DNA of 38,747 nucleotides from a virus. Under the pieces are notes generated by a model. The model made no database searches. It was not told where the DNA came from and saw nothing but the letters and a program-made list of their open reading frames with translations. Numbering within the stretch: the first letter of the stretch is position 1; each line of letters begins with the position of its first letter. Of the stretch, positions 1 through 38,747 are shown piece by piece. The stretch covers positions 1 to 38,747 of the IMG/VR virus record IMGVR_UViG_3300042691_001984. One strand, given 5' to 3'. A program made the position numbers and the translations under genes.

Positions 1-2
1 AA

Positions 3-281
3 ACATACAGGCTAGGTATTGACTTAGCCAGTACATGTATTAAAGCAGGCTTGCCTGCTACATACGTTGCGCAAGTGTTCGATACCACACGGATGACTAT
101 CCATTCGTGGTTCAGGGGCGGGGTCATCCGCTACGCCAAACGAGCCAAGATAGAAGTGTTTATCAAACTAGTTGAGGAGGACTTATCAAAGGGTATCTTG
201 CCTTGCAAGAACCTGCGTGATGCGCGTGCGTATTTGAAAGATATGGTCGGCAAACCGATAACTTCCGCGAATCACAAATAG
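3..281 (+). CDS. Helix-turn-helix DNA-binding protein, N-terminus cut by window edge
   Basis: The reading frame is open to the left edge, so the true start lies outside the window. A TTG at 51 could start it, but that would cut into the DNA-binding fold. The visible residues include VAQVFDTTRMTIHSWFRGG, which has the spacing of a helix-turn-helix with a recognition helix (R-x-T-I-x-S-W). It is followed by a basic stretch and a short helical tail. This is typical of small Cro/CI-like or excisionase-like phage regulators; which one cannot be told. It is co-directional with the primase downstream and separated from it by a terminator-like hairpin, so it probably ends an upstream early operon. 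The DNA-binding call is fairly sure; the target is unknown. Confidence 0.6.
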   Translation, partial: TYRLGIDLASTCIKAGLPATYVAQVFDTTRMTIHSWFRGGVIRYAKRAKIEVFIKLVEEDLSKGILPCKNLRDARAYLKDMVGKPITSANHK

Positions 282-285
282 CCGA

Positions 286-305
286 ACTGACTTAGGTCGG
301 TTCAT
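286..305 (+). other. Short inverted repeat after the HTH gene
   Basis: GAACTGAC and GTCGGTTC form an 8-bp stem (one G-T wobble) with a TTAG loop, just after the stop codon at 281. No U-tract follows. It may protect the mRNA end or serve as a protein-binding palindrome. It sits directly before the stronger hairpin at 313-334. Confidence 0.35.
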
Positions 306-312
306 CTTTCAC

Positions 313-334
313 AGCGGAGTAACTTCCGCTTTTT
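313..334 (+). terminator. Probable intrinsic terminator between HTH gene and primase
   Basis: AGCGGA pairs with TCCGCT around a 6-base loop and is followed by TTTT. The stem is short (6 bp) and the T-run modest, so termination may be partial. It ends 13 bases before the primase ATG, and no clear Shine-Dalgarno sequence lies in between. The hairpin could therefore also influence translation of the primase gene. Confidence 0.45.
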
Positions 335-347
335 CGTCTCTGCGAAC

Positions 348-3233
348 ATGAACCAACAATTTTTCGAGAAAATCTTCCCTACGCAGGGTAACGTATGTAT
401 TGCTGGAATAGACAAAGAAGGAATCATTAAACCAAAATTTGCAACTAGTGTTGGAGACGCTATTGCACTTGCTCAAAGGTTTATTGATATTCAACACAAT
501 GTTTATTTCACACCTGGTACTTACGAAGGCTTGCGCCGCAAGCAAGAGAACTGCATATACGTAAAAGCATTCTTCCTTGATTTGGATGTTGAACACGGTA
601 AAGACCGCTATCCTTCCAAGGCAGATGCTCTACAAGACTTACAGCGCTTTTGTGATGAAATCAACTGGCCCCAACCTATCTTAATAGATTCGGGTGGTGG
701 CATACATGCTTACTGGATATTTGATGAGGAGATGCCCGCTGAAAAGTGGGTGCCCTATGCTGAGAAGTTCAAACAACTCTGCACAGACCATAACCTAATC
801 ATCGATCAGAACGTACCAGCAGACTCAGCACGCTTAATGCGCGTGCCTGGGACAAGCAACTATAGATATGATCCTCCAACACCGTCTGTGATGTTGACGG
901 ATGTTTATACCTACAGCTTTGATCGCCTCGCGCCAGCATTGGGCGAGATTGAAGAGAAGTTCGACTTGCGTAATGTTGAGAAAGGACTCGACGAAGATAC
1001 ACAAGCCATATACGACAAACTCAATGGCAACTTTGAATACGACTTTCAAAAGATTGCAGTTGACAGCCTAGAAGGAAATGGTTGTGCACAAATTAAATAC
1101 ATACTCGAAGAGCAAGCTGATTGCCCAGAGCCACTCTGGTACGCTGGACTATCTGTCGCCGCTCGGTGTCGTGATGGCGCTACTGCCATACATGGAATGT
1201 CAGATGAACATCCTAACTACACATGGGATGAAACAGAACGAAAAGCAGAACAGTCAAAACGAGAAGCCGCTTGGTCTCACAGTTGCGACGCCTTTGCTAA
1301 AGAAAACCCAAGCGGATGCGTTGGGTGTCCCCATCGCTCTAGGCTTGGAAAAGTTGGGCCTATCGGACTTGGAAAAGTCATCAAGATTGCCGAACACACA
1401 TCTTATGAACAAATTGACGGAGAACCTAATGGAAGCACAAGCGGACAAACAGAAGATCAAGAGGAATCAGTTCGGCAAGAGCCGAATACCAAAGAAATTT
1501 TCTTCCCAGACTACCTCCAACCCTACTTCAGAGGAGTCAACGGAGGCATCTACGTTATGCCTCCCCCAAGAAGAGACAAAAAAGGTAAGTTGATTCAGGA
1601 TGATCCTGAACTGCTATCGCCTTTCGATGTATACCCGATACAGCGGATTTACAGCCCGCATGACGGTGAATGCTTGGTCATGCGCATCGACTTTCCAAAA
1701 GACGAGTCGCGTGAATTTATTCTTCCACTAAAAGACGTTGGCCTGTACGACAAACTTAAGACTATTCTTCTTAGTAATGGTCTGAAGTTCGAGCCAGCTA
1801 GCGCACCCAAGATGGCGAGTTACATCATGAAATGGTCAACATACTTAACAAACGTAAGGAAAGCGGAGGTAATGAGAATGCAACAAGGTTGGACTTCAGA
1901 AAAATGCGATTCATTTGTTATTGGTACTACGGAGTACATGGCAGACGGAACAACAAGACAGTGCCCACCTTCACCCTTGGTGAAGAACATTGTGCGTAAC
2001 ATCAGACCGAATGGCACGTTAGAAGATTGGAAGAAGTCAATCTCTATGTTCGGGGACCCAGGATACGAATGGCACGCCTTCTCTGTGCTTTGCGGATTTG
2101 CAAGCCCATTGATGGAATTTACCAATGTCAACGGAGTGATACTTTCTCTCTATGGTAAGTCTGGCTTTGGTAAGACTGGTGCGCTATACGGTGCGCTAAG
2201 TATTTGGGGTCACCCTGAGAACCTTGCCGTGTTCGATGCAACACAGAACGCGTTGATTACTCGCATGATTGCCTGTAAGAACCTGCCTTTCGGTTTGGAT
2301 GAACAGTCAAACACAGATGGAAAGATTCTGTCTCACGTAGCCTACAACGTCTCATCGGGTCAGCCTAAGTTACGTATGCAAGCGTCTACTAACCAAGAGC
2401 GTGAAGCATCGTTCATTACCAAACTTATCTCGGTCATCACAACCAACACCAGACTGCGAGATGCAATGTCTCAGTACAAAGGTGACACTAACCCAGAAGA
2501 GATGCGTATCCTTGAGCCAATCATCCAACGCCCTAATGTTGCTGGATATGAGTTGACAGACGAGCGTGGCATGTTAATGTTTGAGACGTTGAAGTCCCAC
2601 TTCGGTCACGCGGGCCCACTGTACATACAAGAGTTATTTAGAATAACAACAGAAGAAGTTAAGCGTCGCGCTACCAAAGAATACCTGAACGTCGGTGAGA
2701 AGTACACCAAAAACGCAGAGTACCGCTTCCTGTCTAACCTAGTTGCTATCACTAGAGTTGCGGGCAACATCACCAACAACATGGGTCTAACTAATTTTGA
2801 CTTAGATCGCATCTTCGCTGTGGTTGGAGTTGACTTCGAGAAGATCATTGATGGCAAACAGGAAGAAGATGACAGCAAAGCAGAGAGCGTGCTTGGTGAC
2901 TTTATCAACAAGAACATTCAGAACACTTTGGTTATCCGTGACGGACGTGTAGTTGCTGATCCTAAACAGGCGCTCTACATCCGTGCCGAGGTGGATGAGA
3001 ACACTATATGGGTTTCGTCTGCCGCCATGAAAGAATACCTAAAGACTGTAAAGTTAGGCACCACTTGGTTTGAATCTGAGTTGACTCGCAAGGGCATCTT
3101 GAAGCACAAAGACCGTAAACAGATGGCTAGCGGCTGGAAGTCTGCGTTTGGTTCTACAAACATTCAGGCATACCGCATCGTCATGGACATCAGTCACTTA
3201 TTCCAAGATGAGCAAGAAGCCGTCTCCGAATGA
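348..3233 (+). CDS. Primase-helicase: AEP (RepB-like) primase fused to DUF927-like ATPase
   Basis: This is the replication protein of the phage. The N-terminal part has the three motifs of archaeo-eukaryotic-type primases: D-x-D at residues 78-80 (FLDLDVE), SGGGIH at 115-120, and R..RVPGTSN at about 162-171. A Cys-rich spot with C313, C324, C327 and His 329 looks like a small zinc site after a PriCT-like helical part. The C-terminal part has a Walker A motif, GKSGFGKT, near residues 601-609 and a Walker B-like LDEQ near 650, matching DUF927-type helicases of plasmids and mobile elements. One polypeptide would thus prime and unwind DNA. The ATG at 348 is chosen because the fold begins soon after it, although no clear ribosome-binding site precedes it. 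Its 3' end overlaps the next gene by 26 bases. Confidence 0.85.
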   Translation: MNQQFFEKIFPTQGNVCIAGIDKEGIIKPKFATSVGDAIALAQRFIDIQHNVYFTPGTYEGLRRKQENCIYVKAFFLDLDVEHGKDRYPSKADALQDLQRFCDEINWPQPILIDSGGGIHAYWIFDEEMPAEKWVPYAEKFKQLCTDHNLIIDQNVPADSARLMRVPGTSNYRYDPPTPSVMLTDVYTYSFDRLAPALGEIEEKFDLRNVEKGLDEDTQAIYDKLNGNFEYDFQKIAVDSLEGNGCAQIKYILEEQADCPEPLWYAGLSVAARCRDGATAIHGMSDEHPNYTWDETERKAEQSKREAAWSHSCDAFAKENPSGCVGCPHRSRLGKVGPIGLGKVIKIAEHTSYEQIDGEPNGSTSGQTEDQEESVRQEPNTKEIFFPDYLQPYFRGVNGGIYVMPPPRRDKKGKLIQDDPELLSPFDVYPIQRIYSPHDGECLVMRIDFPKDESREFILPLKDVGLYDKLKTILLSNGLKFEPASAPKMASYIMKWSTYLTNVRKAEVMRMQQGWTSEKCDSFVIGTTEYMADGTTRQCPPSPLVKNIVRNIRPNGTLEDWKKSISMFGDPGYEWHAFSVLCGFASPLMEFTNVNGVILSLYGKSGFGKTGALYGALSIWGHPENLAVFDATQNALITRMIACKNLPFGLDEQSNTDGKILSHVAYNVSSGQPKLRMQASTNQEREASFITKLISVITTNTRLRDAMSQYKGDTNPEEMRILEPIIQRPNVAGYELTDERGMLMFETLKSHFGHAGPLYIQELFRITTEEVKRRATKEYLNVGEKYTKNAEYRFLSNLVAITRVAGNITNNMGLTNFDLDRIFAVVGVDFEKIIDGKQEEDDSKAESVLGDFINKNIQNTLVIRDGRVVADPKQALYIRAEVDENTIWVSSAAMKEYLKTVKLGTTWFESELTRKGILKHKDRKQMASGWKSAFGSTNIQAYRIVMDISHLFQDEQEAVSE

Positions 3234-3432
3234 CACTCCGTTCGATGAACCGACATGGGTCTTCCCCTACGCTGGAATGAGTGTGGGGGATAGCTTCTTC
3301 TTGCCAACGATGAAGCCAGCATACATGGCGTACATCATTGACACGACAGCTAAGAAGGCAGGCGTGGTTATGAAAGTGTTTACGACAACCGAGGAAGGTT
3401 TTCTCGGTGTCCGTGCTTGGCGCATGAGCTAG
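3208..3432 (+). CDS. Small conserved phage protein (GDSFF...GVRAWR type)
   Basis: This 74-residue protein begins MSKKPSPNDTPFDEP and contains AGMSVGDSFFLPT and a C-terminal EGFLGVRAWRM. That layout recurs in small phage proteins near replication genes. The function is not known; the compact beta-rich pattern suggests a single small domain. An upstream in-frame start at 3148 lies deep inside the primase gene. The ATG at 3208 is preferred because the protein pattern begins there and the overlap with the primase is only 26 bases. Its TAG stop shares the palindrome CTAG (3429-3432) with the stop of the convergent giant gene. Confidence 0.7.
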   Translation: MSKKPSPNDTPFDEPTWVFPYAGMSVGDSFFLPTMKPAYMAYIIDTTAKKAGVVMKVFTTTEEGFLGVRAWRMS

Positions 3433-6400
3433 GGTTTAATATCTAGTTCTTCAAACACATTTAACAGTTGACGTTTTATAGTGCTTGATATGCCGTTAAT
3501 CTCTTCCAGTTGCAGTTTGCGTTCACGTGGAGTTAACTCACCGTTAGCTCTAACTTGATTTGCTACTGCACGCACTTCACGTAGTTGTCCGTTAACTTGT
3601 TCGTTGTAGAACTCAACAGCAGCATACGCATCTGGATTAGAGTCAAGGTACCTTTCTAGCGCCTCTGGCTTATCTTTCAACGCATTTATGCGCTTATCCA
3701 TTGCCTTAATTTTATCTTCAACTTTGCTAAATTCGCGTGCGTCTACGTTGGACTTAGTGCCAATGAAACTACCAATAAACGGCAAGTCGTGCTTGGGGTC
3801 AAAGTCTTTGTTGCCCGCGACTGTGTAACTTAAGTTAGTAGCCGCTGTACCCATCTTTGCCATACCATCAAAGTAGTTGCTAGCGAAGAAGTACATTGTG
3901 TTTGGACTCCAGTCGATTGCTCCGTCGGTAGCGTCAAATAGCGTACGTGCTGCTAATTTGTATGCTTCAGGAATGCTATCCCCACCTGTATACGCATCAC
4001 CATAACGTGTTTGACGATTGTTGTAAATCTCACGACCCAAACCATCCATGTTCATCACATACTCAAAGAACGGACGGAACGCGGATGGGGTTACCGAATC
4101 CATAGCCCATGCAGGGAAATTTTCTATTGGGCTAATACGTGAGAATGGCAATGGTAAGAATGAATCAAGCCCAACAGTAACAATGTTGGAGAGCGCTTCT
4201 CCAATCGATACACGACCTGAACCCATAGATGCAATCTGTGCCCCAGCCGCAGCAAAAGCGCCAGGTCCGAAGCCCCAAGATATTTGCAATGGTTTCTCAA
4301 AACCAGGAATAAAGATTCTAACGTAACGAGTCCAACGTGCCATGTCATCTGTAGCAACACGGTTGCGACCCTCTTCATCGTCACCAGCCATCATCAACGC
4401 CATCGTATAGAACGCTACGCCAATTCCTGTCATCGTCACCATCATGCGTCTGGCACCATACTGACGCTTCTGCATAATAGCCACGGCTCTCTCGATCTGC
4501 TGTGGGGTACGACCTTCGGCTATCGCTTCTTTACGGAAGTTTTCTTCATTAAAACTAAATGCTGGAGCCAACGCCTCAATAGCGCGTACTGCACCAGTAG
4601 CGGCAGGACGGAAGAACATGAATAGCGCACCAGCCTGCTTGCCCCACTTACCGACCTGCTCAAAGTTAGCAAGGTTCTTTGCATATGTAACTGCACGAAT
4701 TTTTGCATCTTCTTGCGCATCAGCCACGCTCATTTTGTTTGCTAGATTCTCATGGTAGTACTGGTCTTTCAACAATCTATACGCCGCTACACGGCTAGAT
4801 AATTCAAACATATCGTTATAGATATCAATGAACTTATCTATTTGGTCTTTAGTTCTTAGAATGCCAGAGCGTCCAACTTCTTTAATAAGTTGATCTAACG
4901 CACCTTTAGCAGCCACACCCTGCAGATAAGAAACGCGACCACCCTTCTTTACATAATAGTCTAAATCACGGTAGTAACGCTCTTTACTACTCAGGCTTTC
5001 GTAAGGTTTGCCAGCCCCAGCAAGCTTTTCTATTTGATCAAACTTACCTTCGGCATAGAGTTTTGCAAAATTTAATGATCTAGCAAGACCGTTGTTAGCA
5101 ACATCAGATGCCATACCAGTCAGCAACTTACCGCCTGTGATTGGGTCAAACTCAGCGCCAATTATTCCAGCGTTGGTGAATGCATCACGCACAAAGTTCA
5201 TTGGAGCGAAGGCGGGGTTGTAGCGTGTGTGAGTCTGACCAATACCGCTAGTAATCATGTCGGCTCTATCCCATATAGGGTTAGAAGTTCTATAACTACG
5301 CTTGATGGATTGCGCTATTTTGTTATCGTCAATCTGGTAAACGTCAATAGTTCCATCTTTTTTATATAAAAAGATTTTGTTTGTACCTGTAATATCTTTT
5401 TTAGTTGTGCGCCCAGAAAAACGATCGGCGAATGTTATGGTATCAACTTTGTGCCCACGAATAATCTTTGCGTTTATTGCGTTTACGATTGTCTGGGGCG
5501 TATCTTTACGACCAGCGCGTAGGGAAGCAGTTGCACCATCAGCAAGAGATTGCAATACCGGGTTTTCAGATTCAGACTCGCGCCCTTCAAATCTATCTTG
5601 CGCATCTTGATAATCACCGCCAATACGTTTAGTTTCAAAGTTAAATTCTTCGTCAATCGTACGTTGATCTGGTCTACCTTTAAATGGTACGTAATCATTG
5701 AAACCGTAGAAGTCTACGATGTTAGCAACAGGCTCAGACCAATAATTGGCCTCCTTGTTTAGTGCAATAGTCTGTTTATGCACCTTTCTCAATGCGTCTG
5801 ATACAGCATCTATCTCAGCTTTGTTTGCCCTGATATCTAACGTGTTGCGGAATGCTTGAATCTCATTAGGTGAACGACCAGCAATCACGCTGTACATTTC
5901 AGCTTGCTCGTCAAATTCAATCGCTTTTGTAAGCTCACCTTTAGCATTTATTTTTTGATGTGACGAAGGATCAGCTACAACTGTTTCGAGCATCTGCCGT
6001 AACTTTTGAGCGCGGGCAGTGCGTTGTTGATCGCTAAGTCCAGGAGCAGGTTCAGCAAGTATGTCAAGAATTGCTTGCCGTAAACCAGCCGCAGAATAAT
6101 ACTCGTTACCAAGTTGGAATCGTTTATTAGATGGTGTATCGTCAAGCGGCACATCTAGTAAAAACTTGATATGGCGACGCTCTGGCTCATGACGTGCTTG
6201 AAGTATCAGATGCAAGTTAGCTAACGCATCTTTAACAGAAATGTTAAGTTTTTTAGCGTACGCTTCTACAGCAGAATTGACATCGTCCGCAAGCGGTTTC
6301 ATTTGCCTTGCGTATATATCTGTAGCTTTACCAATAGAAAGACTTACTTCGGTGTAAACATCATTTGCTTTTTTACCAATTACATCTACAACACCAAATA

Positions 6401-9400
6401 TACGCCCACGATCAAACACCATTTTTAATGGATGACGGTCACTTTGAAAGTATTCAACTGCAGTATCGTATCCAGCTTTAGAAAATATGTTACGTAACAA
6501 TGATTTAGCGCTACGTTCTTTGATTGATACGATGCCTAAAGCCTTTTGCGTAATCTGCGCATCTGTTTGTGCGGGAGGAGTTGTTGCCTGCTTTGTAGTT
6601 TTAGCTGTACCTTTGGATTGCAGTACTGAACCAAAGCCTCCCTTGCCACCTAACTGTTCAATGCCACCTACAGGCGCAGCAAATAGTTGTTGAATTACAT
6701 CCGCAGCTTCAAGAAGCAAGTTACCCTTGAATCCTGGTTCACGTAATATTTCGCGCTTGAGATTAGTGACACCACCTTTGTCTACAAGATCACCATAGAT
6801 AGGCGCTAGTTCATCACGCCTCTCTTTTTTCTCTTGATCAAATGCGGCTTTGAATTCAGCTGAAGCTTCATCTGGTGACCTAGCGGCTGTGTCTTCATTT
6901 ACTGGTACAACGTCACCGGGTTTTAATCCAGTCGTGCTTTCTTCAACATCTTGCTCATTGAGGTCACCTTTTTTACGAAGCTTTCTGTTTATCTTATCTA
7001 GCGCTTTTATATTTTCTGCTTCAGAGACCGCCTCTTTCTTAGTACCACGCGGTCTGCCCGTCAACTCAGTAGGCATCAAGATCGCTTGTTTTTGCTGTCT
7101 TGGATAGAAGAGACGATACATGTATGCCAACGTACCTGTGAAGTAGTTCCACAAGTTGTCAAGCATGGTGTCATAGCCAGTAATGCTTACTTGGCGTTGT
7201 TCACGCTGAGAGTATGGAGTGCGTTTAACTTGCCCTGTAACAGTTGCTGCACTCTCTACTTGTATCTGCGCTAAATCATGTTGGAAATCTAAGTCAGTCA
7301 TTGCATAAGCAATGAACTCGTAAATATTTTCAAATGCGTTTTTATATTTACTACCCAGTTCAGCTTTAGCTAGGTTAGCTACATTGATTAGATGTTCAAC
7401 TGCCTTGACTGTGCGAGCATCTAGTTTGCTCTTATCAGTGTAGTATTGATGGATAAGTTTTACAGTAGCAGCATGGGTTAATTCATGCAGGACGGTAGCT
7501 TCGTCCATACCGTTAGGACCGAAATAAAACGTATTGCTATTGGCATCATATGTACCAAGATCGTCATAGATCATGTTCTCGTCGTATACGACGTTAACTT
7601 TAAAGTCTTCTATGTTTTGTAATGCGCCCGCCAACAGACGGAAAATCTGGCGCGAGAACATATTGCCAAATTTAGTTTGAGCCTTGACGCCCTTACCTTC
7701 TTCATTAAGGTATTTAAGTACACCAGCTATATCGCCAGATAGTAGTTTCTTGAGAATATTGTCTGGAAGAAGTACGCCTTTACCAGCCGGTTGACCTTTA
7801 CGTGCTCGTTCTGCGGCTACCAGCATCTCTCTGTAAGACTGCTGCTTTGCTTCCTTGATATTTTCTTCAGTCTGCTTATCTAGCAGTTCTTTCTGGATTT
7901 GTTTCTTTATGGCACGAAATGCCATATCCTGCTCCATCGCAGAATTGACATCATTAATTGCTTGATATAAATCTTTGCTTGCTTGCGATAGAGCATTCCA
8001 TGCAGGGAATCTATAAGATAGCCCAGTCTTTCTACCATACGCATCTCTGACGCTCATGTAGTTGTCTTGCGCTACTACTTCTGCAACAGCCGCTGCTTTA
8101 TCAGCATCATTCTGTTCTTTGGTTTGAGTTTCTTTACCAGCAGCACGACTCTCAAACCGTTTATCAGACATGTAATCTGACAAAGCTTGCGCAGCTTTTA
8201 AATGCTCATCGTAACTATTGCGAACAATATGCTCACCAAAATACTTACGTACTTCATCATCGGTCAGGTTGTCAAATATTGGAAGCTCTTGATCTACGCT
8301 ATTAGCCTGCGCTTTTTCAACATTCTTTTTTATAGCTTCAGTAGACCCTAACGCAGCTTTATCTTTTAACGCTTCTTCGGCTTCTCTTCTTGCTGTCTCA
8401 ATAGCGCCGTTGTACTCTTCCACCATATCGTCATACATCTGACGTTGCTCATCCGTGATGGAATTTTTATACAGTGTTGGCTTTTTAAGTTCTTGCTTGG
8501 CTGTTTCCGTTTCTGGAATCTGAGTATCAGGCATCCCTTCGGTTGCTTCAGCTTGACGCTTTATTTCATATTTGCCAGCGTCTTTAATACGTGCGGCATA
8601 CTCACGTTGAGTCTCGTCTTTTTTACGAGTTAATCCGTAGTTTTGACCTATCTCATTTAATTTAGCATCGCGGTCTTCATCTTCCGCGATCTGTGCTTTA
8701 GTACGACGTGCAGTACCTTTAGATGGCAAGCCGTCATCACCAAACAAACTATTGAGTTCATCTAAGTCTTTTTGAACAGACTTTACTTGTGGTCCCGCTG
8801 GTGTCGCTTTTTTCCCAATAGATTCTCTGGCAGCCGCCATCGCTGCTTGGTCGTCATTTAACTTTTGAGCTACTTGTTCTGGTGTTAATTCATTTACTGG
8901 AGTGGGCTGTGCAGTTTCTCCGAGATCAGCGCCTGTAGCATCCTCTCCAGTACGAACCATTCCTGGGGGTTCAGCTCCTCCAAGCCCTCCGGCGGGTGCG
9001 TTTGCACTGGCTGCGCCAGATATGCCAGCGCCTTCTCCACCTGTTTGAGTGATAGGTTGTCCAACATTTTCTTCTCCTGTTGTAGGCGCTTGGGCAAGCG
9101 CGGTACGTGCTGCATCTATCTGCGCCTTTAATTTAAGGTTCTTATTTATCTTGCTTTGAATATGCTGTGGCGCACCGTTCTTAGCTTTTAGTTCTGCAAT
9201 TTCTGCTTCACGTTTGTCGTACTGCTTTTGCTTTTCATCGATGTCAGGATTAGTAGGCAGTGATGTAACCGCGCCAGCAGGAGGTGCTGGGGCTTGAGGG
9301 GGATTAAAACCTTCTGGATGAATCTTAAATTCTTCATCGCCAGTGAATGCAGGGGCAGTCTTAGTACCGGGCGGTGGGGGTGGTGGTTCAACTTGTTCTT

Positions 9401-10484
9401 GTTGCTGAGTCTGATCTTCACCAGTTTGAGTAATAGGTGCTTCTGGCCCTTTACCGAACGCCACATCAGTAGCCGCAGTTATACCTGCGCCACCAAATCC
9501 ACCTTTAAGGCCAGCGTTAATAAAGCGCTCAAAGTTCTTCTCAGAGAAAAACTGCTGATTCTTATCAACAAACTTTTCAGCAGCGGCGGACGATACTTCT
9601 TGTAATGCCTCAGTACCACCTTCAGTGACGAAGCCTTGCGCTGCACCTTTACCAGCACGCTTGTACCATGCGGCTGCAACTTCTTCTGGCTTGAGGCCAG
9701 CCTTACTCATCTTGCGTAACAAGGCGACAGGCGTAATTGCATCTAGTGCAGCATTGAATGAACCAAACGCTAGAGCCGCGCCAAGGTCTTCTTTACCTGT
9801 CGCCTCATAAATGTTTTGATAAACATCAGGGATGTTCTGTGCTGCAGAACCAGTCAATGCACCAGCGGCTTGATATTTAAGCGCAATTTTTTGGGCTTCC
9901 TTCATGCCTACATCTAGTGCGGCTTTCTTGATCCCCTCAATACTTTCTTGCGTAAGAATATTCTTAGCGGCAGCGCGTGCAACTTCTTTAGCTGCAAAGT
10001 CTTGCGCTGCTTTTTCTGCCGCCACAATAGCAGGGCGACCTATCATTGCCGCCGCACCACCAGTAAGAATACTAGGCAGGATGGACGGTATGGCTTCGCC
10101 AATAGATTCCTTGATATACGTTAGCGCTTTGCCAACACTATCAATATCTTTGTATGACGCAACTTCTGCGGGATAAAGTTTTTGAGTTTCTTGTTGATAT
10201 GCAGCAGCTTCCTGCATTTGTTTCTTAGCGTACTCATCAGCGCCAAACGCTTTGCCAATCATGGCTGGAGCAACATCACCCAATAAAGAGGAGATGCCAC
10301 GACCGCCACGCATGACGGACGGAATGAAACCAGTTGCGCCCTTTTCTTCTATTGGAGCGACAACAGGAGCTGGCGCTTCAAAGTAATCTTGCGCCATCGA
10401 ATTAACGAAGTTTTGCGATAAACCTTCAGGCCCTTTGAACTCATGAAGTTTGCCACCAGGTCCTCGGACTTTATACAACGCCAT
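3429..10484 (-). CDS. Giant polyvalent virion protein with HExxH metallopeptidase motif
   Basis: At 2351 residues this is by far the largest protein here. It has the build of a large polyvalent protein that is packaged and ejected with phage DNA. The N-terminal 350 residues are Ala/Gly-rich and helical with weakly hydrophobic stretches, including TEGGTEALQEVSSAAAE near 285. A Pro-rich linker (PPPPPPG) lies near 370, followed by long charged helices. HELTH at 1000-1004, with E1056 in NIYEFIAYAM, matches a gluzincin-type zinc peptidase (HExxH plus downstream Glu). NPAFAPMNFVRDAFTNA near 1756 resembles the LPD38 module common at the end of such proteins. A hydrophobic segment lies near 2012-2028 and charged coils finish the protein. 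An AAAGGG ribosome site precedes the ATG. Peptidase activity and ejection are inferred from family logic. Confidence 0.8.
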   Translation of the reverse strand: MALYKVRGPGGKLHEFKGPEGLSQNFVNSMAQDYFEAPAPVVAPIEEKGATGFIPSVMRGGRGISSLLGDVAPAMIGKAFGADEYAKKQMQEAAAYQQETQKLYPAEVASYKDIDSVGKALTYIKESIGEAIPSILPSILTGGAAAMIGRPAIVAAEKAAQDFAAKEVARAAAKNILTQESIEGIKKAALDVGMKEAQKIALKYQAAGALTGSAAQNIPDVYQNIYEATGKEDLGAALAFGSFNAALDAITPVALLRKMSKAGLKPEEVAAAWYKRAGKGAAQGFVTEGGTEALQEVSSAAAEKFVDKNQQFFSEKNFERFINAGLKGGFGGAGITAATDVAFGKGPEAPITQTGEDQTQQQEQVEPPPPPPGTKTAPAFTGDEEFKIHPEGFNPPQAPAPPAGAVTSLPTNPDIDEKQKQYDKREAEIAELKAKNGAPQHIQSKINKNLKLKAQIDAARTALAQAPTTGEENVGQPITQTGGEGAGISGAASANAPAGGLGGAEPPGMVRTGEDATGADLGETAQPTPVNELTPEQVAQKLNDDQAAMAAARESIGKKATPAGPQVKSVQKDLDELNSLFGDDGLPSKGTARRTKAQIAEDEDRDAKLNEIGQNYGLTRKKDETQREYAARIKDAGKYEIKRQAEATEGMPDTQIPETETAKQELKKPTLYKNSITDEQRQMYDDMVEEYNGAIETARREAEEALKDKAALGSTEAIKKNVEKAQANSVDQELPIFDNLTDDEVRKYFGEHIVRNSYDEHLKAAQALSDYMSDKRFESRAAGKETQTKEQNDADKAAAVAEVVAQDNYMSVRDAYGRKTGLSYRFPAWNALSQASKDLYQAINDVNSAMEQDMAFRAIKKQIQKELLDKQTEENIKEAKQQSYREMLVAAERARKGQPAGKGVLLPDNILKKLLSGDIAGVLKYLNEEGKGVKAQTKFGNMFSRQIFRLLAGALQNIEDFKVNVVYDENMIYDDLGTYDANSNTFYFGPNGMDEATVLHELTHAATVKLIHQYYTDKSKLDARTVKAVEHLINVANLAKAELGSKYKNAFENIYEFIAYAMTDLDFQHDLAQIQVESAATVTGQVKRTPYSQREQRQVSITGYDTMLDNLWNYFTGTLAYMYRLFYPRQQKQAILMPTELTGRPRGTKKEAVSEAENIKALDKINRKLRKKGDLNEQDVEESTTGLKPGDVVPVNEDTAARSPDEASAEFKAAFDQEKKERRDELAPIYGDLVDKGGVTNLKREILREPGFKGNLLLEAADVIQQLFAAPVGGIEQLGGKGGFGSVLQSKGTAKTTKQATTPPAQTDAQITQKALGIVSIKERSAKSLLRNIFSKAGYDTAVEYFQSDRHPLKMVFDRGRIFGVVDVIGKKANDVYTEVSLSIGKATDIYARQMKPLADDVNSAVEAYAKKLNISVKDALANLHLILQARHEPERRHIKFLLDVPLDDTPSNKRFQLGNEYYSAAGLRQAILDILAEPAPGLSDQQRTARAQKLRQMLETVVADPSSHQKINAKGELTKAIEFDEQAEMYSVIAGRSPNEIQAFRNTLDIRANKAEIDAVSDALRKVHKQTIALNKEANYWSEPVANIVDFYGFNDYVPFKGRPDQRTIDEEFNFETKRIGGDYQDAQDRFEGRESESENPVLQSLADGATASLRAGRKDTPQTIVNAINAKIIRGHKVDTITFADRFSGRTTKKDITGTNKIFLYKKDGTIDVYQIDDNKIAQSIKRSYRTSNPIWDRADMITSGIGQTHTRYNPAFAPMNFVRDAFTNAGIIGAEFDPITGGKLLTGMASDVANNGLARSLNFAKLYAEGKFDQIEKLAGAGKPYESLSSKERYYRDLDYYVKKGGRVSYLQGVAAKGALDQLIKEVGRSGILRTKDQIDKFIDIYNDMFELSSRVAAYRLLKDQYYHENLANKMSVADAQEDAKIRAVTYAKNLANFEQVGKWGKQAGALFMFFRPAATGAVRAIEALAPAFSFNEENFRKEAIAEGRTPQQIERAVAIMQKRQYGARRMMVTMTGIGVAFYTMALMMAGDDEEGRNRVATDDMARWTRYVRIFIPGFEKPLQISWGFGPGAFAAAGAQIASMGSGRVSIGEALSNIVTVGLDSFLPLPFSRISPIENFPAWAMDSVTPSAFRPFFEYVMNMDGLGREIYNNRQTRYGDAYTGGDSIPEAYKLAARTLFDATDGAIDWSPNTMYFFASNYFDGMAKMGTAATNLSYTVAGNKDFDPKHDLPFIGSFIGTKSNVDAREFSKVEDKIKAMDKRINALKDKPEALERYLDSNPDAYAAVEFYNEQVNGQLREVRAVANQVRANGELTPRERKLQLEEINGISSTIKRQLLNVFEELDIKP

Positions 10485-10496
10485 AGTAGCCCTTTA

Positions 10497-12689
10497 TTAA
10501 TCTTCGTCAGTATCGTACGTGTTACCTGTTGGGCCAAACCCTATAGAAGCACCTGCATTTTTGCGGTATTTTTTAGCAAATTCTTCAACTATTTCTGGAT
10601 ATGGGCGTTTATCCATCATGCCAGAACGACTTTTCATGTAACCATTTGCTGCTTGTATAGCACGATCTTCGGCTTTACTATATGCATTTATGTACGGAGT
10701 CATAGACTTGTTAGCGTATTGACTCTTTAATAGTGCGTAACGTTGACCTTCTAGACCTTCTTTAGCTATATTGCTGCGTCTTGTTTCATCCAACTGAGCT
10801 TGCTGTTGACGCATCATGCGAATATTAGAAGCAGCAGATATCATGCCTTGTTTATTGCCCCTGCTTTCAGCAATTCTGTACTTCTGATATTCAATATCCA
10901 GTTTGGCTGCGTTATCTTGTGAAGCGCGTACAAGTTTCTGTTGATCCATCGCAGCTTGAGCCACACCGGGACCTGCTCTAGAAGCACTTTGGATAACTCC
11001 TGCAAGACCACGCCGTGTTCCGGGTTGCGAAGCAGCTTGAGCCATACCAAACCCGCCAACGGTAAGAAGGTTAGCTAACCCTTGCTTTTTAATTTCTTCA
11101 GGTTGTTTCTTGAGTGCCTCAATAGAAGCTTCAACTTTTTTAGCACGAGCTTCACTCTCTGGGTCTCTCAAAAATTCTTGCGCTGTTTTAAGGTCGTCTA
11201 TAAAAGACGGTTCTTTAGATGGGGTAGAACCAGCGCCAGCAGTAATACCGGGTTTTGTAACTTTCTGTTGGTTTAATTTATCTTTTACGGGAGCAGTGGC
11301 TATCTTGTTACTAGTAGAAACAGCGTTTAATGTAGAACCAGAGTCTGGTTGGTTTTGTATGTTGGCAAGCCTTAAATTTTCTTTAGCTGCTTTTATTTGT
11401 TCTTTAGCATAACTGCCTCTGCCATCCATAATATCTTGTATTTGTGAGAGTCCTATAGTTTCTCCTCGATTTCTTGCGCTATCAACTATTTTTTGCACTT
11501 CACTCATAGATAATTTTTCAGGAGGCTCATATGTGCTAGTTGAACCACCAAATTGTGGGTCTGTAATTAGGTCTCCATCAGCAAAAGCAACTACACCGCC
11601 ACCAGCCATTCTGTTAGCCATCTCAGGCGTAATGCCGCTGGCTACCCCGCGTTGCTCAGAAGCACGCATAGCCATTTCATCTTGTGCAGCACGGAACTCT
11701 GCTGGAGAAGATGGGTTACGTAAAATGCCTTGTAACTGCTCATCAGTTAATTTATCAACAGCAGACGCCATCTCATATGGGTCGTTCATTGGATCAGGTA
11801 TATCTCCACCCAATTTGTAGCCTTGAACTGCCCCACCATCCGCATATGAATGGACTTCGCCACCTTCAGCCATCATTTTGCTTAAGCCGTAAGCGCCCAT
11901 ACCCAAACCGCCAAGTTGTCCCAACGTATTAGGAGGCGCTTGATAGACCTGAGATTGTGTGTTCATTCCCATCGGAGTACCACGAACTAAGTTAGCCATG
12001 TAACTGAGTTGCTGATATGGGTAGTTCTTCTGAGTCAAGAAGTCTTGATACCCAACATCTAAACCTTTTTGTGTCTGTGCCTGTTGTTGCGCACCTAATT
12101 GATTTTGCAACCCAAGCGTCTGTACGTTTTGGTTAAAACCTTGGTTGTATTGGTTTTGCGCATTACCAAATGCAGTATCCAGACCTTGACCATAGATACT
12201 CTGTAACCCCATGTTGCGGTTGCGCTCGTTCTCAGCTTGCATCAAAGCCTGACGTCCACCACCAAATGCACCTGCCTGAGTAGCCTGTGTGTTAGCCTGC
12301 ATACCGCTAATGTCATATTGACGATTGGCTTCGGCAAGTCGTGGAGCCAAAATCTGGTTCATGTACGGGTTCATGTACCCGCCGACGTCTTGTTGGAATC
12401 CTGCTGGCCCGGTTTGAATATTAGCCGCGCCAGTTTGTGCCTGTTGTTGTAGTGGGGTAAACCCTGCTACGCGCTCGCCACCGTATGCTTGATATGGATT
12501 TTGACTAACGTCTGTTACTGCCTTACCCTTGGACAGTACATCTTGTGCATAAGGTTTCGCCCAATCAGGTAAGTCTTGGGTTTGAACAGACGTAGTATCC
12601 GCTGGGGCACCGCCGCCACCACCGCCACCGCCACTGTCTTGAGGCCCGCTCATGGGCATAAGGCTTCTTTTTAATGCTAATAAGTCCAT
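10497..12689 (-). CDS. Probable internal virion/ejection protein with GG-x-x-x-ADGG motifs
   Basis: This 730-residue protein starts with an eight-glycine run near residues 19-27 and then a Gln/Asn/Gly-rich part (residues 80-240) with YGGERVAGFTPLQQQA and a long series of polar helices. Near 272 and 359 it has AEGGEVHSYADGG and AGGGVVAFADG, a motif that recurs in other proteins of this window. The C-terminal half is a predicted coiled coil rich in Ala, Gln and Lys. It lies between the giant polyvalent protein (12 bases downstream) and the GNAT-like gene. That position and composition fit an ejection protein of podoviruses. No enzymatic domain is recognised, so the role is inferred from context. 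Confidence 0.6.
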   Translation of the reverse strand: MDLLALKRSLMPMSGPQDSGGGGGGGGAPADTTSVQTQDLPDWAKPYAQDVLSKGKAVTDVSQNPYQAYGGERVAGFTPLQQQAQTGAANIQTGPAGFQQDVGGYMNPYMNQILAPRLAEANRQYDISGMQANTQATQAGAFGGGRQALMQAENERNRNMGLQSIYGQGLDTAFGNAQNQYNQGFNQNVQTLGLQNQLGAQQQAQTQKGLDVGYQDFLTQKNYPYQQLSYMANLVRGTPMGMNTQSQVYQAPPNTLGQLGGLGMGAYGLSKMMAEGGEVHSYADGGAVQGYKLGGDIPDPMNDPYEMASAVDKLTDEQLQGILRNPSSPAEFRAAQDEMAMRASEQRGVASGITPEMANRMAGGGVVAFADGDLITDPQFGGSTSTYEPPEKLSMSEVQKIVDSARNRGETIGLSQIQDIMDGRGSYAKEQIKAAKENLRLANIQNQPDSGSTLNAVSTSNKIATAPVKDKLNQQKVTKPGITAGAGSTPSKEPSFIDDLKTAQEFLRDPESEARAKKVEASIEALKKQPEEIKKQGLANLLTVGGFGMAQAASQPGTRRGLAGVIQSASRAGPGVAQAAMDQQKLVRASQDNAAKLDIEYQKYRIAESRGNKQGMISAASNIRMMRQQQAQLDETRRSNIAKEGLEGQRYALLKSQYANKSMTPYINAYSKAEDRAIQAANGYMKSRSGMMDKRPYPEIVEEFAKKYRKNAGASIGFGPTGNTYDTDED

Positions 12690-12690
12690 C

Positions 12691-13116
12691 TCAGACCTCT
12701 TTAAAAAACTTTTGATACATTACGCTTTGTATGGAATATCCATACTTATTGGCTTGCTTGCGCCATCCGGGGCGACCAACAAACTCAACACCAGCGCATC
12801 CAGCGTCCTTAGCAAACCTATCTAGTAGGTCGAACATTTCGTCTTCTGCGTACTGCATATGGTCTTCTTCACCAGCGCAATATTGCACAGTCAGCATTTT
12901 GCATCTTGGGTAATCTTTGATCTCCGTGATTACGTGACCATAAATCTGCCCATCTTGATGCGCCACCCACAACTGCATTTGTCCATTTAAGACAAACCGC
13001 AAAATATCATCAACAACCGCCCTACCTCTTGTCCATTCCCCAGACTTAGCTAGATAAGGCAACAACGCTGGAAGCACTCCAGAGATTTGCCCAACGGGTA
13101 CTAAATTTATCTTCAT
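12691..13116 (-). CDS. GNAT-like acetyltransferase-fold protein
   Basis: This 141-residue protein has the size and strand-helix rhythm of a GNAT domain: QLWVAHQDGQIYGHVITEI (central strands), KMLTVQYCAGEE, a helix, then the C-terminal EFVGRPGWRKQANKYGY that resembles the GNAT end motif. The usual acetyl-CoA loop (Q/R-x-x-G-x-G/A) is not obvious, so it may be a structural relic and not an active enzyme. GNAT-like proteins occur among podovirus internal virion proteins, and T7 gp13 has been compared with this fold. Its start overlaps the stop of the upstream gene as ATGA, which suggests translational coupling with the two ejection-type neighbours. Confidence 0.6.
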   Translation of the reverse strand: MKINLVPVGQISGVLPALLPYLAKSGEWTRGRAVVDDILRFVLNGQMQLWVAHQDGQIYGHVITEIKDYPRCKMLTVQYCAGEEDHMQYAEDEMFDLLDRFAKDAGCAGVEFVGRPGWRKQANKYGYSIQSVMYQKFFKEV

Positions 13117-14552
13117 GCGGGCAAATACTTATCTGCCCTAGTGTTCTTAGCAACTTTCCCTTTACCCACGGTTTTACCACGGGCGGCTTGAATTCTGTCC
13201 ATCATTGCGTATAGCTTGCGTGCGCCAGCCTCAGTTGAGCCGTTGCCAATTTCAGAGACAATTCTTGCGGGAACAACGAACTCGCCATCAGCCAAACGAG
13301 CAGGCTGTTTTTTACCTATTACAGCAGGTATCGAATCAGATACACCATCACCGGGACCACGGAGGAGGCGACCACCATCAGAATAGCCACCAAGGTTGTA
13401 ATGTGCATCGGATAGCCCCCCTGTAGCGTAGCCCATCAAACCGCCATCCGCTGCCTGCGCTGCGGGATAACCCGGATACAACTGCTGAGACTCTTGATCT
13501 GAAAGCGCTGTGTAGGATGGGTTGAAGTAAGTGTTCTCTGTGCCAGTAGCACCTGCCGCTGGAGTCGGCGACACCATACCGGGACTAAATCTGTAGTGGG
13601 GTACAACCTGTGCTTTTTGTTGAGTTTTTGGCACATTTAATCCGTCTGGTTTTAAACCTTCAGAAGCCACAGGAGCCGCAGCCGCTAAACCCTGTTTGGC
13701 TAGCCCCATGTAGCTTCCGCCACCGACTGTTTTAAATTTATCCGCTGTTGGGTTAGAGACTAAAGATTCAGCGCCTTTATACACAGCGTCAAGCCCTGTA
13801 GGGATTGGTTTACTAAGTGGTACAGCGTATGGGTTGGCCTGAGAAGTTTTCATGCCAACTTGATTAGCCAGATTCTCTCGCATCTCGGCTTCTCCCGCTG
13901 CTGTATATGGCTGTGCTGTAGTAGGTGTTGGAGCTGCGACTTCTATACCACCGGGGCTAGTAGGCAACCCGGAACCTACCTGTGCAAATTCGTTTACAGG
14001 GGCACCATAGTCCGTTAAGTACTTCGCGCTTTCAAGTGTTTGAGCCTTTGCTTGGGCGGCTTGTTCAGCTTGCTGTTGTACAACAGCATTGTTTCTAGCT
14101 ATTTCTTCTTTTAGACCAATGTCACTGGATAACGTCGCTTCATTAGCCGCAGTAGAACCAGCCTCTGAAGTAGCGAGACCTTCTAATCCGCCAGCCAATC
14201 CAGCGCCACCATATGCGCCAAGTCCAGCCATCAAGCCACCCATCAAACCTGCTTTAGGGTTCAATAAATAACTACCAGCACCAACTAACGCCGCAGTTTG
14301 AAAAGCTGAAGTTAGACCCAATGAAGCACCACCAGTCGCAGGGGCTAGCGCCATACCAGCAATCATTGGTAGCATTGAAGACAAGAAGCCCGCTTCGGGT
14401 AGTCCAGTCTCAGGATTGATTGTTAACTGACCCCCATGCGCCATAGCCAAGTCATTGAGGCTGCTGACCTCATCTTGGGACATGTGGACGAGCGTATCGT
14501 CAGGTCCTCGACCTTGATTAGATAGATGTTTGGCAGCAAGTTGTAGGCTCAT
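13113..14552 (-). CDS. Probable internal virion protein with glycine-zipper membrane region
   Basis: The 479-residue protein begins with a region containing LVHMSQDEVSSLNDLA and LTINPETGLPEAGFL. A long hydrophobic Gly/Ala-rich stretch follows (residues about 60-130, including GGLMAGLGAYGGAGLAGGL) that could insert into a membrane as glycine-zipper helices. The middle is Pro/Ala/Thr-rich and disordered. Near the end, DGGLMGYATGG and GGYSDGGRL lead into GPGDGVSDSIPAVI and LADGEFVVPARIVSEIGNGS, a compact element known from many phage virion proteins. The membrane-active region and the neighbours suggest a protein that helps DNA cross the host envelope. That role is inferred. Confidence 0.6.
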   Translation of the reverse strand: MSLQLAAKHLSNQGRGPDDTLVHMSQDEVSSLNDLAMAHGGQLTINPETGLPEAGFLSSMLPMIAGMALAPATGGASLGLTSAFQTAALVGAGSYLLNPKAGLMGGLMAGLGAYGGAGLAGGLEGLATSEAGSTAANEATLSSDIGLKEEIARNNAVVQQQAEQAAQAKAQTLESAKYLTDYGAPVNEFAQVGSGLPTSPGGIEVAAPTPTTAQPYTAAGEAEMRENLANQVGMKTSQANPYAVPLSKPIPTGLDAVYKGAESLVSNPTADKFKTVGGGSYMGLAKQGLAAAAPVASEGLKPDGLNVPKTQQKAQVVPHYRFSPGMVSPTPAAGATGTENTYFNPSYTALSDQESQQLYPGYPAAQAADGGLMGYATGGLSDAHYNLGGYSDGGRLLRGPGDGVSDSIPAVIGKKQPARLADGEFVVPARIVSEIGNGSTEAGARKLYAMMDRIQAARGKTVGKGKVAKNTRADKYLPA

Positions 14553-14586
14553 TTTTGCCTCGCGTGTAGGGGGTTAATCGAGTTTA

Positions 14587-14850
14587 TCATGCCTTAACTC
14601 TTAATGGGTAGCTTGATGCTACGCCACCAGACGTATCGTAGTAGACGTCACCAGAGCGCAAATCAGCAAAATCAGCATCTGTTGGCATGTATCGCAAATC
14701 TAAATTGATAGAAGTAGCGCCGATCGGTCCGGGGTTAGTTAGTTGTGCAAAAAACAATCGCAAAATGTTGTTCAGTTGATCTTGAAACTGCCGTTGATAT
14801 TGCTCTGGGGCTAATGGCAGGTTTGGTGGGGTTACGTTTATTTGTGACAT
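14587..14850 (-). CDS. Small conserved virion-module protein
   Basis: The 87-residue product begins MSQINVTPPNLPLAPEQY, has an amphipathic helix (QFQDQLNNILRLFFAQL), and ends with DLRSGDVYYDTSGG and a short basic tail. The function is unknown. It is coupled to the tail hub gene by a TAATG overlap (the stop and start share base 14850), so the two are probably made together. This suggests a small accessory or adaptor subunit of the tail. Confidence 0.6.
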   Translation of the reverse strand: MSQINVTPPNLPLAPEQYQRQFQDQLNNILRLFFAQLTNPGPIGATSINLDLRYMPTDADFADLRSGDVYYDTSGGVASSYPLRVKA

Positions 14851-17444
14851 TAGCGACGTCCATCTGGTCTGATGTCAATACGCGGGGCACCCAACTGCCA
14901 CTGGGTTCCAACTTGATTAGAAGAAATCTTCATAGCCATCTGCCGTCCGCGCACCCGTGTGTAGACCTGACCAGTAAACTGATCCACCGTGTATGTACCG
15001 ATACGGGCTACATTGGCATAACTTGTACCGCCAACCGATTGGTTCGCTGCTTCATTGGTATCGTTATACCCAGAACCAGAGTTCTGCATGGGTAGCAGAT
15101 AGAACGTAACTTGCGGAGTAGCCCCAGTAGTAGACGATCCACGGAATGTAAGGTCAGGGAGTAAACGCCAAATAAACCCAAAGTTGTGCCCATCGCCAAT
15201 ATCAAACTCGGACGAAGTGATGTATGCCTCAATAGGAAGTGCAGTGCCTGTAGTGTTATCGTCAACACCGTACTCATGGTAGACAAGATTGTTTACGTAA
15301 GTAGCCGCAATAGGGTTAGTAATCAAACCAGAATCCAGCCATGCTGTTCTAGCCATATTACCGTAAGCCCACAAATCTTCGGTGTAGTTATACGTCACGT
15401 AGCGGTCAATAGTTGTAGAACCAGAGGAGCAGTAGAACCACCAGACCTCATTAAAGCCTTCGTTAGTTCCGGCAAAGAACTGCGCTTGTTGGTCAAGATT
15501 GATGTCGCTATAAACGTGTCGTAGTAAGTCACAACGCAGAGTTTGGGTTCTACCGTCGTATTTATAGAACTTGTCCACACCCATCCAATAAACAACACCA
15601 GATGCAATGATGGCTGTGTTGTATCCTGCTAGGGAGACGTTGTCACCTAAGAGTTGTGTGCCCCAGATAAACGGCGCACCAAGATACTGCATAGAGTACA
15701 GCGATGTATCCGTAAACACAACAATCTCTTGGCGAGTCTGTACTGCAGCAACGATTTCAGAACCGTGCGATAGGCGGATAAAGCCCGCTTGGTTAGTTAC
15801 TGCGGGTGTCCAGTTAGTTACGGATTCTTGGTCAGACCAGCGAATCAACATGGGGTCTAAGTCACCGCCGCCAAAAGGCGTACAGCCAAACGCAATAGTA
15901 AATCTACTAGCATCCGACACCATCATGTTGTTTACAAGGGCTGGCACAGCCGACGCCCCGTTCAGAGAAGTTACAGGAATGCCGTGTTGGTAGATAGTCT
16001 GCGTACCTGTCTGCGTTCCAGTCAATACGATTAAGTCCCCACCGTATGTAGCAGAGATGTTGAACGTATTAGACGCAAAGTTGTTTACATAGTATGTTGT
16101 GCCAATAGTCATTCCAGTCGGCACAGTGCCAGTACTAACTATCTGAATAGCCGTAGCATTAGTCAAAGTGCTGATGGTCGTAAACGTCGCTGGGGTGTAG
16201 ATCGTGATAGTCCCAGAACCTGCAGTAGTCAAGTTAATAGCCGCCCCACCAACGGTCGTCGCAAGTTGCGCTGTAGCTGCAACAGGGTTAACTATGTAAT
16301 AGACAGTGCCAGCCACCAAAGGCGCGGGCAGAGAAGTGGTTGAAGTAAATTTAACAGGCGTTCCGGTAGCAATAGCCGTGGAGAACGTGATGTACTCCGT
16401 AGCAGTATCAACAGCAGAAACAGTCTGGGAGTTAATAGTTATAGTGACATTAAGCCCGTTGGGGGTAACGTAAGCGTTCCAATAATAGAGTGGGCCACCA
16501 CGGTAGCCAAAGATTAAATCCTGACCGAAGTTGTTCTGATACCAGATACGAGCAGGGGCAACACTAGCCTGCCCTGAACCCCAAGAGCCAGAACCCCAAG
16601 AACCTGCGCCCCAACCAGTTAATGGCTGTGATGAGTCATATCCGACAGGTATTTCGTAGTTGGTGTTAACCGTTGTACCACCACTGCCAACATCATAAGC
16701 CGTAGCTGCAACTGAGGTAGTGATAGTAAATGAGTTAGCGTTAATCTTAGTGATAGCAAAACTACTGTTTAAAACGTCGGCGGTAATTCCTGTAGTAGCG
16801 GCAATGGAAAAAGTACCAGAACCAGCAGATGATGTAGAGATAGCCGCACCACCGGGCACGTTTGTAAAGCTAACAGTTGTGCCAGACACAACCAATATGT
16901 AGTACTGTACGTTCTCAGCCAGACCAGTAGGTAGAGCACCACCAGAAGACACAGTAAGCGTTACTGGCGTATTCGTTGCAAAAGCCGTTGTAGCCAACAC
17001 AAAGTTAGTTGCTGTAGACCGAGTAAAAGTCTGCGTGCTTAGTGCCACTGCACCAAGGAAGTTAACGTAGTCGCCTGTAGATGCACCATGTGATGCGCTA
17101 GTAACAGTAACTGTGGTTGAGCCTGTTGTTGCAGCGAACGGACCACTCAGCGTTACATAAGACCGAATCGGCGTAATGTCGTTATACGCCCCACCTTGCT
17201 CTACATAGAACTTTAGATACGTGCCAACCCCAACATAGACTATCCCGTTTAGAGAAGCCCATGACCAGAGGGAGCGGCATGTGCCTTCGTATGTATAACC
17301 AGAAATCTGTGACCAACCACCGATCTTCTCAGGCGTGCCTTGGCGAAAGCGAATTTTGTCGCAGTCATACCACCCACCCTCGTTGGTGTAACGGGTGTTT
17401 TCCTTGTTCACACCGGGTTTGAGCAGTAGTTTTTGTAATGGCAT
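14850..17444 (-). CDS. Tail hub / nozzle-like protein (P22 gp10 or T7 gp12 type) with inserted beta modules
   Basis: The N-terminus has KPGVNKENTRYTNEGGWYDC followed by DKIRFRQGTPEKIGGW, a hallmark of podovirus tail proteins that close the portal vertex. Near residue 518 the element DLDPMLIRWSDQESVTNW and the following VFTDTSLYSMQYLGAPFIWG resemble the blades of the gp10/gp12 propeller. Between them are three copies of a beta module of about 50 residues (near 166-215, 366-417 and 436-485). Each copy shows PTGL/PAPL...YYI/YYV...GGAAI...GSGT and resembles the E1-FCCH-like domains seen in phage proteins. The insertions make the protein unusually long at 864 residues. It ends one base into the next gene's start. 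Confidence 0.7.
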   Translation of the reverse strand: MPLQKLLLKPGVNKENTRYTNEGGWYDCDKIRFRQGTPEKIGGWSQISGYTYEGTCRSLWSWASLNGIVYVGVGTYLKFYVEQGGAYNDITPIRSYVTLSGPFAATTGSTTVTVTSASHGASTGDYVNFLGAVALSTQTFTRSTATNFVLATTAFATNTPVTLTVSSGGALPTGLAENVQYYILVVSGTTVSFTNVPGGAAISTSSAGSGTFSIAATTGITADVLNSSFAITKINANSFTITTSVAATAYDVGSGGTTVNTNYEIPVGYDSSQPLTGWGAGSWGSGSWGSGQASVAPARIWYQNNFGQDLIFGYRGGPLYYWNAYVTPNGLNVTITINSQTVSAVDTATEYITFSTAIATGTPVKFTSTTSLPAPLVAGTVYYIVNPVAATAQLATTVGGAAINLTTAGSGTITIYTPATFTTISTLTNATAIQIVSTGTVPTGMTIGTTYYVNNFASNTFNISATYGGDLIVLTGTQTGTQTIYQHGIPVTSLNGASAVPALVNNMMVSDASRFTIAFGCTPFGGGDLDPMLIRWSDQESVTNWTPAVTNQAGFIRLSHGSEIVAAVQTRQEIVVFTDTSLYSMQYLGAPFIWGTQLLGDNVSLAGYNTAIIASGVVYWMGVDKFYKYDGRTQTLRCDLLRHVYSDINLDQQAQFFAGTNEGFNEVWWFYCSSGSTTIDRYVTYNYTEDLWAYGNMARTAWLDSGLITNPIAATYVNNLVYHEYGVDDNTTGTALPIEAYITSSEFDIGDGHNFGFIWRLLPDLTFRGSSTTGATPQVTFYLLPMQNSGSGYNDTNEAANQSVGGTSYANVARIGTYTVDQFTGQVYTRVRGRQMAMKISSNQVGTQWQLGAPRIDIRPDGRR

Positions 17445-17445
17445 A

Positions 17446-17898
17446 TTACTTTGTGTGGTATTGGGCTTCTGTCAAGATGCCAAGTTTGTATTTTCCCTCT
17501 GGCTTGTAAATTGTCAACTCTTGCTGACGCATCTCAGGCGCAAAGGATATGTGCATCCACCGACCATACTCGTGAATCATCTGGTCAAACTTGATGCCAG
17601 CGCCTAGAACAAGCTGACATACTTCATAAGGAGTGTGAGTAGAAGAAGAGCAGTCAATAGCCCAACCATCCATGTGGCTGGATACCTTAGAACCGCCAAC
17701 AGCCACGTTGACATCAGGCAAGCGTAGCCAAGAATTAACACGAAGAGCGCCTGTGACATTTCGGACTGCCTCCAGTTGTTCAGCAGCCGACTTCATGTTT
17801 GCCAGTTGGCGCTCATCGGGCTGGTTGCTGATGCCAAGGCGTATAGCAGTCTCGCTATAGGTGCCTTCTTCTAGGGTGAAGTGATCGGAAAGGTTCAT
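17446..17898 (-). CDS. Endolysin, peptidase M15 family
   Basis: The 150-residue protein carries the M15 zinc peptidase signature: SSHMDGWAID with zinc ligands H75 and D82, then E110 in IHEYGRWMHIS and zinc ligand H116. Such enzymes cut peptide cross-links in peptidoglycan, either as L-Ala-D-Glu endopeptidases or D-Ala-D-Ala carboxypeptidases. No signal peptide and no cell-wall binding domain are seen, so it would depend on the holin encoded just upstream. Start and holin stop overlap as ATGA (17895-17898). The position in a holin-endolysin pair makes lysis the clear role. Confidence 0.85.
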   Translation of the reverse strand: MNLSDHFTLEEGTYSETAIRLGISNQPDERQLANMKSAAEQLEAVRNVTGALRVNSWLRLPDVNVAVGGSKVSSHMDGWAIDCSSSTHTPYEVCQLVLGAGIKFDQMIHEYGRWMHISFAPEMRQQELTIYKPEGKYKLGILTEAQYHTK

Positions 17899-18293
17899 TT
17901 CTTGGCCTTCATATCCATGATTTTTTCTAGCGTCCTACCACCGAAGTAAAACGACATAATCAACATACCCCATTGACCTAGCAGTTCCACATAGTTGTTG
18001 TTTACCTCAATGTCCCAAGCGCTCATCATGGCAAAGGTTGTGTAGGTAAGCAGAATAAACACTAAGGTCATAGGACGAATGTTCTTGGACAGCCAAGAGT
18101 CGCTACCCATGTCAGCTTTGAGGCGTTCAGTCAGTTCATGTTGCTCAGAAACATCTGCATTGAGTTTGGCTAACTCGCCACTTTGCTGCATCTCTAACAG
18201 CTTGAGTTTGGCTTGCTCTGCCTGTGCAGGGTCAGGAAATACCTTATCAAGTATCTTTCCACCAATGTCTAGAAGTGCGCCAATAGGTATCAT
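17895..18293 (-). CDS. Holin (3TM family)
   Basis: The 132-residue protein has an amphipathic N-terminal helix, a charged coil at 25-65, then NIRP followed by a transmembrane segment at about 75-93, a short polar turn, and a second segment at about 103-118 ending FGGR at 117-120. This Arg-Pro, two-helix, GGR-x-x-E-K layout is that of the GTA/phage Holin_3TMs family. It would form the inner-membrane lesion that releases the M15 endolysin encoded immediately downstream with an ATGA overlap. Confidence 0.8.
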   Translation of the reverse strand: MIPIGALLDIGGKILDKVFPDPAQAEQAKLKLLEMQQSGELAKLNADVSEQHELTERLKADMGSDSWLSKNIRPMTLVFILLTYTTFAMMSAWDIEVNNNYVELLGQWGMLIMSFYFGGRTLEKIMDMKAKK

Positions 18294-18466
18294 TTGTTTT
18301 CCTTTAATTCACGTTTCAGTTTGCGCAACTCTTTAATCTCTTGTTTAAGTTGTGCTCGCATGTATAGGGTTTCTACGTATGCCATTGAGGTTACTCCAAC
18401 AATTACGCATATCGCTACTCCTATCAGTATCCACCAGACAAGGCGCGTAGTTGCCACATTAGCCAC
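18290..18466 (-). CDS. Candidate inner-membrane spanin-like small protein
   Basis: The frame from a GTG at 18466 (or 18457) reads about 58 residues. It has one hydrophobic segment (LVWWILIGVAICVIVGV) followed by a charged coil rich in Lys and Glu (LKQEIKELRKLKRELKENK). A single N-terminal anchor and a periplasmic coil is the plan of Rz-type i-spanins, though it is shorter than usual. Its stop overlaps the holin start as ATGA, which argues that it is translated. An ATG at 18385 with GGAG 8 bases upstream would give a 31-residue product without the membrane segment; this alternative cannot be excluded. The GTG start overlaps the upstream gene by 43 bases. Confidence 0.45.
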   Translation of the reverse strand: MANVATTRLVWWILIGVAICVIVGVTSMAYVETLYMRAQLKQEIKELRKLKRELKENK

Positions 18467-19146
18467 CCAAAAAACATTGATATGAACATCACGGCAATTA
18501 CTCCAGTTGTTGTTTCAATAGTCCGAATCTCGTCTTGTTCCTTCTGCCACCTTGCCAGCCTATTCCTGCGTATCAGTTCTGACCTTGCCCACGCTTGTTC
18601 TTGTTCTATTCGGGCGTGCATCTTGAGGAATCGGCTATACAAGTCCTTCAACTCAGGCGGCGCATAGACCATCGCTTCCCTTGTCTGCTCCATCAACTTC
18701 TCCAACTGCAACTCAATCAGCGCCCGCTCTATGGCTTTTTTGCTAGTGTTTTGCGTTGGGTCGTAGTCGGTCTTTGATGTTTCCTCTAGTTCAAGATAGA
18801 AGTTTGTAATCTGTTGTTGTGTATCAAAGAGGACACCAATGTTGTCTCCGATGTCCTTGATGAGTTTGAGTTCAAGTTCCTCGTAAGACTGTTGCTGTTT
18901 GGTTGCGGCTTTGGCTTTCGCTTTTGCCACAGGCTTGGGCGCTTCGTCTGGCTTGGCTGGTTTACTAGTGAATAGACCAATGAACCAATCAAAAATGCCC
19001 TTGATTGCCTTGACATCACCAATGACCTGCTCGGCTGTCTTCTTAGCCCCTTCCAACTCCATACGCCCTTCATGTAGGAGAGCACACCCTTGCTTAATAA
19101 AGCCAACGGCGGTCTGAGCCGCCATAAGTAGGGTGAAAGGGTCCAC
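18424..19146 (-). CDS. Membrane-anchored coiled-coil protein next to lysis genes
   Basis: The 240-residue protein has a helical N-terminus (MDPFTLLMAAQTAVGFIKQG), a Lys/Ala/Pro linker near 62-83, a long acidic-basic coiled coil, and a single transmembrane helix at about 214-233 near the C-terminus. It would be anchored in the inner membrane with most of its mass in the cytoplasm, or packaged in the virion. No catalytic motif is seen. It lies directly upstream of the spanin-like gene, the holin and the endolysin. A lysis-regulating or ejection role is possible but unproven. Confidence 0.6.
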   Translation of the reverse strand: MDPFTLLMAAQTAVGFIKQGCALLHEGRMELEGAKKTAEQVIGDVKAIKGIFDWFIGLFTSKPAKPDEAPKPVAKAKAKAATKQQQSYEELELKLIKDIGDNIGVLFDTQQQITNFYLELEETSKTDYDPTQNTSKKAIERALIELQLEKLMEQTREAMVYAPPELKDLYSRFLKMHARIEQEQAWARSELIRRNRLARWQKEQDEIRTIETTTGVIAVMFISMFFGWLMWQLRALSGGY

Positions 19147-19149
19147 ATT

Positions 19150-19344
19150 TTATTGAGGGTCTGCGGGTTCTGGTGTATTGCCTTCAGCCAGCCACTTTAG
19201 GTAGGCTTGGTAGTCGGTATTGCCCTCTACCATTGGTATAAGTGCGCCATCAGACACTCTTATGATTAACTGATCGTCAACGCCAACATAAGTTTTTGTG
19301 CTTGTTGCGTAATCAAAACTGTAAAGTCCGTTTAATTTATACAT
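19150..19344 (-). CDS. Short tail-fibre-associated protein
   Basis: The 64-residue protein has [18 protein letters not shown] followed by [13 protein letters not shown]. This N-x-D-Y-x-x-Y-L-x-W-L-A-E-G-N motif is common to short proteins encoded just after phage tail-fibre genes. It probably acts as a fibre assembly factor or small fibre-associated subunit. It follows the tail-fibre gene by three bases. Confidence 0.6.
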
Positions 19345-19347
19345 GGT

Positions 19348-20481
19348 TTATAACTCCGCTGTTGCTGTGTAATGGCAGAAAGTTGTGTAGTTGGCTATAC
19401 CATTTCCAGTAAGCCAAAAATTCTTTGCCGTTATATTAAATGGCCCATTAGGTGTAGTAGTTGCATTATCCGCGCCAGTTGTTCCACCTTGTATTCCTGT
19501 TATTTTTGAAGCATTTCCAGCCCCATCCCAAAAAGCCATAGTCGGTGCAATTCTCATTAAAACTGGGAATGGAGTAGCCATAGAGCCTCCACAAGTTGAT
19601 AAGCCTATTGCACCGCCAACCATGCCTGTATATGTAGCCGTTCCATTGGCTGTTGAGTATTCATAGCTTTTTGCAAAGTAACGCAAACATAACTGCATTT
19701 CAGTCCCATAAGGCCTGTAATCAAAGCTCGTTGCTACTGTGCCCGTTTCTAGTTGTACGCCTGTTATGTAGAAGGTTGCCCCGTTTGTGCCGACTACAGA
19801 TGTACCACCAGTGGCTGAATAATATTGCGAACCAGCCCATGAACCAGCAGTACCACTAAGGCTAGAACCAACACCTAACCCAAAACTAACTTCTAACCCT
19901 GCTGAAGTGCCAGTAGCCCAAGTCCCCGCTGTTGGGCCAGCAACAGTTAATGTTTTTTGCTCCCAAGTATTTGCAGATGAAATTGTGTAAGTAAATGGGT
20001 AACTGTAGTTTTCTGCGGAGTTAAGAAAAGACCCACCAAAAGTACCAGTTAGGCTAGAACGAACCCAAAAAGACAAGGTAAATGTTTTTGCATTGGCAGT
20101 TCCCAAACTAAAGTCAAAAACATTGTTTGCTTCTATTCTTTGTATTAAAAAGAAATAATCACCAGAAGCAACTGAATACGCTGAAGATGAAGTTACCAAC
20201 AACGAATTTGAAAATCCATCAGGTGCAGTTGTGGATTGCGTTGTGGTGTATTTAGAAACCACATTGCCGTATGCCGCCCATCTATCTAAAGTGTAAGCAT
20301 TACTGCCGTTTGCTGTTGCAGTTGTGCCGTTTCTCTGTGAAAACATCATCGCACCATTGATGATGCGGTTCTTAAAGCCAAATGTACTAGCGCCGTTGAA
20401 ATTAGCTGCTGTCAGGGCTCCTGTGATTGTCTCGCTACCTGTGTTAACGATACCTGTAGTGCCGTTTAGTGTGATTGTCAT
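19348..20481 (-). CDS. Tail fibre / receptor-binding protein with carbohydrate-binding-like domain
   Basis: The 377-residue protein starts with a fibre-type region (MTITLNGTTGIVNTGSETI), followed by NRIINGAMMFSQRNG and YTLDRWAAYG near residues 38-72. The middle (about 120-250) is a jelly-roll-like beta domain with FTLSFWVRSSLTG and FYITGVQLETGT, as in carbohydrate-binding tail proteins. The C-terminus is Gly/Thr-rich beta sequence. It probably contacts surface glycan on the host. Its start overlaps the 53-residue gene before it (ATGA). Confidence 0.7.
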   Translation of the reverse strand: MTITLNGTTGIVNTGSETITGALTAANFNGASTFGFKNRIINGAMMFSQRNGTTATANGSNAYTLDRWAAYGNVVSKYTTTQSTTAPDGFSNSLLVTSSSAYSVASGDYFFLIQRIEANNVFDFSLGTANAKTFTLSFWVRSSLTGTFGGSFLNSAENYSYPFTYTISSANTWEQKTLTVAGPTAGTWATGTSAGLEVSFGLGVGSSLSGTAGSWAGSQYYSATGGTSVVGTNGATFYITGVQLETGTVATSFDYRPYGTEMQLCLRYFAKSYEYSTANGTATYTGMVGGAIGLSTCGGSMATPFPVLMRIAPTMAFWDGAGNASKITGIQGGTTGADNATTTPNGPFNITAKNFWLTGNGIANYTTFCHYTATAEL

Positions 20482-20639
20482 TTGAGTTGCTCCTCAGTTG
20501 GGCGTGGCAATGTTGGGTGTTCCCACTTGGCTATGTAATCGCCTCTACCGTCTAAATCGTTTTGTAATGTAATTACAGTTGTTAAATCACGGTCTGTTAG
20601 TTCTGGGTATAGGGCTTTAATTTTTTCTGGTAGTGTCAT
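20478..20639 (-). CDS. Small XkdW-like tail protein
   Basis: The 53-residue product reads MTLPEKIKALYPELTDRD, then TVITLQNDLDGRGDYIAKW, and ends HPTLPRPTEEQLK. The pattern YPEL-T-D...LQ-D-DG-G-DYI-x-W-x-H-P...PT-x-EQL is that of small phage tail proteins related to XkdW. The stop overlaps the start of the tail-fibre gene as ATGA, and the start follows the previous stop by one base, so it fits the operon exactly. It is probably an accessory of fibre assembly. Confidence 0.75.
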   Translation of the reverse strand: MTLPEKIKALYPELTDRDLTTVITLQNDLDGRGDYIAKWEHPTLPRPTEEQLK

Positions 20640-20640
20640 G

Positions 20641-21429
20641 TTATGCGCTCCTTACCATTACTGCTTGAAAATATACTGTTTCAGCCGAGTTATTTAATTG
20701 CTGATTTGCATTTTGAGACAAATAAAGTTGAACATAGTCAGATGTGCCATTTAAATATACTAACGCTGAACCACCACCCTGAGTAATACTTGCAGAATTA
20801 GTGTTTATAAGCCTTTTAAACGAAGAACCATTTTTATATATGTATACAAGACTAGTTGCAACAGAAGCTGCTACTGCCGCAGAACCGCCTATTTGATAGT
20901 ATCCAGCAACATTTGGTGCAAATGAATATTGAGGGGCAGAAACACCATTAAGCGTAACAGTACTTGCTGTATTATTAAAACAACCATTAGTATCAAACTC
21001 TTCAGTTTGAAATACAAGAAGCGTTGCCACATTAGCGGTTAAAGTTGATTGTTGTGTAGACTGGTAAGCACTAAACGCTGGCCCATTGCCTTGAGCCATC
21101 TGTGTCTCAAACGGATACCATGTTGTGTTGGTCACACGGTATATATAAGCCACCGATTGATTTGGCGCTAGTGACGTTACTCCGCTTGTAAGCGTTTGTC
21201 CTGTGTTGCCGTTTATGGTCAAAGCAACAATCTGCTTCGTTGTGGTAATCCATATGACCATACCATCCGCAGGGGCGGCGGGCATCGTGACCGTTCCAGT
21301 GGCTAAAGTACCGGCAGGGTTAATTATCAGAGTCTGCGTTCCAGCCGCAAAGGTATAACTAAACGCCGTTGTTAGGACTTGGTAGTCGTACTGTTGAATC
21401 AGTCCGTTTGTTCCGTCGAGTTTTGCCAT
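20641..21429 (-). CDS. Tail fibre with C1q/TNF-like head domain
   Basis: The N-terminal 110 residues form a Thr/Ala-rich beta region ending in WYPFETQMAQGNGPAFSAYQ. From about residue 117 the sequence follows a C1q-like jelly roll: a long first strand, VFQTEEFDTNGCFNN, YSFAPNVAGYYQIGGSA, then VYIYKNGSSFK and a closing strand with YVQLYLSQNAN. C1q-like trimeric heads occur at the tips of phage fibres and bind proteins or glycans. The gene lies in a run of four or more fibre genes, which suggests several alternative or stacked adhesins. Confidence 0.7.
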   Translation of the reverse strand: MAKLDGTNGLIQQYDYQVLTTAFSYTFAAGTQTLIINPAGTLATGTVTMPAAPADGMVIWITTTKQIVALTINGNTGQTLTSGVTSLAPNQSVAYIYRVTNTTWYPFETQMAQGNGPAFSAYQSTQQSTLTANVATLLVFQTEEFDTNGCFNNTASTVTLNGVSAPQYSFAPNVAGYYQIGGSAAVAASVATSLVYIYKNGSSFKRLINTNSASITQGGGSALVYLNGTSDYVQLYLSQNANQQLNNSAETVYFQAVMVRSA

Positions 21430-21430
21430 G

Positions 21431-21697
21431 TTAGATTCCTAACGCTTGTTTAAGTTTTGCCAACTCTGTTGGGTCAGCAAGAATCATGTCGGTTAATGAC
21501 ATAGGTGCTGGCATTTCAACAACTACGGGTGGGTTAGGGTCAGTAAATTGACCGTTGGCGTAATGCCAACCCGGATTAACTCTATCCGCTTGAATAGCCA
21601 CATGACCATCTTCAAAACCGGGAGGTGGTGTTGTAGGTTGTTCTGCGTACTCAATGACGTTGATAACAACGCCATCTTTAACGATTGCATATTTCAT
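21431..21697 (-). CDS. Small tail-fibre-associated protein
   Basis: The 88-residue product opens MKYAIVKDGVVINVIEYAE and has VNPGWHYANGQFTDP. This is the common layout of short proteins encoded between phage fibre genes (K-x-A-I-V...G-W-x-Y-x-N-G-x-F). A Pro-rich middle and a short helix at the end (DMILADPTELAKLKQALGI) complete it. The function is probably fibre attachment or chaperoning. Its start overlaps the stop of the adhesin before it. Confidence 0.6.
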   Translation of the reverse strand: MKYAIVKDGVVINVIEYAEQPTTPPPGFEDGHVAIQADRVNPGWHYANGQFTDPNPPVVVEMPAPMSLTDMILADPTELAKLKQALGI

Positions 21698-22416
21698 TAG
21701 TAAAACTCCTGAACAATAATTACACCAACATAACCATTTCCACCAGCATAACTTCCTGCTGTACCCCCATTACCGCCAGCACCAACAGCATAAGAATAAG
21801 TCGCAGATGGAGAAGAAATTGTTTTTTCAAGATATCCGCCAGCACCGCCGCCACCAGCAGAATTTAAATTAGCTAAAAGCCCGCCAGCACCGCCGCCGCC
21901 AGAACCATATCCCAGCGCGTTTGAACCCGCAGTGCTAGTTAGACCCCCAGTAGATGCGCCACCAAAAACACTATTACCACCCATACCTCCAGTTGGATTA
22001 CCTGTGTCTTTTGCGCCAGCACCCCCCGTTGAACCAGTAATAATTAAATCCCCGCCTGTTGCCACACCACCCGTGCCAGCATTGCCACCGTAGCCAGCAC
22101 CATGTTGACCGCCGTTACCACCTGTTGCCGATAAAGAAGCCCCAAAGGTTGTAGTTCCTCCAGCCGATCCACTATTAGCTGAAGAAGCCCCGCCTCCGCC
22201 ACCACCACCAACCATACGAACAAAAATAGATGTGCATCCAGTAGGGGTTGTGTATGTGCCAGAACTAGAAGTAAAGACTTGAACAGTTCTAGTTGCTAAA
22301 GAAGCAGTACCTGTAAGCGTTGGAAGCGTGACTGTAAATGCGCTATTAGTGTTAGGCGAAGCTATCGTGACTGAACCCGATCCGCTTGCATTACCTGATA
22401 ATTTGACTTGAGACAT
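21697..22416 (-). CDS. Glycine-rich adhesin (polyglycine-helix type tail tip)
   Basis: The start at 22416 (MSQVKLSGNASGSGSV) is chosen over an in-frame ATG at 22446. It has GGGG spaced 7 bases upstream, follows the previous stop by 10 bases, and begins with the usual fibre opening. After a beta region with TLPTLTGTASL and a C-S-I-F-V-R-M-V strand, the protein has long Gly runs (a run of seven Gly near residue 70, then many GG-x-GG blocks to residue 215). The pattern resembles phage adhesins such as S16 gp38 in which glycine-rich loops form packed polyglycine II helices. It probably recognises a host surface protein or glycan. Confidence 0.65.
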   Translation of the reverse strand: MSQVKLSGNASGSGSVTIASPNTNSAFTVTLPTLTGTASLATRTVQVFTSSSGTYTTPTGCTSIFVRMVGGGGGGGASSANSGSAGGTTTFGASLSATGGNGGQHGAGYGGNAGTGGVATGGDLIITGSTGGAGAKDTGNPTGGMGGNSVFGGASTGGLTSTAGSNALGYGSGGGGAGGLLANLNSAGGGGAGGYLEKTISSPSATYSYAVGAGGNGGTAGSYAGGNGYVGVIIVQEFY

Positions 22417-22426
22417 CGTTTCCCCT

Positions 22427-23038
22427 TTAGACCACAGTCCAGACACTACCGTCTGGAACCGTTACTGTTACGCCAGCATCAATCGTTACTGGGCCAAATG
22501 TACCGGCGTTATTGTTCGTGGTGATTGTGTAATCTGTTGTGACATTTAAGCCGTTTTGATAGAAGATTTGGTCAGTTCCACCACCTGTAGCACCTGCACC
22601 GCCGCCAGCAATCTTAACAAAATCACTTGTTGTAGAGTCCCATGCAACCAAAGCTGAACTACCAGCGGCTATGGATACCCCAGTAGTTGGAGACGTTGGG
22701 CCACCACTGATATAAACCAGACTGCTATCTGAGCAGTTATTGATAACTATGTACGTCTTACTTTGTTTTGGTGCGTAAATATAGCGTGTTACACCCGGTG
22801 CGCCTGTGGCAATCAGGATAGCGTATCGAGCAGAATTAGTAGACGAAGCATTGGTATTGCCCGGCTGTTCAGTTGTAAGTGTCCAGTTTCCAGCGGCAAC
22901 AGAGTTTGTTTGTGTGCCAGCAATAGCGTTTTCCACGAACTGGGTCAAATCAGTATTGACGGTGCTACCCCAGACGTTCGTGAGTTCTCCCGTGACAGGC
23001 AGTACTAATTTAAGTAGGTCGGTATATGATGATGCCAC
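22427..23038 (-). CDS. Tail protein with C-terminal GSVWTVV module
   Basis: The 203-residue protein begins MASSYTDLLKLVLPVTGEL and has NVWGSTVNTDLTQFVENAI, the opening of many phage fibre proteins. The middle is beta-rich with an RYIYAPKQSKTYIVINN strand. It ends DQIFYQNGLNVTTDYTI, then GPVTIDAGVTVTVPDG and SVWTVV. The same C-terminal module ends the next protein upstream (23071-23523), which suggests a shared docking or trimerisation element. Confidence 0.65.
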   Translation of the reverse strand: MASSYTDLLKLVLPVTGELTNVWGSTVNTDLTQFVENAIAGTQTNSVAAGNWTLTTEQPGNTNASSTNSARYAILIATGAPGVTRYIYAPKQSKTYIVINNCSDSSLVYISGGPTSPTTGVSIAAGSSALVAWDSTTSDFVKIAGGGAGATGGGTDQIFYQNGLNVTTDYTITTNNNAGTFGPVTIDAGVTVTVPDGSVWTVV

Positions 23039-23070
23039 GTTTACGCTCCTTTATTCATTGTATTGGTTTA

Positions 23071-23523
23071 TTAGACAACAGTCCATACCGAACCACTTGG
23101 AACCGTTACAACAGCGCCGCTGGCAATCGTTACTGGGCCACCACTGATAGCGTTATTACCTGTATTTAGGGTAGAGCTTGTGTTAACAGTCCCAGCGTTC
23201 TCGATATACCCTTCACCACCTATGACCGCCCGTTTAGCGGGGTAGTCACACCAAACATCTTTTGTACCAGCGCTAAAGTTAACCAAAGAGCCTGAGTTGC
23301 TAGAAGCCAGCACCGTATCCCGACTTAAGGATGTACCTGACGAAGTGTACGTGCCAATCCCAACTTCCCATTCGGTAGTCCCTTGGATCGTGTAATAAGT
23401 TGTATTGGCGTTGCCTATTGCAGAAAAAGATTGAAAGCCTGTAGCCGCGCCAAGCAAAGTCGCTGGACCCGTACCTGTTACGGTAGTGGTTTCTTTAACA
23501 CGGTCTGCAAGTACAAAAGCCAT
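23071..23523 (-). CDS. Tail protein with ADRVKETTT start and GSVWTVV end
   Basis: The 150-residue protein starts MAFVLADRVKETTTVTGTG and continues with FQSFSAIGNANTTYYTI, EWEVGIGTYTSSGTSLSR and DTVLASSNSG. This small beta-sandwich family is common in phage tail regions. The end, GPVTIASGAVVTVPSG plus SVWTVV, is nearly the same as in the following gene. It probably forms part of the tail spike base. No enzymatic motif is seen. Confidence 0.65.
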   Translation of the reverse strand: MAFVLADRVKETTTVTGTGPATLLGAATGFQSFSAIGNANTTYYTIQGTTEWEVGIGTYTSSGTSLSRDTVLASSNSGSLVNFSAGTKDVWCDYPAKRAVIGGEGYIENAGTVNTSSTLNTGNNAISGGPVTIASGAVVTVPSGSVWTVV

Positions 23524-23532
23524 ATCTATCCT

Positions 23533-24549
23533 TTAAGCGACCAACGCCCAAGTTGTACCTTGAGAATTATCAACATTATCCCATGTTGTGGACTGATTGT
23601 CATTGACCAATACCCATGTAGAACTTTGAGCATCGTTGATGATTTGCCAATTTGGACCACCCCTAGTCGGTGCATGTCCAACCAAAGTCAAAACCCCGCA
23701 TGGCGGCGTAATAAGTGTGTTTCTAGACACACTTGGGGCTACCCCAACCAAAGATAACGCAACTCCGTCAGGTTGTACCGCATTAGTCTGAGTGACAGAC
23801 GGGGCATAACCAGCTATGTCTACAGCCCCCACTGCTGGGGTAATTGATACCGCAGTTATTACATCTGGTTGCACACCTGCAACTAAAACTGCCCCGCTAC
23901 TTGGCGTTACGAAGGAATCTTGTCTAACCGTTGGAGCGCTATACGCTAGGGTCAAATTACCGGTGCTCGGTGTGATTATCTTGTTTTCAATCGTTGATGG
24001 GGCGTTGCCAACTAGAGTCAGTGTCGCCGCAGCGGGGGTCATCACCTTGCCCGTAACAACAACGACAGGTACAGAGCCGATTATTTCTGCGCCACCGCTA
24101 GGCGTAAGGACTGTCCCAGTAACAGCCAACGGAGCCGCCCCAGCGATAGTTAAGTTTTGTACCGCAGGTGTGATAACTTTGGCGCTAACAACAGATGGTG
24201 CTACGCCAGTAAGGGTTAATGTCCCCACGCTCGGCGTGATAAATGTTTCTCTAAAGAGTGAGGGAGCTATACCCGTAGCCGTTAATGACCCAACAGTAGG
24301 GGTAATTATTGTTTGGACTATGTCTGTGGGTGCGGCACCAGTAAGCGTTAAAGACCCAACAGTTGGTGTAATAACTTTTGCACTAACAACGGAAGGCGCT
24401 ATGCCTGTAAGTGTCAGCGAGCCAACACTAGGCGTAATGATTGTTTGTCTTAGTAACGAAGGAGCAACGCCTGTAGCAGTCAACGCTCCAACGGATGGCG
24501 TAATAATCGTCTGAACTATGTCTATCGGAGCAGCGCCAGTAAGTGTCAA
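23533..24549 (-). CDS. Repeat tail protein, C-terminal part after an in-frame TGA
   Basis: This is the continuation of the 24580-25500 frame after the TGA at 24580-24582. The only nearby start in frame is a TTG at 24549 without a ribosome site, so separate translation is doubtful. It holds about 14 further 22-residue units (I-T-P-S-V-G-x-L-T-L-T-G-x-A-P-T). They grow more diverged toward the end, followed by three 11-residue units ending in Trp (QSSTW, QSTTW, QGTTW) near 23533-23660. The well-kept frame and the conserved C-terminus argue that the whole 655-codon gene was functional until recently, or is still read through. Confidence 0.5.
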   Translation of the reverse strand: MTLTGAAPIDIVQTIITPSVGALTATGVAPSLLRQTIITPSVGSLTLTGIAPSVVSAKVITPTVGSLTLTGAAPTDIVQTIITPTVGSLTATGIAPSLFRETFITPSVGTLTLTGVAPSVVSAKVITPAVQNLTIAGAAPLAVTGTVLTPSGGAEIIGSVPVVVVTGKVMTPAAATLTLVGNAPSTIENKIITPSTGNLTLAYSAPTVRQDSFVTPSSGAVLVAGVQPDVITAVSITPAVGAVDIAGYAPSVTQTNAVQPDGVALSLVGVAPSVSRNTLITPPCGVLTLVGHAPTRGGPNWQIINDAQSSTWVLVNDNQSTTWDNVDNSQGTTWALVA

Positions 24550-25430
24550 TGCACCTACGCTTGGCGTAATGATGGTCTGTCATAAGAGAGAAGGCGCAGC
24601 ACCTGCGGTAGTTAAAGAGCCAACGCTTGGGGTAATGATGGTCTGAATTACATCTGTTGGGGCCGCGCCCGTAACAGTCAAAGAACCAACGCTTGGGGTA
24701 ATTACTGTCCCCCTAACAACAGTCGGCGCTACGCCCGTAAGAGTCAGCGACCCCACAGACGGCGTTATGACTGGCCCTGTAACAGCAGTTGGCGCTATAC
24801 CTGTAAGAGTCAGTGCCCTAACAGCAGGAGTGATTATTGTCCCTCTAACAACCGTAGGTGCAACACCAGCAACGGTCAGCGAGCCTACGCTTGGGGTAAT
24901 AATTGTCTGAACTATGTCCGTGGGTGCAGCACCAGCAAGCGTTAGTGCTCCTACGCTTGGCGTAATGATGGTTTGAACTATGTCTGTCGGTGCGGCACCT
25001 GTAAGCGTTAACGCCCTAACAGCGGGTGTGATGATTGTCTGAACTATGTCTGTAGGAGCCGCGCCCGCAAGTGTCAGTGAGCCTACGCTTGGGGTGATTA
25101 TTGTTTGAACAATATCGGTCGGGGCTGCGCCGGTAAGCGTTAACGCACCTACGCTCGGCGTGATGATTGTTTGAACTATGTCTGTCGGTGCTACACCAGT
25201 AATAGTCAGCGCCCTAACAGCGGGTGTGATGATTGTCTGAACTATGTCTGTAGGAGCGACACCGGTAATAGTCAGCGCTCTAACAGCCGGTGTGATTATT
25301 GTCTGTACTATGTCCGTGGGTGCGGCACCAGTAATAGTCAACGCCCCAGCAGCGGGCGTAATAATCGTTTGTCTACGTAGGGATGGCGCAACGCCAGTAA
25401 GCGTTAATGCGCCTACTAAAGGCGTTATGT
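23660..25430 (-). repeat. About 27 tandem 66-bp repeats coding 22-residue units
   Basis: The array runs through both parts of the repeat tail protein. Units fall into two main types, S-V-G-x-L-T and A-V-R-A-L-T, mixed along the array. Neighbouring copies near the 5' end of the gene (for example units 3 and 4) are almost identical, while those near the 3' end have drifted, one unit being 21 residues. This gradient points to recent unequal recombination at the 5' end. Confidence 0.85.
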
Positions 25431-25500
25431 TGGTATTTGCAACCGAAGCACCACCAAGCCCCGAAAACGGTGCGCCTGAGAACGGTGCTTGTGAAAACAT
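24580..25500 (-). CDS. Repeat tail protein, N-terminal part ending at an in-frame TGA
   Basis: The protein starts MFSQAPFSGAPFSGLGG, a short opening typical of environmental phage tail proteins. It then consists of 13 tandem 22-residue units of the form I-I-T-P-S-V-G-x-L-T-L-T-G-x-A-P-T-D-I-V-Q-T. The last unit reads APSLL and then TGA, where sister units read APSLLR with CGA. So a single C to T change would create the stop. The next unit continues in the same frame. The repeats should fold as a regular beta array, possibly a beta-solenoid or stacked blades in a tail fibre. If the stop is real, a 306-residue protein is made. Confidence 0.6.
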   Translation of the reverse strand: MFSQAPFSGAPFSGLGGASVANTNITPLVGALTLTGVAPSLRRQTIITPAAGALTITGAAPTDIVQTIITPAVRALTITGVAPTDIVQTIITPAVRALTITGVAPTDIVQTIITPSVGALTLTGAAPTDIVQTIITPSVGSLTLAGAAPTDIVQTIITPAVRALTLTGAAPTDIVQTIITPSVGALTLAGAAPTDIVQTIITPSVGSLTVAGVAPTVVRGTIITPAVRALTLTGIAPTAVTGPVITPSVGSLTLTGVAPTVVRGTVITPSVGSLTVTGAAPTDVIQTIITPSVGSLTTAGAAPSLL

Positions 25501-25522
25501 AGTTACCTCTCAATGCCCAACA

Positions 25523-25548
25523 GGGGGAAGGACAGAAGCCGTTCCCCC
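25523..25548 (-). other. Stem-loop in leader of the repeat tail gene
   Basis: GGGGGAA and TTCCCCC form a 7-bp stem with a 12-base loop that may pair further (GG/CC). There is no T-run, so it is not a simple terminator. It lies 23 bases upstream of the ATG of the repeat protein and could stabilise or control that mRNA. Confidence 0.4.
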
Positions 25549-25562
25549 AAGTATACGAGCAC

Positions 25563-25582
25563 TACCTTATTAGGTTAAGGTA
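25563..25582 (-). other. Stem-loop over the stop codon of the 152-residue tail gene
   Basis: TACCTTA and TAAGGTA pair perfectly (7 bp) around a 6-base loop and span the stop codon at 25570. Together with the next hairpin it fills the 69-base spacer before the repeat tail gene. An RNA processing or mRNA end-protection role is possible; no U-tract is present. Confidence 0.35.
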
Positions 25583-26028
25583 AATATGCCAGTAGCGGCT
25601 GGAAGGATAGTTAACGTGTTTGGTGAAGTAACTGTAAACTGGACGGTAGACAACGCACACCAGCACAATAATTTACCAGCGCCAGCACCAGTAGAGTTAC
25701 GGAGAATCGCATAACGTATGTTAGTTAGAGAAGCGCCAGATGCCGTGAAGGTTAAGCCAATAGTAGACATCGTGAACTTCATCTGTTTTGCAGATGCGCC
25801 AACAGTCCATTGCGCCGTTGCAGGGACAAGGTTACGTCCTCCAGCAACATAACCACCAGTAGCAGAAATCTCCGCCGTAATTTGCGCGTACGTACTAAGC
25901 GTAAATGTTGAAGCATTGCTCGATGTACGAGCTAACACCATCTTCACTACACCCGCACCGAGCGTAATTGTCCCGTTGCCAATGTATCTCTTGGCGTAGT
26001 TGTAAAGTTGCCATGCACTTGTAGCCAT
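25570..26028 (-). CDS. Tail protein, beta-sandwich type
   Basis: The 152-residue product starts MATSAWQLYNYAKRYIGNG, then VVKMVLARTSSNASTFTL, YAQITAEISATGGYVAGG and IRYAILRNSTG. The order (K-M-x-L, A-x-T-L, E-x-x-G-x-G-Y-x-x-G-G, A-x-x-Y/R) is shared with the 27465-27896 protein, so the two look like distant paralogues on either side of the methyltransferase gene. The family is common in short-tailed phages; a tail or spike-base role is likely. Confidence 0.6.
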   Translation of the reverse strand: MATSAWQLYNYAKRYIGNGTITLGAGVVKMVLARTSSNASTFTLSTYAQITAEISATGGYVAGGRNLVPATAQWTVGASAKQMKFTMSTIGLTFTASGASLTNIRYAILRNSTGAGAGKLLCWCALSTVQFTVTSPNTLTILPAATGIFTLT

Positions 26029-26029
26029 G

Positions 26030-27454
26030 TTAAATCTCCTTAATGTCAGCGTATGATGCGCCAGTTTCTAAAATATGGCGGAGAAGCCCACCATACACTT
26101 CCAACTCAATCTCATCGCCCATCATGCGGATAAGGTCGATAAATTCTTGTGCTTGCGAAATCATCCAAGGGTTGCAGTAGAAAATCTTTCCGCCCACATT
26201 TACTGGGGCGACTAGTTGTCCGTCATTTTCCTCTTGTTCATAAGCATGGTGTTTGCCATCTTCTAAACATGAATCGCATCCAAATAGGTGAAATCGCTTG
26301 AACCCTAGCATTCTAAACAAAGGGATCGCTCTAAGCAATACCGTAGAGCCGCCCGGAATGGGGAACCATTTGTCGTATTGTTCCGCAAGAATGTTGTTAA
26401 CCATCTCAGCACTTGTGTGCCAAATGTAAGTACGTTCTTTTGGTAACTTCTCAAACACAGATGGGTCACACTGGGATGCAATGAAATACTTGCAGTCATC
26501 AACGACATTCTCAACAAATCGCTTATTAAAGTCCCTGCCGTCTACCATTACAAAAGCAGAAGGTGTAACGCCGTTATCCAAGCAATATTGGTAGGCATTG
26601 TTGATTGCAACCAACTTAACGCCGTTTGCACGGAGTTCTTTAATCTTGTCCATATTCTCAGCAAGAGACGGCCCGCCTCCCACAATCATTACTTCAACAT
26701 CATTTGTTGGGTAAGGCTGTACTTGCTGAAAGCCCAGAGAAATGTTGTGTTTGACATTCGCTTTAACTTTTTCATCATCCAAGTTGATGACGCCAATATC
26801 TACAATGTCAGCACCAGAAGCCCATGCTGTTACATAGAACAAACAGTATCCATCACGCTCTTCAGACCAATGAATGATGCACTTGCGGTCATTAAACTTC
26901 TGCAACCACCACGAATAGGGTTGTACGGTTAGATGCAACTTATGCCCAACCAACTTACCCATGATGTCGTCTTCTGTGGCAATCTGGAAGAAAACGTGTT
27001 GACAAGCGGCCAAGCAGTTATCTAGCACACGGTCTACATGATGTGGGCGGATATGCTCCATAACATCTGTACAGAACCCATAGGCGGCGGATACTGGTAA
27101 TGGCTGGCTTAAATCTGCTTCCACAAAACGCATAGCGTGGCTTTGTGTTTTAAGCATGGGGACAATGTCTTCATCTAAGCAGTTGTCGGCAAAGTCAACC
27201 ATAGTGACATTTAACCCACCAAAGAACGCTAAATTCAAGGCCCCACGCCCTGTACCACAACCAAGGTCAATAACTGACGCGCCTTTTGGAGGCTTGGCTT
27301 GCGCTAAAAACTCTTGGGCAATCTGCTCTCCGGGGGCTACAACTCTGTATTCTGGACGACTCCACATCATCTTGTATAAATCTTTTTCTAACGGGCGATC
27401 GTTAGTGATTTTTACTTCTGGTGGGTCAGAAAGAACAGAGGAGAAGAAAGTCAT
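26030..27454 (-). CDS. SAM methyltransferase fused to DUF115 (MptE/Maf-like) domain
   Basis: The start at 27454 is chosen because AAGGGA lies 7 bases upstream and the previous stop is 10 bases away; a longer frame to 27550 lies inside the neighbouring gene. Of 474 residues, about 55-215 form a class I methyltransferase with VIDLGCGTG at 61-69, an acidic VD at 86-87 and CTDVMEHI at 128-135. Residues about 252-474 form a DUF115 domain: VMIVGGGPSL at 255-264, INNAYQYCL near 284, VDGRD at 304-308, and GGSTVLLRAIPLFRMLGF with FGCDSC to 396. DUF115 occurs in 6-hydroxymethylpterin pyrophosphokinases (MptE) and in Maf proteins that glycosylate flagellin with nonulosonic acids. In a tail-fibre cluster it may modify a glycan or a virion protein. 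The substrate is unknown. Confidence 0.75.
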   Translation of the reverse strand: MTFFSSVLSDPPEVKITNDRPLEKDLYKMMWSRPEYRVVAPGEQIAQEFLAQAKPPKGASVIDLGCGTGRGALNLAFFGGLNVTMVDFADNCLDEDIVPMLKTQSHAMRFVEADLSQPLPVSAAYGFCTDVMEHIRPHHVDRVLDNCLAACQHVFFQIATEDDIMGKLVGHKLHLTVQPYSWWLQKFNDRKCIIHWSEERDGYCLFYVTAWASGADIVDIGVINLDDEKVKANVKHNISLGFQQVQPYPTNDVEVMIVGGGPSLAENMDKIKELRANGVKLVAINNAYQYCLDNGVTPSAFVMVDGRDFNKRFVENVVDDCKYFIASQCDPSVFEKLPKERTYIWHTSAEMVNNILAEQYDKWFPIPGGSTVLLRAIPLFRMLGFKRFHLFGCDSCLEDGKHHAYEQEENDGQLVAPVNVGGKIFYCNPWMISQAQEFIDLIRMMGDEIELEVYGGLLRHILETGASYADIKEI

Positions 27455-27464
27455 GCGTTCCCTT

Positions 27465-27896
27465 TTAAGAAATACGAATAATCGCAGATGTATCAGTGAC
27501 TGCGGGGAATTGTACGGTAAATGTGGTAGTGCTGGTCTTATCCGCACCAAAATCTAACACACAAACTGCCCCATCAGCACCGGTTTTATAAATCAAAGCG
27601 CCCCTTGCGGTGATAGCTCCAGACCATGAGGCGTTGCTGAACGATATGTACGAGGTAGCCGCGCCAGTCTGATTGCCCGTAGTTGGGGCCTGCGATATGG
27701 TCAAAAGATTTCCACCGGGCGTATAGCCTGTAGCCACCACTTCACCAGTTGTTCCTGTGTAAGTAGTGGTAGTTGCATCAAGCGTTGCCGCGTTGGTGTA
27801 CAAAGCGATATAGAACGTGCCACTTGTAAAGTCAAACGAGCCATTCATCAAGCCCGTCTTAAACGTATTGCATGTCCAATTTCCTGTAAAAGCCAT
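27465..27896 (-). CDS. Tail protein, beta-sandwich type
   Basis: The 143-residue protein begins MAFTGNWTCNTFKTGLMNG and has FYIALYTNAATLDATTTTY, GEVVATGYTPGG, ARGALIYKTGADGAVCVL and DFGADK. It ends VQFPAVTDTSAIIRI. The ALYT-A-x-L...GTGY-x-x-GG...ALIY...DFG order is that of a widespread small phage tail or spike protein. The 25570-26028 protein shows the same pattern. It is the first gene after the adaptor in the tail module and directly precedes the methyltransferase-DUF115 gene. Confidence 0.65.
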   Translation of the reverse strand: MAFTGNWTCNTFKTGLMNGSFDFTSGTFYIALYTNAATLDATTTTYTGTTGEVVATGYTPGGNLLTISQAPTTGNQTGAATSYISFSNASWSGAITARGALIYKTGADGAVCVLDFGADKTSTTTFTVQFPAVTDTSAIIRIS

Positions 27897-27897
27897 C

Positions 27898-28818
27898 TCA
27901 GGTCACCGCCTGTCTATATTGACCAGAACGATACGCATCCTGACGCTCCATACCGTCGCCAAGGCGTTTAGCAAGTGCTAGTGCTTCCTTGTACTTACCA
28001 TCATATAGAGCCATCATATCCTGTTCGCCTTTTAGATATGTGTACGCCTCAACCAATGAGCCATAGAGTAAGACACTATCAAAGTTATCCCCCAGCCAAG
28101 TCTGCCCTGTGCTGTTAGAAACTGAATATACCGTACCAGTAAAAGTAGTGCCCGTGCCGCCGATATTTGCCACAGCCGCGCTTATGGCATCGCCAACCAC
28201 ATAGGATGAGCCACCCTGCGTAATAGTTACAGTGGTCACGAAACCACCAGATACCACAATAGTGGCTAACGCACTGCTACCAGAACCACCAGTCAACGGC
28301 ACGTTGTAATAAGTTCCAGCCGTCAAACTACCACCCGGAGTTACGAGCGATACCAAGGTGATCACACCTTGAACAATGGTTGCTGGATAGTAGTAATAGT
28401 GCAGTTCTACGTCATATGCGGCATTTGGAGTCGGCCCAAGAATGAAAGACAACTCATTAGTGATTTCGCCCCCACTAATAGTTGGGCCAAACAATCCGTA
28501 GTACTTAGGAGCGCCCACGTCGGTAGTTGGGTTTGGGTACGCCTGACGTATGAAGTTCACATCTTTGTTTAGCAGGTACTCGTAGTTACCGCTGGCGTCA
28601 ATCACAGCCATTGAATAGGTAGCTAGATAGTCGTTTGGGGCTGACAAATACGGGCTTGCAGAAGTCAAAGTACCTGTTACGTTTTTGCGTAACGATGGAA
28701 ACTGAACCGTGTTGTAAATGCGCTGCTCTGCCTGCGTAATGAACGTATTCATATCCGCAACGTCAAAAGTATTCTCCGTGTAATCGGAGATCGCAGTTAC
28801 AAGCTGGCTGTAGTTCAT
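27898..28818 (-). CDS. Tail adaptor / tubular-like protein with inserted beta module
   Basis: Residues 1-155 and 225-306 form a helical and beta fold with NTFITQAEQRIYNTVQFPSL, LNKDVNFIRQAYPNP, VELHYYYYPATI, then LLYGSLVEAYTYLKGEQDMM and YDGKYKEALALAKRLGDG. This matches podovirus adaptor or tail tubular proteins (T7 gp11, P22 gp4 like). Residues about 158-224 are a Gly/Thr-rich insert (GGSLTAGTYYNVPLTGGSG ... GGSSYVVGD) absent from the core pattern. It likely sits at the portal-tail joint. Its start overlaps the stop of the previous gene as ATGA. Confidence 0.65.
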   Translation of the reverse strand: MNYSQLVTAISDYTENTFDVADMNTFITQAEQRIYNTVQFPSLRKNVTGTLTSASPYLSAPNDYLATYSMAVIDASGNYEYLLNKDVNFIRQAYPNPTTDVGAPKYYGLFGPTISGGEITNELSFILGPTPNAAYDVELHYYYYPATIVQGVITLVSLVTPGGSLTAGTYYNVPLTGGSGSSALATIVVSGGFVTTVTITQGGSSYVVGDAISAAVANIGGTGTTFTGTVYSVSNSTGQTWLGDNFDSVLLYGSLVEAYTYLKGEQDMMALYDGKYKEALALAKRLGDGMERQDAYRSGQYRQAVT

Positions 28819-29081
28819 GCCATCGGACCCCGTGCCATCAAGCCTTTAGTAGCCGCGCCAGTACCACGGACTTTGATGCCGTCGGTCTTTGTTGGCTCGT
28901 TACCAGCAGAAATACTGTACTGTCCAACGCTTGCATCAGACGTGTCTAATCTGCTACGGTTTGGCTCTTTGCCGGGGTTCTCTTGAACCTTAACGCCTTT
29001 ACCAGACATGTTGTGTGGTTCAGCGTAGACACTGGCGGAGCCAATCTCTTTACCGCCTTTTTTCATGCTAAAAGTAGCCAT
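28815..29081 (-). CDS. Small basic virion-module protein
   Basis: The 88-residue protein opens MATFSMKKGGKEIGSASVY and ends GIKVRGTGAATKGLMARG. The end loosely resembles the ADG...KGKTKGR ending of its neighbours. It is polar, Lys/Gly-rich and probably disordered. The function is unknown. It is coupled to the adaptor gene by an ATGA overlap and to the gene before it by sharing a base. Confidence 0.55.
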   Translation of the reverse strand: MATFSMKKGGKEIGSASVYAEPHNMSGKGVKVQENPGKEPNRSRLDTSDASVGQYSISAGNEPTKTDGIKVRGTGAATKGLMARGPMA

Positions 29082-29266
29082 TATTTGCCCCTTTGGTTCG
29101 CAACGCGAGCCATGTTACGACCCATAGACTTCATCATCTCGCCTGTCACTCCGCCCTTTTTGAGCTTAGTCATAGGCTTGCCGGGATGCAGTTTCTTCTC
29201 GTGCTTGTGCACGGCACCTGCGATCATTTTCTTGTCTTGCTTTAAGTCTGCTTTATCCATATTCAA
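29081..29266 (-). CDS. Small Lys-rich protein (HKHEKKLHPGKP type)
   Basis: The 61-residue product has KKMIAGAVHKHEKKLHPGK, then TKLKKGGVTGEMMKSMG and RNMARVANQRG. The HKHEK-x-x-HPGKP and GRN-x-AR-x-x-NQ elements are recognisable from other phage head-tail modules. It is very basic with several His residues, so it could bind DNA or metal. A virion or scaffold role is inferred from context. Confidence 0.55.
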   Translation of the reverse strand: MNMDKADLKQDKKMIAGAVHKHEKKLHPGKPMTKLKKGGVTGEMMKSMGRNMARVANQRGK

Positions 29267-29269
29267 CTC

Positions 29270-29659
29270 CTAAGTTGTTGCTATCGTAACTGTACCAAGT
29301 TGTACAACCAAATTCAAATTGTTTGGCGTCAATGACGCATCAAAACTACTCGCCCCGCCTACTGGTGCCCAACCCCATTGAAAGATTCGGCTACCACCAC
29401 CAGAATACCCATCTGCTAACAGACCAGAAATCACATAACTCCGATCAGGGCGTGGATTTCTCAACGCCTGTGGGTCGTCCACGGGGAACATACCCAACTG
29501 CAACTGCGGATGGTCTGGGTCCCAGCACTCTGGGCACACCAACAAGTTGTAGTTCTTTAACTTGATAATCTCAGTCTTCAGAACCTTCAACTTAAACCGC
29601 TGACCACAACGGTCACACTCCGAAATTGCATTCTTGCCGGAAGCAAAACGATTACCCAT
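29270..29659 (-). CDS. Zinc-ribbon virion-module protein
   Basis: The 129-residue protein starts MGNRFASGKNAISECDRCG and has a four-Cys zinc site: C15, C18, C42 and C45 (CDRC...CPECW). It is followed by DPDHPQLQLGMFPVDDPQAL and RNPRPD. This layout is widespread in phage structural gene clusters. The C-terminal part is Gly/Ser-rich with a short beta end. It may bind another head-tail protein or DNA; the exact role is unknown. Its start and the previous stop share base 29659. Confidence 0.6.
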   Translation of the reverse strand: MGNRFASGKNAISECDRCGQRFKLKVLKTEIIKLKNYNLLVCPECWDPDHPQLQLGMFPVDDPQALRNPRPDRSYVISGLLADGYSGGGSRIFQWGWAPVGGASSFDASLTPNNLNLVVQLGTVTIATT

Positions 29660-30072
29660 TAGATAACCCTGCCTCTCGTTCTACCTCTTGCAGCAACCCC
29701 ATCCGCACGGCTAGAAGCAGTTACTTTACCGCCTTTTTTCTTAGGGGTTGGCATTCTCAACTCCGTTGACCCGGCAAAAGGACTTTTCCCACTCTTTTTT
29801 CTTGTGCGTGCCCACGATTCCGCTTTATCGTATATCTCATCCGTAGGCTTTTTGTCTGCTAAAAGATGGTCAAGTTCTTTCTTTGTTAGCGTTGGAACAA
29901 CAAGTGGATATTCTCCCTCGTCATTTTCAGAGGATATTTCAGTTGCAGTGCGCCCACTTTTAGTTGACAAGCCGCCAAAATACCCTTTACCTTTTACACC
30001 TTCACCAGAATGACGAAGCCCATAAGGAGCTAACCCTTCATCCCCGCTAAACTGTTTTAATCCAGTTGCCAC
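29659..30072 (-). CDS. Virion-module protein with C-terminal ADG...RGRTRGR tag
   Basis: The 137-residue protein has GLRHSGEGVKGKGYFGGL, EYPLVVPTLTKKELDHLL, AESWARTRKKSGKSPFAG and a C-terminal KKGGKVTASSRADGVAARG, then RTRGRVI. The body with Y-P-L-V-V-P-T-L-T is a known small phage family. The end is the tag shared with the proteins at 31977, 32199 and 32865. It may be packaged in the virion. The function of the tag is not known. Confidence 0.6.
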   Translation of the reverse strand: MATGLKQFSGDEGLAPYGLRHSGEGVKGKGYFGGLSTKSGRTATEISSENDEGEYPLVVPTLTKKELDHLLADKKPTDEIYDKAESWARTRKKSGKSPFAGSTELRMPTPKKKGGKVTASSRADGVAARGRTRGRVI

Positions 30073-30074
30073 GA

Positions 30075-31019
30075 CTACCTCCCGATGTAGGTCTGTCTAG
30101 GAACCAAACGCAATGCTGCCTTCTCATGATCTTCGTATGCTGCCAATTCCCATGCCTCGTCATACTGTTGCTTCAATAAGCCAATCCGCTCCATGCCCTG
30201 CGGAATCTTGCCAGCGATGTAGTACGACAGACCAGCCGCCATACAAGGAATGAATCTAAACGGCACGTCCATGATGTTCACACCGCCACCTGCGTCCTGC
30301 GTGCGGCGTAGACGCCAATACACAAATGTATATGGTTGCGAGTTGTCAGGGGTAGGCCAAACAGTTATGGCTGGCACTTGTTGCCAGTACACAGTAGCCG
30401 CAGCGCTGTGCCCTGTAGCGATCGTGTTTTGCTGACCACGGAAACAGTTGTACAACGTACCGCTGACAGCGTTTGTATTTTGAGTTATATACCCGTAATT
30501 GATAATCTCATCATCAATCTTTACAAACCCAGATGCGGGTAAACCCGTAACATCGCTCAACACGATTGTGTCTGATGTATCTGTAATTGTTGTGGTTAGC
30601 GTAGAAGAAACAGGGCTAGTCTGCCCGTTGTAGCGCTGAATCCAAACCTGAATAGGTCTGGCTTGGGTTAACTTGTTCGGGATCGTAGCGTAGGTAGAAA
30701 CGCTAATCCGCGTGATTGTCAGGTCGGCTTGGTTAGCCGTGTTGTTTGCATCTGTACGAATCAGATGCTCAAGCAAGTCAATCGTATCGTTTGGCAGGGG
30801 GTATGTGTTCTGACCGGGAACGAGAGTGATAGACCCCGTCTCAATAGTCCACATATTGATGCCACGGTTTGCCCAATCAGCAAACATGATGTTGAGGCTA
30901 CGACGTGCAGTACGCAGGTCGTATCCAGTACGCAGTTCACTACCGGCGCGTTCAAACGCCTCCTCGACCAACTCGGTGAGGTCAAGGTTAAAGCCATATG
31001 CGCCAGATGTATTAGCCAT
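30075..31019 (-). CDS. Head-tail adaptor (P22 gp4-like) with inserted beta module
   Basis: The N-terminal part has LTELVEEAFERAGSELRTG, YDLRTARRSLNIMFADW and ANRGINMWTIE, which is strongly typical of podovirus adaptor or tail accessory proteins. An inserted beta domain lies near residues 143-216 (VLSDVTGLPASGFVKIDDE, LYNCFRGQQNTIATGHSA). The C-terminal part (FIPCMAAGLSYYIAGKI ... LKQQYDEAWELAAYEDHEK) is helical. With the 27898-28818 protein it makes two adaptor-like rings, as expected for a short tail. Confidence 0.7.
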   Translation of the reverse strand: MANTSGAYGFNLDLTELVEEAFERAGSELRTGYDLRTARRSLNIMFADWANRGINMWTIETGSITLVPGQNTYPLPNDTIDLLEHLIRTDANNTANQADLTITRISVSTYATIPNKLTQARPIQVWIQRYNGQTSPVSSTLTTTITDTSDTIVLSDVTGLPASGFVKIDDEIINYGYITQNTNAVSGTLYNCFRGQQNTIATGHSAAATVYWQQVPAITVWPTPDNSQPYTFVYWRLRRTQDAGGGVNIMDVPFRFIPCMAAGLSYYIAGKIPQGMERIGLLKQQYDEAWELAAYEDHEKAALRLVPRQTYIGR

Positions 31020-31258
31020 TATCTAAAGCCTGCTGTTTTCTTTGCTATGCCTTTAGGCTGTGCTACGAATTGTTTTCCGGCTTTTTTGCCAGCGCGTTTC
31101 GCACGCGTTGTTGCAGCGTACTCAGCAGGGCTGAGACTTTTGATCGCAGCTTCTGGAAGGTATCGCTCACCTGTTTTACTAGACGGTTTTCCACTTTTGG
31201 TTCTCCATTTTTGGTCACCCCAGTTTTTTAAGGACTGCTGTGGCGCTTTAAGTGCCAT
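31019..31258 (-). CDS. DUF5872-like small basic protein
   Basis: The start at 31258 (MALKAPQQSLKNWGDQKWR) is preferred over 31273 because GGGAG lies at a good distance and the overlap with the HNH gene stays short (11 bases). An ATG at 31264 is also possible. The protein continues TKSGKPSSKTGERYLPEA, SPAEYAATTRAKRAGKKAG and KQFVAQPKGIAKKTAG. That order is that of DUF5872-type proteins, which are Lys-rich and occur widely in phages and bacteria. DNA or RNA binding is plausible. The family call is by eye. Confidence 0.6.
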   Translation of the reverse strand: MALKAPQQSLKNWGDQKWRTKSGKPSSKTGERYLPEAAIKSLSPAEYAATTRAKRAGKKAGKQFVAQPKGIAKKTAGFR

Positions 31259-31706
31259 TTCCATAGCTCCCAAACGCTTCTAAATATTCTAATGCGTTAT
31301 GTAGTACTGCGGGATCGTCTTTAAACATGCCCAAAGCACGATTACACTGCTTACACAATACACCGCGAAACTCTCCGGTATCGTGGTTGTGATCTATTGC
31401 GCTGTCAATTAACGTAATTTCTACCTTACAAATTGCGCAACAACCTTCTTGCCGTTCATACCGCTCAACAAGCTGTTCTGGAGTTATTCCACGGCGACTA
31501 CATCTCTTAGCCAATGTCCACGGGTCTTTTTCTCGGTAATCTGCGATTCGATGTTGGTTATCTTCAGCCCAATCTTTATGTCGTTTGTATAGACAAGTAT
31601 TGCAATGACTTTTGTACAGATGCGCCAGTTGACCGCCACGGCTGCGAAAAGCAGATAGCTGTTTTGTTTCTCCACAATCCGTACAAGTCTTAGTGGCCTC
31701 AGTCAC
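31248..31706 (-). CDS. HNH nuclease, recombination endonuclease VII family
   Basis: A GTG at 31706 is preferred: it overlaps the upstream stop (GTGACTGA), has a G-rich ribosome site, and gives the normal opening MTEATKTCTDCG. A TTG at 31742 would lengthen it into the neighbour. Of 152 residues, an N-terminal zinc ribbon has C8, C11, C35 and C38. The C-terminal endonuclease VII fold has zinc ligands C90, C93, C118 and C121 with catalytic DHNH at 105-108 (AIDHNHDTGEFRGVLC). It could resolve DNA branches for packaging or act as a free-standing homing nuclease. Its place among small virion genes favours a homing origin. Confidence 0.75.
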   Translation of the reverse strand: MTEATKTCTDCGETKQLSAFRSRGGQLAHLYKSHCNTCLYKRHKDWAEDNQHRIADYREKDPWTLAKRCSRRGITPEQLVERYERQEGCCAICKVEITLIDSAIDHNHDTGEFRGVLCKQCNRALGMFKDDPAVLHNALEYLEAFGSYGNGT

Positions 31707-31974
31707 GGTAGCCCCCGCCCGCTGCTTTATATTTTTTAGCAACTAATTGGCTTTTACGTGCTGACCATTGTCCTGCACCTGTGCCCTGCGTTGCTGCGGC
31801 CTTCACCTGAGACACAATCCGCTTGCGCAGACTGGGTTTTGTGTAGTTGCCAGCGGCGTTAACTTTCCCGCCCTCAGCATATTGTGTGAAGTCGGTGTCA
31901 TCCCTTCGGGCAGTTCTTTTACCCTTGGGCATCTTGGAGGGGCTGATAGCGCCCATACCGCGACTTGACATCAT
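31699..31974 (-). CDS. Small basic virion-module protein (YAEGGKVNAAGNYTKP type)
   Basis: The 91-residue product has MGAISPSKMPKGKRTARRD, YAEGGKVNAAGNYTKPSLR, KRIVSQVKAAATQGTG and GQWSARKSQLVAKKYKAAGG. These elements are recognisable from other phage capsid-tail regions. YAEGGKVN echoes the GG-motifs of the ejection proteins. The ATG at 31971 is an equal alternative start. It is probably a packaged or DNA-associated protein; the role is unproven. Confidence 0.6.
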   Translation of the reverse strand: MMSSRGMGAISPSKMPKGKRTARRDDTDFTQYAEGGKVNAAGNYTKPSLRKRIVSQVKAAATQGTGAGQWSARKSQLVAKKYKAAGGGYRD

Positions 31975-31976
31975 AG

Positions 31977-32189
31977 TTACATCATCTTCCCACGGGTTTT
32001 ACCCTTAGTGCAACATCCGTCTGCACGAGAAGAGGCAGAGCCACCAGCAGCTTTTTTGACTACCTTTGGAGCAGGTTTAGGCGCGGGTTCTTTTTCAACC
32101 CTAATGCCACTACCGGGTTCTGCGGGTTTAGGGCCTGTGCGAACAGGTTCGTCTACTGGGGTGTAGTCTGGGTATTTAACATCTGCCAT
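31977..32189 (-). CDS. Small Pro-rich protein with ADG...KGKTRGK tag
   Basis: The 70-residue protein has a Pro-rich, disordered body (DYTPVDEPVRTGPKPAEPG ... EPAPKPAPKVVKK) and ends AAGGSASSRADGCCTKG plus KTRGKMM. The body is unlike its neighbours while the end is nearly the same, so the tag seems to be a module. The function is unknown. Two adjacent Cys in the tag are unusual. Confidence 0.6.
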   Translation of the reverse strand: MADVKYPDYTPVDEPVRTGPKPAEPGSGIRVEKEPAPKPAPKVVKKAAGGSASSRADGCCTKGKTRGKMM

Positions 32190-32198
32190 GACCGTTCC

Positions 32199-32675
32199 TT
32201 AGCAGGCTTTGCCGCCCTTGTTCATAGTAATCATCTTGCCTTTGGTTTTACCCTTGGACTCAATGCCACCACCTTTAGCCGCGAAAATAGGCACTTTTTT
32301 GCCATCTTTCATCTTCATGGGCATACCGCCTTTTTTCATACCCATCATGCTACCTGCCATGTCGGTTTTAGCCATAGGAGTAGGCTTTTTCATGCCATCT
32401 TTAGCCGTGCTCATGCCAGCCTTCATTGTTGGTTTACCCATTTTTGTAGCCATAGTTCCACCTTGTTTAAAAAGTGCCGCATTACCGTGATTGGTTTTCG
32501 GCTTGTTTACACCCTGACGATCAGCTCTAGTGCCACTAGAACCAAATTTCATACCCTTATCTGCTGACTCAAATTCTTTGCCAACAGACTGTGGTACTCC
32601 TGCTTTCTTGGCAAACTTAGGGTTGTTAGCCACCGCCGCCATGAAATTGTGTTGTTTTTTGCTTGTGCTTGGCAT
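32199..32675 (-). CDS. DUF3008-like, Met/Lys-rich protein with KGKTKGK tag
   Basis: The start at 32675 gives MPSTSKKQHNFMAAVANNP, then KFAKKAGVPQSVGKEF, the opening of DUF3008-type proteins. It follows the previous stop by one base and has AAGG upstream; the frame to 32717 would overlap the neighbour. The middle is strikingly rich in Met, Lys and Gly (MKKPTPMAKTDMAGSMMGMK, KKGGMPMKMKDGKKVP). It ends AAKGGGIESKGKTKGK and then MNKGGKAC. The Met-rich part may be flexible and hydrophobic-basic. A virion role is inferred. Confidence 0.6.
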   Translation of the reverse strand: MPSTSKKQHNFMAAVANNPKFAKKAGVPQSVGKEFESADKGMKFGSSGTRADRQGVNKPKTNHGNAALFKQGGTMATKMGKPTMKAGMSTAKDGMKKPTPMAKTDMAGSMMGMKKGGMPMKMKDGKKVPIFAAKGGGIESKGKTKGKMITMNKGGKAC

Positions 32676-32676
32676 G

Positions 32677-32865
32677 TTAGACCTTAACAATCCAGCCCTT
32701 GCCAACAAAGAAGCCAACGACCAATAAACCTACTCCGATCAGAAACTTCTCCACAACAGTCTTACCAATCTTTTTGTAAAACTCTGAAGACATCTCTTCG
32801 ATAGCAAGCTTTGCCGCTTCTTTAGCGATCAATCGTTCGCGGTCGGTCAATTCAAGATCAGACAT
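32677..32865 (-). CDS. Small C-terminally anchored membrane protein
   Basis: The 62-residue protein (MSDLELTDRERLIAKEAAK...) has a charged amphipathic helix followed by one transmembrane segment (FLIGVGLLVVGFFVGKGW). The ATG at 32865 overlaps the previous stop as TAATG and has AGGAAGG 8 bases upstream; the ATG at 32871 would be too close to it. The plan fits a small holin-like or regulatory membrane protein, but it is far from the lysis genes. The function is unknown. Confidence 0.6.
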   Translation of the reverse strand: MSDLELTDRERLIAKEAAKLAIEEMSSEFYKKIGKTVVEKFLIGVGLLVVGFFVGKGWIVKV

Positions 32866-33176
32866 TAGCATATCCTTCCTTTGGTCTTGCCCTTCTGGGC
32901 AATTCCATCTGCTGAATTTACATACCCGCCTTCAGCGCAGTTCCACGCTCTAAGACTCTTGTTAATCCTAGAGTTCGGGTCGTTCGCTGTTTTTGCGGAT
33001 GTCAATTTCTTTTTCATCCCACTCATACGAGCGCAGAAAGAGTCGCGCCTTGAGCCGCCCTCGGGTTGCGGCGGTTTCAAGTTCATCCCTTGCTTTTTCG
33101 CGGAGGCTCGCCCCTTGGCGTTCAGCCCGCCGTTGGGGTTCTTGCCTTCTTTGCGTGTCCATGCGGGGCTAGCCAT
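32865..33176 (-). CDS. DUF6321-like protein with ADG...KGKTKGR tag
   Basis: The 103-residue product starts MASPAWTRKEGKNPNGGLN and has AKGRASAKKQGMNLKPPQP and RRDSFCARMSGMKKKL, then SRINKSLRAWNCAEGG. The opening matches DUF6321-type proteins. It ends GGYVNSADGIAQKGKTKGR plus IC. It overlaps the previous gene by 8 bases. It is probably a small capsid- or DNA-associated protein. The family name is by memory of the motif. Confidence 0.6.
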   Translation of the reverse strand: MASPAWTRKEGKNPNGGLNAKGRASAKKQGMNLKPPQPEGGSRRDSFCARMSGMKKKLTSAKTANDPNSRINKSLRAWNCAEGGYVNSADGIAQKGKTKGRIC

Positions 33177-33453
33177 AAAACACCGTAATAGATGCGCTGG
33201 TTGGTAGGACTACATAAAACCCGTTTTCAAACAAAATGCCTTCTGCGGGAATTAACGTAGCAATAACGGCGGTGTTAGTTGTGACGTGCAGGGTTAAAGA
33301 GTTCCTACCAGCATTTGTAGTAGCGTTATCGTAAAACTGAATTTCTCCAGCCGTGCCACCGGGGGCTACTTGATAACCACGAACTCTGGTTCGACCAGCA
33401 TATCCCACACCGCTTGCGTCTAGATGGACGGCTTTTACGTCAGTTTGCATCAT
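33169..33453 (-). CDS. Small virion-module protein, beta-rich
   Basis: The ATG at 33453 is chosen because AAGGAG lies 7 bases upstream; an upstream TTG lacks this. The 94-residue protein begins MMQTDVKAVHLDASGVG and has YAGRTRVRGYQVAPGGTAG, LFENGFYVVLPTSASITVFY and a beta pattern throughout. Such proteins are common after phage capsid genes and may form a decoration or joint subunit. It is the first gene after the terminator at 33471-33493, so it depends on read-through or on a promoter not seen here. Confidence 0.6.
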   Translation of the reverse strand: MMQTDVKAVHLDASGVGYAGRTRVRGYQVAPGGTAGEIQFYDNATTNAGRNSLTLHVTTNTAVIATLIPAEGILFENGFYVVLPTSASITVFYG

Positions 33454-33470
33454 AATCAATCTCCTTGTTT

Positions 33471-33493
33471 AAAAACAAGGGGCCGAAGCCCCT
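33471..33493 (-). terminator. Intrinsic terminator with UUCG tetraloop
   Basis: On the - strand, AGGGGC-TTCG-GCCCCT forms a perfect 6-bp GC-rich stem with the very stable C(UUCG)G loop, followed by TGTTTTT. It lies 9 bases after the stop of the 229-residue structural gene. A further inverted repeat (CCTTGTTT...AAACAAGG, 33463-33480) overlaps its T-run and could compete with it. Confidence 0.85.
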
Positions 33494-33501
33494 AGGACTG
33501 A

Positions 33502-34191
33502 TTAGTCAAAGTTACCGTATGGGTAAGTAGTAGTTGTACCGATGTTGCCATCAGGCTGTGTGTAGCGGATTGTGAAGTAGTAAGTACCACCTGTAATCGC
33601 TACGTTAGTGCCGTTGATAGACGCTACTGTAAACACCACTTGAGACAAAGGTGGTTCGCCATTTATCTGGATGATATCGGTAGAAGTAGATTGCTGGTTA
33701 GCCAACTGAGTTGCAGTAAACGCATTGAATGATTGACGACCCACTGCTGGAGAAGTTAATACTGCTGTCTGTGCGTATGTGCAAGTACCTGTAGCGGCAA
33801 CATAATCATTGCTGACGTTAACTTGGATAGAGGTCAAAGAACCGCTGGTGAAGGTAGTGATAACACCAATATCAACGAAGATGTCGTTGATGCGGCTACC
33901 TGCTGGGAGGTATGCCACAAAGCCACGGTACACGGTAGCAGAGTCAGCAGGGATGCTGGTTGCAGTGTATGTAGTAGAAGTGCTAGGTGTGTAAACGGTT
34001 GTTATGCCGTTAGGGATGTTGTTTGAGTCAACAAATTGACCAGAAGAGCCACCAAAACCAGCAGTGTTTGCTGTGGTGTTAGCGATGTTTAAAGTCGCTG
34101 ATTGAACGAGGCTTGCGTAGCCTACGTTACGGAAATTACCAAAACGCTGTGTGCCAGATAGAACTGGGCCTTCAAATGTGGAACGTGCCAT
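33502..34191 (-). CDS. Structural protein after the capsid gene (TYPYGNFD ending)
   Basis: The 229-residue protein begins MARSTFEGPVLSGTQRFG, then NFRNVGYASLVQ, VYRGFVAYLPAGSRINDIF and VDIGVITTF, and ends TIRYTQPDGNIGTTTTY and PYGNFD. This Ser/Thr-rich beta protein accompanies the major capsid protein in related phages. It has its own promoter, a structured leader and its own terminator, and AAGGAC 7 bases before the ATG. This suggests high, separately set expression, as expected for a decoration or fibre-like subunit. No enzymatic motif is seen. Confidence 0.7.
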   Translation of the reverse strand: MARSTFEGPVLSGTQRFGNFRNVGYASLVQSATLNIANTTANTAGFGGSSGQFVDSNNIPNGITTVYTPSTSTTYTATSIPADSATVYRGFVAYLPAGSRINDIFVDIGVITTFTSGSLTSIQVNVSNDYVAATGTCTYAQTAVLTSPAVGRQSFNAFTATQLANQQSTSTDIIQINGEPPLSQVVFTVASINGTNVAITGGTYYFTIRYTQPDGNIGTTTTYPYGNFD

Positions 34192-34215
34192 GACAAAAGT
34201 CCTTATGCAAAAGTA

Positions 34216-34260
34216 ACTCTACCAATCGTTGCATCGTCTGCTGGGGCAGTCCGGTAGAGT
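34216..34260 (-). other. Structured mRNA leader (stem 8 bp with inner hairpin)
   Basis: ACTCTACC and GGTAGAGT pair perfectly over 8 bp, with a 29-base loop that itself holds CTGC-CCCA-GCAG. The structure begins about 13 bases after the predicted start of transcription and ends 12 bases before the ribosome site. A stabilising 5' stem or a translational control element is likely. It does not match a riboswitch known to me. Confidence 0.5.
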
Positions 34261-34279
34261 CAATCACCCAGATGTTTGA

Positions 34280-34307
34280 AATATACACCATATTTCTATG
34301 ATGTCAA
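34280..34307 (-). promoter_or_regulatory. Sigma-70-type promoter after the capsid terminator
   Basis: A perfect TTGACA (-35, at 34302-34307) and TATATT (-10, at 34280-34285) are separated by 16 bases on the - strand. The -35 begins one base after the T-run of the terminator, so termination and new initiation are packed end to end. Transcription should start near 34273. It would use host RNA polymerase. Confidence 0.75.
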
Positions 34308-34308
34308 T

Positions 34309-34334
34309 AAAAAAGGGGGCTTGTGACCCCCTTT
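34309..34334 (-). terminator. Intrinsic terminator after the major capsid gene
   Basis: On the - strand, AAAGGGGG and CCCCCTTT form an 8-bp stem with a 7-base loop, followed by TTTTTT (the T-run shares its first three bases with the stem). It lies 3 bases after the stop of the major capsid gene, so the head operon ends here. Confidence 0.85.
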
Positions 34335-34337
34335 CTT

Positions 34338-35249
34338 TTAGTATGAACCTGAAGAGGCAAACATGCCTAAAGGATCAGACCAGCCGAAGCTGTAACGCTC
34401 ACGAGCCTTGTAACGAACGTTACCGGTATCGAAGTCACCGTCCATGCTGTTTTGCAGCGGAGTGCGGATGAAATGCTTCAAACCGTTAGGTACGTCAGTT
34501 GTCAAGAACCAAGCGCTGGTGTCGGTCAAGTAATGGTTAATGGTGTATCCCTCTGGGATCGCGCCATTATTCTTGATCGCGTTGATGTCGTTGTTGTTAG
34601 TGCCAACGCGGAGGCTGGTTTCTAACAGACGAGTAGCAACGAATTGCAGTGCTGGTGGGATGATCAACTTCTTAGGCTTAGCAGCGATCAACAGTCCACG
34701 CTCATCAGTCCAAGCAGCGATTTGAATAACGGCGGCTTCAAGAGAAGTCTCGTTCAAGTCAGTTTGGGTAGATGGAGTGTTGGAGTTGACACCGCCAGCA
34801 ACCAAAGGATGAGCAGTAGAGAACAAAGGTTGACCGTCGCCGCCTGTATACAGGGGAGAGAAGCCATTGTTCAACACGGCAGCAGCTTTGATCTGCTTGG
34901 TGTAAGCCATAGCACGAGCCAAACCTTTGGTGTAGCGAGCAGACAAGCTGTCGTACAAGTTATCTTCAATCGCTTCTTCAGTGATTGAGAAACCCAAAGC
35001 AATGGTTTCGTGGTTGTAGCGAGTTGTCCATGCCTCTTGAGCATTGTCATAAGCGATGGCAGAACCTTCGTTTTTGACTGGTGCGGCAGAGAAGCCAGAC
35101 AGTTTGGTCTCTTCTTCAAAAGAACGCTCTGAGGTTTCGGTTTCATAAATCTCTTTATGTTCCTCACCATAACGGGCGTACTCGAGGCCGAACAAAGCAT
35201 TTAAGCCGGGAAGGAGTTCTTTAAGTAGTTGTGCGCGTGAAATAGCCAT
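34338..35249 (-). CDS. Major capsid protein (HK97 fold, Mu gpT-like)
   Basis: The 303-residue protein has the features of gpT-like major head subunits: LLPGLNALFGLEYARYG at the start, FEEETKLSGFSAAPVKNEG, RYNHETIALGFSITEEAIE, DNLYDSLSARYTKGLARAM, and QPLFSTAHPLVAGG. They are followed by LLETSLRVGTNNNDINAI and DTSAWFLTTDVPNGLKHF, and it ends RYSFGWSDPLGMF. It builds the icosahedral shell. An AAGGAG ribosome site lies 9 bases before the ATG, and a strong terminator follows. Scaffold and decoration genes upstream support the call. Confidence 0.85.
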   Translation of the reverse strand: MAISRAQLLKELLPGLNALFGLEYARYGEEHKEIYETETSERSFEEETKLSGFSAAPVKNEGSAIAYDNAQEAWTTRYNHETIALGFSITEEAIEDNLYDSLSARYTKGLARAMAYTKQIKAAAVLNNGFSPLYTGGDGQPLFSTAHPLVAGGVNSNTPSTQTDLNETSLEAAVIQIAAWTDERGLLIAAKPKKLIIPPALQFVATRLLETSLRVGTNNNDINAIKNNGAIPEGYTINHYLTDTSAWFLTTDVPNGLKHFIRTPLQNSMDGDFDTGNVRYKARERYSFGWSDPLGMFASSGSY

Positions 35250-35262
35250 TTTAAATTACTCC

Positions 35263-36093
35263 TTAAGCAATGCTTGTGGCAGCGTAATACTGGTGTTGAC
35301 CGAAGTTCAACTTAACCAGCAACTCTGGGTACTGTGCGAACACAATGGTGGAGCTACTAGCAAAAGCAGCTACAGGCGCTTGGTTCAAGATAAACGATGT
35401 TGCGCCAGCAGAAGCTGCTGTATCAACAAACGAACCCGAAGGGATGTACTGACCGTTAGAAGCAAGTGAACCAACGTCTGTACCAACAGGCAATGCAAAA
35501 GGCAAAGCAGAGCAGGTAACAGTAGCGGTAGAAATGCTAGTGTAGGTAACAGAACCCAAGGTGACAACGGTGTCAGGCACTAAGCCCAAAACACGGATTG
35601 GCAACGCATCGGTAGTAGCGGGTGTATCGCTAGGAGCCAACAAAGCGTTAGCAGAGTCGCCAGTATTCACGTTACCAGTGTTGTTAATCATAGCCAAGTT
35701 TTGACCAATCATGGCGCGAGCGCCTGAAGCAACAGTAGTACCGGTATTACAAACGACAGCCTTGAACACTGTGTCAGGATCATCACAAACAATAGCAACT
35801 GCGTCACCAGCCGTTGTTGAAGCGGGCCAGTATTGAGCAAATTGCTTTTGTTTGGTGGTTGGGTTTGTATAAGAACAACCCAAGAAGACACCTGTAACAG
35901 TACCAAGAGTACCAGTAGAAACAGACAAGCGCTGTACATTGCCACGGGTCAATCCAACGAGATCACCGTAGAAAATGCTAGTCGCGTATCCGTATGGGAT
36001 CGGATATTCGCGGGTAGAACCTGCAAATACCTGACCACCGATCAGATTGATCGGCTTTAGCCCATATGGGGCGTTAACAACGGGGTAAGCCAT
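35263..36093 (-). CDS. Capsid decoration/stabilisation-like protein with inserted module
   Basis: The 276-residue product begins MAYPVVNAPYGLKPINLIGG and has REYPIPYGYATSIFYGDLV, GVFLGCSYTNPTTKQKQF and AIVCDDPDTVFKAVV, as in small beta proteins encoded before capsid genes. Residues about 181-258 (VTYTSISTATVTCSALPF ... ATSFILNQAPVAAF) look like an inserted beta domain, after which the core resumes with VKLNFGQHQYY. It has a perfect AAGGAG ribosome site. It probably binds the outside of the capsid shell. Confidence 0.65.
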   Translation of the reverse strand: MAYPVVNAPYGLKPINLIGGQVFAGSTREYPIPYGYATSIFYGDLVGLTRGNVQRLSVSTGTLGTVTGVFLGCSYTNPTTKQKQFAQYWPASTTAGDAVAIVCDDPDTVFKAVVCNTGTTVASGARAMIGQNLAMINNTGNVNTGDSANALLAPSDTPATTDALPIRVLGLVPDTVVTLGSVTYTSISTATVTCSALPFALPVGTDVGSLASNGQYIPSGSFVDTAASAGATSFILNQAPVAAFASSSTIVFAQYPELLVKLNFGQHQYYAATSIA

Positions 36094-36112
36094 TTAAGAC
36101 TCCTTTAAAAAT

Positions 36113-36586
36113 TTAAGTGCCAGAACCAAACGTCACCTTTGTCGACTTTTCGGAAAACTTCGACATGGTTGGGTGACTGTCTTTCATGAAATTGTTATCT
36201 ACAGACTCCATCGTGTCTTTGTTGATCTTCGAGAAGTGAGCCTCTCGTTGTTTCAAAAACTCCGTTGGAATGCTACAGAGAACCAAACCTCCCACCTCAA
36301 TGTTGCCTTTAAAGCGACCTTCAGTAGAAGCGTGCATCATCATTTCAGGATAATCTTCTGCTTTGCAGGGTTCATATCCTTCTCTCAACTTGCCAGAGAT
36401 GTTTTGTACGTCAGGCTGTCCCATCATGCTGGCTCTTACCCAGCGGTGTGTGATGCCTTCACGCGGATTAGGTGACGGTAAAGTTTCGGGAGCTCTCCAC
36501 GAAGTGGGACGCTGCATTGCTGCACGCGTATCGAGTTCACGAGACAAACGATTTTGTGCCTTTTCGGCAGTTTTAACCTGATCCAT
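36113..36586 (-). CDS. Conserved head-module protein
   Basis: The 157-residue protein has a basic helical start, TSWRAPETLPSPNPREG, HRWVRASMMGQPDVQNIS, KLREGYEPCKAEDYPEMMM and NIEVGGLVLCSIPTEFLK. It ends with SVDNNFMKDSHPTMSKF and KVTFGSG. The pattern W-x-x-P-E-x-L-P...REG-x-EP...GGLVL recurs in phages between scaffold and capsid genes. The role is unknown; it may be a minor capsid or assembly factor. Confidence 0.55.
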   Translation of the reverse strand: MDQVKTAEKAQNRLSRELDTRAAMQRPTSWRAPETLPSPNPREGITHRWVRASMMGQPDVQNISGKLREGYEPCKAEDYPEMMMHASTEGRFKGNIEVGGLVLCSIPTEFLKQREAHFSKINKDTMESVDNNFMKDSHPTMSKFSEKSTKVTFGSGT

Positions 36587-36588
36587 AT

Positions 36589-37569
36589 TTAACCTCTTTT
36601 AAGTTGTGCAACCTGTTTAGCATATTCTTCAATCGGAACCCCAAGCCTGCGAGCGATCGCGGCTTCGGATGCCTTTAACCGAATACGATTGGGTGGAGTA
36701 CTACGTGAAGCCGGAGCTACAACATTAGTGATTTTTTGAGCACGGCGTGGAGGTTCATCTTCCTCGTAAACCGGTTCAGCTCTTTTTCTTGGAGGCGGCT
36801 CGTCATCCTCTTGGCTCTGATCATCGAAATGTTCAGGAAATCTTTTGCGCATCGTTTTATCGATGGTTTTAAAGTACTCTTCAGTACCTATATAGTCCGC
36901 ACCATACTCGCGTTGGAGCTTTCTGTCAAGTCCTACCGCAGTCATAGTCATCTCATCGTCCACTCCGAACCAATCATTGTTGTTATCCAACCACTTTTGG
37001 GTGCGTGGAGTCTGCTTTTTCTCAGGCTCTGCACGTTGAGGAGTAGGCATCTCACGTTCTTCAACCTCGATGGGTTTTAAACCTTGAGCCTTATCTAACT
37101 TCAATGTGGCTTGAGCAATCTCTGCCTGCGCTTCAGTTAGTGCATCTACGTCGGCTTCTTCGTAAGCCTTCTTATAACGTTGTTTAGCTGATACCAACTC
37201 AGCTTCAGCAGCGCTTTTAGACGTCTCAATATAAGCTTGGCTTCCTGTGGAAAGCTGCTGTTGAAGGCGTTTATTTTCCTCAAATACTTGACGTGCAAAG
37301 GTCTCAGCCGCCTCACGCTCACGCTGTGCCTCTTCCTTGGCACGACGCTCGTCATGATATCCGCGTGTAAACTTTTTTATTCGTTTTTGAACCTTTTCGT
37401 CATAACTTGACAATTCTTCGTCTGTTACTTCATCTACAGGTTCCTTAGCGGGTTTACGGCCCCTGTCCTCTACGGGGGTATCGTCTTCGATTTCTACTTC
37501 AAACTTTTCGTCTTCAGCAGCAACATCCTGTTTATCAGGATCGGGTAATTCAAATTCAGGTAATGCCAT
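36589..37569 (-). CDS. Scaffolding protein
   Basis: The 326-residue protein is highly charged and mostly helical. It has an acidic N-terminus (residues 1-60), a long coiled coil (about 60-170), a conserved middle (QKWLDNNNDWFGVDDEM, then a helix with KTIDKTMRKRFPEHF near 230-248), an acidic Pro-rich linker, and a C-terminal LKASEAAIARRLGVPIEEY. This plan and its place two genes before the capsid gene fit a capsid scaffold that guides shell assembly and is then removed. An AAGGA ribosome site precedes it. Confidence 0.75.
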   Translation of the reverse strand: MALPEFELPDPDKQDVAAEDEKFEVEIEDDTPVEDRGRKPAKEPVDEVTDEELSSYDEKVQKRIKKFTRGYHDERRAKEEAQREREAAETFARQVFEENKRLQQQLSTGSQAYIETSKSAAEAELVSAKQRYKKAYEEADVDALTEAQAEIAQATLKLDKAQGLKPIEVEEREMPTPQRAEPEKKQTPRTQKWLDNNNDWFGVDDEMTMTAVGLDRKLQREYGADYIGTEEYFKTIDKTMRKRFPEHFDDQSQEDDEPPPRKRAEPVYEEDEPPRRAQKITNVVAPASRSTPPNRIRLKASEAAIARRLGVPIEEYAKQVAQLKRG

Positions 37570-37581
37570 GATTTATCCTTT

Positions 37582-37992
37582 TTAAGCAGCGCGACTAATT
37601 CCGCGTGGGTCTTCAACAATGGCCTCGACTGAGGTATCCGCAATGATGCGAAACTCACGACCGTGAATCTTCAGGCGGGTGCCTGAATTGGGGCGGACGA
37701 CAACGAAGTCGCCAACTTTGCAGCTAGAACCACTTGGAAAGCGGGTAGCGTCTTTGTAACAGTCAGGTCCCATCTTCACTACAAACAATACTGGGGTCAG
37801 CACTTCTTCGTAGTACATGGTTTTGCTGTCTTTAATCAATCCAACCTCACTATCAGCATATTCTTCTATCGCTTCAGGAACGACAGTCAACATGTAATAG
37901 GTAGATGGATCGGGCAACTGTTTAGCCTTGTCTTCGTTACTAGCATTCAAAATGCCGGACAAGTCCACAGCGGAAACATCAAACTCACTCAT
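37582..37992 (-). CDS. GroES-like co-chaperonin
   Basis: The start at 37992 (MSEFDVSAVDLSG) has GGAG 7 bases upstream and overlaps the previous stop by 8 bases (ATGAGTGA); the frame to 38040 has no support. Of 136 residues, the core reads VLFVVKMGPDCYKDATRF, CKVGDFVVVRPNSGTRLKI, GREFRIIADTSVEAIVEDP. This parallels the GroES fold (VGD-x-V...G...L-x-x-x-D-x-x-A-I-V-E). Such proteins could work with host GroEL to fold the capsid protein, as T4 gp31 does. The mobile loop is not obvious in the sequence, so partner binding is not certain. Confidence 0.6.
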   Translation of the reverse strand: MSEFDVSAVDLSGILNASNEDKAKQLPDPSTYYMLTVVPEAIEEYADSEVGLIKDSKTMYYEEVLTPVLFVVKMGPDCYKDATRFPSGSSCKVGDFVVVRPNSGTRLKIHGREFRIIADTSVEAIVEDPRGISRAA

Positions 37993-38179
37993 CGGAATAC
38001 TCCATTTTTTGCACAAGGTCTTTGACAAGTTGTTCTGCATGTGTCAGACCCCGGATGACACCGCAGACATGCCGATACTCGGCGAAATCTTTTGCACCTC
38101 CTCCTGCGAGGAAGGTAACTTGATCACGACGGAGCTTGTCAATCTCCGAAGCTAAATAACCAAATGTTTGGTTGCTCAT
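37985..38179 (-). CDS. Small conserved head-module protein
   Basis: The 64-residue protein is helical: MSNQTFGYLASEIDKLRRD, then FLAGGGAKDFAEYRHVCG and VIRGLTHAEQLVKDLVQKM. The order AKDF-x-EYR-x-x-CG-x-I-x-GL occurs in small proteins between portal and scaffold genes. No catalytic site is evident. Its start overlaps the portal stop as ATGA. Confidence 0.65.
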   Translation of the reverse strand: MSNQTFGYLASEIDKLRRDQVTFLAGGGAKDFAEYRHVCGVIRGLTHAEQLVKDLVQKMEYSDE

Positions 38180-38747
38180 TTATCTCCCTTTTTATTTTGT
38201 TGTGAACGCTGTTGAGCCATCTGCACAGCCATCTGCGCTTTATGTTTAGCTGCATCAATACCCATGCGTAAACCTTCAGCCTGTTGCTGTTTCTGAGCTT
38301 TATCTTTAGCGGCAGCAGATTGAGCACCGACTTGCATCGCAGCAATTTGCATCTGCGCTTGGATGCGTGATTCTTCAACACGTATACGGTCAGCTTTCTC
38401 AGCAGCATCGACTTGTTGCTTCTGTGCTTTGAGTTGTAGGTCTTGCTGTTTGAGTTGCAACTCCTGCATTTGCATCTGGACAATCGGGTCTTGCAGTTTC
38501 TGTTGCGCGGCTTGTTGTTGAGCTTCTTGCTGGTTTTGTTGCAGTAACTGCTGTGCGGCTTGTGCGGCCTTAATAGCAATCTGATCCGCCATTTCTGGTG
38601 GTACACGTTTTTTCTTCTCGCCATTTTCTTCTTTACCCGGCAAGACGATGCCCATTGCTTCTTCCATCGTACGACGATACTCAAACGCAATGTGCTCGTT
38701 TACGTGAGCCATAGCCGCAGCCATAATCACTTGAGCTTGTGGGTTCA
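38176..38747 (-). CDS. Portal protein, C-terminal part (cut by right edge)
   Basis: The frame is open to the right edge; upstream of the first in-frame start the codons still read NPQAQ, so this is the end of a longer protein. The visible part begins with VIMAAAMAHVNEHIAFEYR and continues with a Gln-rich coiled coil (QQLLQQNQQEAQQQAAQQ) up to the end. Podovirus portals commonly end in such a Gln/Ala/Lys-rich tail after an AHI-x-EH-x-AF-x-Y element. Its place before scaffold and capsid genes supports the call. The terminase is expected to the right of the window. Confidence 0.65.
   Translation of the reverse strand, partial: NPQAQVIMAAAMAHVNEHIAFEYRRTMEEAMGIVLPGKEENGEKKKRVPPEMADQIAIKAAQAAQQLLQQNQQEAQQQAAQQKLQDPIVQMQMQELQLKQQDLQLKAQKQQVDAAEKADRIRVEESRIQAQMQIAAMQVGAQSAAAKDKAQKQQQAEGLRMGIDAAKHKAQMAVQMAQQRSQQNKKGDK

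Follow-up and report, generated by a model that had tools for sequence, protein, structure and literature searches.

A Maf-like methyltransferase-DUF115 fusion protein and its partner gene in freshwater phages: a candidate virion-modifying enzyme

Why should a phage keep, within its virion genes, one protein that joins a methyltransferase to a DUF115 domain, and what would such a protein modify? The question is raised by a gene of a freshwater phage known from a 38.7-kb virus record, all 38,747 nucleotides of which are hereafter called the window. The initial annotation had read this gene as a fusion lying amid tail-fibre genes, and had proposed that its product either alters a host glycan or decorates a tail protein.

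The major capsid protein of the window is 70.7% identical to that of Planktothrix phage Pag-Yong1, and about 63-65% identical to those of pelagiphages HTVC023P and HTVC027P and of lake phage DSL-LC04. Relatives that bear the fusion gene reach up to 55-70 kb. A GroES-like co-chaperonin gene (37582-38040, minus strand) lies upstream of the capsid gene, and Pag-Yong1 has one similarly placed. Three GenBank phage records with the same capsid match, OQ594354, OL906435 and PP438419, are all 65,014 bp long. The hosts given for them differ (Synechococcus sp., Planktothrix agardhii and Planktothricoides raciborskii), and a single phage may have been deposited three times.

Domains and fold of the fused protein

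The fusion gene and its two halves are located as follows.

26030-27454, minus strand: MTD, the methyltransferase-DUF115 fusion protein, 474 aa (ORF, Pfam and structure searches)
26812-27454, minus strand: class I SAM-dependent methyltransferase half, about residues 1-214 (Pfam Methyltransf_25, Methyltransf_23 and Methyltransf_11, VIA, invariant motif)
26030-26809, minus strand: DUF115/PF01973 half, Maf-like, residues 216-474 (PF01973 profile; 5MU5 by profile and by structure)

The coordinates agree with those of the initial annotation, which gave no strand. The minus-strand frame runs uninterrupted from an ATG at 27454, upstream of which stands AAGGGA, a fair ribosome-binding sequence, and the plus-strand frame is filled with stops. 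Profile searches of each half, which the initial annotation had advised, bore out the fusion. PF01973 (DUF115, MptE-like/MAF_flag10) matched residues 232-399 at 87.9 bits (E 8.5e-25, curated cut-off 34.6), and residues 47-191 matched Methyltransf_25 at 31.3 bits (cut-off 27), Methyltransf_23 at 29.8 bits (cut-off 27) and Methyltransf_11 at 23.2 bits (cut-off 21.2). The motifs also stand where they had been placed, VIDLGCGTG at residues 61-69, VMIVGGGPSL at 255-264 and VDGRD at 304-308. The first is part of VIDLGCGTGRG, a glycine-rich SAM motif which, with the profile scores, assigns this half to the class I SAM methyltransferases, and an acidic VDF is found at 86-88. The DUF115 half contains GGGPSL, VD(G/A)R, PGGSTVLLR, FGCDSC and HHAY. 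PADLOC returned a weak methyltransferase match only (mad2, 22.5 bits over residues 33-120).

At least 193 IMG/VR loci hold relatives of MTD. The best 80 are 76-100% identical to it and nearly all full length, and both halves were matched in a single frame in every one of these 80, so that the fusion is not an assembly artefact. In one relative (L044, 4887-6311) codon 112, which specifies glutamate in the others, reads TAG in frame, either a true nonsense change or a sequencing error; the MTD stretch of L074 has one stop inside. Against GenBank phages and plasmids, tblastn of MTD gave matches to the methyltransferase half only. In two pattern scans, 84,980 genomes of bacteria and archaea gave no relative of either the fused protein or the DUF115 half; such scans need exact short peptides, so it does not follow that bacteria lack relatives of MTD.

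The structure of MTD was modelled with AlphaFold from 18 close sequences (pLDDT 71, moderate). Among solved structures, Foldseek matched the model best to 5MU5, a flagellin glycosyltransferase of the Maf type (E 4e-10). VIA aligned residues 33-460 of the model to 41-498 of the 5MU5 chain, with a Z of 20.6 over 308 residues; many SAM methyltransferases gave values of about 16-17.6, and no methyltransferase-only structure exceeded 17.6. A Rossmann N-terminal domain thus precedes a central PF01973 domain in the model as in Maf, and the rmsd of 12.6 A indicates that the two halves are placed differently relative to each other. The profile of the DUF115 half also matched 5MU5 (E 4.6e-4 over 175 residues, with GxGPS, the GxD region and the HH pair aligned), and matched the MptE structure 8SD5 more weakly and over a shorter length (E 0.012 over 51 residues), so that Maf is the closer of these two solved PF01973 relatives. 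The C-terminal helical flagellin/chaperone-like domain of Maf has no counterpart in MTD, which ends about 75 residues past PF01973 (474 aa, versus 666 aa for the 5MU5 chain). The full-length NCBIfam family FlagModPseD scored 21 bits, its cut-off being 670.

A partner gene and the exchange of the cassette

The virion genes run in the order capsid, SU10-like adaptors, p644a, MTD, p644b, then repeat-rich fibre-like genes. The features needed here are listed below.

27898-28818, minus strand: SU10-adaptor-like protein, a backbone virion gene (PF24175, 69 bits)
27465-27896, minus strand: p644a, the upstream PHROG-644 paralogue, a backbone gene with or without the cassette
25570-26028, minus strand: p644b, a 152-aa PHROG-644 protein, the obligate partner gene of MTD
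25570-27464, minus strand: exchange unit, MTD plus p644b (limits of DNA similarity in L005/L007 and L013/L014)
L092:6764-7453, L119:11967-12727 and L128:11943-12653: the site after p644a in examples without MTD

The earlier placement amid tail-fibre genes was therefore roughly right: MTD stands between two PHROG-644 genes, with SU10-type adaptors upstream and fibre-like genes downstream. Two genes (24580-25500 and 23533-24549, minus strand) are made of many near-identical units like TPSVGSLTLTGVAPT, and their length and copy number vary widely among relatives. Elsewhere in the window, a 2351-aa protein (3429-10484, minus strand) weakly matches the virion structural family phrog_6958, and also, over residues 682-1087, the virion RNA polymerase family phrog_2206 (weak, E 7.5e-10).

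In the window the ATG of p644b comes 1 nt after the MTD stop (1-4 nt across loci), and its Shine-Dalgarno sequence lies within the last codons of MTD. Among the best 80 MTD loci, p644b was the next gene in all 77 whose contig extends that far. Starting from p644b and reading outward, MTD was found directly before it in 79/79 loci with upstream sequence, and within a set of 43 longer records the nine with MTD all had p644b. The other 34 of the 43, relatives drawn from the adaptor matches listed, had no MTD; PF01973 was found nowhere in these records, and p644b was absent from them, save for one PHROG-644 paralogue at 35%. These are sampled adaptor relatives whose records may be fragments, and the frequencies of MTD and p644b are thus no estimates of prevalence. 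By gene order, MTD and p644b form a strict cassette, and this is our main new finding.

The p644b model, built from 35 sequences, has a pLDDT of 50. PHROG-644-like relatives of p644b in mycobacteriophages close the minor tail gene run, and one of them is annotated as a minor tail protein; from this gene position we infer a virion role for p644b.

The cassette has sharp borders. DNA similarity of the window to L005 and L007 begins at 27464 and 27467, just before the MTD start codon, and similarity to L013 and L014 stops at 25571, the end of p644b. In L004, MTD and p644b are each 98% identical to those of the window, but p644a is only 51% and the adaptor 59% identical. Over 33 loci, pairwise identity averaged 86-88% for p644b and for each half of MTD, versus 70-76% for p644a, the adaptors and a zinc-ribbon-like gene, and the lowest pairwise identities were above 73-80% for the cassette genes and down to 39-53% for the neighbours; as the loci were chosen by MTD similarity, the value and floor of MTD itself are biased, those of p644b not directly. 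On these comparisons, MTD and p644b travel as a unit between divergent phage backbones. In relatives without MTD, the site after p644a often holds an ORF of 64-69 aa with another PHROG-644 paralogue, or else an ORF of 173-193 aa with one of 58-59 aa, and this variety of small gene sets marks the site as an exchange hotspot.

Joint travel need not mean joint function. The linkage could reflect co-regulation or co-transfer instead of a relation between enzyme and substrate, and at a hypervariable site where relatives without MTD carry different gene sets, MTD and p644b might be functionally unrelated cargo exchanged together, with MTD modifying something else. We regard the unrelated-cargo explanation as rather unlikely: p644b never occurred without MTD in the 79 loci, whereas free variation is seen in p644a before the cassette and in the repeat gene after it, and the identity floor of the cassette genes, with the sampling bias stated for MTD, stands well above that of their neighbours. 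Apart from the acceptor, this explanation is compatible with the Maf-like modification proposed below.

What the enzyme may modify

We lean, with no great confidence, towards taking MTD as a sugar-transferring, Maf-like phage enzyme that modifies a virion protein. During infection the DUF115 half would transfer an activated sugar, probably host-made, to a virion protein; by analogy with Maf, the donor could be of the CMP-nonulosonate type. Neither CMP-nonulosonate synthetase (PF02348) nor NeuB (PF03102) was found in 13 MTD phage records, so that a donor of this type would have to be supplied by the host. The methyltransferase half would use SAM to methylate the same virion target or the attached sugar, the order of the two steps being part of the proposal. 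The likeliest acceptor or assembly partner would be p644b, which is adjacent and co-inherited and may be present in the particle. That p644b actually accepts a methylated glycan is a tentative extension. So is, to the same degree, the idea of a mobile cassette of enzyme and substrate, in which a relative of Maf whose methyltransferase half is active moves together with p644b, its dedicated acceptor, and installs such a glycan; a phage would then change its surface chemistry by swapping a single two-gene unit.

Methyltransferases of other phages bear on this proposal. Siphophage MW202621 and four IMG/VR records encode a homologue of the N-terminal half of MTD (43% identity, hhalign E 1e-27). 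In this siphophage group, unrelated to the window phage, the gene comes immediately after that of the major capsid protein, which is annotated as such in MW202621 and recognized by the same upstream protein in the other records read. A more distant relative, 28% identical in the case of MW202512, adjoins a glycosyltransferase family 8 (GT8) gene in MW202512, L172 and L173. Related methyltransferases thus recur next to genes for sugar transfer and, in several phages, next to capsid genes, and this is the main support that gene context gives to virion modification.

The gene that follows the MW202621-type methyltransferase gave a PF01973 match of 18 bits, under the cut-off, with 34% probability in profile comparison. 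It was not retained as a clear homologue, and its relationship to the DUF115 half of MTD is suggestive.

Of the two roles first proposed, decoration of a virion or tail protein is thus strengthened by the best structural match to Maf, the co-inheritance of p644b and the methyltransferase relatives beside capsid and GT8 genes, and nothing specific was gained for alteration of a host glycan. With a partner gene that is obligate and an architecture like that of Maf, the case is somewhat stronger than could be judged at the time of the initial annotation.

Phage enzymes that modify glycans are known in general, which counts for the role on the host side, namely that MTD modifies a surface glycan (LPS, capsule or flagellin), for instance blocking superinfection or aiding progeny release. 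DUF115/Maf enzymes, moreover, act on host flagellin (PMC11339370). MTD, however, lies inside the virion run and is strictly tied to a small virion-type gene of PHROG 644, not to genes for membrane proteins or flippases, and its methyltransferase relative directly follows a capsid gene in another phage group, so that we hold a host target to be improbable.

Are both halves of the putative virion-modifying enzyme at work? The SAM-motif residues D63, G65, C66, G67, T68 and G69, with D87, are invariant in 18/18 aligned MTD sequences, as are GGGP (259-262), D305, G392, D394 and H402-H403 of the DUF115 half. Against near relatives, dN/dS was 0.02-0.03 for the methyltransferase half and mostly 0.04-0.08 for the DUF115 half, reaching 0.2 for the latter in the closest pair, where changes are very few. 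Both halves are thus under strong purifying selection and are therefore kept as functional protein. Homologues whose halves are never active and only structural would have spoken against the initial annotation; the invariant motifs and the dN/dS values, mostly 0.02-0.08, point the other way. The methyltransferase alone might still be catalytic on a virion protein, with the DUF115 half serving as a substrate-binding module that lost, or never had, transferase activity. The textbook motifs of the methyltransferase half and its somewhat lower dN/dS fit such a division, as does the loss of GGGPSL in two of four members of the separate DUF115-like gene (GGSHCL, GGGANL) that follows the MW202621-type methyltransferase. 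A pure scaffold, however, need not keep the residues found invariant in the DUF115 half, and we give this division of labour little credence. It is very unlikely that MTD is a pterin or other small-molecule enzyme, with a DUF115 half that works as a 6-hydroxymethylpterin pyrophosphokinase of the MptE kind and a methyltransferase acting on the product: PF01973 is named after MptE and includes pterin pyrophosphokinases, and 8SD5 was matched, but the Maf match is longer and stronger, 5MU5 ranks first among solved structures, and MTD shares its cassette with a small virion-type protein.

If modification of a virion protein by MTD is correct, an abundant and mostly uncultured group of freshwater phages would possess a compact two-gene system for it, with a probable substrate named. 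MTD would also exemplify a Maf-type architecture in which the methyltransferase-like N-terminal domain has its SAM motif complete, and would point to a function for PHROG 644 as well as for the phage "MptE-like" proteins annotated by domain name only.

Comparison with known systems

MptE, the 6-hydroxymethyl-7,8-dihydropterin pyrophosphokinase (8SD5), has PF01973 in common with MTD; it has no methyltransferase half, its match is the weaker and shorter one, and its gene context differs. Phage DUF115 proteins are also found in BFVD, as "MptE-like" proteins of uncultured Caudovirales phages (for instance A0A6J7XC21, A0A6J5PVH5 and A0A6J7X5Q0). Two such proteins align with the MTD model over about 250 columns, at 31-32% identity and an rmsd of 2.1-2.6 A, and others over about 500 columns; the closest are larger than MTD (540-714 aa) and annotated by domain name only, their descriptions naming neither a function nor a partner gene. 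In the literature searched, we found no paper giving a function to any phage DUF115 protein.

Maf glycosylates Ser/Thr of flagellin. It has been described as having a degenerate Rossmann fold at the N-terminus, weakly similar to methyltransferase motifs, a central domain that resembles the sialyltransferase Cst-II, and at the C-terminus a domain with weak resemblance to flagellins and their chaperones (PMC11339370, where strain EV136 served for Maf sialylation). MTD and Maf (5MU5) share the central PF01973, the preceding Rossmann/methyltransferase-like domain and the aligned GxGPS and HH. In contrast to Maf, MTD is phage-borne, and its partner gene is p644b, not flagellin. As modelled, it resembles a Maf with an intact SAM motif in place of the degenerate one, and without the C-terminal helical domain.

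In mycobacteriophages, glycosyltransferases and an O-methyltransferase modify the capsid and tail tube, as described in PMC11600133, citing Freeman et al. 2023. By that description, the mycobacteriophage virion glycosylation genes and MTD both pair phage sugar transfer with a methyltransferase, the targets there being capsid and tail; the comparison is one of descriptions, not of sequences. The genes are separate there, as described, and here a single fused Maf-like protein is found. MTD is thus a variant of phage protein-modifying enzymes, and not a new kind of system.
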